From NCBI RefSeq assembly GCF_019038595.1, contig NZ_JAHOPF010000001.1:434001-498000 (forward strand): a stretch of 64,000 nt of DNA, read 5' to 3'. The notes beneath the pieces are model-generated. The model worked only from the letters and a program-made list of their open reading frames with translations, did no database searches and was not told where the DNA came from. A program made the translations under genes and the position numbers. The stretch is from Kaistella soli (lineage in GTDB: Bacteria; Bacteroidota; Bacteroidia; Flavobacteriales; Weeksellaceae). Below, piece by piece: positions 1-64,000 of the stretch. Each line of letters begins with the position of its first letter. Positions within the stretch are counted from its first letter, which is position 1.

Positions 1-1206
1 TTCCTTATTGATAAGATTGGTGTCGCCCATCAGCACATGATTGGTAGCCAAAGAACCTGCGATTCCCTGAATAGAGGAGTTTGAGTTTACAAACTGGTTT
101 TCGTACTGGTTCTGAAGTTTCTGATAGTCTTCTTCTGAGATCAATGTGGTCTGCAGTTTTTTAATTTCCGCATCAATATCAGTTTGAAGCGTGTTTTTTG
201 TAGTTGCGCCCATAGGAATAGCAAAAAAAGCAAAAATTCCAGCATCTTCAAGTCCCTGATTAAATGCCTGAACCTGAAGTGCTTTTTTATCTTCATCCAC
301 TAATTTTTTGTATAGTACTGAAGATTTTCCGCTGCTCAGATATGAAGAAAGCATATCGAGGATGTACGCATCTTTTTCTCTGTTGGCAGGTGTTCTGTAA
401 GCAAAAACGTAGGCCGGAAGCTGAATATTTTTATCAGTTACTGTCACCTCTTTTTCTTTGGTGATAGGTTCGTCTTTCGGGAAATTTTTCGGAGTAACGC
501 TTCCTTTCGGGATATCGCCGTAATATTCAAGAATCCATTTTTTGGTCTGTTCAGGTTTAATGTCTCCTGCAACTACCAAAGTAGCGTTGTTCGGAACATA
601 GAATTTTTTATAAAAATCCTGAAACTCCGAAAGTTTTGCAGCATTAAGGTCTTCCATAGATCCGATTGTTGACCAATGGTAAGGATGATTCGTGAAAAGA
701 TTGTTCTGCACTGCAGTAAAGAGGTTTCCATAAGGCTGGTTATCCATTCTTAAACGCTTTTCTTCTTTTACCACTTCTCTTTGCGTATCTACCCCAATCT
801 GATTGATGGTGCCGCTTTTCATCCTTTCGCTTTCCATCCATAAACCAAGCTGTTCGTTATTGGAAGGGAAAGTTTCGTAATAATAGGTTCTGTCGTTGGT
901 GGTGTTGGCATTATTGGTGCCTCCGTTTGAAGAAACAATTTTAAACCAGTCGCCTCTTTTGATATTTTTGGTCCCTTCGAAAAGCAAATGTTCGAAGAAG
1001 TGAGCAAAACCGGTTCTTCCTACCAGTTCGTCTTTTGCCCCTACATGATACATCACGCCTGTAGTAACTACCGGAGCAGTATTGTCCTGATGAAGAATCA
1101 CATGCAACCCGTTCGGAAGGTCATATTCTTCAAATTTAATTTGCTGTGCGGTGGTACCCATTGCCAGGAACGCAACTGCTACAGCAGAAAGAAGTTTTCT
1201 TTTCAT
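1..1206 (-). CDS. M16 family zinc peptidase, 3' part outside window
   Basis: Only the N-terminal 402 residues lie in the window; the gene continues past the left edge. The translation opens with a signal peptide (about residues 1-20, ending ...MGTTAQ) and then the M16 peptidase domain. The inverted zinc motif HxxEH is visible as HFFEH at residues 69-73, followed by the family pattern LLFEGTKN and the R-Y/F-Y-Y-E-T strand. M16 enzymes cut small or unfolded peptides; the signal peptide places this one in the periplasm or outer membrane. An ATG at 1206 gives a normal N-terminus. No clean TAnnTTTG box was found upstream. The family is clear, the substrate unknown. Confidence 0.9.
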   Translation of the reverse strand, partial: MKRKLLSAVAVAFLAMGTTAQQIKFEEYDLPNGLHVILHQDNTAPVVTTGVMYHVGAKDELVGRTGFAHFFEHLLFEGTKNIKRGDWFKIVSSNGGTNNANTTNDRTYYYETFPSNNEQLGLWMESERMKSGTINQIGVDTQREVVKEEKRLRMDNQPYGNLFTAVQNNLFTNHPYHWSTIGSMEDLNAAKLSEFQDFYKKFYVPNNATLVVAGDIKPEQTKKWILEYYGDIPKGSVTPKNFPKDEPITKEKEVTVTDKNIQLPAYVFAYRTPANREKDAYILDMLSSYLSSGKSSVLYKKLVDEDKKALQVQAFNQGLEDAGIFAFFAIPMGATTKNTLQTDIDAEIKKLQTTLISEEDYQKLQNQYENQFVNSNSSIQGIAGSLATNHVLMGDTNLINKE

Positions 1207-1626
1207 ATTTAATTCAATTTATTTATTGGTCTTAAAATTACTTTAAATGTTACATATTTAAATTTTTCAGAAATAAAATTTTCCTATTATAAAAGGGGAA
1301 TTATTAAGCCTTCGATGGTATTGAAAACTTGTCCGGGAGCGGCGTGATTTTATTAATTTGAATGTTTGCCCGTTTCTTAATTATATTATCGTATCTTTGC
1401 AGTATAATTTATAAGAGGCAACTGCCTGCTTTCTCTATTACATTTTAGAATTCTACATTTTTTCTTATCAGTTTTCGCTATTCCGCAGCTGCTTTTATAC
1501 TTTATTACCCGATTATTTTTAGGCTTAAAAGGCACAGGGTGATTTGCTTTGCAAAAAATCGGAGGATAATATGAACAGCTTTTAAAAAAGCTCAGAACAG
1601 AACAAACTTAAATACGATAATAATAT
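1207..1626. other. Intergenic region with long leader of the cold-shock operon
   Basis: This 420-base gap separates the divergent M16 peptidase and cold-shock genes. A candidate -7 box TATCTTTG at 1392-1399 would give an untranslated leader of about 220 bases. The leader holds a small hairpin (GGCA-ac-TGCC near 1417) and, after a purine-rich GGAGG at about 1561, a four-codon reading frame ATG-AAC-AGC-TTT-TAA beginning at 1571. I see no recognisable riboswitch. The left part (1207-1390) holds nothing I can name. Confidence 0.5.
1366..1399 (+). promoter_or_regulatory. Candidate promoter of cold-shock genes
   Basis: TATCTTTG at 1392-1399 matches the Bacteroidetes -7 consensus TAnnTTTG. A TTG at 1366-1368 lies 23 bases upstream, at the long end of usual spacing, so the -33 part is uncertain. 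Confidence 0.5.
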
Positions 1627-2061
1627 ATGGCAGATTCTTTCTCAAAAAAAGAAAATTTCAAGAAAAAATTACAGAAGCAAAAAGAGAAAACTCTTAAGCG
1701 TGAAGAGCGCAAAACCAACAACAACAAAGGGAAAGCTTTAGATGAAATGTTCCTTTATGTTGATGCGAACGGGCAGTTAACAGAAACCCGTCCGGAAGAT
1801 CAAAATCGCGAGGGTGTAGATCTTAATGATATTCAGCTTGGTGCAGCACCAATAGAAGCTGAAGAGACTCTGAAAACAGGGATTATAACCTTCCTGAGTG
1901 ATAAAGGTTACGGATTTATTGCAGAAAACGGTACGCAGGAAAATGTTTTCTTCCACGAGAACAACTGTGCACACGCAGTAAAAAAAGGCAATAAAGTTTC
2001 TTTCGAAAAGGAAAGATCACCAAAAGGTTTTTCAGCTGTTAACATACAGCTTGTCAAATAA
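1627..2061 (+). CDS. Cold-shock domain protein with basic N-terminal extension
   Basis: 144 residues. The first ~40 are very rich in Lys/Glu (KKENFKKKLQKQKEKTLKREER) and look like a charged, probably disordered or coiled RNA-binding tail. The C-terminal ~65 residues form a cold-shock OB fold. RNP1-like KGYGFIA and RNP2-like NVFFHENN are both visible, though the second differs from the usual DIFVH. CSD proteins bind single-stranded RNA/DNA and act as RNA chaperones. The next gene, 30 bases downstream, is a minimal cold-shock protein, so both probably share one transcript from the long leader. The ATG at 1627 is the only sensible start. Confidence 0.88.
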   Translation: MADSFSKKENFKKKLQKQKEKTLKREERKTNNNKGKALDEMFLYVDANGQLTETRPEDQNREGVDLNDIQLGAAPIEAEETLKTGIITFLSDKGYGFIAENGTQENVFFHENNCAHAVKKGNKVSFEKERSPKGFSAVNIQLVK

Positions 2062-2091
2062 ATAATACAAAACATAATTAACAACAATACA

Positions 2092-2283
2092 ATGCAAGAA
2101 GGCACCGTAAAATTTTTCAATGAAACCAAAGGTTTCGGATTTATTACTCCGTCTAACGGAGGAGAAGACATCTTTGTTCACACATCAGGTCTTAAATCAC
2201 AAGTTCGTGAAAACGATAAAGTGGTTTACGAAGTAGAACAAGGTAAAAAAGGATTAAACGCAGTAAATGTAAAATTAGCATAA
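2092..2283 (+). CDS. Cold-shock protein, CspA type
   Basis: 63 residues, the usual size of a single-domain CspA protein. It consists only of the cold-shock OB fold: RNP1 KGFGFI at about residues 13-18 and RNP2 DIFVH at about 27-31, both intact. It binds single-stranded nucleic acid and melts RNA structure, chiefly after temperature downshift. It lies 30 bases after the longer cold-shock gene and is followed by a strong terminator, so it closes the operon. The specific paralogue (A, C, E) cannot be told from sequence. Confidence 0.95.
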   Translation: MQEGTVKFFNETKGFGFITPSNGGEDIFVHTSGLKSQVRENDKVVYEVEQGKKGLNAVNVKLA

Positions 2284-2306
2284 GCTAACCTTATATATCA
2301 CTACAT

Positions 2307-2341
2307 AATGAGGCTCCTGTTTGGAGCTTCATTTTTTTTTT
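2307..2341 (+). terminator. Rho-independent terminator of cold-shock operon
   Basis: An 11-bp stem (2307-2317 with 2323-2333, one G-U pair), a 5-base loop, then a run of at least nine T. Confidence 0.9.
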
Positions 2342-2377
2342 AACCGTTTTTTTAAGACCTTCCAAATGCCTTGTTAC

Positions 2378-2408
2378 TTTGAGGTCCGTATATATTTCAC
2401 TAAATTTG
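2378..2408 (+). promoter_or_regulatory. Promoter of uvrD/pcrA
   Basis: TTTG at 2378-2381, a 19-base spacer, then TAAATTTG at 2401-2408. This is a full match to the Bacteroidetes -33/-7 pattern and sits 22 bases before the ATG at 2431. Confidence 0.8.
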
Positions 2409-2430
2409 TTCCCCTAAAATTTTTGTTCCA

Positions 2431-4758
2431 ATGGATTACTTGAAAGGATTAAATGAAGCACAGTATGAAGCCGTTACCACGCTGGAAGGACCTTTGATGG
2501 TTCTCGCAGGCGCTGGTTCCGGTAAAACACGGGTGCTTACTATGCGTATTGCGCATTTAATAACCAATCTGGTGGATCCTTTCAATATTCTGGCGCTTAC
2601 GTTTACCAACAAAGCCGCCAAGGAAATGAAAGAACGTATCGCAAAAGTCGTTGGACAAAGTGAAGCAAGATCGCTCTGGATGGGAACCTTTCACTCGGTT
2701 TTTGCCAGGATTCTTAGAAGTGAAGCTCATCTTCTCGGTTTTCCTTCAAATTTTACCATCTACGATTCTCAGGATTCTTTGAACGTGATCCGGAAAGTAT
2801 TGAAGGAGCTTAAAATCGATGCGGATTTATACAAACCGAAAAAAGTTCAGGCGAGAATTTCAAATTACAAAAACAATCTCATCACTGTAAAAGCATATTT
2901 CGGAAATCCCGAACTCATCGAAAATGATGAACGTGCCAATATGAAACATATGGGACTGATCTATCAGAAGTATGTTGAAGCCTGTTTCCGGAACGGCGCG
3001 ATGGATTTTGATGATCTGCTTTTAAGAACCAACGAACTGCTGACGAGATTTCCGGAAGTTCTAGCAAAATATCAGGACAGATTCCGGTATATTTTGGTGG
3101 ATGAGTATCAGGATACCAACCATTCACAGTATTTAATTGTAAAAGCTCTGGCTTCAAAATTCGAAAATATCTGTGTGGTAGGAGACGACGCACAGTCCAT
3201 TTACTCTTTCCGAGGTGCGAATATTTACAATATTTTGAATTTTAAAAAAGACTATCCTGATGCGGTGACGGTTTCTTTGGAGCAGAATTACCGTTCAACG
3301 CAAAATATCGTAAATGCTGCAAATGTTGTTATTTCTAAAAATGTTCAGCAGTTCAAAAAAAATGTTTTCAGTGAAAATGAAGAAGGTGAAAAAATTAAGG
3401 TTTACCGCTCTCTCTCTGATGCTGACGAAGCGAGTTTTGTAGCTTCCAATATTTGGGAGAAGCACAATTCTGAACAGCGAAAATTCACAGATTTTGCCAT
3501 TCTGTACCGAACAAATTCCCAGACGCGTGCTTTTGAAGATGCGCTGAGAAGGAAAAATATTCCTTACAAAGTTTATGGTGGACTTTCGTTTTACCAGAGA
3601 AAAGAGGTGAAAGATCTGGTAGCTTATCTGCGTCTTTTGATCAATGAAAATGATAATGAAGCACTTACGAGAATTATAAATTATCCTGCCCGCGGAATTG
3701 GTGAAACTACCCAGAATAAACTGATTGTCTTTGCTGACAGTCAAAATGTTTCTGTTTCCACCGTTCTGGATAATTTAGGACTTTATGCTCCGCAGTTAGG
3801 TTTGAATAACGGAATTCTGACAAAACTTGCAGATTTCTGGTCGATGATTAAAGCTTTTCAGGTCATGCTGAAAACCGAAAATGCGTACACCGTTGCGATG
3901 GAAGTCGCCAAAAGAACAGGTCTCATTAAATTTCTGAAAGACGATCAAACGCCGGAAGGGATTTCCAGAGTTGAAAACGTTCAGGAATTGATGAACTCTA
4001 TGCAGGGTTTCATTGAAGAACAGCAGCAGATCGAAGACGGCGATCCTTCGCTTCCCAATTTCCTGGAAAATATCGCACTTTCCGCAGATACGCAGACCGA
4101 TAAAAAAGAAGATGGTGATCAGGTTTCACTGATGACTATTCACCTTTCAAAAGGGTTGGAATTTCCGATCGTACATTTGGTCGGTCTGGAAGAAAATTTA
4201 TTTCCGAGTTTTATGAGCTCTTCAACCCGTGAAGAACTGGAGGAAGAACGCCGTTTGTTTTATGTAGCATTGACGAGGGCTGAAAAGCAGGCCTATTTTT
4301 CCTATGCAGTTTCGAGATTTCAGTGGGGCAAGATTACAGATGCCGAACCTTCGAGGTTTTTGAGCGAAATGGATTCTGAACATATAGAATTTATCAATCC
4401 TGCTGTTGAAAGCCGTTTTATCAACCGTTCAGGTCTGAAATCGAGTATTTTTGATGATGAACCCAGCGAACCGAGATTTTTCAAAAAGAAAGAAGAAAAG
4501 AAAAGTATCCAAAGAAGCGAACCGTTACCGATTTCTCAGAATTTGAAACCTGTAGCTACCGCAAAAATTACCAATCCGAGCGGAGTTTCCTCGGAAAATA
4601 TTGAAGTGGGGGATAAGGTGCGTCACGACCGTTTTGGTGTTGGTGAAGTGCTTTTCCTGGATGGCACAGATCCACAGAATATCAAAGCAAAAGTGAAATT
4701 CCAGCATGAAGGGGAGAAGAATCTGATTCTGAAGTTTGCGAAACTCACAAAAATTTAA
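2431..4758 (+). CDS. ATP-dependent DNA helicase UvrD/PcrA (superfamily 1)
   Basis: 775 residues, about the length of PcrA/UvrD. It unwinds DNA 3' to 5' in repair and replication restart. Visible SF1A motifs: Walker A AGAGSGKT at residues 26-33, LTFTNKAAKEM (motif Ia), ILVDEYQDTN (motif II), GDDAQSIYSFRGA (III), EQNYRS (IV), MTIHLSKGLEFP (V) and YVALTRA (VI). A charged linker of ~90 residues then leads to a C-terminal domain with VGDKVRHDRFGVGEV, the tudor-like tail seen in PcrA/UvrD that contacts RNA polymerase. It is transcribed alone from its own promoter and ends at a bidirectional terminator. Confidence 0.96.
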   Translation: MDYLKGLNEAQYEAVTTLEGPLMVLAGAGSGKTRVLTMRIAHLITNLVDPFNILALTFTNKAAKEMKERIAKVVGQSEARSLWMGTFHSVFARILRSEAHLLGFPSNFTIYDSQDSLNVIRKVLKELKIDADLYKPKKVQARISNYKNNLITVKAYFGNPELIENDERANMKHMGLIYQKYVEACFRNGAMDFDDLLLRTNELLTRFPEVLAKYQDRFRYILVDEYQDTNHSQYLIVKALASKFENICVVGDDAQSIYSFRGANIYNILNFKKDYPDAVTVSLEQNYRSTQNIVNAANVVISKNVQQFKKNVFSENEEGEKIKVYRSLSDADEASFVASNIWEKHNSEQRKFTDFAILYRTNSQTRAFEDALRRKNIPYKVYGGLSFYQRKEVKDLVAYLRLLINENDNEALTRIINYPARGIGETTQNKLIVFADSQNVSVSTVLDNLGLYAPQLGLNNGILTKLADFWSMIKAFQVMLKTENAYTVAMEVAKRTGLIKFLKDDQTPEGISRVENVQELMNSMQGFIEEQQQIEDGDPSLPNFLENIALSADTQTDKKEDGDQVSLMTIHLSKGLEFPIVHLVGLEENLFPSFMSSSTREELEEERRLFYVALTRAEKQAYFSYAVSRFQWGKITDAEPSRFLSEMDSEHIEFINPAVESRFINRSGLKSSIFDDEPSEPRFFKKKEEKKSIQRSEPLPISQNLKPVATAKITNPSGVSSENIEVGDKVRHDRFGVGEVLFLDGTDPQNIKAKVKFQHEGEKNLILKFAKLTKI

Positions 4759-4770
4759 AACAGAAATAAA

Positions 4771-4801
4771 AAAGAACGCACCTTTTGGAGCGTTCTTTTT
4801 T
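4771..4801. terminator. Bidirectional terminator between uvrD and DUF3037 gene
   Basis: AAAGAACGC (4771-4779) pairs with GCGTTCTTT (4790-4798) around a 10-base loop. T runs follow on the plus strand and A runs precede it, so it can serve both convergent genes. Confidence 0.88.
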
Positions 4802-4879
4802 GTAGGTATTTACATGTTTAAATACTCCTAAAAATTGTCGTCAAGCCGCAATGCTCTGTTTTTAGAATTATTATTTACA

Positions 4880-5275
4880 TCATTTCACCAATTCCTCAAA
4901 AAGCCTTTCAAAAGTCGTATCCAGATTCTTTGCTTTTCCCGGATGGGGTCTCGAGGTCTGCACGACAGAACTTCTGACCGCCGTGAGCCAGCGGAATCTT
5001 TCCGGAATATCAAGAGCGGCAATTTCCCCGCCGGCTTTTTCGCCTTGTGCAACATGTTTGAAATTTTCAAGATTCTTTAAAATGTCTTCAAAATCAAGTT
5101 CAGAATGCATCACCGCAAATTTTTGGGGACAAAGATGAAATTCTACCCGGATGTATTTTTCTTTTTTCGAAAACATCACAAGACCGATGTTGAAAAATTC
5201 TTCTCTCTCAACCTTGGGAACAAGCCGTATTACTGCGTATTCGTAAATTTTAACCTCTTGCATTTTTCGCTTCAT
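4880..5275 (-). CDS. DUF3037 protein paired with HipA-like kinase
   Basis: 131 residues, matching the DUF3037 pattern: near the N-terminus YEYAVIRLVPKVEREEFFNIGLVMF, then an acidic helix LDFEDILKNL and a conserved RFRWLTAVRSSVVQTSRPHPG block. No catalytic motif is recognised. The start overlaps the end of the HipA-like kinase gene by 26 bases (or 14 if the second ATG at 5263 is used), so the two are translationally coupled. This pairing recurs in many bacteria as far as I recall, but its job is not established. No signal peptide or membrane segment. Confidence 0.85.
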   Translation of the reverse strand: MKRKMQEVKIYEYAVIRLVPKVEREEFFNIGLVMFSKKEKYIRVEFHLCPQKFAVMHSELDFEDILKNLENFKHVAQGEKAGGEIAALDIPERFRWLTAVRSSVVQTSRPHPGKAKNLDTTFERLFEELVK

Positions 5276-6032
5276 TTACAAAGTTATCTGAATTCTCGAG
5301 TCGGGTTTTCAGGAAATTGAAATAGATCTCTTTTATTTCATCAGGAGAATTATCGGTGTCGTTCCACTGAAGCCATTCTGAAGGGATTAATTCAACAATT
5401 TCTCTCAGTTTTTCATCATTTAAAACTGTCTTGGCAAAAGCATTTGCTTCATCCAGCATTGTCGCCTGGGAAAGTAAAACATGATCTTTTATATAAGCAA
5501 ACGGACTCAGTGCATGCTTTTCAAAATTCATCCATGAATGATGAAAATAAAACGAAGCTCCGTTATCAATCACCCAAAGTTCCTTATGCCATAATAACAG
5601 GTTGGTGTTCTTAAAAGTACGGTCGATATTGGTAATAAACGCATCAAGCCACACAATTTTGGATGCGAGAAGCGGATCGATTTTCACGGAAGCGTCGTAG
5701 GCAATCGCTCCGGAAAGGAAATGCAGGCCTAAGTTTAGACCTTCGGAAAACTTCAGCAGATCCTGAATTTCTTCGTCTCCCTCGGTTCTTCCGAAATCTA
5801 CATCAAGATTGGCAAAAACAAGCTCAGGAATTTTAAGTCCCAAAATTTCAGTGATTTTTCCGCCCAAAAGTTCGGAAATCAGCATTTTCACACCGTGTCC
5901 GCCACCACGGAATTTCAAAACATATTTAAAATCGTCATCTGCCTCGGCAAGCGCAGGAAGCGAACCGCCTTCGCGCAAAGGCAGAATGTAGCGCATCACC
6001 GTAACCGTTCGTAAAGATAAATCTTGCGTCAT
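5250..6032 (-). CDS. HipA-like kinase-fold protein
   Basis: 260 residues, much shorter than E. coli HipA (~440), lacking the HipA N-terminal subdomain. Kinase-like features can be followed: REGGSLPA loop near residues 20-27, KFRGGGHG with a lysine near 40, a catalytic-loop-like NIDRTFKNTN (Asp and Asn present), and VIDNGASF in the place of the DFG metal-binding Asp. HipA-type kinases phosphorylate Ser, for example on glutamyl-tRNA synthetase; the target here is unknown. No HipB-like DNA-binding antitoxin lies upstream. Instead the downstream overlapping gene is DUF3037. A -7 box ends only 4 bases before the ATG, suggesting a leaderless mRNA. Confidence 0.8.
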   Translation of the reverse strand: MTQDLSLRTVTVMRYILPLREGGSLPALAEADDDFKYVLKFRGGGHGVKMLISELLGGKITEILGLKIPELVFANLDVDFGRTEGDEEIQDLLKFSEGLNLGLHFLSGAIAYDASVKIDPLLASKIVWLDAFITNIDRTFKNTNLLLWHKELWVIDNGASFYFHHSWMNFEKHALSPFAYIKDHVLLSQATMLDEANAFAKTVLNDEKLREIVELIPSEWLQWNDTDNSPDEIKEIYFNFLKTRLENSDNFVNEAKNARG

Positions 6033-6036
6033 GAAG

Positions 6037-6044
6037 CAAAAATA
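6037..6044 (-). promoter_or_regulatory. -7 box of HipA-like/DUF3037 operon
   Basis: On the minus strand the sequence is TATTTTTG, a full TAnnTTTG match, 4 bases from the ATG at 6032. Transcription should start at or next to the A of the start codon. No clear -33 element seen. Confidence 0.5.
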
Positions 6045-6115
6045 CGAAAAACACAGAAGCTGAAAGTTGGAGGGCGAAGTTTTTTACTCTTTCCTAAGGA
6101 ATAATAAATATAAGA

Positions 6116-6589
6116 TCAATCGTTATGATAAGGTTTCCCTTGAAGAATCTGATCTGCACGGTAAATCTGTTCTACAAAAAAGAGGCGGATCATCTGATGT
6201 GTAAAAGTCATTTTAGATAATGACATTTTTTCATTGGCGCGCTGATAGATTTCTTCGGAAAAACCATAGGCTCCGCCAATAAAAAACGATACCTTTTTAA
6301 CGGAAGAATTCATCCAGTGATCGATTTTTGAGGCAAATTCACGGCTGGTGAACTGTTTTCCTTTTTCGTCGAGAAGAACGATGAAGTCTGAGTTTTCGGT
6401 TTGGTTGAGAAACAGTTTTCCTTCTTCTTTCTTAAGAAGTTCTGGCGAAAGATTTTTGGCGTTTTTTACGTCCGCGATTTCTGTAATTTCGAAATTCCAG
6501 TGTTTTGGAAGCCGGTTCTGGTAATATTTTACGAGATTACTGATTTCTTTATCGTCGGTTTTTCCAATACATACTAAATTAATCCGCAT
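6116..6589 (-). CDS. rlmH: 23S rRNA (pseudouridine-1915 N3)-methyltransferase RlmH
   Basis: 157 residues, against 155 in E. coli. RlmH is a SPOUT-class enzyme that transfers a methyl group from S-adenosylmethionine to pseudouridine 1915 in helix 69 of 23S rRNA. Visible family features are the N-terminal strand NLVCIGKT, LLDEKGKQFTSREFA, the knot glycines FFIGGAYGFSEE, LSKMTFTHQMIRLFFVEQIYRA and the terminal PYHND. The start ATG lies 30 bases from the ATG of the divergent membrane-protein gene, with interleaved promoters between them. Confidence 0.95.
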   Translation of the reverse strand: MRINLVCIGKTDDKEISNLVKYYQNRLPKHWNFEITEIADVKNAKNLSPELLKKEEGKLFLNQTENSDFIVLLDEKGKQFTSREFASKIDHWMNSSVKKVSFFIGGAYGFSEEIYQRANEKMSLSKMTFTHQMIRLFFVEQIYRADQILQGKPYHND

Positions 6590-6593
6590 TTCT

Positions 6594-6601
6594 TATCTTT
6601 G
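6594..6601 (+). promoter_or_regulatory. -7 box for YihY-like gene
   Basis: TATCTTTG fits TAnnTTTG and precedes the ATG at 6620 by 18 bases. This placement argues against the in-frame TTG at 6599, which would lie inside the promoter. Confidence 0.6.
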
Positions 6602-6606
6602 TTCTG

Positions 6607-6614
6607 CAAATATA
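6607..6614 (-). promoter_or_regulatory. -7 box for rlmH
   Basis: Minus-strand TATATTTG, 17 bases from the rlmH ATG. It faces the plus-strand box at 6594-6601 with only five bases between. Confidence 0.55.
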
Positions 6615-6619
6615 GATTA

Positions 6620-7621
6620 ATGGGCTTTAAAACTCCTAAATTCATACTCAAAATACATGAATTTCTTGACGATATTCACATTCCGTTTTTAGGGATTTCG
6701 CTTTGGAAAATGTTCGAGATTTACGGACAGGGAGTTTTCAAAATGCAGATCGGAAGAAGTGCAGCGAGTATCTCGTGGAGTTTTTTCCTGAGTCTGTTTC
6801 CGTTTATTCTGTTTTTACTGTCGCTGCTGCCGTATCTTCCGCATTACGACAAACTTCAGTTCTATATTTTCGAGGTGCTGATGCATAATATTTTCCCGGC
6901 TCATATACAGAAAGATGTCAGCGGATATATACAGACCTTTCTTATTCCGAATATGCAGAATATCAGCAACCTCACCATTATTTTTGCAATGATTTTTGCG
7001 GTGAACGGAACGCATTCTTTAATCAACGGTTTTAATCTTAATACCAATCTGCAGAGAGGTGCTGTGAAGGAATATTTGGTGGCTTTTGTAATTACCATCG
7101 CATTTATCTTTTTAATTATTGCCTCGCTGCTTGGTATTTATTACAGTGAAGTTGTTCTTAAGCTTTTCACACCGGAAATCAATATCTCCTGGCTGGTCGA
7201 TAATATGTCGAAGATCATCGGTTTTTTTTCTTTTCCGTTTTTCTATTTTATATTGCTCGCGCTTTTTTACTGGGTAGGCTGTCTGAAAATCACCACTTTC
7301 AAACAGGCAATCCCGGGCGCTATTTTAACGACTGTACTTTTTATCGTCCTCACTTATATCTTCGCGATTTATGTTAAAGATTTTGCCCGTTACAACGTGC
7401 TTTACGGGTCTATCGGGACGATAATTTTAGTGATGGTTTGGGTAAATCTAAATATCATTCTGATTCTTTTGGGGAACGAACTGAATATCGCCATCAAGAA
7501 AGTGAGGGTGGAAAAAATGATCGCTGATGAAGTGAAATTAAACGCATTTCATTTCAATGCAGACCTTCTGCCGGAGCTGGAAGATTCGCCCGATACCCAC
7601 AAGATCAGGATAGAAGAGTAG
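6620..7621 (+). CDS. YihY/BrkB-family inner-membrane protein
   Basis: 333 residues from ATG 6620 (MGFKTPKF). An upstream in-frame TTG at 6599 is rejected because it lies in the promoter. About six hydrophobic segments are visible, including SWSFFLSLFPFILFLLSLLPYL and the family-typical C-terminal block NVLYGSIGTIILVMVWVNLNIILILLGNELN. This pattern identifies the YihY/virulence-factor BrkB family. Members were once labelled RNase BN, wrongly; their function remains unclear. A soluble tail of ~40 residues follows the last segment. Confidence 0.9.
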   Translation: MGFKTPKFILKIHEFLDDIHIPFLGISLWKMFEIYGQGVFKMQIGRSAASISWSFFLSLFPFILFLLSLLPYLPHYDKLQFYIFEVLMHNIFPAHIQKDVSGYIQTFLIPNMQNISNLTIIFAMIFAVNGTHSLINGFNLNTNLQRGAVKEYLVAFVITIAFIFLIIASLLGIYYSEVVLKLFTPEINISWLVDNMSKIIGFFSFPFFYFILLALFYWVGCLKITTFKQAIPGAILTTVLFIVLTYIFAIYVKDFARYNVLYGSIGTIILVMVWVNLNIILILLGNELNIAIKKVRVEKMIADEVKLNAFHFNADLLPELEDSPDTHKIRIEE

Positions 7622-7657
7622 ATGCTGAAAGTTTTTCCGCTTAAATTGCAATCAGAT

Positions 7658-8824
7658 TTATGCTGAAGTTTTTTTGGAAATAAGTCTTAGTAAGGTATAT
7701 CCTGCCAATCCTGAAATTACTGAAGCTGCGAGAATTGCGAATTTTGCTTCATCCTGAATTTCCGGGTGATCTTTAAAGGAAAGCAACGCGATGAAAATCG
7801 ACATGGTAAAACCAATTCCTGCCAAAAGTCCAACACCAATCATTTGATTCCACGAGCTTTTATCCGGCAAAGTGCTTATTTTCAGTTTGATAAAGACGAA
7901 TGAAAATAAATTAATTCCTATTACTTTTCCTAAAAATAACCCGAGAATTATCCCGTAACCGAAATTCGTAAACAGACTGTCGACCATCCCATCCTTAAAA
8001 GTAATATTGGTATTAGCCAGCGCAAAAAGCGGCATAATTAAGAAGTTCACCGGAAGATGAAGTTTTTGCTCCAGCTTTTCAAGGGGTGAAACTTCTGTAT
8101 CGGAAACATTTGTCGGAATGGTAAAAGCCAGAAGAACGCCTGCAATAGTTGCGTGAATTCCTGAGTGATGCATGAAATACCAGAGGAAAACTCCGGGAAT
8201 GATATAAAAAATATGTTTCTTAAACTTCAGGAAATTTAATGCTATTAAAATCGTCACCATCAGAGCACTCAAGCCTAAATAATCCCAGTGAATCTGGTCC
8301 GTATAGAAAATTGCAATCACCACAATTGCGCCCAAATCATCAACAATCGCCAGTGCAGCCAAAAATATTTTCAACGAAAGCGGAACACGCTTTCCAAGCA
8401 TTGAAATAATCGCAAGAGAAAATGCAATATCTGTTGCCATCGGAATTGCCCATCCTTTGACATAATCTGTACCCTGATTAAAAAGAAAGAAGATTAGGGC
8501 CGGAACCAACATTCCGCCTAATGCAGCAACAATAGGTAATGAGGCGCTTTTGAAGCTGGAAAGTTCGCCTTCCACGATTTCCCGTTTAATTTCCAGACCG
8601 ACAAGCAAAAAGAAAATGGCCATCAGACCGTCATTAATCCAAATGCTTAGAGAATAATTCAGGTGAAAGATTTGGGTGCCGATTTTGGTATCGAGTAATC
8701 TCTGGAAAGCCTCTCCTGCAGAGGAATTGGCAATAATGAGCGAAACTGCAACACAAATAATGAGTAAAATTCCCGATGATTGTGAACTGTGAAGGAATTT
8801 TTTGAAATAATTGGTAATAAGCAT
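7658..8824 (-). CDS. nhaA: Na+/H+ antiporter NhaA
   Basis: 388 residues, the same as E. coli NhaA. It exports Na+ or Li+ in exchange for protons at alkaline pH or under salt stress. The paired ion-binding aspartates are visible in ALAIVDDLGAIVVIAIFYT, and MATDIAFSLAIISMLGKRVP and GLEIKREIVEGEL are also family hallmarks. About 11-12 membrane spans. It begins 16 bases after the spoT stop codon, so it is probably co-transcribed with the (p)ppGpp enzyme, linking it to stress physiology by position only. Confidence 0.96.
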   Translation of the reverse strand: MLITNYFKKFLHSSQSSGILLIICVAVSLIIANSSAGEAFQRLLDTKIGTQIFHLNYSLSIWINDGLMAIFFLLVGLEIKREIVEGELSSFKSASLPIVAALGGMLVPALIFFLFNQGTDYVKGWAIPMATDIAFSLAIISMLGKRVPLSLKIFLAALAIVDDLGAIVVIAIFYTDQIHWDYLGLSALMVTILIALNFLKFKKHIFYIIPGVFLWYFMHHSGIHATIAGVLLAFTIPTNVSDTEVSPLEKLEQKLHLPVNFLIMPLFALANTNITFKDGMVDSLFTNFGYGIILGLFLGKVIGINLFSFVFIKLKISTLPDKSSWNQMIGVGLLAGIGFTMSIFIALLSFKDHPEIQDEAKFAILAASVISGLAGYTLLRLISKKTSA

Positions 8825-8840
8825 GAATATTTTTCCTGGT

Positions 8841-11045
8841 TTAAAGTCGTTTTACGCGTGAAACACCGTTAATGTTTTTCAGCTGTTTGAAGGTTTCTTC
8901 CAGTTGGCTTCTGTTTTTCACCTCGAGGTTGATATTACCCAGGAAAATACCGTTGTTCGATTCAATTGACATGCTTTTCATATCCATATTCATCGAGTTA
9001 CTGATGACTGCGGTGATGTCGTTGATCATTCCCATTCGGTCAAGACCTTCAATTTCAATTTTAATTCTGTTTTTGAAGCTTTCTTCATTCACCCATTTTG
9101 CCGGTAAAACCCGGTAGTCATATTGTGCGCGGAGGTTTATCGCGTTGGGGCAGCCGTCATTATGTACTTTTATTCCGTCCGAAATGGTGATAAATCCAAA
9201 GATTTTATCTCCCGGAATCACAGTGCAGCATTTGGCAAAAGAATAATTCATCTTTTCTTCGTCTTTGCCGAAAACAATCAGATCCAGATTGGTGTCAGGC
9301 GTTTCGGTGAAAAGTTCGTTTTTATTCGGTGACTTTCGGAAACGCTGCATTATATTACTGAAAAGGCTTTTGCCTTCAGTATATTTTTTAATATCACCTG
9401 CATCTAAATCTCCGCTCTGAAAACTCAGAAAAAGTTCCTGAGAAGTTTTCAGATTAAAGAATTTCTGCATTTTGTTTATTTCCTCATCATTGAAATTCAG
9501 TTTCGCATGACGCAGTTTTCTCTGCAGAATTTCTTTTCCTTCTTCTACCAGATGATTTTTTTCTGAATTAAGGATCGCCTTAATCTTTGATTTTGCTTTC
9601 GAGGTAATCACAAAATCCAGCCAGTCTGCTTTCGGTTTTTGATTTTGGGAAGACAGAATATCGACCTGATCGCCGTTTTGCAGAACATAGGAAATGGGAA
9701 CTAATTTTCCGTTTACCTTTGCGCCAAGACATTTGGTTCCCAAATCTGAGTGTACAGAGAAAGCAAAATCAAGCGCGGTGGAACCGATCGGAAGAATTTT
9801 TATTTCCCCTTTTGGAGTAAAAACAAAAACTTCCTTGGAATACAAGTTGAGTTTGATATTATCTAAAAGTTCCGTCGTACTCAGCGACTGTTGGTTTTCC
9901 AACACTTCCCGGATTTCCGTTACCCAGGTTTCGAAATTTTTCTCGTCGCTGTTTTGCCTGAAACCTTCCTTATATTTGTAGTGGGCAGCTACGCCTTTTT
10001 CAGCGATATCATCCATTCTTTCGGACCTGATCTGTACCTCAATCCATTTTTTATCAGGACCCAAAACGGTTAAATGCAGACTTTCATAACCTGTCGACCG
10101 CGGCTGAGTGATCCAGTCGCGCATACGCTGAGGATTGCTGTGGTAAAGGTCTGTAACGATCGAATAGATTTTCCAGGCGAGAAATTTTTCGTTCTTCGCA
10201 TCAGAACGGTAAATAATTCTGATCGCGTAATTATCATACACTTCATCGAAAGTGACACCCTGTTTCAGCATTTTCCGGTAGATGGAAGAGATTGCTTTTG
10301 CCCGGCCTTTTATTGAAAAATTTAAACCTTCGTCTTCGAGCTGTTCCGAAACTTCTTTTTCAAATTCCTGAATGTATTTTTCCCGGCTTTCTTTGGCGAG
10401 TTCAAGACGTTGGGAAATATCAAAATAAACATCGGGATTATTGAATTTCAATGACAAATCCTCAAGTTCAGATTTGATGTTGTACAGGCCAAGACGGTGG
10501 GCAAGCGGTGCATAAATATACACGGTTTCCGAAGCGATTTTTTTCTGCTTTTCCGGAGTCATGCTTTCCAGCGTCCGCATGTTGTGAAGCCGGTCTGCAA
10601 TTTTAATCAGTATCACCCGGAAATCTTCGGAAAGTGTCAGCAGAAGTTTGCGATAGTTTTCAGACTGAATGGAGATATTCTGATGGTTCATCACCGCTAT
10701 TTTGGTGAGGCCGTTTACAATATCAGCAATTTTTTTCCCGAATATTTTTTTGAGGTCTTCGTAGGTGTAATCAGAATCTTCAATAACGTCGTGCAGAAGC
10801 GCACATGCAATGGATGTTGCTCCCAAACCGATTTCGTTTGCCACAATTTTCGCCACTTCAATTGGATGGTAAATATAGGGCTCACCGGTTTTTCGGCGCT
10901 GGTCTTTGTGGGCATCCAAAGCAATATCGAACGCTTTCCGGATGAGTTTATTCTGTTCCTCATCCAAAGTGCGGTAGGTATTGGAAATTAAATCTTTGTA
11001 GCGCGCAAGAATTTCCTTATTTTCCTGTTCTAAGTCGTATACCAT
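8841..11045 (-). CDS. Bifunctional (p)ppGpp synthetase/hydrolase (RelA/SpoT family)
   Basis: 734 residues with the full long-RSH layout. The HD hydrolase domain includes YHPIEVAKIV and LLHDVIEDSDYTYEDL (about residues 60-105), so hydrolysis should be intact. The synthetase domain is marked by YAIRIIYRS, RMRDWITQPRSTGYESLH and EVQIRSERMDDIAEKGVAAHYKYKEG. The basic RMRD in place of the acidic motif of hydrolase-dead RelA fits a bifunctional Rel/SpoT. A TGS domain (VFVFTPKGEIKILPIGSTALDFAFSVHSDLG), a zinc-finger-like region (FAKCCTVIPGDKIFG) and a C-terminal ACT domain follow. It makes and destroys the stringent-response alarmone. Confidence 0.96.
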   Translation of the reverse strand: MVYDLEQENKEILARYKDLISNTYRTLDEEQNKLIRKAFDIALDAHKDQRRKTGEPYIYHPIEVAKIVANEIGLGATSIACALLHDVIEDSDYTYEDLKKIFGKKIADIVNGLTKIAVMNHQNISIQSENYRKLLLTLSEDFRVILIKIADRLHNMRTLESMTPEKQKKIASETVYIYAPLAHRLGLYNIKSELEDLSLKFNNPDVYFDISQRLELAKESREKYIQEFEKEVSEQLEDEGLNFSIKGRAKAISSIYRKMLKQGVTFDEVYDNYAIRIIYRSDAKNEKFLAWKIYSIVTDLYHSNPQRMRDWITQPRSTGYESLHLTVLGPDKKWIEVQIRSERMDDIAEKGVAAHYKYKEGFRQNSDEKNFETWVTEIREVLENQQSLSTTELLDNIKLNLYSKEVFVFTPKGEIKILPIGSTALDFAFSVHSDLGTKCLGAKVNGKLVPISYVLQNGDQVDILSSQNQKPKADWLDFVITSKAKSKIKAILNSEKNHLVEEGKEILQRKLRHAKLNFNDEEINKMQKFFNLKTSQELFLSFQSGDLDAGDIKKYTEGKSLFSNIMQRFRKSPNKNELFTETPDTNLDLIVFGKDEEKMNYSFAKCCTVIPGDKIFGFITISDGIKVHNDGCPNAINLRAQYDYRVLPAKWVNEESFKNRIKIEIEGLDRMGMINDITAVISNSMNMDMKSMSIESNNGIFLGNINLEVKNRSQLEETFKQLKNINGVSRVKRL

Positions 11046-11130
11046 TAAGAAAACTGTTTAAGATACGAAAATAAGTAAAAATGCCAGAATATTGGATAAA
11101 TATACCCAAAAACCTTCATCTTTAAAAGAT

Positions 11131-11161
11131 AAAAAAGTCCGCTTCATCAACTGAAACGGAC
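11131..11161 (-). terminator. Terminator downstream of small stress-type gene
   Basis: On the minus strand GTCCGTTTCA pairs with TGAAGCGGAC (one mismatch) and is followed by TTTTTT. It sits just past the stop of the 11168-11608 gene. Confidence 0.85.
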
Positions 11162-11167
11162 CTGTTG

Positions 11168-11608
11168 TTATTCGTCTTTGCCAAAATTCACTTCAGAGTT
11201 TATGCCTGAATGCGGATCATGATGCTTTACTTCGGGTGAAGAATATATTTCGGATTTTGCCCTTAGAGCAACAATTCTTTTTATATAATCGAGAGACTGG
11301 GCATCCTTAAATTCGATATTCTCAATTAAGTTTTGATGAATCACTTTATTGTCTGCAAAAACCTGATTTGCTTTTTCTATAGAATCCTTTTCTGTTACTT
11401 TTACACTTACTGCCAAACTGTCGTCTTCAAGTGAAGCTTCGTCGTTAAAAAAGGACCGCCAAATGGATGTTTTTACTTCTTTTGCAATAGGTTCGGTATG
11501 TAAATAAACGATATAATCAGAATCATTGAAACCTGCGTGTTCTAAGTCTTCAGAAATTTTCTTTGACTGACTTTGGCTGTTAAATAAGCCTGTTATAATT
11601 GTAGCCAT
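11168..11608 (-). CDS. Conserved hypothetical protein, possible general-stress family
   Basis: 146 residues from the second ATG (MATIITGLF); the first ATG at 11635 adds nine residues that look like untranslated leader. The N-terminal ~40 residues (a short strand with a Ser/Gln stretch, an amphipathic helix, then a D-Y-I-V-Y strand) resemble the alternating beta-alpha start of YflT/general stress protein 17M domains. The match is weak and from memory. The C-terminus is charged and His-rich (KHHDPHSG). No signal peptide. It has its own terminator and stands alone. Confidence 0.6.
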   Translation of the reverse strand: MATIITGLFNSQSQSKKISEDLEHAGFNDSDYIVYLHTEPIAKEVKTSIWRSFFNDEASLEDDSLAVSVKVTEKDSIEKANQVFADNKVIHQNLIENIEFKDAQSLDYIKRIVALRAKSEIYSSPEVKHHDPHSGINSEVNFGKDE

Positions 11609-11748
11609 GATTTCGTGTTTGAATATTCCATACAAATTTTACAAAAAAATCAGGATAAAAACAAGATTTTTGTTTCATTTTTAAGCTTTGAAAATTCGTT
11701 GCTCTCATGTTTTCCGAATTCATCGTACTTCAGGAAAAGATTATTCGT

Positions 11749-11756
11749 TATATTTG
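11749..11756 (+). promoter_or_regulatory. -7 box of PBP4-type gene
   Basis: TATATTTG, a full match to TAnnTTTG, 15 bases before the ATG at 11772. It supports that start over the ATG at 11688. Confidence 0.6.
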
Positions 11757-11771
11757 AAAATAAAAAGGAAA

Positions 11772-13145
11772 ATGAACAGACTCATTCCCATCATTCTGCT
11801 GAGTTCGCAGGTTTTTTTTGCTCAGAATATTGCGCAGAAATTAGATGTTGCGACAAAGAATTTACTCAGTTCTCCTGCTGCATATTCTGCAAATCTTTCG
11901 GTTTATGTTGCTGATGAAAGCGGAAATTTCGTTTACGAATATCAGGGAAATCAGGGACTTTCAACGGCATCGACCCAGAAAATTTTCACCGCGGCAGCAG
12001 CGCTGGAAACTTTAGGTAAAAACTATCAGTATACGACAACAGCTTTATATTCCGGAACGATTTCTGGCGGTAGTCTTTCGGGAAACCTGTTGATTTCTTC
12101 GAACGGTGATCCAACTTTAGGAAGCTGGCGTTATGACAACTATAAACCGGAAAATTTCAGAGAAAAACTCATTGGAGCGCTCAAACAGAAAGGAATTTCT
12201 AAAATTTCGGGCGATCTGATAATTGATGATTCTTATTTTGATTCTCAAAAAGTTCCCGGCGGATGGCCGTGGAATGATATGGGAAATTATTACGGAGCCG
12301 GAGTTTGGGGCGTAAACTGGCGCGAAAACCAGTTCGACATCAGCATGAACGGAAAGGTCATGAAAGGCATAAACATAGATTTGCCCAATGTGAAATGGAT
12401 CAACGAGGTGAAAACGGACAGCACTTCGGACCAGAGCATCGTGTTTACAGCGCCTTATTCTGAAGTAGCGATGATTAACGGATCTCTGCCGACCAAATCT
12501 TCAACGGTTTCGGGAGCGACTCCCAATCCGCCGCTTTCTCTAGGAAGCGAAATCCAAAAATGGCTGAAAGAATCGGGGATTGAGCTTAAAGGAAAAGTAA
12601 CCTCTGTTTCGATGCAGAAAATTAACGGTGAAAGTGTGACGGCAACACCTAAAAACAATATTCTTCTGGAATATCAGTCTCCGACGTTAGACAAAATCAT
12701 TTTCTGGTTTCTGAGAAAAAGTATCAACTTTTATGGCGAAACTTTAATTAAAACTTTAGGAAAGGAAAAGAAAAATGAAGGCAGCTTTGACGCCGGAATT
12801 TCCTATCTCAAAGATTTCTGGAAAAGCAGGGGAATCAATCCGACAATGATTAATTTTGCTGATGGCAGCGGACTATCCCCGCAAAATTATGTATCAGCAA
12901 GAGCAGAAGTACAGTCGCTGCTTTGGAGCAGAAAACAACCGTGGTTCAATAAGTTTTATAATGGTTTTCCTACGCAGGGCAACGGCATGAAAATTAAGAG
13001 CGGAACAATGAAAGACACCAAATCCTATGCAGGATACCACACTGCTAAAGACGGAAAAAAATATGTTTTCGCAATCATCATCAACAATTATCAAAACGGT
13101 GACATCGATCAGGTTCTGTTTAAAGTTTTAAATGTTTTAAAATAA
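11772..13145 (+). CDS. D-alanyl-D-alanine carboxypeptidase/endopeptidase, PBP4 (S13) family
   Basis: 457 residues from ATG 11772 (MNRLIPIILLSSQVFFAQ, a signal peptide). The upstream in-frame ATG at 11688 is rejected because it would place the promoter box inside the gene. All three penicillin-binding motifs are visible: SxxK in STASTQKIF, SxN in KSINFYGE, and KSG near the C-terminus in IKSGTMKDTKS. PBP4/DacB proteins trim peptidoglycan stem peptides or cut cross-links in the periplasm. The long insert between SxxK and SxN, with YGAGVWGVNWRENQF, fits the S13 layout. The histidine-kinase gene follows after nine bases and may share the transcript. Confidence 0.92.
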   Translation: MNRLIPIILLSSQVFFAQNIAQKLDVATKNLLSSPAAYSANLSVYVADESGNFVYEYQGNQGLSTASTQKIFTAAAALETLGKNYQYTTTALYSGTISGGSLSGNLLISSNGDPTLGSWRYDNYKPENFREKLIGALKQKGISKISGDLIIDDSYFDSQKVPGGWPWNDMGNYYGAGVWGVNWRENQFDISMNGKVMKGINIDLPNVKWINEVKTDSTSDQSIVFTAPYSEVAMINGSLPTKSSTVSGATPNPPLSLGSEIQKWLKESGIELKGKVTSVSMQKINGESVTATPKNNILLEYQSPTLDKIIFWFLRKSINFYGETLIKTLGKEKKNEGSFDAGISYLKDFWKSRGINPTMINFADGSGLSPQNYVSARAEVQSLLWSRKQPWFNKFYNGFPTQGNGMKIKSGTMKDTKSYAGYHTAKDGKKYVFAIIINNYQNGDIDQVLFKVLNVLK

Positions 13146-13154
13146 AGAGTTTTG

Positions 13155-14321
13155 ATGAAACGGAAAAGTTTTCTTTCTAAAATAAATAACTGGATCATCT
13201 ATCTTTTGCTCACTGCTGCGGTTGCGGGAGTCGTAATTGCGTCGGTCATTCTGATTGATTATTTAAGAAAGGAAGAAATAAAAAGGATTGAACTTTTTGC
13301 CACTGCGATGAAATATCAGCAGGAAGAAATTATTGAGGATCCCATGACGCTTGATCTGCTTTTACAGATCAGCAAGACCAATAATACCATTCCGGTGATT
13401 GTAACCGATAAAAACAAGAAACCTATTGGTGTTGATTTTCAAAAGAATATTCCCGAAAATGTTCAGAAAGATCCTAAAAAAATGCTCACTTTGCTCCGGA
13501 AAATGGAAAGTTCCTACAAGCCCATTGAACTCCAGATGCCTGACGGAAACAACCAGTATGTTTTTTACACCAACTCCAATCTCCTGAACAATTTAAGGTA
13601 TACCCCATACATTCTGGGATTGCTTGTGGTTGCTTATATTTCTTTCTCGTTCTGGTTTCTGAGGACCATTAAAAAGACTGATGAAGGTTATGTATGGGCA
13701 GGCTTGGCAAAAGAAACTGCGCACCAGATCGGAACACCGCTTTCATCCATGATTGGCTGGATCGAAATTCTCCGCATGGAAAACGAAAACAGTGAAGGCG
13801 TAAGAGAAATTGAAAACGACATCAACAGGCTGAAAACGATTTCTGAAAGATTTTCGAAAATAGGCTCTGTTCCTGAGCTTAATGATTTGAATATCAATGA
13901 GACCCTGCAGCAGAATTTTGATTATCTGAAATCCAGAATTTCAACAAAAGTTCGCTTCATGCTTATTCTTCCCCACCAGAATGTCCTTATCCCACACAAC
14001 CGGATTCTTCTAAGCTGGGTAATCGAAAATATCGTAAAAAATGCAGTAGATGCGATGAAAGGTGAAGGAAGACTGGAAATAGAACTGTACGAAAAAAATA
14101 AATACATCATTGTCGATTTTAAAGATTCAGGTTCAGGGATGACAAATTTTCAGGCAAGAAATGCATTTAAAGCAGGATATTCCACAAAAAGGCGAGGTTG
14201 GGGATTAGGATTGTCTCTTGCAAAAAGAGTGATTAAAGAATACCACAACGGCGATATAAAAATCGCCCACACCGAAGTCGGGAAAGGAACCACGTTCCGT
14301 ATCCAGATGAAAAATTCTTGA
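13155..14321 (+). CDS. Membrane sensor histidine kinase, orphan
   Basis: 388 residues from ATG 13155. Two membrane segments (about residues 12-35 and 145-168) bracket a ~110-residue periplasmic sensor domain of unknown ligand. The cytoplasmic part has the H-box ETAHQIGTPLSSMIGWIE (phospho-acceptor His), N-box ENIVKNAVDAM, G1 DSGSGM and G2 GWGLGLSLAKR, so autokinase activity should be intact. I see no HAMP region of usual length and no response regulator next to it. It follows the PBP4-type gene by nine bases, hinting that it could sense the cell wall, but that is inference from position. Confidence 0.9.
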   Translation: MKRKSFLSKINNWIIYLLLTAAVAGVVIASVILIDYLRKEEIKRIELFATAMKYQQEEIIEDPMTLDLLLQISKTNNTIPVIVTDKNKKPIGVDFQKNIPENVQKDPKKMLTLLRKMESSYKPIELQMPDGNNQYVFYTNSNLLNNLRYTPYILGLLVVAYISFSFWFLRTIKKTDEGYVWAGLAKETAHQIGTPLSSMIGWIEILRMENENSEGVREIENDINRLKTISERFSKIGSVPELNDLNINETLQQNFDYLKSRISTKVRFMLILPHQNVLIPHNRILLSWVIENIVKNAVDAMKGEGRLEIELYEKNKYIIVDFKDSGSGMTNFQARNAFKAGYSTKRRGWGLGLSLAKRVIKEYHNGDIKIAHTEVGKGTTFRIQMKNS

Positions 14322-14393
14322 TTTTTAAGGTAAACCTCTGTTTATCAGTTCATAAATATTATGTAATTTCGTAGGAAACTAATAATATTTATC

Positions 14394-15329
14394 ATGAAAA
14401 AACTAATTTTCCTTTCTTTTTTAATAACTTTTATGTGTTCTAATGCACAGATTCTGGACTTGCTGAAAGATAAGGTTAAAGACAAAACAATGTCTTTCGC
14501 CGGCGAAAAAGTGATTAATGCCATTACCACTGAAGCCATTACTACCAATTTTAAAGACTGCAATACAACAGACGTGAAAAGTCCAGGTTTTGGAGTGAAT
14601 GAAAAATTTACCGATCTGTGCAATGAGAAATTTTCTCAGACTGACGGATATATTCTGAAACCCGGCTTCTACCAGATTAAACTGAAAAGCTTCTGTCTGA
14701 AAGCAGGAACTTACGCGCCAAGCAAAGGAGATGGATATATTTATGCTCCATTAAAAGGGCCGAAAAAAGAAATCATTGACGCATTAGTGAAAAACTGGTA
14801 TAACAATCAGGAGATTCCGCAGCAGAAAGTGCAGTCGTTAATTTGGGCAGTTATTGCAAAATCAAGTTTAAAAAATCTGGATAATGAAAGTAAACTGGTA
14901 GCAGCTAAACTGCTGTCGAAAGACCAGCTTTTGAAACTTTCAAAAATGGGTCTCGATTTTATTCCCGCAAGCGTTATGGATAAAGCGAAAAGCAATCTTC
15001 TGCAGCCCGTGCAGGTCGCTTTGGATGCTGAAAATAAGATCAGAAATTTTTTCAGTACGTCTTCCTCAAATTATGCCGATCTTGAAAGACTTGCAATGAT
15101 TTCAGGCATCAATCCCGAGAAATCTGACGTGCAGTACGGTACATGGGGTCTGCAGCCCGAAGGATATTGGATATCTTACCAACCGCATGGGTACCGGGAG
15201 ATGGAGGTGAAAATTTATGTGCCTTCGACCGTATCTTCTGTGAATTTCATTCCGTCCGATCATGTCGCGGTTCCGGCGAACACTTCCAGCCAGAGACTGA
15301 TGCTTTCGGATATGCTCAACTGTAATTAA
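14394..15329 (+). CDS. Secreted protein of unknown function
   Basis: 311 residues. The signal peptide MKKLIFLSFLITFMCSNAQ is clear and there are no further membrane spans. I do not recognise a family. Features seen: an early amphipathic helix (ILDLLKDKVKDKTMSFAGEKVINAI), four or more cysteines (including NTTDVKSPGFGVNEKFTDLCNEKF and KSFCLKAG), and an ordered C-terminal part with YGTWGLQPEGYWISYQPHG. It is transcribed alone and ends at a strong bidirectional terminator. A near-consensus -7 box (TAATTTCG, one mismatch) lies at about 14363. Probably periplasmic or surface-exposed. Confidence 0.7.
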   Translation: MKKLIFLSFLITFMCSNAQILDLLKDKVKDKTMSFAGEKVINAITTEAITTNFKDCNTTDVKSPGFGVNEKFTDLCNEKFSQTDGYILKPGFYQIKLKSFCLKAGTYAPSKGDGYIYAPLKGPKKEIIDALVKNWYNNQEIPQQKVQSLIWAVIAKSSLKNLDNESKLVAAKLLSKDQLLKLSKMGLDFIPASVMDKAKSNLLQPVQVALDAENKIRNFFSTSSSNYADLERLAMISGINPEKSDVQYGTWGLQPEGYWISYQPHGYREMEVKIYVPSTVSSVNFIPSDHVAVPANTSSQRLMLSDMLNCN

Positions 15330-15336
15330 ACTTAAT

Positions 15337-15369
15337 AAAAAGAGGCGACTTTGTGTAGCCGCCTCTTTT
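15337..15369. terminator. Bidirectional terminator
   Basis: AAAAGAGGCG (15338-15347) pairs perfectly with CGCCTCTTTT (15360-15369). It lies between convergent genes and can end both. Confidence 0.9.
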
Positions 15370-15382
15370 GTCAAATTAAGTT

Positions 15383-17014
15383 TTATATTTTCTTGTAAAT
15401 CACGTAGTAATTCGGATTAAATTCCACCGGATTTTCACTGTTCAGTTTCACCGTTTGCCATTCGGTGGTAGGATTGATCAGTTGATTATCTTTAAGCCTC
15501 AAAGGAAGCGAAAACTTATCAACCACATTGCTGTAACGGAATTTCAGGATGTTTCCGGTTTGCGAATATTCAAGGTTTGGGATTTTTACCGTTCGTAAAT
15601 ACTGATTGAAAACTGAGGAAAAATCAATACCGGATTTCTGCGAAATATAATCTTCAATCTGCTTCGTCGTGACGGTCTGATGGTAGAAATCCTTATTCAA
15701 ACCTCTTAAGATCTGCCTGAATTTTTCATCATCATTAATCACCTGTCGAATGGTGTGAAGCATATTGGCGCCTTTAGGATACATATCGCTGCTCCCTTCG
15801 TTTCTTATGCCGTAATGCCCGATAATCGGTTTGTCATTCTGAATGCTTTTCCGCACGCCGATAATATACTTTTCTGCAGCGTCTTTATCCATATAGTTTT
15901 CTGTGAAAAGGGTTTCCGAATAACTGGTAAATCCTTCATGAACCCACATATCGGCCTGGTCTTTGGCCGTGATATTGTTTGCAAACCATTCGTGACCGGT
16001 TTCGTGAATAATAATGAAATCCCAGTTTAGGCCAACTCCGGTTCCGGACAAATCTCTTCCTAAATAACCGTTTGCGTAGTTATTTCCGTACGCAACGCTG
16101 CTCTGATGTTCCATTCCCAAATAAGGGCTTTCGACCAATTTATAAGAATCTTCGTAGAAAGGATAAGGCCCGAACCAATATTCAAAAGCCTTCATCATTG
16201 GTTTTACCTGCTGGAACTGCTTTTTCGCCTTTTCTAAATTATAATCCAAAACCCAGTAATCTAAATCGAGTTTTCCTTTTTCGCCGTCATAAGAATCTTT
16301 AAAATTCACATACTTCCCAACATTCGGAACAATAGAGTAGGCATTGATTGGGTTTTTCACTTCCCAGGTGAAGATATTTCTGTTTTTCTCGCTGGTCTTT
16401 TTAATAAGGCGGCCGTTTCCGACACCCACGAGATCTTTGGGCGTAATAATTTTCATCACGATTCCGCGGTCGGGTTCGTCGCTCCAGATATCTTTTACGG
16501 GAAGCCAAACGGATGCACCTTCACCTTCCTGAGCAACACTGATAAAAGGGTTTCCGTTATTGTCTTTGCTGAAAACCCAGCCGCCGTCCCAAGGCGCTTT
16601 TTTGGCGATCTTCGGATTTCCGGAAAACTGAATGTTGAATGAACAGGTGTCACCTTTCTTAATAGTTTTTTTTGCTTCAATAAAAATGAAATCACCGTCT
16701 CTTTTTGAAGTGTATTTTTTATCAGAACCAATCAGTTTATAATTCATCGGCTGCTGCAGATCAATTTGAAATACCGGATTCGTAACATCTTTTGTGATTT
16801 CAAAAGTAATTTTATTGGTTCCTGAAACTGATTTTTTATCAAAATCGGGTTCAACGGAAAGTTCATATTTTTTCACATCCCAAAAATTCCTGAATGAAGT
16901 GTTGGAGCCTTTCAGGGAATCTTCTCTTTGAGGAGCATCATTTTTTGGGAAGAGATTTTGCGCAGAGGAAATTCCGTACAGTAAAATAAGTGCGGCAAAC
17001 GTAAGTTTTTTCAT
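15383..17014 (-). CDS. Secreted M1-family metallo-aminopeptidase
   Basis: 543 residues from ATG 17014 (MKKLTFAALILLYGISSAQ, signal peptide). The longer upstream frame is rejected because a promoter box lies just before this ATG. Zinc ligands are visible as HETGHEWFANN plus the distal Glu in WVHEGFTSYSE. The exopeptidase-loop motif reads GMEHQS, a variant of GAMEN common in this phylum. An N-terminal beta domain (~residues 40-230) precedes the catalytic domain, as in M1 enzymes such as leukotriene A4 hydrolase. It probably removes N-terminal residues from peptides in the periplasm or outside the cell. Confidence 0.92.
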   Translation of the reverse strand: MKKLTFAALILLYGISSAQNLFPKNDAPQREDSLKGSNTSFRNFWDVKKYELSVEPDFDKKSVSGTNKITFEITKDVTNPVFQIDLQQPMNYKLIGSDKKYTSKRDGDFIFIEAKKTIKKGDTCSFNIQFSGNPKIAKKAPWDGGWVFSKDNNGNPFISVAQEGEGASVWLPVKDIWSDEPDRGIVMKIITPKDLVGVGNGRLIKKTSEKNRNIFTWEVKNPINAYSIVPNVGKYVNFKDSYDGEKGKLDLDYWVLDYNLEKAKKQFQQVKPMMKAFEYWFGPYPFYEDSYKLVESPYLGMEHQSSVAYGNNYANGYLGRDLSGTGVGLNWDFIIIHETGHEWFANNITAKDQADMWVHEGFTSYSETLFTENYMDKDAAEKYIIGVRKSIQNDKPIIGHYGIRNEGSSDMYPKGANMLHTIRQVINDDEKFRQILRGLNKDFYHQTVTTKQIEDYISQKSGIDFSSVFNQYLRTVKIPNLEYSQTGNILKFRYSNVVDKFSLPLRLKDNQLINPTTEWQTVKLNSENPVEFNPNYYVIYKKI

Positions 17015-17037
17015 ATTAATTTTGAGTATAGCGAAAA

Positions 17038-17045
17038 CAAAGATA
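17038..17045 (-). promoter_or_regulatory. -7 box of M1 aminopeptidase gene
   Basis: Minus-strand TATCTTTG, 23 bases before the ATG at 17014. Confidence 0.6.
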
Positions 17046-17110
17046 AATATTATTTGAATGCAGAAAATATCCTTTTCCGCTTTGGCTCGCTTTGTGTTCG
17101 GAAAAATGAG

Positions 17111-17118
17111 TATTTTTG
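17111..17118 (+). promoter_or_regulatory. -7 box of glutaminyl cyclase gene
   Basis: TATTTTTG, 14 bases before the ATG at 17133. A TTTG at 17091-17094 lies 16 bases upstream, slightly short spacing for a -33 element. Confidence 0.55.
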
Positions 17119-17132
17119 AAAAAATTATCTGA

Positions 17133-18155
17133 ATGAAAATTAGAAACCTTATTGCTGTTTTGGCTTTCACCTTGCTTTTTTCCTGTAATAAAGACAAGGA
17201 AATTCTCAATACTTTAAATGAGTATAACACCACAATGGAAGCCAAAGGTTATCATTTTGGTGACGCTTTGGCACTTCCGAAAGAAGTTACTGATAATGCT
17301 GAAAGTATTTCGATCAGTTTTGGCGATAAAGAAACTTCCAGCCTTGTCGTAGACCCGAAATTTTTCACTTTGGGTGATAATGCGGTAACTTTTAATATCA
17401 AAAAGAAAAACGGAGAATTTCTTACTCAGGATGCTACCATCAATGTTTTTGCTAAAAACCCGGAAGCAAAACTCAGTTATGAGATTGTCAAAGACTATCC
17501 CCACGATCCGAAAAATTTCGTTCAGGGATTTCAGATTGAAGGAAATGTAATATATGAATCTGACGGTCAAAACGGCTCTTCGAGAATAATGAAGTATAAT
17601 CTGGGAACCACAACTCCTTTGGTTTCAACACCGCAGTCTGCAGAGATTTTTTCTGAAGGTGCAGCTATTGTTGGCGACAAAGTATATCAGTTGACCTGGA
17701 AGAATAAAAAAGGTTTTGTTTACAATAAAAGCGATTTAAGCCTCATCAGGGAATTTGCTTATCCAAATGTGATTGGCGAAGGTTGGGGTTTAACTTATGA
17801 CGGTAAAAACCTGATCCTTTCTGACGGAACCAAAAATATCTATTTTCTTGATGTGAATGATCCTTCAAAAATCGTCCGTTATATTTCGGTGGCAGGCAGT
17901 ACCGAGGCTTACGAGCAGCTTAATGAACTGGAATATCATAATGGGTTTATCTATGCCAACGTTTGGCAAAAACCGATTATCCTCAAAATAAATCCGGCAA
18001 ACGGCGAAGTGGTAGGAAAATTTGATTTCTCAGAAATTGCAAAACGTCACACGACAAATGAGGACGACGTTCTCAACGGAATCGCTTTCAAAGGCGACAA
18101 TATGTTGGTCACGGGAAAGAACTGGGACAAGATTTACGAAGTCGTAATCAAGTAA
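17133..18155 (+). CDS. Glutaminyl-peptide cyclotransferase, lipoprotein
   Basis: 340 residues. A lipoprotein signal ends in LLFSCNK, so the protein is anchored to a membrane on the periplasmic side. An N-terminal Ig-like stretch (to ~residue 110) is followed by a five-bladed beta-propeller of the plant-type glutamine cyclotransferase family (PF05096): PHDPKNFVQGFQIEGNVIYESDGQ, IFSEGAAIVGDKVYQLTWKNKKGFVYN, GWGLTYDGKNLILSDGTKNIYFLD and LNELEYHNGFIYANVW. The enzyme turns N-terminal Gln into pyroglutamate on exported proteins. Many T9SS/SPI-exported Bacteroidetes proteins start with Q after cleavage, which would provide substrates. Confidence 0.92.
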   Translation: MKIRNLIAVLAFTLLFSCNKDKEILNTLNEYNTTMEAKGYHFGDALALPKEVTDNAESISISFGDKETSSLVVDPKFFTLGDNAVTFNIKKKNGEFLTQDATINVFAKNPEAKLSYEIVKDYPHDPKNFVQGFQIEGNVIYESDGQNGSSRIMKYNLGTTTPLVSTPQSAEIFSEGAAIVGDKVYQLTWKNKKGFVYNKSDLSLIREFAYPNVIGEGWGLTYDGKNLILSDGTKNIYFLDVNDPSKIVRYISVAGSTEAYEQLNELEYHNGFIYANVWQKPIILKINPANGEVVGKFDFSEIAKRHTTNEDDVLNGIAFKGDNMLVTGKNWDKIYEVVIK

Positions 18156-18173
18156 AATTACTGACTGTATCTT

Positions 18174-18203
18174 AAAATGACGTTTTTATCGACGTCATTT
18201 TTT
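18174..18203 (+). terminator. Terminator of glutaminyl cyclase gene
   Basis: AAATGACGT (18175-18183) pairs perfectly with ACGTCATTT (18192-18200), followed by TTT that runs directly into the next promoter box. Confidence 0.8.
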
Positions 18204-18210
18204 ATATTTG
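18203..18210 (+). promoter_or_regulatory. -7 box for the 18226 gene
   Basis: TATATTTG, immediately after the previous terminator. Its last three bases are a TTG that could be mistaken for a start codon. Confidence 0.55.
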
Positions 18211-18225
18211 ATAAAATCATTCAGT

Positions 18226-19005
18226 TTGAAAATTATACCTTTCATATTCTTTTTTATCTGCTGCGGCTTTTCGGCTCAGCAAAATCTGCCTTTTGACTCT
18301 TTGCGATTAAAAGATGTGAAAGATTTATTTGCGGACGATTACGGAAATATTTATCTCTATAAAAGCAAAGATTTCAGTTTTACTAAATATGACTCGCTCG
18401 GGAAACAGAAAGGGAAACTGATGTTTGCACTTCCTTTTAAAATTCAGTCGGTGCAGAATCCTTTGAATATTCCTTCTTTTTCGGAAAATGCGCAGGAACT
18501 GAAATTATATGATCAGAATTTAAATGAAATTCAAACCGTAAATTTCCGTCAGAAATTTGGAATGATCAAAATGGCGTATGCTGAGGATCTACAGCAGATC
18601 TGGCTGCTGGATGAAAGCAGCAAACGTTTGATCCAGTATGCTTTCCGGGACGACAGAATTATCAATTCATATCCTTTTGATATTGATTTTGAGCATATCA
18701 TCGATCTTCTTGCTTATAACAATAAAGTATACGTTTTAACCAAAAATCATTTTTCTGGCTATAATTTCAAATCAGAAAAAATATTTGAGATTCCTTCCGA
18801 AAACGGAAAACGTCTCCGACGGGAGAACGACAATATTCTGGTTCTCAGCAAAAATGCGGTTAAAAAACTCGTCAGCAATTCACTGATTACTGTTTTCAAA
18901 GAAGAAAAAGCGCAAATTGTGGATAAAAACTCAGCTTCTAATTTTGTTATCAAAGACAACAAACTTTATCTTTACCCCATTCAAAAAGAGCCGGCAAAGA
19001 AGTAA
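18226..19005 (+). CDS. Secreted protein of unknown function, propeller-like
   Basis: 259 residues from a TTG at 18226, giving the signal peptide (M)KIIPFIFFFICCGFSAQ. The earlier TTG at 18208 lies inside the promoter box, and no in-frame ATG exists before residue ~70. The body shows repeated strand patterns such as FADDYGNIYLY, QQIWLLDESSKRLIQY and YNNKVYVLTKNHFSGYN, like the blades of a small NHL/beta-propeller-type protein, but I cannot assign a family. The deoxynucleoside-kinase gene follows after 63 bases. Likely periplasmic or lipid-attached. Confidence 0.68.
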   Translation: MKIIPFIFFFICCGFSAQQNLPFDSLRLKDVKDLFADDYGNIYLYKSKDFSFTKYDSLGKQKGKLMFALPFKIQSVQNPLNIPSFSENAQELKLYDQNLNEIQTVNFRQKFGMIKMAYAEDLQQIWLLDESSKRLIQYAFRDDRIINSYPFDIDFEHIIDLLAYNNKVYVLTKNHFSGYNFKSEKIFEIPSENGKRLRRENDNILVLSKNAVKKLVSNSLITVFKEEKAQIVDKNSASNFVIKDNKLYLYPIQKEPAKK

Positions 19006-19068
19006 AAATATTTCATTTTTATTATGCTTTACCGGCAAGTTTCACCGAACTTTTAAACAAATTTAGGA

Positions 19069-19683
19069 ATGCACATTGCGGTAACAGGAAATATCGGCGC
19101 GGGAAAAACTACATTAACAACGATGTTATCAAAACATTACGGTTGGGATGCGCAGTTCGAGGATGTAGATCATAACCCTTATCTGGAAGATTTTTATGCG
19201 GATATGAGCAAGTGGAGTTTTGCGCTGCAGATTTACTTTCTTGGAAGCCGTTTCCGACAGGTTAAAGAAATCCGCGACAGTGGCAAAAATATTATTCAGG
19301 ACCGAACGATCTATGAAGATGCCCACATTTTCGCTGAAAACCTTAATGATATGAGCCTTCTGACTGACCGTGACTTTAATAATTACTCTGCTGTGTTTGA
19401 TTTGATGAAAAGTTTCGTTTCGGCACCGGATTTGCTGATTTATCTGAAGTCGGATGTTCCCAATCTGGTAAAGAAAATTTACAAACGCGGACGCGACTAT
19501 GAAGCAACGATTTCCATTGAATATCTTTCCAAACTCAACCAGAAATATGAAAAGTGGATCTCGGGCTACAAAGAAGGAAAATTGCTGATTATTGAAGTTG
19601 ATGATTTGGATTTTGTGGAAAGACCTGAAGATTTCGGGTATATTTTGGAAAGAATAGAAACAGAATTGCACGGATTGTTTTAG
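19069..19683 (+). CDS. Deoxynucleoside kinase (dNK family)
   Basis: 204 residues. The P-loop GNIGAGKTT sits at residues 7-15. DRTIYEDAHIFAENL carries the DR(S/T) substrate-binding motif, and YKRGRDYEATISIEYL the arginine-rich lid. This is the dAK/dCK/dGK family that phosphorylates deoxynucleosides using ATP in nucleotide salvage. Base specificity cannot be read from sequence. It follows the unknown secreted-protein gene by 63 bases; the functional link is unclear. Confidence 0.92.
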   Translation: MHIAVTGNIGAGKTTLTTMLSKHYGWDAQFEDVDHNPYLEDFYADMSKWSFALQIYFLGSRFRQVKEIRDSGKNIIQDRTIYEDAHIFAENLNDMSLLTDRDFNNYSAVFDLMKSFVSAPDLLIYLKSDVPNLVKKIYKRGRDYEATISIEYLSKLNQKYEKWISGYKEGKLLIIEVDDLDFVERPEDFGYILERIETELHGLF

Positions 19684-19762
19684 ATTAATGTGAAATGTTA
19701 ATCTGAGCTTTGACAGCAGGTTTTCAGAAAATTAACATTATATCATTAAAAAACTAAACGTC

Positions 19763-20110
19763 ATGATAAAAGTTCTTTATAATCATTCGTGTTCAAAATC
19801 CCGTGCGATTTTAGAGCATCTGGACGAAAATAATGTTCCGTTTGAGATTATAGATTTTGTTGAAAATCCGCTCTCTGAAATGGAACTGAAAACGATTCTG
19901 AAAAAACTTAACACCGATGTTCACGGCCTGATCCGTAAAAGTGATCCTTTGTATAAAGAAAAATATGCAGATAAGGAACTGTCAGACGATGAATGGGTAA
20001 AGATATTGATTGAAAATCCATCATTAATTCAGCGGCCGATTCTCATCAAAGGGCATATTGCAATGATCGCAAGACCTGTTGAAAATGTAAAATTTTTTAT
20101 TGAAAATTAA
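19763..20110 (+). CDS. ArsC-like arsenate reductase (thioredoxin-fold)
   Basis: 115 residues, the length of glutaredoxin-linked ArsC/Spx/YfgD proteins. The N-terminal HSCSKSRAILEHLDE carries the single reactive Cys of the family with the C-x-x-S pattern, and RPILIKGHIAMIARP carries the conserved RP...R residues. In E. coli ArsC such a Cys reduces arsenate with glutathione/glutaredoxin. Without an arsenical operon here (no arsB or arsR), a more general redox role like YffB/YfgD is equally possible. Gene stands alone between a kinase and a convergent epimerase. Confidence 0.85.
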   Translation: MIKVLYNHSCSKSRAILEHLDENNVPFEIIDFVENPLSEMELKTILKKLNTDVHGLIRKSDPLYKEKYADKELSDDEWVKILIENPSLIQRPILIKGHIAMIARPVENVKFFIEN

Positions 20111-20121
20111 TAAATAGAAAT

Positions 20122-21015
20122 TTATTTTAAGCTTTCAAAAGCTTTTTCAAGTTTCGAATATTTAAAATCAAATCCCAGTGATTTGATTTTTTTATTGGAA
20201 GCGCGGGTTCCTTCAAGAATAATTGAACTCATTTCCCCAAAAATTAATTTCATAACGAAGCCGGGAACATTGATGGGAAGGAAAGACTTTCCGGAAATAT
20301 CGGCAAGCGTTTTCATAAACTTTTCATTGGTGGGGATTTCATCTGCAACTGCATTAAATTTTCCCTTTATCTGAGGGTTTTCAAGAGCAAAAACATACAT
20401 ATCGACCAGATCGTCAATGTGGATCCAGTTCATCCACTGTTTTCCCGAACCCACCGCAGAACCGATGTTGAAATCCACTGTCTTTTTCAACATCGGAAAT
20501 CCACCGCCATTTTTTGCCAAAACCATAGAAGTCCTTAAACACACGACTTTATCAGCTATATCAGAAAAACGATTGGCAGACTTCTCCCAGTCTTCACAAA
20601 GTTTTGCCAGAAAATCATGTTTGATAATTCCGGAGTTTTCGTCCAGAATTTGATCAGAAGTAAAAGTTCCGTAATAATTGATTCCTGAAGCGGAAATGAA
20701 GGATTTTAGATGAATGTTGTGTTTAACGCAATATTTTTTTAAAAGTTCGGCAGTATTAATCCTGCTGGCGAATAATTCCTTTTTATATTCATCTGTCCAT
20801 TTTTCACTGATGCTTGCACCGGCAAGATGAATGATAGAATCCAGATTTTCAAAGGCTTTTTCGTCAATAAACTGCTCGGCGATGTTCCACTGAAATTCAT
20901 CAGGTTTTACAGCATTGCTTCTGGTTAAGATCCGGACCGTATGATTTCTTTCTCTGAGTTTTTTCACTAAAGATTGCCCAATCAGCCCGTTTCCGCCTGT
21001 GATCAAAACATTCAT
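20122..21015 (-). CDS. TIGR01777 family NAD(P)-binding epimerase (YfcH type)
   Basis: 297 residues. N-terminal Rossmann motif GGNGLIGQSLVKKL, then IIHLAGASISEKWTDEYK, ISASGINYYGTFTSDQILDE and W-M-N-W-I-H-I-D-D-L-V-D are the signatures of the TIGR01777 SDR group (YfcH in E. coli). The usual extended-SDR catalytic Tyr and Lys are not at their normal places, as is typical of this group. Substrate unknown. The C-terminal DUF1731-like part (RASNKKIKSLGFDFKYSKLEKAFES) is present. It ends 11 bases from the convergent arsC-like gene. Confidence 0.92.
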   Translation of the reverse strand: MNVLITGGNGLIGQSLVKKLRERNHTVRILTRSNAVKPDEFQWNIAEQFIDEKAFENLDSIIHLAGASISEKWTDEYKKELFASRINTAELLKKYCVKHNIHLKSFISASGINYYGTFTSDQILDENSGIIKHDFLAKLCEDWEKSANRFSDIADKVVCLRTSMVLAKNGGGFPMLKKTVDFNIGSAVGSGKQWMNWIHIDDLVDMYVFALENPQIKGKFNAVADEIPTNEKFMKTLADISGKSFLPINVPGFVMKLIFGEMSSIILEGTRASNKKIKSLGFDFKYSKLEKAFESLK

Positions 21016-21036
21016 TTTTCTTCTGTTTTTCAGCTT

Positions 21037-21345
21037 TTAAAGCATCATTACGCCCTGGATCTTTCCTACCTCTTTGTAAATTTTAATAACCTGATCTGCG
21101 TCAAGCACAAAAGCGTTAATGCTGATGGAAGTATATTTTCCGTTTTTGCTTTCTTTGGTGTTCAGCGTGAACTTTATGTCATCAAAAACCCTGTAGATTT
21201 CGGTGTGTTTCGCTTCTTCGTTAGTAATGATGAATTTAAAAAGATAATCTTCCGGAAAATTGTGGGTAGCCTCCAGTTTTTCTTTCAGTGAGGCATAAAA
21301 TTCGTCCGGATTTAAATTGGTTTGGTTATCAATGATATTGACCAT
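21037..21345 (-). CDS. DUF493 family protein (YbeD-like)
   Basis: 102 residues. The pattern is that of DUF493/YbeD, a small ferredoxin-like (ACT-like) fold: NFPEDYLFKFIITN, then strands FTLNTKESKNGKYTSISINAFVLDADQVIKIYKEVGKIQGVMML with the terminal hydrophobic strand. YbeD sits near lipoate genes in E. coli, but no function is proven. Here it lies 21 bases after the stop of... rather upstream of the epimerase gene on the same strand, so the two may be co-transcribed. Confidence 0.88.
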   Translation of the reverse strand: MVNIIDNQTNLNPDEFYASLKEKLEATHNFPEDYLFKFIITNEEAKHTEIYRVFDDIKFTLNTKESKNGKYTSISINAFVLDADQVIKIYKEVGKIQGVMML

Positions 21346-21363
21346 TTCTTTTGTTTTAAGTGT

Positions 21364-21393
21364 TTAAAAAAAGTTTCCGACAAAGCGGAAACT
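21364..21393 (-). terminator. Terminator of DUF4197 gene
   Basis: Minus strand AGTTTCCG/CGGAAACT perfect 8-bp stem with a 6-base loop, then TTTTTTT. Confidence 0.88.
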
Positions 21394-21417
21394 CAAAATT
21401 AAAGATATTTTTTCAGA

Positions 21418-22101
21418 TTACTTCATGCCGCTCAAAGAATTCAGGATTGTTGCTGAATTCTGCTGCTCGTGGCTCTGAATAATATTGAAAAGACCGTTAA
21501 CCATTTGTTGAGAGGCAAACCTGCTGATTCCGCCAGTAATTGAACTGTTGGAGTTCTGTCCTCCAAAAATGGAACCCAAAATATTGGATCCTGCCAAAGC
21601 ACTGTTTAATGAACTTACAAGCCCGAACTCATTCAGTTTTGCATCTACCTTCGGTGCAATTGCAGCCATTAACTGTTCAGAAGTTCTTTCTTTGAGAATT
21701 TGAGTTGCAGCACCGGTTCCTCCCTGCGCGATTCTTGCCGCGTCCTCCGCAGTAAGACTGTTCACTGCATTCACCAGAATTGGCCGCGAAGTGTCTACGG
21801 TAAAAGCCGCAGCCTGCGCGATATATTCTTTTTCTTTTTGTACTAAATTGTTCAGACCCAGTTTCTGTAAAGTGCTGTTCACATCTTTTAGCTGCTGAGG
21901 AAGTGCAGCGTCAATAAGCTGATTGGCGAGAAAACTGTCTTTATTGCTGAAAATATTGAGTCCTTTTGTAATTCCTCCCAGAAGAATCTGTTTCAAAACT
22001 GCTAAACCTACACTGGATGTGGCCAAAGCCAGGCAGGATTGTGTAGTGGTTCCTAGGGTAGCAACAGCCATTGTTGCCACTAATATTGTATTTCTTCTCA
22101 T
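21418..22101 (-). CDS. DUF4197 family exported protein
   Basis: 227 residues. The N-terminus is a signal sequence with a Cys at residue 23 (TTTQSCLAL), possibly a lipoprotein site. The pattern DAALPQQLKDVNSTLQKLGL, PILVNAVNSLTAEDAARIAQGG.GAATQILKERTSEQL and AAIAPKVDAKLNEFGL is characteristic of DUF4197, a helical domain of unknown function common in Bacteroidetes and Proteobacteria. The tail is Asn/Ser/Gly-rich. Single-gene transcript with its own terminator. No enzymatic motif seen. Confidence 0.85.
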   Translation of the reverse strand: MRRNTILVATMAVATLGTTTQSCLALATSSVGLAVLKQILLGGITKGLNIFSNKDSFLANQLIDAALPQQLKDVNSTLQKLGLNNLVQKEKEYIAQAAAFTVDTSRPILVNAVNSLTAEDAARIAQGGTGAATQILKERTSEQLMAAIAPKVDAKLNEFGLVSSLNSALAGSNILGSIFGGQNSNSSITGGISRFASQQMVNGLFNIIQSHEQQNSATILNSLSGMK

Positions 22102-22177
22102 GCTGATTTTTTTTTGAAGTTAATGGGTATTGTTTCTCAAAAATTAAGCCAATTTTAAAAGACCCGAAATCAAGGGA

Positions 22178-22214
22178 TTAACATAATTTTAAATTAAAGT
22201 TAACATGATGTTAA
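22178..22214 (+). promoter_or_regulatory. Candidate operator of susCD: TTAACAT repeats
   Basis: TTAACAT occurs at 22178-22184 and again at 22200-22206, spaced 22 bases (two helical turns). The second copy is followed after one base by ATGTTAA (22208-22214), making a perfect 15-base palindrome. It lies right upstream of the -7 box of susC. A site for a dimeric activator or repressor is the natural reading; the regulator is not encoded nearby. Confidence 0.5.
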
Positions 22215-22224
22215 TTTTATTTTC

Positions 22225-22232
22225 TAACTTTG
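22225..22232 (+). promoter_or_regulatory. -7 box of susC
   Basis: TAACTTTG, full TAnnTTTG match, 58 bases before the ATG at 22291. The -33 area is occupied by the palindrome instead of a TTG, which suggests dependence on a bound regulator. Confidence 0.6.
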
Positions 22233-22290
22233 AGATAATAAAGCCGAAAAGTTAAATTATAACCCGGATTTTAAAAACAAAAACTACTAT

Positions 22291-25110
22291 ATGAAACACA
22301 TTAATTTAAAAGCACCTTGCTTGGTTGCTGCGTTATACTTCGGTATGAATGTCAGTGCGCAGGTCGTTTCACAGGACTCTTTAAAAGAACAGAAAATTGA
22401 AGAGGTGGTGATGATTGGTTATGGGAACCAAAAAAAGGAGAATGTCACCGGAAGTATTGGTTTAATTAGTGCAAAAGATTTGGCAGATAAGCCGAACCCT
22501 AATCCAATAAGTTCAATACAGGGTAAGGTTGCGGGTGTGCAAATCTTAAATTCCGGTGCGCCTGGAGGATCGCCGAGAGTGGATATACGGGGGATCAGTT
22601 CTATTTCCGGTAAAACGGTATTTATTGTAGACGGGATGATTACCAATGATATTTCGTTTCTGAATCCTCAGGATATTGAATCGATGAGTATTTTGAAAGA
22701 TCCTTCGAGTTTGGCAATTTTCGGTGCGCAGGCATCAAACGGTGCCGTCATTATTAAAACCAAATCAGGAAAAGGAAAGACTGTATTTAATTTCAACACT
22801 TATGTGGGGATAAAAACAGTAACGAATATTCCTAAAATGGTAAATTCTGATCAGTACGTTGAGCTGTATAATGAAAAGCTGAGAAACGATGGCGTGACGG
22901 ACCCAACTAAATTCTTGGACCGTTCTAAAATTGCAGCAGATACAGATTGGTTTAAAGAAGTTTTCAACCCCGGAATTATTAATTCAACTGATTTTTCTGC
23001 TGCCGGAAAACTGAAAGATTTAGGTTATTTTTTAAGTGTAGGATATTTAAATGATGGCGGAACTCTTGCTGCAGGACGTGGCGTGAATTCAGGAAATGAT
23101 TTCAGGAAATTTACAACAAGAGCGAACCTTACCTATAAAATTAACCCGAACATTACGGTAGGTAATAACTTCACATGGAGTCAAATCAATACCAATAACG
23201 CTAATAATCCATTGTTAACAGCATACGGAGCTCCACCGATTTATTATCCTATTAATCCGGCAACAGGGAATTACGATTATTTTTCTGTCGTATCGATAGC
23301 CAACCCACGCGCAACTTTGGATTTATTAAGATCTAAGAATGACGAAAACCGTATTTTAGAAAATGTTTGGGGAGAAGTTAAATTCCTGAAAGATTTTACC
23401 TTAAGAATCAGTTATGCTTTAGATCATAGAAATATTAATAAATATGACTACAACGCGATAAATAATTATAACCCTAACGGTACTCCAACGAGAGCGACTC
23501 TTGAAGATTTCGATCTTTTTTATAAAAGTTATGTTTGGGATAACACGCTTAAATGGAAAAAAACCATAAATAACCATAACTTAGAAATTCTGGGAGGTTT
23601 TTCCCGAACTGAGGACCATCATAACGGAGTTTACAGAAAATCATGGGACGTAAATTTTAACGGGAATGACAGTTCACTGGATGTGTTTTCGGGAGCAGAT
23701 TTGTTCGTTAGAGACAATATCCAATACGCCGGAAAATTAGATCCTTATAAAAACAGAATTGAATCACTTTTTGGCAGAATCAATTATGATTATGCAGGGA
23801 AATACTTATTAAATGCATCAGTGAGAAGAGATGGTGCTACAGGTTTTTCTTCCGATGACCGGTATAGAACCTTCCCCGCGGTAAGTGCAGGTTGGGTAAT
23901 ATCCAAAGAAAATTTCATGAGTCAACAGAATGTTTTTGATTTATTAAAATTGAGAGCAAGCTGGGGTAAACTTGGAAATCCGGAAGTGCCAAGAAAGTAT
24001 ACACTTACAACAACGGTTTTCAATGACGGAGCTTATTATGGCGGTGCCGGTTATAATGCGGAAACGATTACAGAAGTAATTGATCCAACGATCGGCTGGG
24101 AAACGACAGAAGGTAAAGATTTCGGAATTGAAATGGCTTTTCTGCAGAATAAATTAAAAATTGAAGCGACCTATTTTGACAAAGATTCCAAAGATATAGT
24201 GTACGCCATTAATCAGCCAGCGATTTCAGGAGCCAGCAACAACTCCAATTTTGTTACCAATGCTTACTCTTTTAATAACAAGGGTTTTGAAGGTTCTGTA
24301 AGTTTTGACAAAAACATCAGTGAAAAAGTGCGTTTTGGGTTGTATGGTAATATCACTACACTTAAAAACCAAATTACTGAGGTTTATGGAGGGTCTTTCA
24401 ATGAGCCGGGAGCCCATTTATTCGGGAATACATTAGTTAGATTGCAGCTTGGGCAGCCTGTGGGATCTTTCTATGGTTATCAAGTGGAAGGAATTTTCCA
24501 GAACCAGAACGAAGTAAATGCTGCTCCAACGCAAAACGGAAAAAAAGCGGGCGGATTCAGATTTGCTGATTTAGACGGCAATGGACTTATTGACGAAAGA
24601 GACAAAACATTCCTTGGAAGTCCAGTTCCTAAATTTACTTACGGATTTGGTTTTAATTTAAATGTTTCCGATTTCGATTTTGCGGTAGATTTCCAAGGAG
24701 TTTACGGTAATAAAATTTACAATTATAACCGCGAACAGCGTTTTAGTAACGAAAGCTGGGATCTGGATATGTATAATAACAGATGGCACGGAGAAGGAAC
24801 ATCAAATTCCTATGCGATGATCACCAACGACCAGGCTATTATTTTACCCAACAGTTTCTATGTAGAAGACGGAAGTTTCTTCAGAATCAGAAATATTCTA
24901 ATGGGATATAATTTCTCAAAAAATATTACCCAATCGATGAATATTGAAAAAATGAGGATTTATGTAAGCGCGCAGAATCCATTTACAAGTTTCAAATACC
25001 ACGGTTTTTCACCAGAAATTCTGAATACGGATAGAGTACAGATGGGAATTGATAATAATATCTATCCAATCGCAGCGATCTACACTTTTGGGATGACTTT
25101 AACTTTTTAA
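22291..25110 (+). CDS. SusC/RagA-type TonB-dependent outer-membrane transporter
   Basis: 939 residues. Signal peptide MKHINLKAPCLVAALYFGMNVSAQ, then almost at once the TonB-box/plug region (EEVVMIGYGNQKKENVTGSI) and plug motifs SIQGKVAGVQI, SPRVDIRGISS, VFIVDGM and SIEILKDPSS-like SMSILKDPSS. The 22-strand barrel fills the rest and ends in the aromatic ...YTFGMTLTF. The carboxypeptidase-like regulatory domain that most SusC proteins carry before the plug is absent. SusC imports oligosaccharides through the outer membrane with its SusD lid. Gene starts the glucan-utilization locus and precedes susD by nine bases. Confidence 0.95.
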   Translation: MKHINLKAPCLVAALYFGMNVSAQVVSQDSLKEQKIEEVVMIGYGNQKKENVTGSIGLISAKDLADKPNPNPISSIQGKVAGVQILNSGAPGGSPRVDIRGISSISGKTVFIVDGMITNDISFLNPQDIESMSILKDPSSLAIFGAQASNGAVIIKTKSGKGKTVFNFNTYVGIKTVTNIPKMVNSDQYVELYNEKLRNDGVTDPTKFLDRSKIAADTDWFKEVFNPGIINSTDFSAAGKLKDLGYFLSVGYLNDGGTLAAGRGVNSGNDFRKFTTRANLTYKINPNITVGNNFTWSQINTNNANNPLLTAYGAPPIYYPINPATGNYDYFSVVSIANPRATLDLLRSKNDENRILENVWGEVKFLKDFTLRISYALDHRNINKYDYNAINNYNPNGTPTRATLEDFDLFYKSYVWDNTLKWKKTINNHNLEILGGFSRTEDHHNGVYRKSWDVNFNGNDSSLDVFSGADLFVRDNIQYAGKLDPYKNRIESLFGRINYDYAGKYLLNASVRRDGATGFSSDDRYRTFPAVSAGWVISKENFMSQQNVFDLLKLRASWGKLGNPEVPRKYTLTTTVFNDGAYYGGAGYNAETITEVIDPTIGWETTEGKDFGIEMAFLQNKLKIEATYFDKDSKDIVYAINQPAISGASNNSNFVTNAYSFNNKGFEGSVSFDKNISEKVRFGLYGNITTLKNQITEVYGGSFNEPGAHLFGNTLVRLQLGQPVGSFYGYQVEGIFQNQNEVNAAPTQNGKKAGGFRFADLDGNGLIDERDKTFLGSPVPKFTYGFGFNLNVSDFDFAVDFQGVYGNKIYNYNREQRFSNESWDLDMYNNRWHGEGTSNSYAMITNDQAIILPNSFYVEDGSFFRIRNILMGYNFSKNITQSMNIEKMRIYVSAQNPFTSFKYHGFSPEILNTDRVQMGIDNNIYPIAAIYTFGMTLTF

Positions 25111-25119
25111 AATTGAATT

Positions 25120-26538
25120 ATGAAAAAAATAATATTAGCAGCAGCAATGCTCTCCGTAGTTCTAAGCTGTAAAGATGATTTCTTGGATATTCCTGTAGAA
25201 GGACAGACGGAAGCTACAGAATTTTTCCAGACAAAAGATGATGCGATGAAAGCTACCAGTGCAATCTATAGTTTTCTGAGAAGTTGGGACAATTCTGCAT
25301 TCCCGTACCAGTTTTTATTTGGAGTTCCTGCCGATGATGTGGTGAAGGGTTCTAATCCTGGTGATGCTTCATTTATTAATGTATATGATAATTTCACTTA
25401 TACACAAAGTGATGAAGGAGTTGCAGGGTACTGGAATGGACAGTGGCAGGCCATTGGAAGATGTAACCAGGTTGTTACCCGGGTTCCTGGTATCGATATG
25501 GATGCAAATCTTAAAACCCGTCTTGTTGCAGAAGCAAAAATGTTAAGAGCTTACTTTTACTTCAATCTTGCCCGAATTTATGGTGGTGTTCCGTTATTTG
25601 ACGGTTTGCAGGAAAATTATAATGTTCCAAGAAAATCACAGGCCGAAGTTTTTGACTTTATCATTAAAGATTTACTTGAAGTTTCGGCAGTTCTTCCTGC
25701 AACATATCCTGCTTTAGATCAGGGAAGGGTTACCAAAGGCGCAGCGCTGGGTTTGCTTGCTAAGGTGTATCTTTATAAAAAGGACTGGCAAAAAGCATAT
25801 GACACTTCCAATCAGGTAATGTCAATGGGATATGCACTGGATCCGAGTTTTAACCATGTTTTCCGTTTAGGAGGCGAGTTCGGTCCTGAGTCTGTTTTTG
25901 AAGTAGACTGCAGTTGTGTTCCCGGATTTGGAGGTTCACAGTACGCTGAAGTTCAGGGAGTGAGAAATCAGTTCGGATGGGGCTTCTTTACACCGTCTGC
26001 TGCATTGGAAAATGCCTTTGAACCAGGAGATATCAGAAAAGAATTGACAATACTGAGAGAAGGAGAAATAACTCCCGAAGGCGATTTGATTAAAAAAGGT
26101 GATCCTCTTTCTGTAGATACTTACAACCAGAAAATTTATGTGCCAATTGCCCAGAATAATAATGCATGTGGCTATGGTTCAGTTCAGAATATTAGAATTT
26201 TGAGATTTGCAGAAATTTTGCTTATTAATGCTGAAGCAGCAAATGAGTTAGGAAATACTGCCGCTGCCAAAACTTCACTTAATAAAGTAAGAAACCGTGC
26301 ACAGCTTGCCGATACAACAGCCGCAACACAAGCAGATTTACGTGCTGCAATTTGGCATGAAAGAAGAGTAGAACTTGCTATGGAAGGTGACCGTTTTGTA
26401 GATCTTGTCCGCACTGGGCAGGCCGCAACTGTATTGGCTCCTTATGGTTTTACGGCAGGGAAAAATGAGTTATTCCCAATTCCATTGAAAGAAATTAACC
26501 AAAGTAATGGAGTACTGACCCAAAACCCTGGATATTAA
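25120..26538 (+). CDS. SusD/RagB-type outer-membrane glycan-binding lipoprotein
   Basis: 472 residues. Lipoprotein signal ends SVVLSCKDDFLDIPVEGQ. The SusD tetratricopeptide-like fold is recognised by LVAEAKMLRAYFYFNLARIYGGVPLFD, RVTKGAALGLLAKVYLYKKDWQKAYD and the C-terminal RFAEILLINAEAANELGN...ALNKVRNRA-like block plus WHERRVELAMEGDRFVDLVRTG. It caps the SusC barrel and captures glycan. Immediately downstream is a terminator before the enzymes, so the transporter pair may be transcribed more than the hydrolases. Confidence 0.95.
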   Translation: MKKIILAAAMLSVVLSCKDDFLDIPVEGQTEATEFFQTKDDAMKATSAIYSFLRSWDNSAFPYQFLFGVPADDVVKGSNPGDASFINVYDNFTYTQSDEGVAGYWNGQWQAIGRCNQVVTRVPGIDMDANLKTRLVAEAKMLRAYFYFNLARIYGGVPLFDGLQENYNVPRKSQAEVFDFIIKDLLEVSAVLPATYPALDQGRVTKGAALGLLAKVYLYKKDWQKAYDTSNQVMSMGYALDPSFNHVFRLGGEFGPESVFEVDCSCVPGFGGSQYAEVQGVRNQFGWGFFTPSAALENAFEPGDIRKELTILREGEITPEGDLIKKGDPLSVDTYNQKIYVPIAQNNNACGYGSVQNIRILRFAEILLINAEAANELGNTAAAKTSLNKVRNRAQLADTTAATQADLRAAIWHERRVELAMEGDRFVDLVRTGQAATVLAPYGFTAGKNELFPIPLKEINQSNGVLTQNPGY

Positions 26539-26555
26539 TTGATGTCATAAAAAAG

Positions 26556-26585
26556 GCTGCCACATTTTTGATGTGGTGGCTTTTT
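26556..26585 (+). terminator. Terminator between susD and glucanase gene
   Basis: A 10-bp stem (26556-26565 with 26571-26580, two G-U pairs) with a 5-base loop, followed by TTTTT. It would limit read-through from susCD into the enzyme genes. Confidence 0.85.
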
Positions 26586-26635
26586 CATTTATTCAGGCTC
26601 ATTAAAAAGATTGAAAAAATCATAAATCAAAAAAA

Positions 26636-28012
26636 ATGAAAAAACTCATTGCTGCTGCAATACTTACCTGTTCTTTTTCCCTCTCCTGCACTAATCTGCA
26701 GAAAGCCACGGCAGAGTCGGTACTAAAACCTACTCCAGCCGATATACAGTTAATGAACAAAGTGCAGCACGATGCCCTGAAATATTTCTGGGATTTTGCT
26801 GAACCTAATTCAATGCTGGGCAGGGAACGGTATCATGAAGACGATATCTACCCGCAGAATGATAAAAATGTAATCACAACAGGTGGTTCAGGATTTGGCT
26901 TAATGACAATTATTGTAGGCGTGGAGCGTAATTTTATTCCAAGAAAAGAGGCGGTAAAACGTTTAACAGTAATGGCAGATTTCCTCGCAAATGCCGACCG
27001 TCACCACGGCGCATGGTCACACTGGATTGATGGCGAAACCGGGAAAACCGTTCCTTTTGGTAAGAAAGACAACGGCGGAGATTTGGTGGAAACCGCATTT
27101 TTAGTCCAGGGAATGATTGCCGTACGCGAATATTTCAAAAACGGGGACGAAGAAGAAAAGCTCCTTGCCAAAAAAATGGACGACCTCTGGAAAGGCGTAG
27201 AATGGAACTGGTACACCAAAGGCGGAGAAAAAGTCCTTTATTGGCACTGGTCACCAACTTACGGCTGGGAGATGAATTTTCCCCTTGAAGGATATAACGA
27301 ATGTCTTGTAACCTACATTTTGGCGGCTTCCTCACCAACCCATCCTATCGATGCGGAAACCTACTACAAAGGCTGGACAAGAAACGGAACCTACACCACG
27401 GATAAAACAAAATACGGTCTTCCGCTTTATCTCAAACACAATGGCGCCGAAGAATATGGCGGTCCGCTGTTCTGGTCTCAGTATTCCTATCTCGGATTGG
27501 ATCCTACAGGTTTGTCAGATAAAACAGTTAAAAATTATTTTGATGTCAATAGAAACCATGTGCTTATTGACTATAAATACAGCGAAGAAAATCCAAAAAA
27601 CTGGAAAGGTTACGGCAAAAATTACTGGGGTCACACCGCAGGTTATACCAGAAATGAGGACGGGTCAACAGGTTACACAGCACATTCGCCCGCGAACGAC
27701 AATGGTGTGATCAATCCGACGGCGGCATTAAGCAGCTTTCCGTATACGCCAAAAGAATCGATGGATTTTCTTAGATTTATCTACACCGAAAAACCCGAGT
27801 TTATCGGTTCCGCAGGTCCTTACGATGCAACTTCCATACATTACGGCAACTGGTTTACGCCAAGATATCTGGCCATCGATCAGGGAACGATTTCGCCGAT
27901 GATAGAAAATTACCGCACCGGACTGATCTGGAAATTGTTCATGAATGCACCCGAAATCCGGGAAGGTTTGAAAAATTTAAGTTTTAAATCCGAAAAGTAT
28001 AACATTAAATAA
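26636..28012 (+). CDS. Endo-beta-1,2-glucanase-like lipoprotein (GH144, glucoamylase-like PF10091)
   Basis: 458 residues. Lipoprotein signal ends SFSLSCTN. The remainder is an (alpha/alpha)6 barrel of the glucoamylase-like PF10091 family: DALKYFWDFAEPNSMLGRER, TTGGSGFGLMTIIVGVERNF, DNGGDLVETAFLVQGMIAVREYF, PLEGYNECLVTYILAASSP and HSPANDNGVINPTAALSSFPYTPKES. The acidic residues in GGDLVE and PLEGYNE are the likely active-site ones. The Chitinophaga pinensis member of this family is an endo-beta-1,2-glucanase that founded GH144. Specificity is inferred from that homology and from the neighbouring GH3 and SusCD genes. Confidence 0.85.
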   Translation: MKKLIAAAILTCSFSLSCTNLQKATAESVLKPTPADIQLMNKVQHDALKYFWDFAEPNSMLGRERYHEDDIYPQNDKNVITTGGSGFGLMTIIVGVERNFIPRKEAVKRLTVMADFLANADRHHGAWSHWIDGETGKTVPFGKKDNGGDLVETAFLVQGMIAVREYFKNGDEEEKLLAKKMDDLWKGVEWNWYTKGGEKVLYWHWSPTYGWEMNFPLEGYNECLVTYILAASSPTHPIDAETYYKGWTRNGTYTTDKTKYGLPLYLKHNGAEEYGGPLFWSQYSYLGLDPTGLSDKTVKNYFDVNRNHVLIDYKYSEENPKNWKGYGKNYWGHTAGYTRNEDGSTGYTAHSPANDNGVINPTAALSSFPYTPKESMDFLRFIYTEKPEFIGSAGPYDATSIHYGNWFTPRYLAIDQGTISPMIENYRTGLIWKLFMNAPEIREGLKNLSFKSEKYNIK

Positions 28013-28021
28013 ATGTTTTTT

Positions 28022-28106
28022 TTGGAGCTTTTCCCCGCTTTCCGCTATATCTTTTGTTCCGCTGCGCTGCACAAAAGGATGCCGCTTCAATCGGGGCTAG
28101 GAGCAA
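28022..28106. repeat. Intergenic hairpin element, copy 1
   Basis: An imperfect stem-loop. CTTTTGT (28051-28057) pairs with ACAAAAG (28071-28077), and the outer CCCCG (28033-28037) with CGGGG (28092-28096). Its right arm closely resembles the right arm of the element at 39251-39340 (AAAAG, CCG, TTCAA, CGG, GCAATTT in the same order). No reading frame. Looks like a member of a dispersed chromosomal repeat family; it separates two genes of the glucan locus. Confidence 0.65.
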
Positions 28107-28124
28107 TTTAATAACAATAAAAAT

Positions 28125-28829
28125 ATGAACTTTAAATTAAAATACCTGTCAACAGTTTTTCTTGGATTGGCTTTCATGGTAAATGCTCAGGAAATCAAAG
28201 CTGAATTCAATAAGGAAATTAAAAAAGTCCAGAAGATTTCCTATGTTTTAGATTATCCGCAGAACGCAAAAGGAAAAGTTCCCTTGATTGTTTTTCTGCA
28301 CGGCTCGGGCGAAAGAGGAACCGATTTGGAAATGGTAAAAGCACACAGCCCGTTCACTTACAAGAATTTAATAAAGGAACCGGTGGCTATTTTGGCACCG
28401 CAATGTCCGGAAAATGTTTGGTGGGATACTGAAGCGGTGTATTATTTAATTAAAGATATTCAGCAGAAATATAAGATCGACGAATCCAGGATTGTTCTTA
28501 CCGGGCTGTCCATGGGAGGTTGGGGAACACTGAAGCTGGCCATGGAGCATCCCGAAATGTTTTCCGCGGTCGCTCCGGTCTGCGCACCGGTAGACCGGCT
28601 GATGAAAGTGAGGGCCAAACAGTATAAAAATCTGCCTATGAAAATTTTTCACGGGGGAAACGATGATGTTGTATCTCCCGCAAATTCAATCGAAATTTAT
28701 CAGGAAATAAAGAAATACAATAAAAATGTTGAATTGACAATATTTCCGGATGATAACCACAACTCATGGGATTCCACCTATTCAGATCCGAAACTGTATG
28801 AATGGATGCTCTCTCAAAGAAAAAATTAA
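28125..28829 (+). CDS. Secreted alpha/beta hydrolase, esterase-like
   Basis: 234 residues. Signal peptide to about ...FMVNAQ. Alpha/beta hydrolase fold with oxyanion HGSGERGTDLEM near residue 58, nucleophile elbow GLSMGGWG (Ser), acid in FHGGNDDVVSP (Asp) and His in PDDNHNSW. The nearest types are dienelactone-hydrolase and PHB-depolymerase-like or feruloyl-esterase-like enzymes. Placed between the glucanase and the GH3 gene (gap 18 bases to GH3), it may remove an acyl decoration such as succinyl or acetyl from the glucan; that role is inference. Confidence 0.85.
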   Translation: MNFKLKYLSTVFLGLAFMVNAQEIKAEFNKEIKKVQKISYVLDYPQNAKGKVPLIVFLHGSGERGTDLEMVKAHSPFTYKNLIKEPVAILAPQCPENVWWDTEAVYYLIKDIQQKYKIDESRIVLTGLSMGGWGTLKLAMEHPEMFSAVAPVCAPVDRLMKVRAKQYKNLPMKIFHGGNDDVVSPANSIEIYQEIKKYNKNVELTIFPDDNHNSWDSTYSDPKLYEWMLSQRKN

Positions 28830-28847
28830 AATAAAAAGTAAAAGAAT

Positions 28848-31175
28848 ATGAAGAACCTGATTTTAATTGCAGCACTGGCGCTGTCACCATGTTTTCTTTC
28901 ACAGGAAATGGTAACAAAACCTGTTCAGTCTTACCAAACCGAACAGTACAAAGCGAAAAAGAAAATCTTTGTTGATGCGCTTTTATCTAAAATGACCGTC
29001 GACGAAAAAATCGGACAGCTTAATTTGCCGAGCGCCGGAGATTTTACGACGGGGCAGGCCCAAAATTCTGACATCGGTAAAAAAATTGAAGACGGCTTGG
29101 TTGGCGGACTTTTTAATATCAAAGGAGCCGAAAAGATCAGAGCCGTTCAGAAAGTTGCCGTTGAAAAAAGCCGTCTGAAAATTCCGTTGATCTTCGGGAT
29201 GGATGTCATTCACGGTTACGAAACCAATTTCCCGATTCCTTTAGGTTTGGCCGCTTCCTGGGATATGAATTTGATTCAGCAGTCGGCACGGGTTGCTGCT
29301 AAAGAAGCCACTTCAGACGGAATTTCGTGGACTTTCTCTCCGATGACTGATATTTCCCGTGAACCAAGATGGGGAAGAGTTTCTGAGGGTTCCGGAGAAG
29401 ATCCATATCTCGGAAGCGAAATCGCCAAACATATGGTGTATGGCTATCAGGGAAAAGATCTTTCGCTGAGTAATACCATTATGGCTTGTGTAAAACATTT
29501 TGCGCTTTACGGAGCCGGAGAGGCAGGCCGTGATTACAATACCGTGGACATGAGCCATGTAAGAATGTTTAATGAATATTTTCCGCCTTATAAAGCCGCT
29601 GTAGATGCAGGGGTAGGATCGGTAATGGCTTCTTTCAACGAAGTGGACGGAATTCCGGCAACAGGAAACAGATGGCTTCAGACCGATGTTCTGAGAAAGA
29701 TGTGGGGCTTTGACGGTTTTGTTGTGACTGATTATACCGGAATCAATGAAATGATTGACCACGGAATGGGGGATTTACAGCAGGTTTCTGCCTTAGCTTT
29801 GAAAGCCGGAATTGATATGGACATGGTAGGTGAAGGTTTTTTGAAAACTTTAAAACAGTCTTTGCAGGAAGGAAAAGTTACCCAAGCTGAGATCGATTTG
29901 GCGGCGAAAAGAATTCTCGAAGCGAAATACGATTTAGGTCTTTTTGATGATCCTTACCGTTATGGCGATGCGAAATTGGCTAAGAAAGAAGTGTACAGCA
30001 TGGAAAACAGAAATATTGCAAGAAATGCCGCTGCACAGTCAATGGTTTTAATGAAAAATGAAAATGCTGTTCTTCCGCTAAAAAAATCAGGAACCGTTGC
30101 GGTAATCGGACCGTTGGTGAATAACTCACTGAACATGGCCGGAACCTGGAGCGTTGCCGCAAAACACGCCGATGCGGTTTCCTTAATGAAAGGTCTGCAG
30201 GATAATTTTGGGAAAGAAGTGAAATTTATTTCTGCAAAAGGCGCCAATATAGATTACAGCGAAAAACTTGAAAATATTTACGCAGCCCACGGAAAGTTGA
30301 CCGACCGTGATAACCGTCCGAAAGAAGTCCTTTTAAAAGAAGCCGTTGATGTCGCCAACAAAGCGGATGTTATCGTTCTGGCAATTGGCGAATCCGCTGA
30401 AATGAGCGGTGAATCATCTTCGAGAGCAGAAATTGATATTCCTCAGTCTCAGATTGATCTTTTAAAAGAGCTTAAAAAAACAGGCAAACCAATCGCAGTA
30501 GTGCTTTTCACCGGAAGACCTTTGGCTTTGACCAATATGAAAGATATTCCTGATGCTATTCTTAATGTTTGGTTTTCAGGAACTGAAGCAGGAAACGCAA
30601 TTTCTGATGTCCTTTTCGGGAAAGTAAATCCGTCAGGAAAGCTGCCAATTACGTTCCCAAGAAGTTTAGGGCAGATTCCTATTTATTATAACCATAAAAA
30701 TACGGGGCGACCTTTAAGCCAGGAAAAGACTGATAAATGCGAGTACGAGAGATTCCGTTCCAATTATATGGACGAATGCAACACACCGCTTTATCCGTTT
30801 GGATATGGCTTAAGTTATACGAAGTTTAATTATTCCCCGATGTCGGTTTCAGATTCCAGTCCGAAGGGAAATCAGACCATTCAGGCTTCGGTAACGGTTA
30901 CCAATTCCGGAAATTACGATGGAGCAGAAGTGGTGCAGCTTTACATCCGCGATATGGTAGGAAGTATCACGCGTCCTGTGAAAGAACTCAAAGGTTTCCA
31001 GAAGGTTTTTCTTAAGAAAGGGGAAAGCAAAAAAGTCACTTTCAATATCTCACCAGAAGATCTGAAATTTTACAATAATGCGCTGAAATTCGACTGGGAA
31101 GCCGGCGAATTTGACGTCATGATCGGAACCAGTTCTAATGATGTGCAGCACACTAAAATCAACTGGAGTAAATAA
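28848..31175 (+). CDS. GH3 family beta-glucosidase (BglX-like)
   Basis: 775 residues, close to E. coli BglX (765). Signal peptide of about 19 residues. GH3 N-terminal TIM-barrel (about residues 40-370) with KMTVDEKIGQL, IPLIFGMDVIHGYETNFPIPL, SPMTDISREPRWGR and the nucleophile Asp in GFVVTDYTGINEM. The C-terminal sandwich domain (about 400-640) has VIVLAIGESAEMSGESSSRAEI, and a fibronectin-III-like domain with GAEVVQLYIRD ends the chain. It hydrolyses beta-linked glucosides from the non-reducing end in the periplasm. With GH144 it would take sophoro-oligosaccharides to glucose; a Bacteroides GH3 with that activity is known. Confidence 0.93.
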   Translation: MKNLILIAALALSPCFLSQEMVTKPVQSYQTEQYKAKKKIFVDALLSKMTVDEKIGQLNLPSAGDFTTGQAQNSDIGKKIEDGLVGGLFNIKGAEKIRAVQKVAVEKSRLKIPLIFGMDVIHGYETNFPIPLGLAASWDMNLIQQSARVAAKEATSDGISWTFSPMTDISREPRWGRVSEGSGEDPYLGSEIAKHMVYGYQGKDLSLSNTIMACVKHFALYGAGEAGRDYNTVDMSHVRMFNEYFPPYKAAVDAGVGSVMASFNEVDGIPATGNRWLQTDVLRKMWGFDGFVVTDYTGINEMIDHGMGDLQQVSALALKAGIDMDMVGEGFLKTLKQSLQEGKVTQAEIDLAAKRILEAKYDLGLFDDPYRYGDAKLAKKEVYSMENRNIARNAAAQSMVLMKNENAVLPLKKSGTVAVIGPLVNNSLNMAGTWSVAAKHADAVSLMKGLQDNFGKEVKFISAKGANIDYSEKLENIYAAHGKLTDRDNRPKEVLLKEAVDVANKADVIVLAIGESAEMSGESSSRAEIDIPQSQIDLLKELKKTGKPIAVVLFTGRPLALTNMKDIPDAILNVWFSGTEAGNAISDVLFGKVNPSGKLPITFPRSLGQIPIYYNHKNTGRPLSQEKTDKCEYERFRSNYMDECNTPLYPFGYGLSYTKFNYSPMSVSDSSPKGNQTIQASVTVTNSGNYDGAEVVQLYIRDMVGSITRPVKELKGFQKVFLKKGESKKVTFNISPEDLKFYNNALKFDWEAGEFDVMIGTSSNDVQHTKINWSK

Positions 31176-31194
31176 CCTAAATTAACTGTAAAAA

Positions 31195-31227
31195 ACCGCT
31201 TTCATTTTTGTGAAAGCGGTTTTTTTT
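31195..31227 (+). terminator. Terminator of glucan-utilization locus
   Basis: ACCGCTTTCA (31195-31204) pairs perfectly with TGAAAGCGGT (31211-31220), then seven T. Confidence 0.92.
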
Positions 31228-31243
31228 GTCGGTTATTTATTGC

Positions 31244-31251
31244 TAATTTTG
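31244..31251 (+). promoter_or_regulatory. -7 box of glutamate-synthase-like gene
   Basis: TAATTTTG, full TAnnTTTG match, 24 bases before the ATG at 31276. Frames starting further upstream would include the previous terminator. Confidence 0.55.
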
Positions 31252-31275
31252 CCGGTCAATCTAAAACGAAATGTA

Positions 31276-32796
31276 ATGAGAGACAAATTCATTAAATGGG
31301 GAATTGTTATTTTAATTTTGGTTTGGGCGACATCGCTGCTTATCAAAGCCCATTACTGGATTCCAATTTTATTAACCTGCATTTATGCTGTAGGAATATA
31401 CAACTGCTTTCAAACGAAACATGCAATTCTTAGAAACTTTCCTGTAATCGGTTATTTCCGTTACTTTTTTGAGGGGATTTCACCGGAGATGCAGCAGTAT
31501 TTTATTGAAAGAGAAACAGACGGGAAACCTTTCCCGAGAAACCAGCGTTCTGCTGTGTACCGACGTTCAAAAAACATCAGTGATACCGTACCTTTCGGTA
31601 CTCAGCTGGAGGTGAACCAGAGAAAGTATGAGGGAATCAAACATTCCATCTATGCAAAATCTCCCAATGAGGAATTGCCCAGAGTTTGGGTAGGCGGCGA
31701 GCAGTGTACCCAAAAATACCACGCTTCCTTATTTAATATTTCTGCCATGAGTTTCGGGTCTTTGAGTGACCGTGCCCAGATGTCATTGAACAGAGGTGCC
31801 AAAAAAGGCGGTTTTTATCACAATACCGGTGAAGGAGGAATTTCTCCCTACCATTTGGAAGGCGGCGATTTATGCTGGCAGATTGGGACCGGATATTTTG
31901 GATGTAGAGACGAACAGGGTAAATTTTCACCGGAAATTTTTAAAAAGAATGTGAGCATTCCTAATGTTAAAATGGTGGAAATTAAAATTTCTCAGGGAGC
32001 TAAACCGGGCCATGGAGGGGTTTTGCCGGGTGCAAAAAATACTCCGGAAATTGCGGCGATCAGACACGTACAGCCTGGACTTACCATTATTTCGCCACCT
32101 TCGCATTCCGCGTTTTCTGATGCTGCAGGTTTATTGAGATTCGTTCAGGAATTAAGAGAGTTATCTGGCGGAAAACCTGTAGGTTTCAAATTGTGTATTG
32201 GTGATACCAAAGAGTTTGAAGATATCTGTGTACAGATGAATGTTCTTAAAATTTATCCTGATTTCATCACTGTTGACGGGGCAGAAGGAGGTACAGGAGC
32301 TGCACCGCCGGAATTTTCTGACGGAGTGGGAATGCCTTTGGAACCTGCCTTGATATTTGTGAACAGAACCCTGAAAAACTTTAATCTCCGCGATAAATTA
32401 AGAATTATTGCGAGCGGAAAAGTATTGACAAGTCTGGATATTCTGCGCGCAATAGCGATGGGAGCCGATATGTGTAACAATGCGAGAGGATTTATGTTTG
32501 CCCTTGGATGTATTCAGGCATTAAGATGTAATACGAATAACTGCCCGACCGGAGTTGCTACACAGGATAAGATGCTTATCAAAGGTCTTGATGTAACGGA
32601 TAAAAGCGAAAGAGTATATCATTTTCATAAAAATACACTTCACACCTGCAATGAGCTGATTGCGGCTGCAGGAAAAGATTCTTACGATCAGGTAGATGCC
32701 GATATGTTTATGAGAGGTGATGAATTCGAACATTTGGCTGATATATATTTCCCGGATATCTTAGGGAATGTAAAGCAGAAAGCGAATCCATATTAA
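31276..32796 (+). CDS. FMN-binding glutamate synthase family protein
   Basis: 506 residues from ATG 31276 (MRDKFIKWGIV). The frame upstream to 31210 is rejected because it overlaps a terminator and the promoter. Two N-terminal hydrophobic segments precede a GltB-like FMN barrel: SFGSLSDRAQMSLNRGAKKGGFYHNTGEGGIS, KPGHGGVLPGAKNT, TVDGAEGGTGAAPPEF. The [3Fe-4S] cysteines are present as C-x5-C-x4-C in CIQALRCNTNNCPTG. It lacks the glutaminase domain and the partner subunit. The physiological reaction of such stand-alone, membrane-attached proteins is not settled. Confidence 0.92.
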   Translation: MRDKFIKWGIVILILVWATSLLIKAHYWIPILLTCIYAVGIYNCFQTKHAILRNFPVIGYFRYFFEGISPEMQQYFIERETDGKPFPRNQRSAVYRRSKNISDTVPFGTQLEVNQRKYEGIKHSIYAKSPNEELPRVWVGGEQCTQKYHASLFNISAMSFGSLSDRAQMSLNRGAKKGGFYHNTGEGGISPYHLEGGDLCWQIGTGYFGCRDEQGKFSPEIFKKNVSIPNVKMVEIKISQGAKPGHGGVLPGAKNTPEIAAIRHVQPGLTIISPPSHSAFSDAAGLLRFVQELRELSGGKPVGFKLCIGDTKEFEDICVQMNVLKIYPDFITVDGAEGGTGAAPPEFSDGVGMPLEPALIFVNRTLKNFNLRDKLRIIASGKVLTSLDILRAIAMGADMCNNARGFMFALGCIQALRCNTNNCPTGVATQDKMLIKGLDVTDKSERVYHFHKNTLHTCNELIAAAGKDSYDQVDADMFMRGDEFEHLADIYFPDILGNVKQKANPY

Positions 32797-32810
32797 TCAT
32801 ACAATGTGAA

Positions 32811-32835
32811 AAATCCGGTAAGAATTACCGGATTT
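32811..32835. terminator. Bidirectional terminator; contains ClC stop codon
   Basis: AAATCCGGTAA (32811-32821) pairs with TTACCGGATTT (32825-32835) around a GAA loop, with T and A runs on both sides. The ClC stop codon (32825-32827, minus strand) is inside the stem. Confidence 0.92.
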
Positions 32836-34198
32836 TTTGTTGGTTATTTTCATCAGATCCGCGGAGATCTTTAAGAAACGAAATCTTCAGTGAGTCATAG
32901 AGTGACCGTCTGCTTACCATGAGGGAAATAAGAGAAGAAACCATTCCTGCAAGCATTAAATGAAAGATCAGAGAATGTCTGTCCGTCATTTCCAGAACAA
33001 TGATAGCGGAGGTGAATGGAGCTCTGGTAATGCCCGTAAGAAATGCCACCATTCCGGCGAGTATTACGACATTGGTTTCGTTCGGCGTTAAATGAATCCA
33101 GCCGGAAATGACAGAACCTACACTTGCACCCGCGGAAAGCGCCGGTGCAAAAATTCCTCCCGAACCGCCTGAGGTAAAAGATAACGCCGGTCCTATCATT
33201 CTGAAAAACGGGATATACCATTCTTCATGTTTGTTAGCTGTAAAAAGCGTTCTCTCCATAATTTCCTTTCCGGAACCCAATATTTCCCTGTTAACAAAAA
33301 AGGCCAGTGCTGCGATAATTAAAGCTGACAGCACTAAAAAAGCTATATGGGCTTTATCGGTTTTTAATCTTTTTTTCCACGCCGTTATTTTCAGCATAAC
33401 AACGGAAAGCTGACTTGCAAATATTCCACAGATTCCCGAAACTAAAATTACCGGGAACATAATGCTTAATCCTACATCTGCAGTTTTGGGATATCCTAAA
33501 TAAAGGTAGGAACCAGCTAAAGTCTGCGCCGTTAAACCAGCAATAATTACCGCGGTGAACAGCGCAGTTTTAAAGTAATTAATGTGTGTCTTTGAAAGTT
33601 CCTCAACGGCGAATACAATTCCGCCTAAAGGAGTGTTAAATGCTGCGGAAAGCCCGGCTGCTGCGCCGGTCATAATCATGTTTTTCTTTGAAATTTTAGG
33701 CCACCAGTCCGGTAGAAGTTCATTTACTTTCCGGAAAACAGATCCCGCAATCTGAATGGTGGGACCTTCCCGGCCTACCGCTCCGCCGCCAATAACCAAC
33801 GCAACACTGGAGAGGATTTTGAAAATGATGATTTTAACACTCAGAAGATGTCTGATTTTGTAATGTTCTTTCGGGTTTGCCAGCTCTACCGCAGCCATCA
33901 CCTGCGGAATACCGCTTCCTTTTGCGTAAGGCGCAAATTCCTTTACCAGCCACCACGATAGAACAAAGCTAATGGGTGCAATAATGAAGATCATCCAGGC
34001 ATTCCAGTCAATGATAAAATTCATCAGTCTTTCGCCCCAGGTAAAAATCTGTGCATACAGAACAGCGAAAACTCCGGTGATCAGTGAACCTATCCAAAAG
34101 GGAATAGCCTGTAACAGGTTGTGTTTCAGTTTTTCGTTTTGGAGGTTATCAAAAGATTTTTTAATACTGAGTCGCAGGTAAAGAAAAATTCGGAGCAT
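32825..34198 (-). CDS. ClC-family chloride channel/transporter
   Basis: 457 residues, the size of E. coli ClC-ec1 without CBS domains. Selectivity motifs are intact: GSGIPQV, GREGPTIQIAG (containing the gating glutamate) and GGSGGIFAPALS. The gating Glu is retained, fitting a Cl-/H+ exchanger rather than a pure channel, though the internal proton Glu was not located with certainty. About ten or more membrane helices. Such transporters help in acid stress or volume control. Transcribed alone; it starts ~45 bases downstream of the rplI terminator. Confidence 0.94.
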   Translation of the reverse strand: MLRIFLYLRLSIKKSFDNLQNEKLKHNLLQAIPFWIGSLITGVFAVLYAQIFTWGERLMNFIIDWNAWMIFIIAPISFVLSWWLVKEFAPYAKGSGIPQVMAAVELANPKEHYKIRHLLSVKIIIFKILSSVALVIGGGAVGREGPTIQIAGSVFRKVNELLPDWWPKISKKNMIMTGAAAGLSAAFNTPLGGIVFAVEELSKTHINYFKTALFTAVIIAGLTAQTLAGSYLYLGYPKTADVGLSIMFPVILVSGICGIFASQLSVVMLKITAWKKRLKTDKAHIAFLVLSALIIAALAFFVNREILGSGKEIMERTLFTANKHEEWYIPFFRMIGPALSFTSGGSGGIFAPALSAGASVGSVISGWIHLTPNETNVVILAGMVAFLTGITRAPFTSAIIVLEMTDRHSLIFHLMLAGMVSSLISLMVSRRSLYDSLKISFLKDLRGSDENNQQKIR

Positions 34199-34244
34199 TA
34201 AACAAAATTATCAATTTATATTTAATAGTTCAGGTAATTGCAAA

Positions 34245-34280
34245 AAAAGAATCCGGTAAAATTAATTACCGGATTCTTTT
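34245..34280 (-). terminator. Terminator of rpsF-rpsR-rplI operon
   Basis: GAATCCGGTAA (34249-34259) pairs perfectly with TTACCGGATTC (34266-34276), with A/T runs outside. The core is the same as that of the terminator at 32811-32835. Confidence 0.92.
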
Positions 34281-34297
34281 AAATATGTAAGGAAATC

Positions 34298-34819
34298 TTA
34301 TGCTTCTTCAGCAGGAGTTTCTTCTACTTTTTTCGGAGCTGGAGCAGCTTTAGGAGCAGCAGCAACTGGCGGAGCATCAGAAACGATATCGAATGCAAAG
34401 TTGTGCTCTACACTTCTGTGAAGTCTGATTAACGCTTCTACTTTACCTGTTCTCTTGATAGTGTTCCCAGGAATTTTGATATATTTTTTGTCAACCGCAA
34501 CACCTGCTTTAGCCAATTCTTCAGAAAGGTTAGCATTGTTGATAGATCCGAAAAGTTTGTCACCTGCACCTACTTTAGTAGCGATAGTGATAGATGTTTT
34601 CTTCAGCTGTTCAACGATAGCGTTTGCAGCAGCAATAAGTTTAGCTTCTTCTTCTTTTCTTGCTTCCAGAGTTGCCTCAAGATTAGCTTTGTTTTTTGGA
34701 GTTGCCAAAAGAGCTAAACCTTGTGGTAACAAGAAGTTTCTTGCATAACCTGGTTTTACGTTTACTGTATCGAACTCAAGTCCTAAGTTTTCTACGTCTT
34801 TTTTTAGGATAATTTCCAT
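34298..34819 (-). CDS. rplI: 50S ribosomal protein L9 with C-terminal extension
   Basis: 173 residues against ~149 in E. coli. N-terminal domain MEIILKKDVENLGLEFDTVNVKPGYARNFLLPQGLA is the L9 signature, followed by the long connecting helix and C-terminal rRNA-binding domain (KVGAGDKLFGSINNANLSEEL, HRSVEHNFAFDIVSD). The last ~25 residues (APPVAAAPKAAPAPKKVEETPAEEA) form a low-complexity Ala/Pro/Glu tail beyond the normal end. Third gene of the rpsF-rpsR-rplI operon. Confidence 0.97.
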   Translation of the reverse strand: MEIILKKDVENLGLEFDTVNVKPGYARNFLLPQGLALLATPKNKANLEATLEARKEEEAKLIAAANAIVEQLKKTSITIATKVGAGDKLFGSINNANLSEELAKAGVAVDKKYIKIPGNTIKRTGKVEALIRLHRSVEHNFAFDIVSDAPPVAAAPKAAPAPKKVEETPAEEA

Positions 34820-34889
34820 TGTTGTTGTCCTTTTTTAATTAGAAGTTAGGCGTTTTTATGAAACAGCCAACAACTATTTTTGGTTTGTA

Positions 34890-35192
34890 TTATTTTAATA
34901 AATCAGCTACATAAGGCATTAAAGCCAAGTGTCTTGCTCTTTTGATTGCAGCAGAAACTTTTCTTTGGTATTTCAAAGAAGTTCCTGTGTATCTTCTTGG
35001 TAAAATTTTACCTTGCTCGTTTACGAACTGAAGAAGGAATTTTTCGTCCTTATAATCTACATGCTTGATTCCGAATTTTTTGAATCTACAGTATTTTTTA
35101 TCAGTTTTTGTGTTGATATCAAGTGGAGTAAGAAATTTTACTTCCGATTCACCTCCAGCAGAGGCTTGTTTAGCCATATCATCTATTGCCAT
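34890..35192 (-). CDS. rpsR: 30S ribosomal protein S18
   Basis: 100 residues. The core [66 protein letters not shown] is clearly S18, with an N-terminal extension of ~30 residues relative to the minimal protein. Binds 16S rRNA with S6 on the platform of the small subunit. It lies between rpsF and rplI, the usual order. The Cys in KKYCRF hints at the zinc-type or residual zinc form, but only one Cys is present. Confidence 0.97.
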
Positions 35193-35218
35193 TGTTGTAA
35201 ATTTTTAGAGGGTTAAAA

Positions 35219-35560
35219 TTAAGCTTTTGCAGTTTTTACTTTGGTTCTTCTTGTTACAGCATACTCGATCGCATGTTTGTCAAGTTTAGTGGTAAGAAAA
35301 CGGATAACTCTCTCATCACGTTTGAAAGCCAGTTCTAAATCTGCAACTACAGTTCCTTCACCTTTAAATTCGATTAAAGTGTAAAAACCATTCTTTTTCA
35401 ATTGAATTGGATAAGCCAATTTCTTAAGTCCCCAATTTTCTTTGGCAACGATTTCGCAATTGTGTGAAGTCAAAAGATCTTCGAATTTTTTTACTGCTTC
35501 CTCCACCTGTGCGTCAGATAGAACGGGAGTTAAAATGAAAACAGTTTCGTAATTGTTCAT
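35219..35560 (-). CDS. rpsF: 30S ribosomal protein S6
   Basis: 113 residues. [30 protein letters not shown], then [22 protein letters not shown] and [16 protein letters not shown] are standard S6 blocks. First gene of the leftward rpsF-rpsR-rplI operon, with a full -33/-7 promoter in front. S6 pairs with S18 in the 30S platform. Confidence 0.97.
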
Positions 35561-35594
35561 AATGTTAAATAAATTTGTTAATTATTTCGAGGTG

Positions 35595-35625
35595 CAAAAG
35601 TAATCATTATTTCCTAAAGTAACAA
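35595..35625 (-). promoter_or_regulatory. Promoter of ribosomal operon
   Basis: On the minus strand TTG (35625-35623), a 20-base spacer, then TACTTTTG (35602-35595). This is a strong Bacteroidetes housekeeping promoter 35 bases before rpsF. Confidence 0.82.
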
Positions 35626-35640
35626 TTTTTCAGTAAAATA

Positions 35641-35667
35641 AAAAAGGCCTGCTAAATTGCAGGCCTT
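35641..35667 (-). terminator. Terminator of T9SS cargo gene
   Basis: AAGGCCTGC (35644-35652) pairs with GCAGGCCTT (35659-35667); on the minus strand it is followed by a T run. Confidence 0.9.
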
Positions 35668-35686
35668 CGTATTAATTCAGATTAAT

Positions 35687-37288
35687 TTACTTTTTAATCA
35701 TTTTTACTGACTGAACTCCTTTGTCAGTTTCAATATTCACGACATAAACTCCGGAAGCTAATTTAGATAGATTAACCTGGGATTTTGATGCATTTAGAAC
35801 ATGAGTGGAAACTGATTTTCCGGTAGCGTCAAAAACAGTAATGGATTTCACTTTTTCAGGTGATTCAATGTTAAGAACATCGACTACAGGATTTGGATAA
35901 AGCTTAACTGCGTTTTTAGCCTGATCGTTTACTCCTAATGCACCTACCGTAATGGTGTAATCTTCTACCTGGCCAAATGCAGCTCCTGCACAAGGATCAA
36001 CATAATTGGTAGTACCAAAAATCTTTTTCACTCTCATTCTGGTATTGCCCAAGGTTGCATCTGAAGGTACAGCAAGAGACTGTACAGCCTGTACTGCGTC
36101 GGTTCCGTTAGAGTTCACAATAGTTTGTGTAATCTGATATACTTCACCGGCATCATTCAGGACGCCGTTTTGGTTCCAGTCGATAAATACTACAAATCTG
36201 TTGGTAAAGTTTCCGTCAGTATTGCCTTTTAATGTAATAGGATAAGAAGATCCCTGTACTACGTTTCCAAAGATTGTTGTGAAGTTTTCATGATCTGGTG
36301 TTGCGTTTACCGTTGCTGAAGTTGCGTTGTTGATTCCGGCAAAATTAACGAGTGTAATCGGTTCCGTATTGGAAGTGATTACTATTGGTCCGCAATATGG
36401 CGCGAATGGATTGGCCATCGTGGTGAATGAAAATTCTGAACATCCTGTTGCATCTCCGGCACCATTTTTAGCAATAACTTTCCAGTAATAGGTAGTTGAA
36501 GCGGCGAGTCCATTTGCTGAAGTAGTTGTACCTGTTACATTTCCAAGCAGGGTCGTAGGGTTCGGAGCAGTACCTAAATACACATCGTAGCTCGCAGGAG
36601 CAGGTCCTGTTGAAGCTGCTGTCCAGGAAAGAGTTACCGGTGCTGTATAATCTATTCCGGTTGCAGCATTGGCTGGAGCAACCTGAGTTACACAGTTAGG
36701 AGGCGAAGTTGGTGCAAGATTCACTGAAATATTATCTATCAATAAAACAAATTTATCATTTGAATTATTAACAAATGCAACACGTACAGTCGTTCCTGAA
36801 TATGCTCCAAGATTTGCGGTTCGTGTAACCCATGCAGAATTTTCACCAGCTGTGCTGAATAACTGTACAGTAAAATCACTTACCGTATTTCCACCGTTCG
36901 GAGCTAACATTACTTTGTAACCATCAGGAAATAGAGCATCCTGAGCTTTAGCATCCCATTGCAAATAAGTATTTGCAGCAGGAAGTAAAATTTGTGGAGA
37001 AACCAGCCAGTCATTAGAGGTGCCGGCAGGGCTGTACCACGAAGAACTCATCGCGGCGAAATCATTATCCGGTCCGCCGTAGTTGGGAGTTGGTCCACCT
37101 CTGTTTTTTCTAATCCAGGCACCAGCGTCAAATTCAGCTACTGTAGGATCATGGGTAAGACCGTCGACGTCGATAAGTGTCCAGGCTGCGATACCGGGAC
37201 CTGCCCCGTCAAAGTTTTCCTGGAAAATTTGTGCATTGCCCAAGAAGGGAATTGCCAGAAATGAGGCAAATAGTAAAATTTTTTTCAT
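35687..37288 (-). CDS. Secreted multidomain protein with T9SS type A sorting domain
   Basis: 533 residues. Signal peptide MKKILLFASFLAIPFLGNAQ. Domains in order: a cleaved-adhesin/MAM-like jelly roll (~residues 20-190; FQENFDGAG, TSNDWLVSPQILLP, LIDNISV), a fibronectin-III-like domain (~200-290; SYDVYLGTAPNPTTLLG, TYYWKVIAKN), a GEVED-type domain (~300-445; FIDWNQNGVLNDAGEVYQI, RMRVKKIFG, FGQVEDYTITV), and a C-terminal sorting signal (~460-533; KLYPNPVVDVLNIES, GKSV, GVYVVNIETDKGVQSVKMIKK). The last is recognised by the type IX secretion system, placing it on the cell surface or outside. No protease motif, so an adhesin-like role is likely. Confidence 0.93.
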   Translation of the reverse strand: MKKILLFASFLAIPFLGNAQIFQENFDGAGPGIAAWTLIDVDGLTHDPTVAEFDAGAWIRKNRGGPTPNYGGPDNDFAAMSSSWYSPAGTSNDWLVSPQILLPAANTYLQWDAKAQDALFPDGYKVMLAPNGGNTVSDFTVQLFSTAGENSAWVTRTANLGAYSGTTVRVAFVNNSNDKFVLLIDNISVNLAPTSPPNCVTQVAPANAATGIDYTAPVTLSWTAASTGPAPASYDVYLGTAPNPTTLLGNVTGTTTSANGLAASTTYYWKVIAKNGAGDATGCSEFSFTTMANPFAPYCGPIVITSNTEPITLVNFAGINNATSATVNATPDHENFTTIFGNVVQGSSYPITLKGNTDGNFTNRFVVFIDWNQNGVLNDAGEVYQITQTIVNSNGTDAVQAVQSLAVPSDATLGNTRMRVKKIFGTTNYVDPCAGAAFGQVEDYTITVGALGVNDQAKNAVKLYPNPVVDVLNIESPEKVKSITVFDATGKSVSTHVLNASKSQVNLSKLASGVYVVNIETDKGVQSVKMIKK

Positions 37289-37320
37289 AAGTACTAATTT
37301 AATTTGGTTAAACTTACTCT

Positions 37321-37351
37321 CAAAGCTAAGTATAAAAAATTAAATCACCAA
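37321..37351 (-). promoter_or_regulatory. Promoter of T9SS cargo gene
   Basis: Minus-strand TTG (37351-37349), a 20-base spacer, TAGCTTTG (37328-37321), with the ATG 32 bases further on. Confidence 0.78.
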
Positions 37352-37450
37352 TGAAAATCATTTATTTTATTGAAATTAATATTAAATTTAATTAATAATT
37401 GATAATTTGATAACGGTTTTATGATTTGGATCATACCCGCATCGGAGGAT

Positions 37451-38203
37451 TTAAAATACAAAATCTTTCATTCTGGCAAAAGCAAACTCATTTTCATTCA
37501 TCCACTGAAGAAAACTTTCCAGTTTGTCCTCCGTTTTTCGTCCGGTGTTGTACCTGCGGTAAAAAGGAATTTTAAATTTAAATTTTTCGTAATCTGTAAA
37601 CTGCCAGGAGTTGAGATAAATCAGCACAAAATCGTCCTGTTTGATCGTTTCCACCACCATGTTTTGATAAAAGTTCAGTGGAACGGTCTGAAATACAAAA
37701 TCGTTATAAGGAATCTGCGAATAGGGCGAAATGCTTTCCGGAACGATACTGATCCCGTTTTCTTCAATAATTTCTGTGCTTCTTTCCAGTCTTTTCAGCG
37801 GAAAAAGAATATTGGCATTTTCGATATTAGAAATATAGCTGAATTCAAGGTTTTTCAGTTCGCTCACAGAAACGGTGACCTCTTTCTGCCGGATACCGCG
37901 GATGAGTTTTTCAATAAAATCTTCGGTTGCTTTCTTGGCGCTTTCGATTTGCTTTATATCAGAATCGGCGTTGTACAAAGAAATTTCATGACCCTGACTT
38001 ACGATTTTCTTAATTAAAGGCTTCAGTTTTTCTGTGATCGAAATCTCAATAAAAAAAGAAGCCAGTATGTGATGTTTTTCCAAAACCCGAAGAATCTGGG
38101 AAACATTGTTTTCAGTGATTTTTAAAATTTCGTCATCAGTAATCCGGTAATTATTTTTAAAATCCCTTTTATTATTAATGATGTTGAAAGTAAGTAAAAT
38201 CAT
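37451..38203 (-). CDS. Degenerate polysaccharide-deacetylase-like protein
   Basis: 250 residues. The order of strands resembles the NodB/polysaccharide deacetylase fold: MILLTFNIINNKRDF at the start, ILRVLEKHHILASFFIEISI, IKKIVSQGHEISLYNAD, then LERSTEIIEENGISIVPESISP. The catalytic Asp-Asp after the first strand is replaced by FNI, and the metal-binding H-x-x-x-H after GHEI is missing. It therefore looks catalytically dead or changed in chemistry. No signal peptide, so cytoplasmic. It begins five bases after the threonine-dehydrogenase stop and is likely co-transcribed with it. Confidence 0.7.
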   Translation of the reverse strand: MILLTFNIINNKRDFKNNYRITDDEILKITENNVSQILRVLEKHHILASFFIEISITEKLKPLIKKIVSQGHEISLYNADSDIKQIESAKKATEDFIEKLIRGIRQKEVTVSVSELKNLEFSYISNIENANILFPLKRLERSTEIIEENGISIVPESISPYSQIPYNDFVFQTVPLNFYQNMVVETIKQDDFVLIYLNSWQFTDYEKFKFKIPFYRRYNTGRKTEDKLESFLQWMNENEFAFARMKDFVF

Positions 38204-38208
38204 GCAGA

Positions 38209-39171
38209 TTATTTCCCCAGTTTCACTTTAAGGTTCTTCAGCATATCTTTCGTCATCGCAGTAATATCGAAATCATAGGTTAAACCCCAGTCTTTTTTCG
38301 CGATAGAATCATCAATAGAAGCCGGCCACGAATCCGCGATGGCTTGTCTGAAATCAGGCTGATAATCAATTTCAAAACCTGGCATTTCCTTTTTAATTTC
38401 TTCCGCGAGTTCTTTTGGAGTAAAAGATAATCCGCCCAAATTATAAGAAGTATGAACAGTTAAACTTTCTTTTGGCGCTTCCATCAGTTTTAAAGTAGCA
38501 TTGATGGCATCATCCATGTAAAGCATCGGCATAGCGGTGTCTTCGGAAATGAAACTCGTGTACTTTCCTTCCTCCACAGCTTCGTAGAAAATCTCTACAG
38601 CATAATCGGTAGTTCCGCCACCTGCAGGTGTTTTCCAGGAAATCAAACCGGGATAACGGATGCTTCTCACATCTACACCAAATTTATCATGGTAATATTC
38701 GCACCATTTTTCACCTGCCATTTTCGAAATTCCGTAAACAGTAGTTGGATTCAAAACAACATCCTGACCTACATTTTCTTTAGGGATCCCCTTTCCGAAA
38801 ACAGCAATAGAACTGGGCCAGAATACTTTTTTCAGCAGACCTTCCTTAGCCATTTCACAGAAATTCAGCAACGGTTCGATATTGAGTTTCCACGCAAAAA
38901 GCGGCTGTTTTTCAGAAGTTCCGGAAAGTAGGGAGGCCAAATGATATACTGTAGTGATTTCGTAATCTTTTACCACCTGTCTCACCAATTGGGTATTGGA
39001 AACATCCATCCGCTCATAAAATCCTGCAGAAGTAAGGTTTTTGTCCCAACGGTCGAGGCCTGAAGCCACAACGTTTTCTGCGCCGTGAATTTCCACTAAT
39101 CTGTTGGTAAGTTCGGTGCCGATTTGTCCCAGAGCACCGGTAATAAGAATTTTTTCCGTGTAGGATTCCAT
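38209..39171 (-). CDS. L-threonine 3-dehydrogenase, SDR type
   Basis: 320 residues. Extended SDR: NAD-binding GALGQIGTEL at residues 12-21, catalytic Y-x3-K in TTVYGISKMAGEKW, and the family block IRYPGLISWKTPAGGGTTDYAVEIFYEAVE, which is typical of the flavobacterial threonine dehydrogenase related to GalE. It oxidises L-threonine to 2-amino-3-oxobutyrate with NAD+, unrelated in fold to the zinc Tdh of E. coli. The downstream pseudo-deacetylase shares the transcript. Promoter box at 39198-39205. Confidence 0.9.
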   Translation of the reverse strand: MESYTEKILITGALGQIGTELTNRLVEIHGAENVVASGLDRWDKNLTSAGFYERMDVSNTQLVRQVVKDYEITTVYHLASLLSGTSEKQPLFAWKLNIEPLLNFCEMAKEGLLKKVFWPSSIAVFGKGIPKENVGQDVVLNPTTVYGISKMAGEKWCEYYHDKFGVDVRSIRYPGLISWKTPAGGGTTDYAVEIFYEAVEEGKYTSFISEDTAMPMLYMDDAINATLKLMEAPKESLTVHTSYNLGGLSFTPKELAEEIKKEMPGFEIDYQPDFRQAIADSWPASIDDSIAKKDWGLTYDFDITAMTKDMLKNLKVKLGK

Positions 39172-39197
39172 TTTTAGAATTTAGAATTAGATTATAG

Positions 39198-39205
39198 CAA
39201 ATTTA
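39198..39205 (-). promoter_or_regulatory. -7 box of threonine dehydrogenase gene
   Basis: Minus-strand TAAATTTG, 26 bases before the ATG at 39171. Confidence 0.5.
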
Positions 39206-39250
39206 AAAATTTTAAGGAATTTTCAGGGATGAATTCCTTAAATAATTATC

Positions 39251-39340
39251 AGGGCGACAATTTCCGTCTTCCACTCCCAATTTTTTTGGCGGCGGCGAAG
39301 CCGCCGCCAAAAAAGATTTCCGTTCAAGCCGGTCGCAATT
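39251..39340. repeat. Intergenic hairpin element, copy 2
   Basis: A perfect inner hairpin: GGCGGCGGC (39288-39296), loop GAA, GCCGCCGCC (39300-39308), extended by seven T and six A. Outer GCGAC (39254-39258) pairs with GTCGC (39332-39336). Its right arm matches that of the 28022-28106 element in order and spacing. It lies between two divergent genes, so it is not a terminator for either. The rest of the 39172-39407 gap holds only the promoters. Confidence 0.65.
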
Positions 39341-39407
39341 TGGTTTTATCATAAAGCATTCAGCAATTGTTTATTCATTTTCCTTACTTTTACTCAAACT
39401 TTTAAAA

Positions 39408-41093
39408 ATGAAAAAACTGCTCTTTTTCCTTATTCTCTCGTCTCAGTTTGCATTCTCTCAATTCACAGATATTAATATCGTTAAGGAAATCCGGTCCAAA
39501 GACAAAGGTTTGGTGGTTTCTGCGCATCCGCTGGCGAGTGAAGCCGGGGCAAAAATGATGAAAATGGGCGGCAACGCTTTTGATGCCGTAATTGCCACTC
39601 AGCTGGCGTTAGCGGTGGTTTATCCGCAAGCCGGAAACATTGGTGGCGGCGGTTTTTTGGTTGGAGTAAAAAACAATGGTGAGAAATTCACTATTGATTT
39701 TCGGGAAACAGCACCTTCAAAAGCCTCCCGTGATATGTATCTCGACAAAAACGGAAATGCGAATACCGATCTTTCCCAAAACGGAAGATTAGCTGTCGGG
39801 ATTCCCGGTTCGGTGGCAGGTTTTTATGCCACATTAAAGCACGCGAAACTACCTATGGAAAATCTTATTCAGCCCGCAATCGATTTAGCGGAAAAAGGAT
39901 TTGCTGTTACTGAAAAAGAAGCTAGACTTTTGAACAGCCAGATGGAATATTTCAACCGGCACAACAAATTACAAACCGTCTTCCAGAAAAAAACGCCGTG
40001 GAAACAGGGCGATATTCTGATGCAGAAAGATTTAGCGGAAACACTGAAACGCATTCAGAAGAGCGGTGAAAAAGGTTTTTATGAAGGAAAAACAGCGGAA
40101 TTGATTGCTGAAGAAATGAAACGCGGAAATGGAATCATCACTTTAAATGACCTGAAAAACTATAAAGTAGCGCAAAGAAAACCTATTGTTTTCGATTATA
40201 AGGGAAATGAAATCGTCTCCATGCCTTTGCCGTCAAGCGGTGGAGTTTTATTGGCCCAAATGTTAAAAATGTCAGGTTTTGAGAATTTGGAGCAGTATCA
40301 GCAAAACTCAACCGAGGCAGTACAGATTATGGTGGAAGCAGAAAGACGCGCTTTCGCTGACAGAGCGGAATTTATGGGCGATCCCGATTTTATAAAAGAC
40401 CAGACCGAAATGCTTATTTCTGATGAATATTTAAAGAACCGTTGGAAAAGTTTCAGTAAAAATCAGGCAACGCCAAGTTCGGAAGTAGGGAAAATAACGC
40501 CGCAGCCCAAAGAATCTACCGAAACCACGCACATTTCTATTATAGATAAAGAAGGAAATGCGGTGGCGGTCACTACAACCCTGAACGGACTTTACGGAAG
40601 CAAAGTGGTTGTTTCCGGTGCCGGATTTTTCCTGAACAATGAAATGGACGATTTCTCCATAAAACCGGGAGTTCCGAATATGTTTGGTGCCGTGGGCGGG
40701 GAAGCCAATTCCATTAAAGCCGGAAAACGGATGCTGAGTTCAATGACGCCAACGATCGTGCTGAAAAACGGAAAACCTTTTATTGTAGTGGGTACGCCGG
40801 GTGGAACGACCATTCCGACTTCGGTCTATCAGTCGGTGGTGAATGTTATTGATTTTAAACTCAATCCAAATATGACTGTTAATTCACCAAAATTTCATCA
40901 TCAGTGGCTGCCTGAAAGTGTCATGGTAGAAAAGAATTTCCCGGAAACAACAATTAAAAATCTGGAAAAAATGAATTACAAAATTGAAAGGGTTGCTCAA
41001 ATCGGGAGAACAGAAATGATCGTGGTTGATGAAAATGGAAACGCCACGGCAGTTGCAGACGGTAGAGGAGATGATTCGGTGGCGGCAGAATAA
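39408..41093 (+). CDS. ggt: Gamma-glutamyltransferase (periplasmic)
   Basis: 561 residues. Signal peptide MKKLLFFLILSSQFAFSQ. Large-subunit motifs GLVVSAHPLASEAGAKMMKMGGNAFDAVIATQLALAVVYPQAGNIGGGGF and DFRETAP. The autocleavage/nucleophile Thr is the second in ESTETTHISIID, followed by TTTLNGLYGSKVV, NNEMDDF and TPTIVLKNGKPFIVVGTPGGTTI. Cleaves gamma-glutamyl bonds, mainly of glutathione, in the periplasm. A Crp/Fnr-type gene follows after six bases, then a terminator, so the two form an operon. Confidence 0.96.
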   Translation: MKKLLFFLILSSQFAFSQFTDINIVKEIRSKDKGLVVSAHPLASEAGAKMMKMGGNAFDAVIATQLALAVVYPQAGNIGGGGFLVGVKNNGEKFTIDFRETAPSKASRDMYLDKNGNANTDLSQNGRLAVGIPGSVAGFYATLKHAKLPMENLIQPAIDLAEKGFAVTEKEARLLNSQMEYFNRHNKLQTVFQKKTPWKQGDILMQKDLAETLKRIQKSGEKGFYEGKTAELIAEEMKRGNGIITLNDLKNYKVAQRKPIVFDYKGNEIVSMPLPSSGGVLLAQMLKMSGFENLEQYQQNSTEAVQIMVEAERRAFADRAEFMGDPDFIKDQTEMLISDEYLKNRWKSFSKNQATPSSEVGKITPQPKESTETTHISIIDKEGNAVAVTTTLNGLYGSKVVVSGAGFFLNNEMDDFSIKPGVPNMFGAVGGEANSIKAGKRMLSSMTPTIVLKNGKPFIVVGTPGGTTIPTSVYQSVVNVIDFKLNPNMTVNSPKFHHQWLPESVMVEKNFPETTIKNLEKMNYKIERVAQIGRTEMIVVDENGNATAVADGRGDDSVAAE

Positions 41094-41099
41094 TTTTAT

Positions 41100-41702
41100 A
41101 TGGTAAAAAATAAAGAAAACAGAGATTTTATAAGAACAAAAGTACTTTCATATAAACCCGATTTTAATTTAGAAATTTTAGAACTCGGTTTAGAGGAATT
41201 TGAGGTTTGGAACTGTAAAAGCGGGGAGTTTATTTTAAAAGCGGGTGAGATATGTAAAAGGATTTTCATGGTTGAAAACTCAATTACACGCTGCTATTTT
41301 GTGGATAAGGACGGCGAGGAAAGGACGGTTTGGCTGGAAGAGCAAAGTACTGTGATTACGGAATATGAAAGCTTCAGTTCACAGACAGTCAGCAAATGCG
41401 ATATCTGCTGTTATGAAGATTCTGCGGTTTATTCGATCGATAAGGAAAATTTAATGAAGCTTTACGCAAGATATCACGACTGGGCACTGTTTGGATTACT
41501 GGTAATGGAAGAGCATTATGTCAATCTGCTGAAATTCGGAAATACAATTAATTTTAATAATGCAAGTGAAAATTATGATCTTGTAGAAAGCTATTTCTCC
41601 CGGTATTTAGATGTGGTGCCTCTCAAACATCTTGCTTCCTGGCTCAACATTTCTGCAGTACATTTATCCCGGATTCGTAAAGAAAGAATTAAATTACGGT
41701 AA
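41100..41702 (+). CDS. Crp/Fnr-family transcriptional regulator
   Basis: 200 residues. An N-terminal cyclic-nucleotide-binding-like jelly roll (about 20-125; FILKAGEICKRIFMVENSITRCYFVDKDGEERTVWL) and a C-terminal winged helix ending LKHLASWLNISAVHLSRIRKERIKLR. This is the shorter Bacteroidetes Crp/Fnr type. Several Cys (CKSGE, KCDICCYE) lie in the sensory domain, but not in an Fnr-like iron-sulfur pattern. Six bases after ggt; it could regulate thiol or peptide metabolism, which is inference. Confidence 0.9.
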   Translation: MVKNKENRDFIRTKVLSYKPDFNLEILELGLEEFEVWNCKSGEFILKAGEICKRIFMVENSITRCYFVDKDGEERTVWLEEQSTVITEYESFSSQTVSKCDICCYEDSAVYSIDKENLMKLYARYHDWALFGLLVMEEHYVNLLKFGNTINFNNASENYDLVESYFSRYLDVVPLKHLASWLNISAVHLSRIRKERIKLR

Positions 41703-41802
41703 ATAAACAAATGTTAAGTGATATTTAATATCGCCATAATATCTTTGTAATGATTGCAGAACACAAATGATGAAATGAAATTATAGCAATCGCATTATTT
41801 TC

Positions 41803-41852
41803 TTGCCTTTGTTGTATCGATTGATAATTGTACAACAAAGCGCAAGTTTTTT
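41803..41852 (+). terminator. Terminator of ggt-crp operon
   Basis: Long stem with one bulge: CTTGC(C)TTTGTTGTA (41803-41816) pairs with TACAACAAAGCGCAAG (41831-41846), loop 14 bases, then TTTTTT. Long and stable. Confidence 0.8.
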
Positions 41853-41867
41853 AAGCTTCTGAAGCAT

Positions 41868-43295
41868 TTATTTTCCTGCCAGTTTCTTTAGCATTCCATT
41901 AAAAATAAGTCCGTGGAAAGGCAGGACAGAATACCAGTATAATCTTCCCGATAATCCCAGCGGACGGAAAGTAGCTTCCTGATAAAGCCTGCCGTTTTTA
42001 ATTTTAAATTCCAGCCATGCTTCGCCGGGAACTTTCATTTCAGCGAACAGAAGCAGTCGCTTTTCTTCTTTATCGGCATACAGCACGCGCCAGAAATCTA
42101 CCGAATCACCGGCTTCAAGATGGTTTAGATTTCTTCGTCCACGTCTTAAACCGACACCTCCAAAAAGTTTGTCTAAAAATCCGCGGATCCTCCAAAGAAA
42201 ATCTGCATAATACCATCCGGTTTTTCCGCCAATGCTGAAAATACGTTCCAGTGCGGCAGTTTCATCGTCAACTTCCATGTTACGTTTATCGGTAAAACAG
42301 CCTTCTGCAGGAACTTCCAGATATTGCCAGACTTTCCGGTCGTGAAACTGATTGCTGAATGAATCGAACCAGCTCGACAACACATCATTCTGCTTAATTT
42401 TATCGAATGCCATCCTGATCGCCTCTTCGTAGGAAAAAAGGTGAATATTGAGTTGTTCTGCGAGGTTGTTTTTGTTGGCTACAACATCAATTTTCATGGA
42501 ATCCACCAAATTTTTCGCTAAAGGATAACTTGTAGAAGTCACGAAATATAGCCAATAGGAAGACAGCCGCGGTGTCATCACGGGCACGATAAAAATCTTT
42601 CTTTTCAGCCCGCGGATTTTAGCATACTGCAGAAGCATCTGTTTGTAAGTCACAACATCGGTTCCGGCAATATCATAATGCTGATTGTAAGTGAATTTCT
42701 TACCCAGAACTCCAACTAAAAACTGAATCACATTCCGTATGGCAATAGGCTGACATTTGGTTTCCAGCCATTTCGGCGTTATCATTACGGGTAATTTTTC
42801 GACCAGATCCCGGATGATTTCAAAAGAAGCACTTCCTGATCCCACGATTATACCGGCGCGAAGACTCGTTAAACTGTATCTTTCACTCTGTAAAGCTTCC
42901 TCTACATTTTTTCGCGACTGAAGGTGTTTGGAAAGCTTTTCTTCATTAATGATTCCCGTTAGGAAAATAACCTGTTCTGCTTCCGTTTTTTCTAAAGCCT
43001 TGCGGAAATTATCAGCTGATATTTTTTCCTTTTCCTCAAAATCTCCTTCTCCGGAAGACATGGAATGAATTAAATAATAAGCATAACCAATATCTTTCGG
43101 AATATTATCTAATGTTTTTTCATCTAGAAAATCGTTTTCAATCACTTCAATCTGGTCTAATCTGTCCTTGAACAGTTTTAAACCAAACCTGTTTTTGTCT
43201 CTTACAGAACATACGATATGATGGCCTTCCTCCAGTAACTGAATCAAAAGCCTTTTGCCGATATATCCGGTGACGCCTGTAAGAAGTATTTTCAT
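41868..43295 (-). CDS. NAD(P)-binding SDR with DUF2867 domain
   Basis: 475 residues. N-terminal Rossmann domain (TGVTGYIGKRLLIQLLEEGHHIVCSVRD at residues 6-33, then YYLIHSM and VIFLTGIINEE) of the NmrA/atypical SDR type. C-terminal ~150 residues (W-x-W-R-x-R-G-F-L-D-K-L-F-G-G-V-G-L-R-R-G-R, DFWRVLYADKEEKRLLLFAEMKVPGEAWLEF, YWYSVLPFHGLIF) match DUF2867. Last gene of the carotenoid operon, overlapping the SRPBCC gene by 4 bases (ATGA). No hydroxylating motif, so the substrate is unknown; the position argues for a role in pigment or light-stress metabolism. Confidence 0.88.
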   Translation of the reverse strand: MKILLTGVTGYIGKRLLIQLLEEGHHIVCSVRDKNRFGLKLFKDRLDQIEVIENDFLDEKTLDNIPKDIGYAYYLIHSMSSGEGDFEEKEKISADNFRKALEKTEAEQVIFLTGIINEEKLSKHLQSRKNVEEALQSERYSLTSLRAGIIVGSGSASFEIIRDLVEKLPVMITPKWLETKCQPIAIRNVIQFLVGVLGKKFTYNQHYDIAGTDVVTYKQMLLQYAKIRGLKRKIFIVPVMTPRLSSYWLYFVTSTSYPLAKNLVDSMKIDVVANKNNLAEQLNIHLFSYEEAIRMAFDKIKQNDVLSSWFDSFSNQFHDRKVWQYLEVPAEGCFTDKRNMEVDDETAALERIFSIGGKTGWYYADFLWRIRGFLDKLFGGVGLRRGRRNLNHLEAGDSVDFWRVLYADKEEKRLLLFAEMKVPGEAWLEFKIKNGRLYQEATFRPLGLSGRLYWYSVLPFHGLIFNGMLKKLAGK

Positions 43296-43777
43296 GATAT
43301 AATGAGTTTTTCAAGAATTCGGTAACGGCTTTCGAAGATAAATTTCACTTTATTCCTCACGATTCTTCCTGCAATGAGTTCGCCAAAAATACCAAAAGGC
43401 ATTTTAAAATTCACAATGTCAGTCATTAATACTTTTCCCTCCTCAATCTCCTGAAAATGATGTTCGTGATGCCACATCGCATACGGGCCGAAACGCTGTT
43501 CGTCCACGAAAAATTTTTCCTTAACCAGATGGGTGATTTCAGTAATCCAGTTGCTTTTTACCAGAGGAAATATCCCAATTTTGTAAGTGATGATCTGTCC
43601 CTGATAAGTTTCGCTTCCGGGATGATTGGTGATGTGAAAATTCATTTCTTCAGGCGTAATCTTATCAAGATTCGTCGGGATAGTAAAAAATTCCCATGCC
43701 TTTTTTAAAGAAATCGGCAGAAGCTGTTCGGAAGTCAGCGTGTAAATTCCCGACTGTTTGGTGATGGTAATTTTCAT
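43292..43777 (-). CDS. SRPBCC-family ligand-binding protein
   Basis: 161 residues from ATG 43777 (MKITITKQSGIYTL). An earlier ATG at 43801 would overlap the previous gene by 28 bases, whereas 43777 gives the ATGA overlap also seen at the gene's other end. Helix-grip START-like fold recognised by LPISLKKAWEFFTIPTNLDKITPEEMNFHI, GQIITYKIGIFPLVKSNWITEITHLVKEKFFVDEQRFGPYAMWHHEHHFQEIEEG and TDIVNFKMPFGIFG. Such proteins bind hydrophobic ligands in a deep pocket. It sits between the lycopene cyclase and the SDR. Confidence 0.85.
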   Translation of the reverse strand: MKITITKQSGIYTLTSEQLLPISLKKAWEFFTIPTNLDKITPEEMNFHITNHPGSETYQGQIITYKIGIFPLVKSNWITEITHLVKEKFFVDEQRFGPYAMWHHEHHFQEIEEGKVLMTDIVNFKMPFGIFGELIAGRIVRNKVKFIFESRYRILEKLIIS

Positions 43778-44484
43778 TGATTTGTTGATATCGGATTCCA
43801 TTTTGTTTTAAAGTATTCAAAAACCAAAACGATACTGTATAAAAGGGTAAAACAGTAAAAACTGTCTTCGAGCGGCATAGTTCCGACGCGGATTCCCAGG
43901 TTTTCGGAATTGTCGTAAAATACTACGGGATTTTCAGAATAATTTCCCGTTAAAGCATTGTTTACAAAGAAAAAAGGAATGTAAATTATAATAAAACTCA
44001 AATAAAACCTTTGCGCATCTTTCCATTTAAAAATAATCTGAAGCAGCATCAGCAAAGCAAAAAGACCAAAACTGCAGACCGTATAAATTTTATCATAATT
44101 AAACACAGCGACTACAAAACTCAGAGCAAAAAAGAAATAACTGATCCATTGCGTTGGCTTTTCTTTCAGAACAATTTTAGGAAGAAAATATTCCAGGGCA
44201 TAATGAATAAAAACGCTGGCGTACGGGATTAGCAGGAAAAAAAGATATTCTTCGAGCGGCATTTTAAAGATCCGGATTCCGATTAAATAGTCATCGTTGA
44301 AGCCCCAGACTTTCTTATGGGTAAAATAAATGTCCCAGGCTATAAAAAACAATCCCACGAGCAATATGGCTGTGAAAAACGCTTTCCAGTACTGAATGAA
44401 ATGCATTTTCTTTCTTTCAAAACTGAAAATGAAAGGAATTGAAAAACTTAAAATATCCAGTAACAGATAGTAATACGATTGCAA
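43774..44484 (-). CDS. Lycopene cyclase-domain protein (CrtY c/d type)
   Basis: 236 residues from a TTG at 44484 ((M)QSYYYLLLDILSFSIPF). An ATG at 44559 exists but lies within crtZ and adds an uncharacteristic stretch; the TTG is 12 bases after the crtZ stop. Membrane protein with about six to seven spans. Both halves carry the heterodimeric-type lycopene cyclase signature: KMPLEEYLFFLLIP and TMPLEDSFYCF. It thus combines CrtYc and CrtYd in one chain and would turn lycopene into beta-carotene. Confidence 0.88.
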   Translation of the reverse strand: MQSYYYLLLDILSFSIPFIFSFERKKMHFIQYWKAFFTAILLVGLFFIAWDIYFTHKKVWGFNDDYLIGIRIFKMPLEEYLFFLLIPYASVFIHYALEYFLPKIVLKEKPTQWISYFFFALSFVVAVFNYDKIYTVCSFGLFALLMLLQIIFKWKDAQRFYLSFIIIYIPFFFVNNALTGNYSENPVVFYDNSENLGIRVGTMPLEDSFYCFTLLYSIVLVFEYFKTKWNPISTNQ

Positions 44485-44495
44485 AATTGTTTTTT

Positions 44496-44963
44496 TTATG
44501 AGGTTGATAATTTGGCTTCCCTGAAATATTTTAGCGGGACGAAGAGCATTCCGAAGCATTCTCCGTCTTCTTTATTCAGGTGTTTGTGGTGAATTTTATG
44601 AGCTTTTCTTAAACCTCGGAAATACCAGTTATTCGTTTTGTCAAACCATTTAAAACGTCGGTGAATCAGAACATCATGAACCAGAAAATAGCAGATTCCG
44701 TATAATAATATTCCGAGTCCTACGAAAAACATCCAGTTGAGTTCTCCCCGGGTTCCAAAATAAAACAGCAAAATACTTGGGGTTGCAAAAATCACAAAAA
44801 AGAAATCGTTTTTTTCGAAAACATGCGGATAACCGGGTTGATGATGGTCTTCATGGAAATACCAGCCCAAACCGTGCATGATGAATTTATGCGTAAGCCA
44901 TGTAATGCCTTCCATTGCTGTAAAAACTGCTAAAGTAAGCAATATATATCCTGTCGTTTCCAT
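44496..44963 (-). CDS. crtZ: Beta-carotene hydroxylase
   Basis: 155 residues. Fatty-acid-hydroxylase superfamily with the three histidine clusters that bind a di-iron centre: HKFIMHGLGWYFHEDHH, HDVLIHRRF and HKIHHKHL. Three to four membrane spans. CrtZ hydroxylates both rings of beta-carotene to zeaxanthin. It lies between an unknown secreted-protein gene and the lycopene cyclase, all on one strand with short gaps. Confidence 0.92.
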   Translation of the reverse strand: METTGYILLTLAVFTAMEGITWLTHKFIMHGLGWYFHEDHHQPGYPHVFEKNDFFFVIFATPSILLFYFGTRGELNWMFFVGLGILLYGICYFLVHDVLIHRRFKWFDKTNNWYFRGLRKAHKIHHKHLNKEDGECFGMLFVPLKYFREAKLSTS

Positions 44964-44968
44964 TAAAA

Positions 44969-45427
44969 TTATATTTTAAAATGCATCTTAATTCTTTTCA
45001 CTAAATCTTCGTCATTCGATTTTTTGTACTCAGACAGAATAAAAGTTCTGTCGCTGCTTAAATCCTTATTATATCCAAGAAACGAAGGAGTTTGTTCCTG
45101 AGAAATATACCGCATAAAACGGATTTCCAGATTTTTCGGATCTTTAATTACTGCGCTTTCAAGTGCTTTTTTACCTTTGTTAAAATACGAAAATTTGCTT
45201 AGCGGATTTACAGCATGTTTAGCCATAAAGAAATTCCCGACTGCATAAAAGGCTTCAAAAATCGGTTTTTTGGTTTTGTGATAATTTTCACTTGAATTCG
45301 TAATCAGAGATTTGGTCGCGCTCTCAGATTTTTCCCCCTTTTGGAGAAGGACTCTCAAATCCGATAAATCCTGTGCGTTAACCGTCATCGCAAAAAAACA
45401 AACTAAGATTAAAAAAACTTTTTTCAT
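44969..45427 (-). CDS. Small secreted protein of the carotenoid operon, function unknown
   Basis: 152 residues. Signal peptide MKKVFLILVCFFAMTVNAQ. The mature part is predicted all-helical and charged, with FYAVGNFFMAKHAVNPLSKFSYFNKGKKALESAVIKDPKNLEIRFMRYI, reminiscent of a tetratricopeptide-like repeat unit. No known domain identified. It sits five bases after crtZ's upstream end and eight bases from crtB, inside the carotenoid operon. Homologues at this spot in other flavobacteria are my recollection, not something shown here. Confidence 0.78.
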   Translation of the reverse strand: MKKVFLILVCFFAMTVNAQDLSDLRVLLQKGEKSESATKSLITNSSENYHKTKKPIFEAFYAVGNFFMAKHAVNPLSKFSYFNKGKKALESAVIKDPKNLEIRFMRYISQEQTPSFLGYNKDLSSDRTFILSEYKKSNDEDLVKRIKMHFKI

Positions 45428-45435
45428 GATAAATC

Positions 45436-46281
45436 TTAGACTAATTTAAGATTTTTATTCAGCACCATTTCTCCGAAAAGATATATTTTTCTCGCATTGG
45501 AAACGCTGATTCTTTTGGTAAGCAGAAGTTCAGGTCTTGTTCTCCTGATTTTTTTAAACAGATTGATGTAGTATTTGTACGCCATGAAAACTGCAATTCT
45601 GCTCGAAATTGGAAGCATTTTAATTCCGGTAAAAGCGTGCTCGAAATCTTTTGCAATATCTTTTTCAATCTCTTTTTTGTCTGCTTCGCTGAATTTTCTG
45701 AAATCAACATTCGGGAAATAAGTACGGTTCAGATCATTAAAATCTGCACTGATATCCCTTAAAAAATTTATTTTCTGAAAGGCCGCTCCCAAACTTTGAG
45801 CGTAAGGCTTCATTTTATTATAATCGTCAACATTGCCGTTCACAAAAACCTTCAGACACATCAGACCAACGACTTCCGCCGAACCATAAATATACTCGTT
45901 ATATTTTTCGTCATTCAAATCTTTAATTTCACCCAAATCCATTTTCATCGAATGCAGAAATGCATCCACCAGATGCTGAGGAATGTTTTTTTCTTTCTGA
46001 GTCAGACAAAATGAATGTAGTATAGGATTAAGCGAAATGCCGTGCTGAAGCGCCGAACGGTAACTCTGTTCAAATTCATCCATCAATTGCGCTTTGTCGA
46101 AACCGTGAAAAGTATCCACGATTTCGTCTGCAAATCTTACAAATCCATAGATATTATAAATGTGCTGTCTGATTTCCGGCTGAAAAAGGGTAGAAGCCCA
46201 GGAAAACGAAGTGCTGTATTTTTGGGTCACTATTTTGGACGAGAGCCCGCAGACGTTATTAAAAATTTCTAAACTGTTCAT
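45436..46281 (-). CDS. crtB: Phytoene synthase
   Basis: 281 residues. Squalene/phytoene synthase fold; the two aspartate-rich substrate-magnesium sites are both present: YGFVRFADEIVDTFHG and QKINFLRDISADFNDLNRTYFP. It joins two geranylgeranyl diphosphates into phytoene, the first committed step. It follows crtI by 12 bases. ATG at 46281 is the natural start. Confidence 0.95.
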   Translation of the reverse strand: MNSLEIFNNVCGLSSKIVTQKYSTSFSWASTLFQPEIRQHIYNIYGFVRFADEIVDTFHGFDKAQLMDEFEQSYRSALQHGISLNPILHSFCLTQKEKNIPQHLVDAFLHSMKMDLGEIKDLNDEKYNEYIYGSAEVVGLMCLKVFVNGNVDDYNKMKPYAQSLGAAFQKINFLRDISADFNDLNRTYFPNVDFRKFSEADKKEIEKDIAKDFEHAFTGIKMLPISSRIAVFMAYKYYINLFKKIRRTRPELLLTKRISVSNARKIYLFGEMVLNKNLKLV

Positions 46282-46293
46282 CGTGTTATGTTT

Positions 46294-47763
46294 TTAGAGA
46301 ATACGGTTTTTGTTTTTAAGGATGTAATCGGTCACTACTTTTCCTGATATTAAAGCAGGTGGAACGCCGGGGCCGGGAACGGTCAGCTGGCCGGTATAAA
46401 ATAAATTCTTAATCTTTTTATTGTCAATCTGAGGTCTCAACACTGAAGTCTGCAATAAGGTGTTTGCGAGTCCATACGCGTTTCCGCGGCAAGAATGATA
46501 CCGTTCTTTAAAATCGTTAACGCCAAAACTTTTCATGAAAATAACGGCACTGCGGAGGTTTTCTCCTGTGTTTTTTTCAATTCTGTCCATAATCAGCTCA
46601 AAATACTGATCGTGAATTTCCTTTGAATCCTCTAAATCTACCGCAACCGGGATAAGAAAGAATCCGATCTCTTTTCCTTCCGGACAAAGATCCGGGTCTG
46701 TTTTACTTGAAAAATTAGCATAGAACAAAGGTTTCTTCGGCAATGATTTGGTGTCATAAATTTCTTCAGCGTGCTGCTCAAAATCGGTATCGAAAAAAAG
46801 ATTGTGATGCTGAAGCTGAGGAACCTTTCTGTCAAATGCGACATAATAAAGAAAGGACGAAGGAGCAAAAGTTTTTTTCTGCCAGTAATCTGCAGAATAA
46901 TTCTTTTCATCTCTATTCAGGAGGGTTTCGGTGTGTGCATAATCTGCTCCGGAAATCACAATATCTGCTTCAAATATTCCAGTTTCAGTAATGACTGATT
47001 TGGCTGAATTATTTTCGGTCTGGATTTTTAAAACTTTCTCATTCACTAGAAATTTCACTCCCAATTCTTCCGCCAGTTTCTGCATCCCTTTTGCTACGGC
47101 ATTAAAACCGCCTTTCGGATACCAGGTTCCCATACCAAAATCAGCATGATTCATAAAATTGTAGAAAGCCGGAGTATTGTTAGGTTTTGCACCAAGAAAT
47201 AAAACCGGAAATTCCAGAATACTTCTGAGCTTAGGGTTTTTAATATTTTTACGAACCGTTTCAGAAATGTTATGAACAAAAAGAGGAAGGCGTTTCGCTG
47301 TTTCCACACTTACCAGCTCCAGTACAGATTTTCCCGGATTGTAAACAAGATCCTGCATCGCAATTTCATAGTTGGACTTTGCCTTCTTCATGAAAGTTCT
47401 CAAATGCCTTGCGCTTCCGTTTTCAATCCTGTCAAAAGTTTCAATGATTTCTTCAGGTTCATCAGAAATATCGATGAAATCATTTTTGCCAAAATAGACA
47501 CGGTAGCCCGGGGAAAGTTTTTCCAGTTGATAGTAATCTGAAACCTTTTTGTTGAAATCAGCAAAGAAACGTTCAAAGATATCCGGCATCCAGTACCAAC
47601 TTGGTCCCATGTCGAATTTAAAACCATCAATTTCCATCAAAGAAGCACGGCCGCCAATCTGTTCGTTTTTTTCTAAAACGGTTACTTCAAACCCCGCTTT
47701 TGCCATGTAGCACGCGGAAGCAAGTGAAGAAAATCCTGAGCCGACGATGATGATTTTTTTCAT
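46294..47763 (-). CDS. crtI: Phytoene desaturase
   Basis: 489 residues. FAD/NAD-binding N-terminus GSGFSSLASACYMAKAGFEVTVLEKNEQIGGRA and FDMGPSWYWMPDIFE; C-terminal YTGQLTVPGPGVPPALISGKVVTDYIL is the CrtI/CrtN signature. It introduces double bonds into phytoene to give lycopene. First gene of the leftward carotenoid operon, 303 bases from the divergent MarR-type gene. Confidence 0.95.
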   Translation of the reverse strand: MKKIIIVGSGFSSLASACYMAKAGFEVTVLEKNEQIGGRASLMEIDGFKFDMGPSWYWMPDIFERFFADFNKKVSDYYQLEKLSPGYRVYFGKNDFIDISDEPEEIIETFDRIENGSARHLRTFMKKAKSNYEIAMQDLVYNPGKSVLELVSVETAKRLPLFVHNISETVRKNIKNPKLRSILEFPVLFLGAKPNNTPAFYNFMNHADFGMGTWYPKGGFNAVAKGMQKLAEELGVKFLVNEKVLKIQTENNSAKSVITETGIFEADIVISGADYAHTETLLNRDEKNYSADYWQKKTFAPSSFLYYVAFDRKVPQLQHHNLFFDTDFEQHAEEIYDTKSLPKKPLFYANFSSKTDPDLCPEGKEIGFFLIPVAVDLEDSKEIHDQYFELIMDRIEKNTGENLRSAVIFMKSFGVNDFKERYHSCRGNAYGLANTLLQTSVLRPQIDNKKIKNLFYTGQLTVPGPGVPPALISGKVVTDYILKNKNRIL

Positions 47764-47780
47764 AAAATTTAATAATGGAA

Positions 47781-47788
47781 CAAAACTA
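47781..47788 (-). promoter_or_regulatory. -7 box of carotenoid operon
   Basis: Minus-strand TAGTTTTG, 18 bases before the crtI ATG. No good -33 element, which suits an activated or light-controlled promoter, though this is not proof. Confidence 0.5.
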
Positions 47789-47972
47789 TACTTTTATTTT
47801 TTAATTAGAAAATAAATTTACTAATTTTGTTATTCAAATTATCAATGATGAGCATTTTTAAATCTTATAGGAGTAAATTTCAATTTTCTAAAATCGGATA
47901 AGTTTTGCATATTAAATATAATACGAAATACCGTACATTACGCGAAAATTTTTACCTCCGTAAATTGTGCAG

Positions 47973-47980
47973 TATCTTTG
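47973..47980 (+). promoter_or_regulatory. -7 box of MarR-photolyase pair
   Basis: TATCTTTG, a full TAnnTTTG match, upstream of both possible start codons of the MarR-type gene. Confidence 0.55.
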
Positions 47981-48066
47981 CGGGAAATAATTGCGTTTTC
48001 CTGTTTTGGGTTGAAATCATATAAATGATAACAACAATCAAGGTTACGGAAATTAAATACATACAA

Positions 48067-48705
48067 ATGGAGTTAGATTTAATCATTGATGTTTTGAAAG
48101 AACTGGATGATTTTCGGAAAAATCATCCCAACCAGACAGGTTTGGATGATTTTAGACTTTACCTTAATCAAAAAGCGTACGAAAAAGAAAATCCAAGAAA
48201 TTTAACCGAAAAATTTGATCTCGATGTTTACGATCTTGAAAATGAAATTGCAAAGCAGGTGATTATGCTCGGAAGATATTCGAAACAGCTGATCCGAAAG
48301 TCACTGGAAACGCATCCTGATCTTGTAAATGAAGATTTCACTTACCTTTTCAGAATGATGGATTATGACAGCCTCACTAAGATGCAGCTCATAGAGAAGA
48401 ATGCCCACGAGAAACAGACAGGTATTGAAATCATAAAGCGTTTGGTTAAAAACGGTCTCTTAGCAGAAAGCCCAGACCAGAACGATAAAAGAAGCACCCG
48501 GATTTCAGTAACAAAAAAAGGAAAAAGCGTTTTTCTGGAGTCCATGAAGGATATTACCGTGGTTTCGAAGATCATGTGCGGACAGCTGAATAAAAAGGAA
48601 AAAGAGAATCTCCTGAGTTCTCTTAAAAAACTCAACACTTTCCATCATACGGTTTATTCCAACTTTAAAAACGAAAATACGAACGAAATTCTCAAATTAA
48701 TATAA
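48067..48705 (+). CDS. MarR-type winged-helix regulator
   Basis: 212 residues from ATG 48067 (MELDLIIDVLKELDDF); an ATG at 48025 adds 14 residues and is possible. The C-terminal half has the winged-helix DNA-binding unit LTKMQLIEKNAHEKQTGIEIIKRLVKNGLLAESPDQNDKRSTRISVTKKGKSVF, with the DxRS/T..v..T..G wing of the MarR family. The N-terminal ~90 residues are helical with no further known domain. It precedes the photolyase by two bases and diverges from the carotenoid operon, which makes it the likely regulator of both. Confidence 0.85.
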   Translation: MELDLIIDVLKELDDFRKNHPNQTGLDDFRLYLNQKAYEKENPRNLTEKFDLDVYDLENEIAKQVIMLGRYSKQLIRKSLETHPDLVNEDFTYLFRMMDYDSLTKMQLIEKNAHEKQTGIEIIKRLVKNGLLAESPDQNDKRSTRISVTKKGKSVFLESMKDITVVSKIMCGQLNKKEKENLLSSLKKLNTFHHTVYSNFKNENTNEILKLI

Positions 48706-48707
48706 AA

Positions 48708-50012
48708 ATGTCCGGCGGAATTTCCATTTTCTGGTTCAGAAGAGATTTACGGTTGGATGACAACCACGGGCTTTTTCAGGCTTTGAAATCTGAAAATAAA
48801 GTGCTTCCTGTTTTCATTTTTGATACTGAAATCCTTTCAAAACTTGATGATAAAAAAGACAGAAGAGTAGATTTTATTTTTCAGACGCTGCAAAATATCA
48901 ACCGCGTTTTAGAAAAAACAGGAAAATCCATAAAAGTTTTCCACGGCAAGCCGCTCGAAATTTTTAAATACCTGACCGAAAATTATTCCGTGGAGAAGGT
49001 TTTCTGCAACGAAGATTACGAACCGTCCGCCATTAAAAGGGATTTGGAAATCAGGGCGTTTTTAAATCAAAAAAATATAGAATTTCAGTCGTTTAAAGAT
49101 CAGGTGCATTTCCACAAAGATGAAATACTGAAAGCCGATCAATCGCCTTATACCGTTCACACGCCTTATTTCAAACAGTGGCTTTTAAAATATAATGCAG
49201 AAGAAATAAAAAATTATCCCTCTGAAAAGTTCTTGCATAATTTGGAAGATGTGGAAAGACAGGAGTTTTCACTGGAAAAAATTGGTTTTCATAAAACCGG
49301 TCTGCAGTTTCAAAGTCCTGTAGTGAATGTCGAAATTCTAAAACATTACCACGAAACCCGCAATTTTCCGGCAACCAAAACTTCAGAAATGAGTGTTCAT
49401 CTGCGTTTCGGTACCATCAGCGTCCGCGTATTGGGAAAAGTAGCTTCATCTCTTAACGAGACTTACCTCAAAGAACTGATCTGGCGGGAATTTTTTATGC
49501 AGATTCTGTATCATTTTCCGCAGGTTGTTAATCTTGCATTCAAACCAAAATACGAAGGAATTTCCTGGCTGTACAATGAAGAAAACCTGAAAAATTGGCA
49601 GCAAGGTAAAACCGGTTTTCCTTTGGTAGATGCAGGGATGCGTGAGCTGAACGAAACGGGACTGATGCATAACAGGGTGAGAATGCTTTGTGCAAGTTTT
49701 CTCATCAAACATCTATTGACCGACTGGCGGATTGGCGAAGCTTATTTTGCAGAAAAACTGCTCGATTATGATTTGTCAGCCAATAATGGAAACTGGCAGT
49801 GGAGCGCAGGTTCGGGTTGTGACGCAGCGCCGTATTTCCGGATTTTTAATCCCGAAGAACAGCAGAAAAAGTTTGACCCAGATTTTGTGTACATAAAAAA
49901 ATGGGTGAAAGAGTTTGGAACTTCAGCATATCCCAAACCGATGGTCGACCATAAGTTTGCCCGCGAAAGAGCTCTGGAAACGTATAAAAAAGGCCTGCAG
50001 GAATTACTGTAG
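48708..50012 (+). CDS. Cryptochrome/DNA photolyase (class I)
   Basis: 434 residues. N-terminal Rossmann antenna domain (FWFRRDLRLDDNHGLFQAL at residues 7-25) and C-terminal FAD domain with WREFFMQILYHFPQVV, WQQGKTGFPLVDAGMRELNETGLMHNRVRMLCASFLIKHLLTDWRIGEAYF and DYDLSANNGNWQWSAGSGCDAAPYFRIFNP. These are the flavin- and DNA-contacting blocks of CPD photolyase; a cryptochrome-type photoreceptor role cannot be excluded. Likely repairs UV dimers using blue light. Coupled to the MarR gene with a two-base gap and convergent with the lipid-kinase gene, overlapping by nine bases. Confidence 0.92.
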   Translation: MSGGISIFWFRRDLRLDDNHGLFQALKSENKVLPVFIFDTEILSKLDDKKDRRVDFIFQTLQNINRVLEKTGKSIKVFHGKPLEIFKYLTENYSVEKVFCNEDYEPSAIKRDLEIRAFLNQKNIEFQSFKDQVHFHKDEILKADQSPYTVHTPYFKQWLLKYNAEEIKNYPSEKFLHNLEDVERQEFSLEKIGFHKTGLQFQSPVVNVEILKHYHETRNFPATKTSEMSVHLRFGTISVRVLGKVASSLNETYLKELIWREFFMQILYHFPQVVNLAFKPKYEGISWLYNEENLKNWQQGKTGFPLVDAGMRELNETGLMHNRVRMLCASFLIKHLLTDWRIGEAYFAEKLLDYDLSANNGNWQWSAGSGCDAAPYFRIFNPEEQQKKFDPDFVYIKKWVKEFGTSAYPKPMVDHKFARERALETYKKGLQELL

Positions 50013-50855
50013 AATTTTTAAGCTCTTTGGCTGCACTTTTATTTTTACCGGCGATTTGATGTTGTTGAATTCCCCGTCAAGATGCCAGTTTGTGGTGTTT
50101 ACCTCAAATTCGATTTCAGCGACAGGAAGGTAGGTGACATAACTGTCATCTTTCAGCCTTTTTGTAAACATCCGGAACGCAAAAAAAGGCGAGTAGGTGA
50201 GGGGAAACTTCTTTACCAGCACTACATCCACCAAACCGTCGCTTTTGCTGGCTTTGGGCGCAATATAGGCGTTATTCCCAAACTGCCGGGTGTTTGCAAT
50301 GTTCAGCATCAGATATTTCCCGTTGTACTGCTGAAAATTTTCAGTTAAAAACTGAACATTGATCGGTTTGTAATTAAAGAAAGTCTGGATAGAAACTTTA
50401 ATATAATTTTTAAAGCCGCGCTCTGTTTTTTCGAATTCTTTTACTACTTTCCCGTCGAAACCTGTTCCTGAAACATTGATAGAGAGTTTTCCGTTTACCG
50501 TAAAAGTATCAATTTCCTTGACCTTTCTGTTGCTTAGTTTGGCTAAAAGTTCGTCGAGATTTTTGGAAAACTTTGTTTCGTTGGAAAAACCGTTTCCAGA
50601 TCCTGCAGGAAATATAGCGAGAATTTTATCACTATCAATAAGCTTTTGTGCAACCGTCGAAATGGTACCGTCACCGCCTACCGCAACAAAAATATCGGTG
50701 GTGGCAAAATTTTCATCAATAAAATTGAAAGTTCCTTCAATAGAATCTGAAATGTAAAACAGCGGATTGTTTACCTTTTTTTGCAGAGCATTGAGAAAAG
50801 GAGCATAGTTTTTTTTCGCCGAAAAAGGATTAATGATAAAGGCAACGTTTTCCAT
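50004..50855 (-). CDS. Diacylglycerol kinase-like lipid kinase
   Basis: 283 residues. N-terminal NAD-kinase-like domain: AFIINPFSAKKNYA at the start, VAVGGDGTISTVAQKLI (glycine-rich ATP site) and IFPAGSGNGFSNET. The C-terminal beta domain includes GFDGKVVKEFEKTERGFKNYIK and SKSDGLVDVVLVKKFPL. This is the DagK/YegS/sphingosine kinase family, which phosphorylates diacylglycerol or related lipids. A -7 box ends five bases before the ATG, so the mRNA may be leaderless. Confidence 0.92.
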   Translation of the reverse strand: MENVAFIINPFSAKKNYAPFLNALQKKVNNPLFYISDSIEGTFNFIDENFATTDIFVAVGGDGTISTVAQKLIDSDKILAIFPAGSGNGFSNETKFSKNLDELLAKLSNRKVKEIDTFTVNGKLSINVSGTGFDGKVVKEFEKTERGFKNYIKVSIQTFFNYKPINVQFLTENFQQYNGKYLMLNIANTRQFGNNAYIAPKASKSDGLVDVVLVKKFPLTYSPFFAFRMFTKRLKDDSYVTYLPVAEIEFEVNTTNWHLDGEFNNIKSPVKIKVQPKSLKILQ

Positions 50856-50860
50856 GAGTG

Positions 50861-50868
50861 CAAAAATA
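50861..50868 (-). promoter_or_regulatory. -7 box of lipid kinase gene
   Basis: Minus-strand TATTTTTG, 5 bases before the ATG at 50855. Confidence 0.5.
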
Positions 50869-50902
50869 GAAAAAAACTTGTGTAAAAGACTTGCTTTAGG
50901 TT

Positions 50903-51712
50903 TTATAGATTCATTTTGTTTCTGAAGTCAGCATTCAGAAAAGGTTTGATTTCAGAAAAAGGAATTTTGATAAGAACAGGTCCGGCTGCATAGGCCGCTA
51001 TCTCATATTGGTTATAAAGGAAAAAGAGATGCTCTTTGTCGAAATAGAAATTGTTGTTTAAAGGGATTTCTTTCACCAAAAGCATTTTTGCCTGGCCTTT
51101 TTCCAGATCATTTTTTAAGAAATGATCCATCAGAATACGTCCCCAGATTTTCGCATCACGGACTTTTAAGACATCCGTAAGCTGTATGGTTCTATTATTT
51201 TTCACATCGAAAACCTTATAAAGCTCGTTATAATATCCGTGCGCACCGCCTGTATAACCGCTGCTGGTGTATTGAAGCGTCATATAATCGTTCAAAGTGG
51301 AAAACAGTTTCATGTCTGAGGTCTGGTTCCAAGTCTGCTTAAAATCGGGTTTCCAGTCCTGCAGAGATTCTTTGGTTCCTTCATAAAAGGTCTGTTTTTG
51401 CAGATTTAATTCAGCCAGAAGACTTGCTTTGGAATACGCTTTAAGTTTGATATTCGCTGTGGAATAAATACTGTCCAGCAAAGTCTTGTTTTTAAGATTG
51501 GGAAAGAATAAAACCGTTGATTGAAAAGCCGCGGTGAGATTTCTGTCAATTTTCAGCGAGTCGTGAATTTTTACAGAATCGGTATCAAAAACATTGGTAA
51601 CAGCTTTGTTGGTTTCGGTCTTTTCCGCCTGAACGGAGGTTGATTTTTCCGGTTTTGTACAGCTTAAAAATAATAAGATAAACAGGGAAGAAAGGGCGGT
51701 GATATTTTTCAT
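50903..51712 (-). CDS. DUF3298-type lipoprotein (RsiV-like)
   Basis: 269 residues. Lipoprotein signal ends FLSCTK. A low-complexity Lys/Thr/Val linker is followed by the DUF4163/DUF3298 pair: YTSSGYTGGAHGYYNELYKVFDV, IQLTDVLK and the terminal HLFFLYNQYEIAAYAAGPVLIKIPFSEIKPFL. This fold occurs in anti-sigma factors such as RsiV and in stand-alone lipoproteins; no sigma factor is nearby, so its role is unknown. Periplasmic face of a membrane. Confidence 0.88.
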   Translation of the reverse strand: MKNITALSSLFILLFLSCTKPEKSTSVQAEKTETNKAVTNVFDTDSVKIHDSLKIDRNLTAAFQSTVLFFPNLKNKTLLDSIYSTANIKLKAYSKASLLAELNLQKQTFYEGTKESLQDWKPDFKQTWNQTSDMKLFSTLNDYMTLQYTSSGYTGGAHGYYNELYKVFDVKNNRTIQLTDVLKVRDAKIWGRILMDHFLKNDLEKGQAKMLLVKEIPLNNNFYFDKEHLFFLYNQYEIAAYAAGPVLIKIPFSEIKPFLNADFRNKMNL

Positions 51713-51742
51713 TTTTTCAGGGTTATGTTTAAATTTTGGAGC

Positions 51743-51773
51743 AAAAAACCGTCCAAAAGTGAACGGTTTTTTT
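51743..51773 (-). terminator. Terminator of gyrB
   Basis: Minus strand: AAAAAACCGT pairs with ACGGTTTTTT (core 51748-51752 with 51763-51767), then a T run. Confidence 0.8.
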
Positions 51774-51795
51774 ATAGGCTGTATGTTAAATCATA

Positions 51796-53826
<2,031 letters not shown>

Positions 53827-53828
53827 AA

Positions 53829-53836
53829 CAAATATA
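53829..53836 (-). promoter_or_regulatory. -7 box of gyrB
   Basis: Minus-strand TATATTTG; a TTTC about 20 bases upstream is a weak -33 element. The leader before the ATG is ~95 bases. Confidence 0.6.
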
Positions 53837-53893
53837 CTGATTTTTATCCGAATATGAAACTTAAAAACTTTCTGAAATCGGGGAAGTTTTCCA

Positions 53894-53926
53894 CAAAAAA
53901 AGTCCCCTTACTGTCGGGGACTTTTT
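53894..53926 (-). terminator. Terminator of lysS
   Basis: AGTCCCC (53901-53907) pairs with GGGGACT (53916-53922); the minus strand ends in a run of T. Confidence 0.9.
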
Positions 53927-53945
53927 ATAGGAAAGAAGTATAATT

Positions 53946-55643
53946 TTAAGCAAGTTTCATTAAAACAGCCTCATCAGTTTTTTCGACTTTTATTAAATTA
54001 TATTTCGTAAGATTTTTGGTGGCTTTGTCCCATTTTTTACCTGAAAGCTGGCTTTTTGCTTTTACGTCGGCAAGAATCATCGGTTCTTCCTGAGAATTGA
54101 GAATTTCCAGAACCAATTTCTCCTCTTCATCCAATTCAAATTGAGGTACGGCTTTTTCCGGTTTCATTTGCGGGAAGAATAAAACCTCCTGAATGGACGG
54201 ATTATTCGTTAAAAACATGATCAGACGGTCCATCCCGATGCCTAAACCTGAAGTTGGCGGCATACCGTATTCAAGTGCGCGGAGGAAGTCGTTATCGATG
54301 AACATTGCCTCATCGTCACCTCTTTCAGAAAGCGCCATTTGCGATTCGAAACGTTCTCTCTGGTCAATCGGGTCATTTAATTCTGAATACGCATTTGCGA
54401 TTTCTTTTCCGCAAACCATTAACTCGAATCTTTCCGTTAAACCTTCTTTGCTGCGGTGTTTTTTTGTTAAAGGCGACATCTCAATCGGATAATCGGTGAT
54501 GAATGTAGGCTGAATAAAATTCCCTTCACACTTCTCTCCGAAAATTTCATCAATTAATTTTCCTTTGCCCATTGTTTCATTCACCTCAACTCCAATGGAT
54601 CTTGCGAAATCAAAGAGTTCTTTTTCGGATTTTCCGGTGATATCAAAACCTGTAAATTTCTGAATGGCTTCCGTCATTGAAATTCTTGGATAAGGCGCTT
54701 TCCAGTTAATGGTGTGTTCCCCAAAAGTGGATTCAGAATTTCCGTTAACCTGAGTGGCGCAAAACTCCAGTAATTTCTCAGTGAAATCCATCATCCAGTT
54801 GTAGTCTTTGTACGCAACATAAATTTCCATTGCGGTAAATTCCGGGTTATGGGTTCTGTCCATTCCTTCATTTCTAAAGTTTTTGGAAAACTCATAAACA
54901 CCGTCGAAGCCACCAACAATTAATCTTTTCAGATATAATTCGTTCGCAATTCTTAAATATAACGGAATATCCAAAGCATTGTGATGCGTTATAAAAGGTT
55001 TTGCAGCAGCGCCACCCGGGATCGACTGTAAAATTGGGGTTTCCACTTCGAAATATCCGGCGTCATTAAAATAAGTTCTCATGGCGTTGAAAAGTTTTGT
55101 TCTCTTCACGAAAACTTCTTTTACATGCGGATTTACGGTTAAATCTACATAACGCTGTCTGTATCTTAGTTCCGGATCGTTGAAGGCGTCAAAAACATTT
55201 CCGTTTTCGTCTGTTCTTGGTTGCGGAAGCGGTCTTAAAGATTTCGTAAGGATTTTGAAATTCTCTACTTTTACCGTCATTTCTCCAACCTGAGTATTGA
55301 AAAGTTCACCTTCAATCCCGATGATGTCACCGATATCTAAAAGATGTTTGTAAACCTCGTTATAAAGGGTTTTATCGTCACCGGTACAGATTTCATCACG
55401 GTTAAAATACACCTGAATTCTTCCTTCTGAATCCTGCAGCTCAGCAAAACTCGCTTTCCCCTGAATTCTTCGGCTCATCAGTCTGCCTGCGATCTGCACT
55501 TTTTTGCCTTCAGTAAAGTTTTCCTTAATGGATTTTGTAGATTCCGTGATTTTATATTCTTCAGCAGGAAAAGCATCGATTCCCATTTTTTGTAGGGTTG
55601 CCAACTTTTCTCTTCTGATCAATTCCTGTTCTGATAACTGCAT
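53946..55643 (-). CDS. lysS: Lysyl-tRNA synthetase, class II
   Basis: 565 residues against ~505 in E. coli. OB-fold anticodon domain (VQIAGRLMSRRIQGKASFAELQDSEGRIQVYF), then the class II core: motif 1 in YFEVETPIL, motif 2 FRNEGMDRTHNPEFTAMEIYVAY, motif 3 GLGIGMDRLIMFL. After the core a ~60-residue tail (LDEEEKLVLEILNSQEEPMILADVKAKSQLSGKKWDKATKNLTKYNLIKVEKT) looks like a small helical/winged-helix domain. Charges tRNA-Lys. Monocistronic with its own promoter (55666-55673) and terminator. Confidence 0.96.
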   Translation of the reverse strand: MQLSEQELIRREKLATLQKMGIDAFPAEEYKITESTKSIKENFTEGKKVQIAGRLMSRRIQGKASFAELQDSEGRIQVYFNRDEICTGDDKTLYNEVYKHLLDIGDIIGIEGELFNTQVGEMTVKVENFKILTKSLRPLPQPRTDENGNVFDAFNDPELRYRQRYVDLTVNPHVKEVFVKRTKLFNAMRTYFNDAGYFEVETPILQSIPGGAAAKPFITHHNALDIPLYLRIANELYLKRLIVGGFDGVYEFSKNFRNEGMDRTHNPEFTAMEIYVAYKDYNWMMDFTEKLLEFCATQVNGNSESTFGEHTINWKAPYPRISMTEAIQKFTGFDITGKSEKELFDFARSIGVEVNETMGKGKLIDEIFGEKCEGNFIQPTFITDYPIEMSPLTKKHRSKEGLTERFELMVCGKEIANAYSELNDPIDQRERFESQMALSERGDDEAMFIDNDFLRALEYGMPPTSGLGIGMDRLIMFLTNNPSIQEVLFFPQMKPEKAVPQFELDEEEKLVLEILNSQEEPMILADVKAKSQLSGKKWDKATKNLTKYNLIKVEKTDEAVLMKLA

Positions 55644-55665
55644 GTTTTCTTGCTTTTTAAGTCTG

Positions 55666-55673
55666 CAAATTTA
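55666..55673 (-). promoter_or_regulatory. -7 box of lysS
   Basis: Minus-strand TAAATTTG, 22 bases before the ATG at 55643. Confidence 0.6.
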
Positions 55674-55707
55674 GTGATTTTCTCTGAATTCCTGATGGGT
55701 TTTTACA

Positions 55708-55738
55708 CAAAAAAAGCAGCCGCTGACGGACTGCTTTT
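55708..55738 (-). terminator. Terminator of small lipoprotein gene
   Basis: Minus strand GCAG-T-CCG...CGG-CTGC stem flanked by A and T runs (55711-55719 with 55731-55738). Confidence 0.75.
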
Positions 55739-55756
55739 AAAAAAGAGTTTCTGAGA

Positions 55757-55942
55757 TTATTTAGCTGCAGCAGAATCTGCAACGGTTGCTGTCGCAGCAG
55801 GCGCAGGAACCGTAGCTGCACTGTCTGTTACCGTTACTTCAGGTTCTTCCAGCATGGTGTTGCTTTCTGTTGCTGTTTCTTTTTTCGCGCAGCTTGCCAA
55901 TACCAAACCACCGATGAATGCGATTGCAAATAATTTTTTCAT
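55757..55942 (-). CDS. Small Ala/Thr/Val-rich lipoprotein
   Basis: 61 residues. A lipoprotein signal MKKLFAIAFIGGLVLASCAKK is followed by a low-complexity acidic and Ala/Thr/Pro-rich tail with no fold. Its own -7 box (minus-strand TATTTTTG at 55968-55961) and terminator mark it as a real short gene. Function unknown; such proteins are abundant envelope lipoproteins in this group. Confidence 0.8.
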   Translation of the reverse strand: MKKLFAIAFIGGLVLASCAKKETATESNTMLEEPEVTVTDSAATVPAPAATATVADSAAAK

Positions 55943-55960
55943 AATTAATTTAAATTTTTA

Positions 55961-55968
55961 CAAAAATA
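55961..55968 (-). promoter_or_regulatory. -7 box of small lipoprotein gene
   Basis: Minus-strand TATTTTTG, 18 bases before the ATG at 55942. Confidence 0.55.
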
Positions 55969-56089
55969 AAGATTTACTTATTAATGTTCAATTTTAGATC
56001 AAAAGATTGTGAAAAATAGGCATGTACTTATTTTTAATTAAAGTAATTACAAATTAATAACTTGCTCATTCTTACCAGACTATAATGTG

Positions 56090-56097
56090 TAACTTTG
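56090..56097 (+). promoter_or_regulatory. -7 box of metal-efflux operon
   Basis: TAACTTTG, full TAnnTTTG match, four bases before the GTG at 56102. No regulator-binding repeat recognised in the preceding ~110 bases. Confidence 0.55.
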
Positions 56098-56101
56098 CAT
56101 T

Positions 56102-56488
56102 GTGAAACGGCCGATTATATATTTCTTTCTCTCCATTTACCTCTTATCTTTTACAGAGGCAAAACAGTTGCTGAAATTTCCTAATCTGGTCGAACACTAT
56201 ATTTCTCATACCATCACCAACAAAAATACCACACTCATATCCTTCGTTAAAATGCATTATGTGGATAAACATGTTGTTGACTCCGATTACAGACAGGATA
56301 TGAAACTTCCGTTCAAAACCCACGAAGCAAATACTTTTGTGGTGAATCCGCTTACCATTCCCGAAAATTTCGGATTTGCGGTAAATATTCCCAAGCTTTT
56401 CAAAGAAAAAACACTTATTTTTTCATACAGTCCCAATTATGCTTCCAATCCGTTAGCATCCATTTTCCGTCCGCCGATTTTAGTTTAA
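56102..56488 (+). CDS. Small exported protein preceding metal-efflux genes, unknown function
   Basis: 128 residues from a GTG at 56102; a promoter box four bases before it suggests a leaderless mRNA. N-terminal hydrophobic segment IIYFFLSIYLLSFTEA (signal or anchor), then LLKFPNLVEHYISHTITNKNTTLISFVKMHYVDKH. The pattern L-L-K-x-P-x-L-V-E-H-x-x-x-H is one I recall from short proteins at the head of Bacteroidetes metal-efflux clusters. The His/Glu residues could touch metal. No known domain name. Next gene 91 bases away. Confidence 0.75.
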   Translation: MKRPIIYFFLSIYLLSFTEAKQLLKFPNLVEHYISHTITNKNTTLISFVKMHYVDKHVVDSDYRQDMKLPFKTHEANTFVVNPLTIPENFGFAVNIPKLFKEKTLIFSYSPNYASNPLASIFRPPILV

Positions 56489-56579
56489 GCAGTAATCAAG
56501 CACAAGAAATATTTTCAATAAAACTGTTATTGAAGAGGTTTCGCGATTCATTATTATTTAAATTCTAAAATCATACAAA

Positions 56580-57071
56580 ATGAACAATACACATCTGCAT
56601 TTGGTAGTTAACCATTTGCCAATCATATTTCCTGTAGCAGGACTGATTATTCTTCTCATCGGTATTTTTACAAAAACCGAAATTTCCAAACGTAACGCAT
56701 ATATCACTTTTATTTTGGGCGCTCTTGCTTCAGTAGCCGCGATGGCCACAGGCGAAAGTGCCGAAGAAGGCGTAGAACATCTGCCTGGCGTCGCTGAAAG
56801 TCTGATCAAAACCCACGAAGAAGCTGCTGAACTTTTTGCCGGTCTGTCGTATGTCTTAGGCGGTCTCAGTGCAGGAGCGCTTTTCGCGAGTTTCAAAAGC
56901 TATACATTTTCTAAAATAATGCCTTTTGTCGTCGGTCTATTTGCTTTGGCAACATTATTCTTTGCGCAAAAAGCAGGCACCACAGGTGGAGAAATCCGTC
57001 ATACGGAAATCAGAAGCGGCTCTGCAGTGCAAAACGGAAACACATCTGAGCATGGAGACGATAATGATTAA
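56580..57071 (+). CDS. DUF2231-like membrane protein
   Basis: 163 residues, four membrane spans. N-terminal HLHLVVNHLPIIFPVAGLIILLIGIF and ATGESAEEGVEHLPGVAESLIKTHEEAAELFAG match DUF2231-like membrane proteins; His in HLHLVVNHLP and VEHLPG, plus EEGVEH, are candidate metal or heme ligands. The C-terminal tail is hydrophilic (HTEIRSGSAVQNGNTSEHGDDND). It lies directly upstream of the RND pump gene (91 bases) and is probably co-transcribed. Confidence 0.82.
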   Translation: MNNTHLHLVVNHLPIIFPVAGLIILLIGIFTKTEISKRNAYITFILGALASVAAMATGESAEEGVEHLPGVAESLIKTHEEAAELFAGLSYVLGGLSAGALFASFKSYTFSKIMPFVVGLFALATLFFAQKAGTTGGEIRHTEIRSGSAVQNGNTSEHGDDND

Positions 57072-57162
57072 TATCACTTTAAAGATTTTTATATCGTAAG
57101 GCTCTTAAAATGAGCGTATTAGTTTGTAAATTTATTATGGTTATTAATTATAAAGTGAAAAA

Positions 57163-60100
57163 ATGTTAGACAAAATCATAAGTTTTTCCATAAAAAATAA
57201 GCTGATCATCCTCTTGATGACCCTGGGCTGGATTATTTATGGAATTATAGAACTCAGAAAATTACCTATTGATGCGGTACCTGATATTACCGATAATCAG
57301 GTACAGCTTATCACCTCATCGCCGAGCCTCGGAGCTCCCGATGTGGAGCGTTTCATCACTTTTCCTTTGGAACAGTCGATGAACAACATTCAGGGCATTA
57401 AACAGATGCGGAGTTTTTCCCGCTTCGGGCTCTCGGTAGTAACCATTGTTTTTGAAGAAGGAGTCGATCTTTATCTCGCAAGACAGCAGGTTTCGGAACG
57501 CCTCCAGAATGTTTCCAAAGACATTCCGAGGTCGCTCGGTGTTCCGGAAATGGCACCAATTTCAACAGGTCTTGGCGAAATCTATCAGTACATCCTCAGG
57601 CCGAAAACCGGCTACGAACACCGCTATAATGCCATGGAACTGCGAACCATTCAGGATTGGGTGGTGAGAAGACAGCTTTTGGGAACCGATGGCGTTGCTG
57701 ATGTGGCAAGTTTTGGCGGAAACCTCAAACAGTATGAAGTTGCAGTGAATCCGGCTCAGCTTAAATCGATGGGAGTAACAATGCAGGAGGTTTTTGCGGC
57801 ACTGGAAAACAATAATCAGAATACCGGAGGTGCTTATATTGAAAAAGGTCCCACTATTCTTTACATCAGAACAGAAGGTTTAATGGGAAAAATTAGAGAC
57901 ATCGAAAAAACCGTAGTCAAAAACCTTCCGGACGGAACACCTGTCCTGATTGAAAATATAGGAAAAGTGCAGTATGGAAACGCCATCCGGTACGGTGCAA
58001 TGACCTATAACGGAAAAGGGGAAGTGGCAGGTGCGGTAGTAATGATGATGAAAGGCGCCAATTCAAATGAAGTAATCGGAAAAGTAAAAACAAGGATCGA
58101 AGAAATCAGGAAAACCCTTCCGGAAGGCGTGGTGATTGAACCTTTCCTTGACCGGACAAAAATGGTTAATAACGCCATCAGCACGGTGTCGAAAAATCTG
58201 GTGGAAGGCGCTCTGATCGTTATATTCGTATTGGTAGTTTTTCTTGGGAACCTTCGGGCCGGATTTATTGTTTCCTCTGTTATTCCGCTGGCGATGCTTT
58301 TCGCGTTCATCATGATGAATATGTTTGGCGTCAGCGGAAACCTGATGAGTTTGGGAGCTCTGGATTTTGGTTTAATTGTGGACGGCGCTGTGATTATTGT
58401 TGAAGCCATTCTTCACCGGCTGCATGGGCCTACACTTCAACACAAAAGTTTGCTTACCACAAAAGAAATGGACGAAACAGTGCAGGCTTCTGCTGGTAAA
58501 ATGATGAATTCAGCGGTGTTCGGGCAGATCATTATTCTGATGGTTTATCTTCCGATTCTCACCCTTGAAGGGGTAGAAGGAAAAATGTTCAAACCCATGG
58601 CGCAGACGGTAATTTTTGCACTTTTAGGAGCATTTATCCTGTCTTTGACCTATGTTCCGATGATGAGCGCCCTGTTTCTGTCAAAGAAGATATCGCACAA
58701 AAAGAATTATGCAGACCGGATGATGGAAAAGCTGGAAGCGGCCTACGATAAAATTCTTAAAAAAGTTTTAAAATATCAGAATCCATTGTTCTTCAGTGTT
58801 ATAGGTCTTTTCTTTGTTTCCGTTTTTGTAATGACCAAATTGGGCGGCGAATTTATTCCAACCCTTCCGGAAGGTGATTTTGCTGTGGATACCAGAGTTT
58901 TGCCGGGAAGTAACCTGAAGACTTCCACAGAAGCGGTTTTGAAAAGCCAGCAGATTCTTTTGAATAAATTTCCTGAAATTGAAAAAATTGTGGGGAAAAC
59001 CGGAAGCAGCGAAATCCCTACGGATCCGATGCCTATTGATGCAAGCGACATGATGATTATCCTGAAACCGCGGAAAGAATGGACTTCAGCGAAATCATAT
59101 AATGAACTTTCCGAAAAAATGTCTGCGGAACTCAAGAAAAATCTTCTCGGCGTTACGTATTCTTTCCAGTATCCGGTGAATATGAGGTTTAATGAACTGA
59201 TGACCGGAGCAAGACAGGATGTGGTTTGTAAGATCTTTGGTGAAAATTTAGACTCCCTGAAAGTTTACGCTGAAAAACTCGGTGAAATTTCAAAGAAAAT
59301 TAATGGAGCCGAAAATATTTATGTGGAACCGATTTCCGGAATGCCGCAGATTGTTATTGAATACAATCGTGCGGCTCTTTCGCAATACGGACTGAGCATT
59401 GGTGACGTCAACAGAATGGTGAATACTGCTTTTGCAGGCCAAAGTGCGGGATCTGTTTTTGAAGAGGAAAAAAAGTTCGATCTGGTCGTTCGCTTAGACG
59501 GTGAACTCCGGAAAAATGTGGAGGATGTGAAAAACCTGCTGATTGCGTCACCTTCCGGTGGGGAAATTCCTTTAAATGCTGTGGCAACGGTAGATGTAAA
59601 GGAAAGTGTAAACCAGATTCAGCGCGAACAGGCGCACCGCAGGATCATTGTGGGTTTCAACGTGAAGGGTCGCGACATAAAATCTACCGTTACAGATCTA
59701 CAGCAGGTAGTTGATAAGGAGCTCAAGCTTCCCGTCGGTTACACTATTAAATATGGCGGAACTTTCGAGAACCTTCAGCAGGCGCAGAAACGTCTGGGAA
59801 TCGCAGTTCCGGTGAGTCTGGCCTTAATTCTCCTGATGCTGTATTTTGCTTTCAGTTCAGTCAAATACGGACTGATTATTTTTACAACAATTCCACTGTC
59901 AGCCATTGGCGGCATACTTTCCCTCTGGCTCCGCGGAATGAATTTCAGTATTTCTGCAGGTGTTGGTTTTATCGCACTATTTGGGGTCGCGGTGCTTAAC
60001 GGAATTGTGTTGATTGCCGAATTCAACCGTCAGAAGGAAATCCATTCAGATTTGAATGAAGTAGTGCGGATCGGAGGAAAAATGAGACTGAGGCCGGTGT

Positions 60101-60309
60101 TAATGACGGCTTTGGTTGCCTCACTGGGATTTCTACCAATGGCTTTAAGTCAGGGCGAAGGTGCAGAAGTGCAGAGACCGCTCGCTACGGTTGTGATCGG
60201 CGGTTTGCTGCTGGCAACTTTCCTTACGCTATTCATTTTGCCAACCGTTTACATATGGTTTGAAAAACATTTTCCACAAAGGAAAAAAAACTTTAATCTG
60301 GATGAATAA
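57163..60309 (+). CDS. Heavy-metal RND efflux pump (CusA/CzcA family)
   Basis: 1048 residues, the usual size of the inner-membrane RND pump. First helix region ISFSIKNKLIILLMTLGWIIYGI, then RKLPIDAVPDITDNQVQL, the HME-RND hallmark in TM4 (LDFGLIVDGAVIIVEA) and a duplicated architecture with twelve helices. Drives proton-coupled export of divalent or monovalent metal cations out through a TolC-type channel. Metal (Cu/Ag versus Zn/Co/Cd) cannot be decided reliably from this sequence. Outer-membrane and adaptor genes follow. Confidence 0.95.
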   Translation: MLDKIISFSIKNKLIILLMTLGWIIYGIIELRKLPIDAVPDITDNQVQLITSSPSLGAPDVERFITFPLEQSMNNIQGIKQMRSFSRFGLSVVTIVFEEGVDLYLARQQVSERLQNVSKDIPRSLGVPEMAPISTGLGEIYQYILRPKTGYEHRYNAMELRTIQDWVVRRQLLGTDGVADVASFGGNLKQYEVAVNPAQLKSMGVTMQEVFAALENNNQNTGGAYIEKGPTILYIRTEGLMGKIRDIEKTVVKNLPDGTPVLIENIGKVQYGNAIRYGAMTYNGKGEVAGAVVMMMKGANSNEVIGKVKTRIEEIRKTLPEGVVIEPFLDRTKMVNNAISTVSKNLVEGALIVIFVLVVFLGNLRAGFIVSSVIPLAMLFAFIMMNMFGVSGNLMSLGALDFGLIVDGAVIIVEAILHRLHGPTLQHKSLLTTKEMDETVQASAGKMMNSAVFGQIIILMVYLPILTLEGVEGKMFKPMAQTVIFALLGAFILSLTYVPMMSALFLSKKISHKKNYADRMMEKLEAAYDKILKKVLKYQNPLFFSVIGLFFVSVFVMTKLGGEFIPTLPEGDFAVDTRVLPGSNLKTSTEAVLKSQQILLNKFPEIEKIVGKTGSSEIPTDPMPIDASDMMIILKPRKEWTSAKSYNELSEKMSAELKKNLLGVTYSFQYPVNMRFNELMTGARQDVVCKIFGENLDSLKVYAEKLGEISKKINGAENIYVEPISGMPQIVIEYNRAALSQYGLSIGDVNRMVNTAFAGQSAGSVFEEEKKFDLVVRLDGELRKNVEDVKNLLIASPSGGEIPLNAVATVDVKESVNQIQREQAHRRIIVGFNVKGRDIKSTVTDLQQVVDKELKLPVGYTIKYGGTFENLQQAQKRLGIAVPVSLALILLMLYFAFSSVKYGLIIFTTIPLSAIGGILSLWLRGMNFSISAGVGFIALFGVAVLNGIVLIAEFNRQKEIHSDLNEVVRIGGKMRLRPVLMTALVASLGFLPMALSQGEGAEVQRPLATVVIGGLLLATFLTLFILPTVYIWFEKHFPQRKKNFNLDE

Positions 60310-60319
60310 ATTTAAAATA

Positions 60320-61534
60320 ATGAAAAGTAAATATTTCAATACCATATTTCTGGTTTTCTGTATTCAGATTTTTTCCCAGACGCCGGTTTCATTAGAGACC
60401 GCGTACGAAAAAGCACTGGTGAACAATCTAAATCTGAAGTCCGGACAACTGAAAACAGAGTATCAGGACAGGATTAAAAAATCTGCTGTTGCGATCGACC
60501 CGCTGAGTATTACCGGGGAAATCGGCCAGATGAATTCCGCGTATGCGGACAACGCCGTTTCCGTACATCAGACACTGAGGTTGCCTAAGTTCTACAAAAC
60601 CCAGAAACAGGTTTTAATAGAAGAGTGGAAAAATACGATGCTGGCCGCTGATGTTCAGAAAATGTACTTGAAAAGGGACCTCGCATTGGTTTATAATACC
60701 CTGAATTATCTGGATGAAAAGCAGAAACTTCTGGAGAAAACCGACAGCATTTATTCCGGATATCACAGGAGGGCAGAACTTCGTTTACGCGCCGGTGAAA
60801 GCAATATCCTGGAGAAAACAACAGCAGAGAATTACAGAAGTCAGGCTGAAATTCAACTGCAGAGCTTAAAACAAGACCGTCAGTTATCGTTGCTTCAGTT
60901 TAATTATCTCATTAATGATGCTGATTCCTATTCCAATGAAAAAGGCGGTTTCTACGATATGGAAATCTCAGATTACGGAATTTACGTAGGAAATCCAGCC
61001 GTTCTTAAACAGTTTGAACAGCAGAAAAACATTGAAAATGCAAAACTGAATGCAGAAAAAACGAAGCTTTTACCAAGTTTTAATTTTGGCGTAACCTCCG
61101 CAACACAGTATGGGTTTGGGGCAGATGAGAGATTCTACGGCCACGGAAAACGTTTTCAAAGCGGAATGATCGGTGTTGGTCTGCCTGTATTTAATACTGC
61201 GCAGAAATCATTGATTGAAGGTCAGAAAATCAATCAGCAGATAGCAGAAAACAATTATCAGATTGCCGTTAAAAATCTGAAAAATCAGTATGCGATTACC
61301 TTTGGCGAATATCAGAAAATGAAGTCAGAACTTGATTATTACAGAAGCAATGGCCTGAAAAACGCGGAAACCATTATGTTTACGGCAAATCTGCTTTTAA
61401 AGGAAGGCGAAATAGATTACCTCGAATACACCATGCTCGTCAATCAAAGCCTCGGAATTCAGAACCGATACATTGACACCCAAAAGCTGATTAACGAAAA
61501 ACTAATTGAACTGAACGCTTTAAAAGGCGAATAA
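60320..61534 (+). CDS. TolC-family outer-membrane efflux protein
   Basis: 404 residues from ATG 60320 (MKSKYFNTIFLVFCIQIFSQ, signal peptide); ATG 60302 is possible and would overlap the pump gene by eight bases. Two repeated helical hairpins as in TolC/CusC: LETAYEKALVNNLNLKSGQLKTEYQDR and LKQFEQQKNIENAKLNAEKTKLLPSFNFGVTS. Forms the outer-membrane exit of the metal pump. Gene order pump - channel - adaptor, all on the plus strand with short gaps. Confidence 0.88.
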   Translation: MKSKYFNTIFLVFCIQIFSQTPVSLETAYEKALVNNLNLKSGQLKTEYQDRIKKSAVAIDPLSITGEIGQMNSAYADNAVSVHQTLRLPKFYKTQKQVLIEEWKNTMLAADVQKMYLKRDLALVYNTLNYLDEKQKLLEKTDSIYSGYHRRAELRLRAGESNILEKTTAENYRSQAEIQLQSLKQDRQLSLLQFNYLINDADSYSNEKGGFYDMEISDYGIYVGNPAVLKQFEQQKNIENAKLNAEKTKLLPSFNFGVTSATQYGFGADERFYGHGKRFQSGMIGVGLPVFNTAQKSLIEGQKINQQIAENNYQIAVKNLKNQYAITFGEYQKMKSELDYYRSNGLKNAETIMFTANLLLKEGEIDYLEYTMLVNQSLGIQNRYIDTQKLINEKLIELNALKGE

Positions 61535-61549
61535 TTTAAACGATTAAAA

Positions 61550-62680
61550 ATGAAAAAACTCATAACAATAATAAGTACTGCCGCGCTCATTTTTTCCTGC
61601 TCAACCAAAGAAGAAACGGAAGTGAAACAGACTTTTGCAGTCACGGGCGACCAGATCACCCTCACCAACCTGCAGCATAAAAACGCAGGTATAGAAACCA
61701 AAATCCTTGATAACAGAAATATTGCCAGCAAGATTATGCTGCCGGGACAGATCAGCGTCCCTCCGGAAGCCATGTCAGGTGTTTCATCTGCATCCGGAGG
61801 TATAGTGAAAATCGCCAGGTTTATGCCCGGAAATTATGTATCGAAAGGTCAGACACTGGCAGTTGTCGAAAATCCGCAGCTGGCAAAACTCCAGCAGGAT
61901 TATCTTCAAGCAAAATCCAGCCTCGGCTATGCGCGGAAAGATTATGAAAGACAGAAATACCTTAACCAGTATCAGGCAAGTTCCAACAAAGTTACCCAGC
62001 GTGCAATGAGTGAGGAACAAAACCAAAGTGCAGCATTGCGCGGAATAGCCTCGCAGCTTCAATCTTATGGAATCAGTCCCGGAAAAGTAAGTGCGGGAAA
62101 TATTCAGAAAAGCACTGCGGTTACAGCACCGATTTCCGGCTATGTATCCAACGTGAATGTTACCGTGGGACAGTATGTTTCGCCTGCCGAAGTGCTTTAT
62201 ACTATTGTCAACAGCAGCCGGACTCATCTGGAACTGAAGGTTTTCGAAAAAGACCTGAATAAAATTTCGGTAGGACAGCGGGTATATGCTTTTACCAACC
62301 AAAATCCTGAGAAAAAGTACGCTGCCACAGTCAAACTCATCGGCAAAGATTTCGCCGCAGACCGCAGTGTCTTGGTGCACTGTGATTTAATTGATAACGA
62401 TCAGTCTTTAATACCCGGAACTTTTATGAATGCTGAAGTTGAGGTGAACGCCGAAGAAGGTTTTGTAGTGCCCGACGATGCTATTGTAACCTGGGAAAAC
62501 AGACAGTACATCTTTGAAGAAGTGAAACCCAAAAGTTTCAGAATGTTTCCTGTCACCATCGGAAATTCAGAAAACGGATATACAGAACTTTCGAACTTCG
62601 ACATGAAAAACGCCGGTAAAAAGTTTGTAATTAAAGGCGCTTACACCCTGTTAATGGCCATTAAAAATGTAGAAGAGTAA
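61550..62680 (+). CDS. RND efflux periplasmic adaptor (CusB/CzcB-like), lipoprotein
   Basis: 376 residues. Lipoprotein signal ends ALIFSCST. Lipoyl/barrel-sandwich halves (SSASGGIVKIARFMPGNYVSKGQTLAVVENPQLAKLQQDYLQAKS and ITAPISGYVSNVNVTVGQYVSPAEVLYTIVNSS-like TAPISGYVS) with a helical hairpin between, then beta-barrel and membrane-proximal domains (ADRSVLVHCDLID...LIPGTFMNAEVEV). It bridges the RND pump and the TolC-like channel. No long His/Met-rich N-terminal metal-binding tail is visible. Confidence 0.92.
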   Translation: MKKLITIISTAALIFSCSTKEETEVKQTFAVTGDQITLTNLQHKNAGIETKILDNRNIASKIMLPGQISVPPEAMSGVSSASGGIVKIARFMPGNYVSKGQTLAVVENPQLAKLQQDYLQAKSSLGYARKDYERQKYLNQYQASSNKVTQRAMSEEQNQSAALRGIASQLQSYGISPGKVSAGNIQKSTAVTAPISGYVSNVNVTVGQYVSPAEVLYTIVNSSRTHLELKVFEKDLNKISVGQRVYAFTNQNPEKKYAATVKLIGKDFAADRSVLVHCDLIDNDQSLIPGTFMNAEVEVNAEEGFVVPDDAIVTWENRQYIFEEVKPKSFRMFPVTIGNSENGYTELSNFDMKNAGKKFVIKGAYTLLMAIKNVEE

Positions 62681-62746
62681 TAAAACTCTTGAGTTTTTAA
62701 ACTGTATAAAAATCAGTAATCCAGTGTTTTATGAATTAAAAATGAT

Positions 62747-62754
62747 TAAATTTG
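62747..62754 (+). promoter_or_regulatory. -7 box of ferritin-like/VIT1 gene
   Basis: TAAATTTG, full TAnnTTTG match, 59 bases before the ATG at 62814. Confidence 0.55.
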
Positions 62755-62813
62755 TATAAAGCGCTGGATTAAAACTGATATACTTGTTATCAACCTCTTA
62801 AAAACAGTAAATA

Positions 62814-63911
62814 ATGAACTTAAAAAACATACAGACAGAAGTTGATGCTTCTTTTCTTTACCGAATTTTAGCTGAAAAAGAAGAAAATAAGAATGTAAAA
62901 GAGGTCTTCCGGCAAATGAGTGAAATTGAAAAATCTCATGCTTTGGCATTCCTGAAAAAGACAGGGCTCACCGAAAACCAGATGCCGAAACCGTCCGGAA
63001 GGGCAAAAACTTTAAAGGTCATCGGTTCATTAATTGGTTACGATTATGTTCTTGGTGTGTTAATGGATACTGAAAAAAGCCTTGCAAATTCGGTGGGAAA
63101 AGCCAGAATAAAAACCGGCACACCGGCGTCTGTTTCCGATACTTCGCATGTGAAAATTTTGGAAACTGTCCTGGAAAACAATCCTGAAGTTGCCGGCAAT
63201 GTGCTTTCAAGATTTGAAAAAAGACACCGTTCGGTGGGAGGAAATGCTTTAAGAGCTGCGGTTTTAGGCGGAAATGACGGTTTGGTTTCCAATTTTTCTC
63301 TCGTGATGGGAATTGCGGGAGCGACTTCCGGACAAAGTGAAGTTTTGCTGACAGGTTTGGCCGGTTTGTTAGCCGGAGCACTTTCCATGGCGCTTGGCGA
63401 ATGGATTTCGGTACAGAGTTCAAAAGAACTTTACGAGAACCAAATGTCTCTGGAAATGGATGAACTGGAAGTGAATCCTGAAGGCGAACTGAAAGAAATC
63501 GCCCTCATCTACCGCGCAAAAGGAATACCGCAACAGCAGGCAGAAAAAATGGCTGATCAGATGATGAGTGATAAATCTTCAGCGCACCAGTTTCTGGTGC
63601 AGGAGGAGTTGGGAATAAACGTTGAAGAATTAAAAGGATCCGCGATGGAAGCAGCTTTAGCATCGTTTTTCCTTTTTGCAGTGGGCGCTATCATTCCGGT
63701 TATTCCGTTTTTCTTTTGGGGCGGAACCAAAGCTATTGTTTTCAGCGCAGGATTCAGCGCAGTCGGTTTATTCCTGATTGGTTCGGCAATCACGCTGTTC
63801 ACCGGAAAAAGCGTCTGGTTCTCGGGAATGAGACAGGTCATTTTCGGTCTTTTGGCGGCGGCAATAACCTTTGCGATCGGAAGACTTATTGGAGTTTCTG
63901 TGATGGGGTAA
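62814..63911 (+). CDS. Ferritin-like/VIT1 fusion membrane protein (MbfA-like)
   Basis: 365 residues. The N-terminal ~130 residues are a rubrerythrin/ferritin-like four-helix domain (FLYRILAEKEENKNVKEVFRQMSEIEKSHALAFLKK, with E-x-x-H metal ligands). The C-terminal ~220 residues are the VIT1/CCC1 iron/manganese transporter fold: LRAAVLGGNDGLVSNFSLVMGIAGATSG, GALSMALGEWISVQSSKELYENQ and three later membrane spans. Proteins with this fusion export or store iron (membrane-bound ferritin A in alpha-proteobacteria exports iron). It follows the metal-efflux operon but has its own promoter. Confidence 0.9.
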   Translation: MNLKNIQTEVDASFLYRILAEKEENKNVKEVFRQMSEIEKSHALAFLKKTGLTENQMPKPSGRAKTLKVIGSLIGYDYVLGVLMDTEKSLANSVGKARIKTGTPASVSDTSHVKILETVLENNPEVAGNVLSRFEKRHRSVGGNALRAAVLGGNDGLVSNFSLVMGIAGATSGQSEVLLTGLAGLLAGALSMALGEWISVQSSKELYENQMSLEMDELEVNPEGELKEIALIYRAKGIPQQQAEKMADQMMSDKSSAHQFLVQEELGINVEELKGSAMEAALASFFLFAVGAIIPVIPFFFWGGTKAIVFSAGFSAVGLFLIGSAITLFTGKSVWFSGMRQVIFGLLAAAITFAIGRLIGVSVMG

Positions 63912-63954
63912 TTTAAAATTCTGAAAAAAATTCTGTTTTTTTGAAAAACATTTC

Positions 63955-63962
63955 TATATTTG
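63955..63962 (+). promoter_or_regulatory. -7 box of putative trp operon
   Basis: TATATTTG, full TAnnTTTG match, five bases before the ATG at 63968. A TTCTG at 63931-63935 gives a 19-base spacer but is not a perfect -33 element. Confidence 0.6.
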
Positions 63963-63967
63963 TCCCA

Positions 63968-64000
63968 ATGAAAACGATCAACAATACAAACTGGTGGTGG
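63968..64000 (+). CDS. Putative tryptophan-rich leader peptide, truncated by window edge
   Basis: The frame reads M-K-T-I-N-N-T-N-W-W-W and runs off the window. Three consecutive Trp codons within the first 11, right after a promoter, are the hallmark of an attenuation leader peptide that measures Trp-tRNA supply ahead of trp biosynthesis genes (compare the WW of E. coli trpL). The trp genes would lie to the right, outside the window. An ordinary gene that happens to start this way is the alternative. Confidence 0.6.
   Translation, partial: MKTINNTNWWW

Follow-up and report, generated by a model that had tools for sequence, protein, structure and literature searches.

By what route would a bacterium take up a beta-1,2-glucan, and is its transporter inherited together with the enzymes that degrade the glucan? 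To predict the substrate of a PUL, one usually looks at all its genes and assumes that SusC and SusD are co-inherited with the enzymes. Both questions are raised by a five-gene locus of Kaistella soli that lies in a stretch of 64,000 nucleotides, called the window here. In our reading the locus quite probably serves the use of beta-1,2-glucan, and its uptake module is a cassette that can be exchanged.

Gene content and predicted activities of the operon

The operon is made up of five intact open reading frames, all on the + strand and closely spaced, in a unit at 22291-31175 (Table 1); the SusC and SusD genes are adjacent and the glycan enzymes co-directional, as in Sus-type PULs. It is followed by a strong intrinsic terminator (stem 31196-31204 / 31211-31219; T-run 31220-31227), and position 31227, given by the first-pass annotation as the end of the locus, is the last base of this terminator. 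That annotation had also described SusC, SusD, a GH144/PF10091 protein, a hydrolase and a GH3 enzyme in a row on one strand, and domain searches confirm it. Its further statements, that the enzymes carry signal or lipoprotein peptides and that no sensor or anti-sigma gene lies beside them, hold as well: the GH144 protein and SusD have lipoboxes, GH3 and the hydrolase have classical signal peptides, and the neighbours are a divergent DUF4197 gene on the left (21418-22101, - strand) and an unrelated FMN-binding glutamate-synthase-like gene on the right, the true start of which is likely at about 31276, as in its orthologues. The same two neighbours of the operon are present in Kaistella montana, one of the closest named relatives of the window together with K. 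yonginensis and Chryseobacterium species. Because the five-gene cluster is kept in dozens of genomes, it is not a product of chance. In the strain's own genome, the PF10091 gene is the sole one of its kind, and there are 7 SusD-family and 4 GH3 genes, this locus included. The window holds a second 775-aa reading frame, the UvrD-like helicase at 2431-4758; a relationship with the GH3 enzyme was rejected, the equal length being a coincidence.

Table 1. Features of the Kaistella soli locus, with positions in the window
Feature	Position	Strand	Basis
SusC-type TonB-dependent transporter, front-end type S	22291-25110	+	TIGR04056, 668 bits; type assigned against 72 loci
Left boundary of the exchangeable module, IEEVVMIGYG codons in susC	22396-22425	+	DNA similarity ends or starts here; N-terminal identity contrast
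SusD-type surface glycan-binding lipoprotein, CKDD export signal	25120-26538	+	PF07980, 115 bits; PF14322
GH144 endo-beta-1,2-glucanase (predicted), A kind, lipoprotein CTNLQK	26636-28012	+	PF10091, 249 bits; CpSGL match
Right boundary zone, 5′ end of the GH144 gene	26636-26783	+	similarity to other-type Kaistella loci resumes at 26739-26783
Secreted alpha/beta hydrolase, probable carbohydrate de-acylating esterase	28125-28829	+	PF00326/PF02230; S129, D180 or D181, H212
GH3 beta-glucosidase (predicted), secreted	28848-31175	+	PF00933, PF01915, Fn3-like; D295, E522, R621
Intrinsic terminator, operon end	31194-31227	+	CCGCTTTCA-loop-TGAAAGCGG then T8, read from sequence

GH144 was told apart from the other families of the SGL clan by profile ranking. 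In a search with a profile of 12 homologues, the structures of GH144 scored 1e-47 to 1e-193 and that of the GH189 domain 8WY1 just 1e-7, and the best solved-structure match of the PF10091 protein was CpSGL (5GZH/5GZK), over the full length (E 6.7e-158 for 5GZH), which groups the 26636-28012 protein with GH144 and not away from it. The six catalytic and clan residues named for CpSGL of Chitinophaga pinensis, D135, D139, E142, E211, F268 and Y330 (PMC12102758), are all kept as D145, D149, E152, E222, F279 and Y347, in a numbering that was derived from alignment with the CpSGL structure and with motif positions checked across the family. Judged by its sequence, the protein belongs to GH144, and hydrolysis of beta-1,2-glucan is its predicted activity.

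The nearest solved relatives of the GH3 enzyme are JMB19063 (3U48), then 5TF0 and the Bacteroides thetaiotaomicron enzyme 5XXL (BtBGL). A characterised enzyme, CsBGL of Chryseobacterium scophthalmum, is a 775-aa GH3 protein with an 18-aa signal, the nucleophile D277, the acid/base E504 and the ligand residues N72, D101 and M308; both sophorose (81% relative activity) and laminaribiose (80%) are cleaved by it, whereas cellobiose and gentiobiose are scarcely attacked, and its activity is cell-associated (PMC8546341). The window enzyme also has 775 aa and an 18-aa signal, and its D295, E522, N90, D119 and M326 sit at the CsBGL positions exactly +18, so that every key residue reported for this sophorose-cleaving enzyme is present; the two are likened by these reported residues. 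Furthermore, R621 aligns with Arg587 of JMB19063, the counterpart of Lin1840 Arg572, which favours beta-1,2 and beta-1,3 over beta-1,4 bonds (PMC4757417); a short insertion relative to the solved enzymes follows just after R621. With the nucleophile D295, the acid/base E522 and R621 at subsite +1, the enzyme has the residues of the sophorose/laminaribiose group (Lin1840, BtBGL, CsBGL), and it is predicted to release glucose from sophoro-oligosaccharides.

While the enzyme families and active-site residues can be taken as established, the substrate is a prediction to which two other answers have been weighed. The target may be another beta-1,2-linked compound (plant sophorosides, steviol glycosides or sophorolipids) and not bacterial beta-1,2-glucan; indeed, the Chryseobacterium host of CsBGL was isolated on stevioside, and CsBGL removes the beta-1,2-linked glucose of this compound (PMC8546341). 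However, an endo-acting GH144 is not needed for disaccharide units, and the pairing of GH144 and GH3 is the one known for beta-1,2-glucan, so this answer is improbable. A beta-1,3-glucan (laminarin), with a GH144 enzyme drifted in specificity, is more improbable still: GH3 enzymes of the sophorose/laminaribiose class act on these two disaccharides to a similar extent, but every GH144 key residue is kept and no endo-beta-1,3-glucanase is found in the locus. Bacterial beta-1,2-glucan is thus the favoured answer, and a GH144-GH3 PUL with SusCD is already a known and common type (PMC6499787). In the GH144 PUL of B. thetaiotaomicron (BtBGL, 5XXL; survey PMC6499787), SusC, SusD, GH144 and GH3 are likewise clustered, with the same families and the same expected substrate; the window locus differs from PULs of that type in having a secreted esterase, no adjacent regulator, a single periplasm-type GH144 and an exchangeable front end.

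The secreted hydrolase, glucan decorations and regulation

The alpha/beta hydrolase has a Ser-Asp-His set (S129, D180/D181 and H212, invariant in 14 orthologues), an alpha/beta fold and a secretion signal, as expected of a carbohydrate esterase. Its model is confident (pLDDT 88.8), and the closest fold is that of the thermostable esterase 3DOH (E 3e-18); the matches to the model were generic esterases, feruloyl esterases and PETase-like folds, and as to a defined CE family of CAZy or a known acyl substrate, sequence and fold searches likewise gave only generic esterase matches. Therefore, no substrate can be named from these matches. A homologue occurs in 66 of the 73 loci of the family set, although the versions of genus g24 are only about 31% alike, and in 64 of the 74 named GH144 loci with full context, 24 of the 30 Flavobacterium loci included; the two sets overlap. 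Since it is so frequent and yet missing from others, such as L033 and L035, the hydrolase is a common, dispensable accessory. The first-pass annotation had suggested that it may remove a succinyl or other acyl group and so be a new element of the pathway, and the novelty part of its interpretation falls; the proposed use of beta-1,2-glucan, well supported by the GH144 membership, the six conserved residues and the GH3 residues shared with CsBGL, and the lack of a sensor both stand.

A role for the hydrolase may lie in the decorations of the glucan. In anionic cyclic beta-1,2-glucan of Sinorhizobium, C6 is substituted with succinyl or glycerophosphoryl groups (PMC7569799). In 14 of the 30 Flavobacterium GH144 loci (e.g. 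L186:12976-13761), a secreted or lipoprotein glycerophosphodiester phosphodiesterase is encoded just 3′ of GH3, as would be expected if glycerophosphoryl groups are taken off the rhizobial cyclic glucan. The esterase and the phosphodiesterase thus mirror the two substituents, which gives circumstantial support to a decorated cyclic glucan as substrate and to a de-acylating role. The hydrolase is probably a carbohydrate de-acylating esterase, and we infer an acyl group as its target. Other companions of GH144 are found in some loci: a sulfatase in Salegentibacter (L201:12458-14104), in line with the marine variant of PMC6499787, GH43-type enzymes with F5/F8 domains in L195, L186 and L214, and a GH97 enzyme in L199. 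The GH43 and GH97 companions suggest that a heteroglycan or a decorated glucan is targeted in those Flavobacteriia and relatives.

Absence of an adjacent regulator is typical of the GH144 loci of Kaistella, Chryseobacterium and Epilithonimonas, where a regulator-like protein is almost never present. In 28 of 30 Flavobacterium GH144 loci, a reading frame of 880-950 aa (about 920 aa) lies near SusC on the same strand (e.g. L186:414-3179); one such protein that was scanned gave a weak LuxR-type HTH match, and a propeller repeat is present in regulator-like proteins of this sort from other genera. A search of the strain's own genome with one Flavobacterium protein as query gave no match, an empty answer that weighs little.

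Front-end types and the predicted route of uptake

A GH144 match was found in half of the 150 family genomes sampled, and the front ends of 72 loci were compared with that of the window (73 in all). The genomic slot is mostly constant within a genus, that of Kaistella being between the DUF4197 and glutamate-synthase-like genes. The back end consists of GH144-A and GH3, mostly together with the esterase; a GH3 gene instead precedes the front end in the four loci of genus g11, probably Cloacibacterium. The front ends fall into at least six unrelated SusC/SusD kinds. Type S, found in 31 loci, has neither a Laminin_G_3 lectin (0/31) nor a second GH144, GH144-B (0/31). The others are L1 (9 loci, and 5 more that have no lectin and no GH144-B), L2 (10 loci, and 2 more without GH144-B), L3 (8 loci), X (3 loci) and Y (5 loci). 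Lectin and GH144-B are linked, 27 of the 29 lectin-bearing loci having GH144-B. In one locus, a gene inserted between SusD and GH144 (L050:5492-7072) encodes a C1-type peptidase that is secreted and carries a type IX sorting tail, and many genomes of genus g9 (e.g. G143:C4, G008:C1) have a further, separate GH144 with a frame of about 720 aa, a size like that of the exo-enzyme BDI_3064.

In surface lipoproteins of Bacteroidota the lipidated cysteine is soon followed by acidic residues (PMC5080379), a rule that derives from Capnocytophaga, Bacteroides and Flavobacterium and is carried over to Kaistella here. Within the family, positions +2 to +6 include acidic residues in 72/72 SusD proteins, 29/29 lectins and 28/30 GH144-B but in 3/63 GH144-A. 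SusD of the window, in which KDD follows the lipobox, is predicted to be exported to the surface, and its GH144, of the A kind, has no surface-export signal. From these signals, as read from the sequence, and from the classical signal peptides, capture and import are therefore placed at the surface, and all enzymes of the type-S version are predicted to be periplasmic.

As far as export signals can tell, the glucan thus probably enters this strain uncut and is cut only once in the periplasm. Glucan, probably in small or cyclic forms, would be captured by SusD and pass inward uncut via SusC; lipid-anchored GH144-A would open or cut it in the periplasm into sophoro-oligosaccharides, the secreted esterase would take off acyl substituents, and GH3 would free glucose from the oligosaccharide ends. 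An experimental precedent that supports uncut import is the fructan PUL of B. thetaiotaomicron, in which the periplasmic enzymes stay and the SusCD pair varies, a different pair allowing periplasmic exo-enzymes to use inulin without surface digestion (PMC5967196). That case concerns a different polymer, in two strains of a single species, whereas the GH144 loci show six front-end kinds across genera, with crossovers mapped. The linked presence or absence of surface endoglucanase and lectin provides a natural set of strains in which uncut import and surface digestion can be compared for one substrate.

Exchange of the uptake module

Front-end type was traced on a tree of concatenated GH144-A and GH3 (68 tips), which are genes of the PUL themselves and could recombine. 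It changes at least 24 times, against 27.1 (sd 1.0) changes when types are shuffled within genera and 35.4 when shuffled among all loci, and genus itself requires 9 changes for 10 genera. Thus, among loci of one genus, the ancestry of the back end has almost no bearing on front-end type; among same-genus pairs with GH3 identity of at least 97%, just 68% share the type. As the transporter is replaced independently of the enzymes in close relatives, transporter phylogeny alone cannot give the substrate or the ancestry of a locus.

The crossovers can be mapped. In four near pairs (L069/L070, L070/L072, L037/L038 and L061/L059), flanks and back end have 88-94% DNA identity and the front end is unalignable. 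Between the window and other-type Kaistella loci, DNA similarity stops at 22424-22452 and, short patches excepted, is back at 26739-26783, while similarity to the type-S front ends of genus g24 begins exactly at 22396, the first base of the codons for IEEVVxIGYG, a conserved motif at the start of SusC plugs. The part of susC upstream of it (22291-22395), which encodes the signal peptide, is locus-specific. In pairs of the same genus and different type (n=234), the N-terminal 43 residues of SusC are 85% identical and the next 330 are 35% identical; in pairs of different genus and same type (n=424), the values are 59% and 74%. SusC is a chimaera, because its N-terminus follows the genus and the downstream part follows the type. 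Gene exchange is established by such comparisons, and some front ends have crossed genera: L039 (g21) and L051 (g9) are 90/90% identical in SusC/SusD but only 74/75% in GH144-A/GH3, and SusC of the window is 72% identical to that of genus g24 versus 65% to that of its congener L032, although window and L032 share 90% identity in GH3. Exchange between bacteria has repeatedly replaced the SusC barrel together with SusD and, where there is one, the lectin, by one crossover at IEEVVxIGYG of susC and another near the start of the GH144 gene; the periplasmic enzymes and the SusC signal peptide, which is specific to the locus, were retained through the swaps.

Could the front ends be ancient tandem copies, all but one of which were lost in each lineage, with no exchange between bacteria? 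Parsimony counts do not distinguish gain from loss, and multi-SusCD clusters occur elsewhere in these genomes. Nevertheless, SusC N-termini track genus and not type, which ancestral duplication with loss fails to explain; moreover, front-end identity across genera exceeds back-end identity, and two full front-end types are found together in 0/73 loci, so we regard this origin as unlikely.

Some Bacteroides susC genes undergo phase variation by recombination in the 5′ part of susC. Switching of this sort within one genome, in which silent cassettes would recombine site-specifically or by homology, is hardly credible here even though the crossover likewise lies in the 5′ part of susC, since the N-terminal susC DNA is single-copy in the strain's own genome apart from one 62-base partial match over the motif, no other SusC there exceeds 32% identity to that of 22291-25110, no recombinase gene adjoins the locus, and neither silent cassettes nor repeated susC 5′ ends were found in this draft assembly of 20 contigs. 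Exchange between bacteria thus remains the preferred origin of the front ends. What is new here is an interchangeable uptake module with mapped crossovers, and a type S without lectin and second GH144; a limited literature search found no prior description of such an exchangeable front end in GH144 loci.

As a control, the comparison was extended to further SusCD loci in the same near relatives. Four stay 80-99% identical, but others are swapped too: SusC of the Kaistella P2 locus is 43% identical versus 94-97% for the neighbouring gene, one P3-5 pair is 50% identical, and a Chryseobacterium double locus is 34-49% identical in some comparisons. Swapping as a peculiarity of the beta-1,2-glucan locus was accordingly rejected. 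Front-end exchange is a more general behaviour of the SusCD genes of these bacteria and need not reflect the form of the glucan, which weakens explanations by glucan form only; selection directed at the receptor, by phages or toxins, is a serious possibility as its driver. Exchange of this kind also bears on the diversity of outer-membrane receptors in Bacteroidota.

A wider proposal, less likely than not to be right, is that the gates of PULs in environmental Bacteroidota are drawn from a pool of SusC-barrel/SusD/lectin cassettes shared across genera and spliced onto the locus-specific signal peptide at the TonB-box-like IEEVVxIGYG, with diversity held by negative frequency-dependent selection through phages and toxins that use SusC. 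If so, the enzymes of a PUL would show the food and its gate the attacker. Precedents for front-end exchange are the fructan PUL of B. thetaiotaomicron and the rag locus of Porphyromonas gingivalis, whose SusCD-type pair RagA/RagB has four alleles independent of strain phylogeny (PMC5266723); unlike the GH144 loci, the rag locus concerns a single species and peptide uptake and has no linked back-end enzymes.

Among the other SusCD loci of near relatives, replaced transporter pairs between conserved flanks are seen at L112-L119 and L123-L125. The tandem SusC genes of L116-L119 and L123-L125 have N-termini that are alike (MNVKLRVL).
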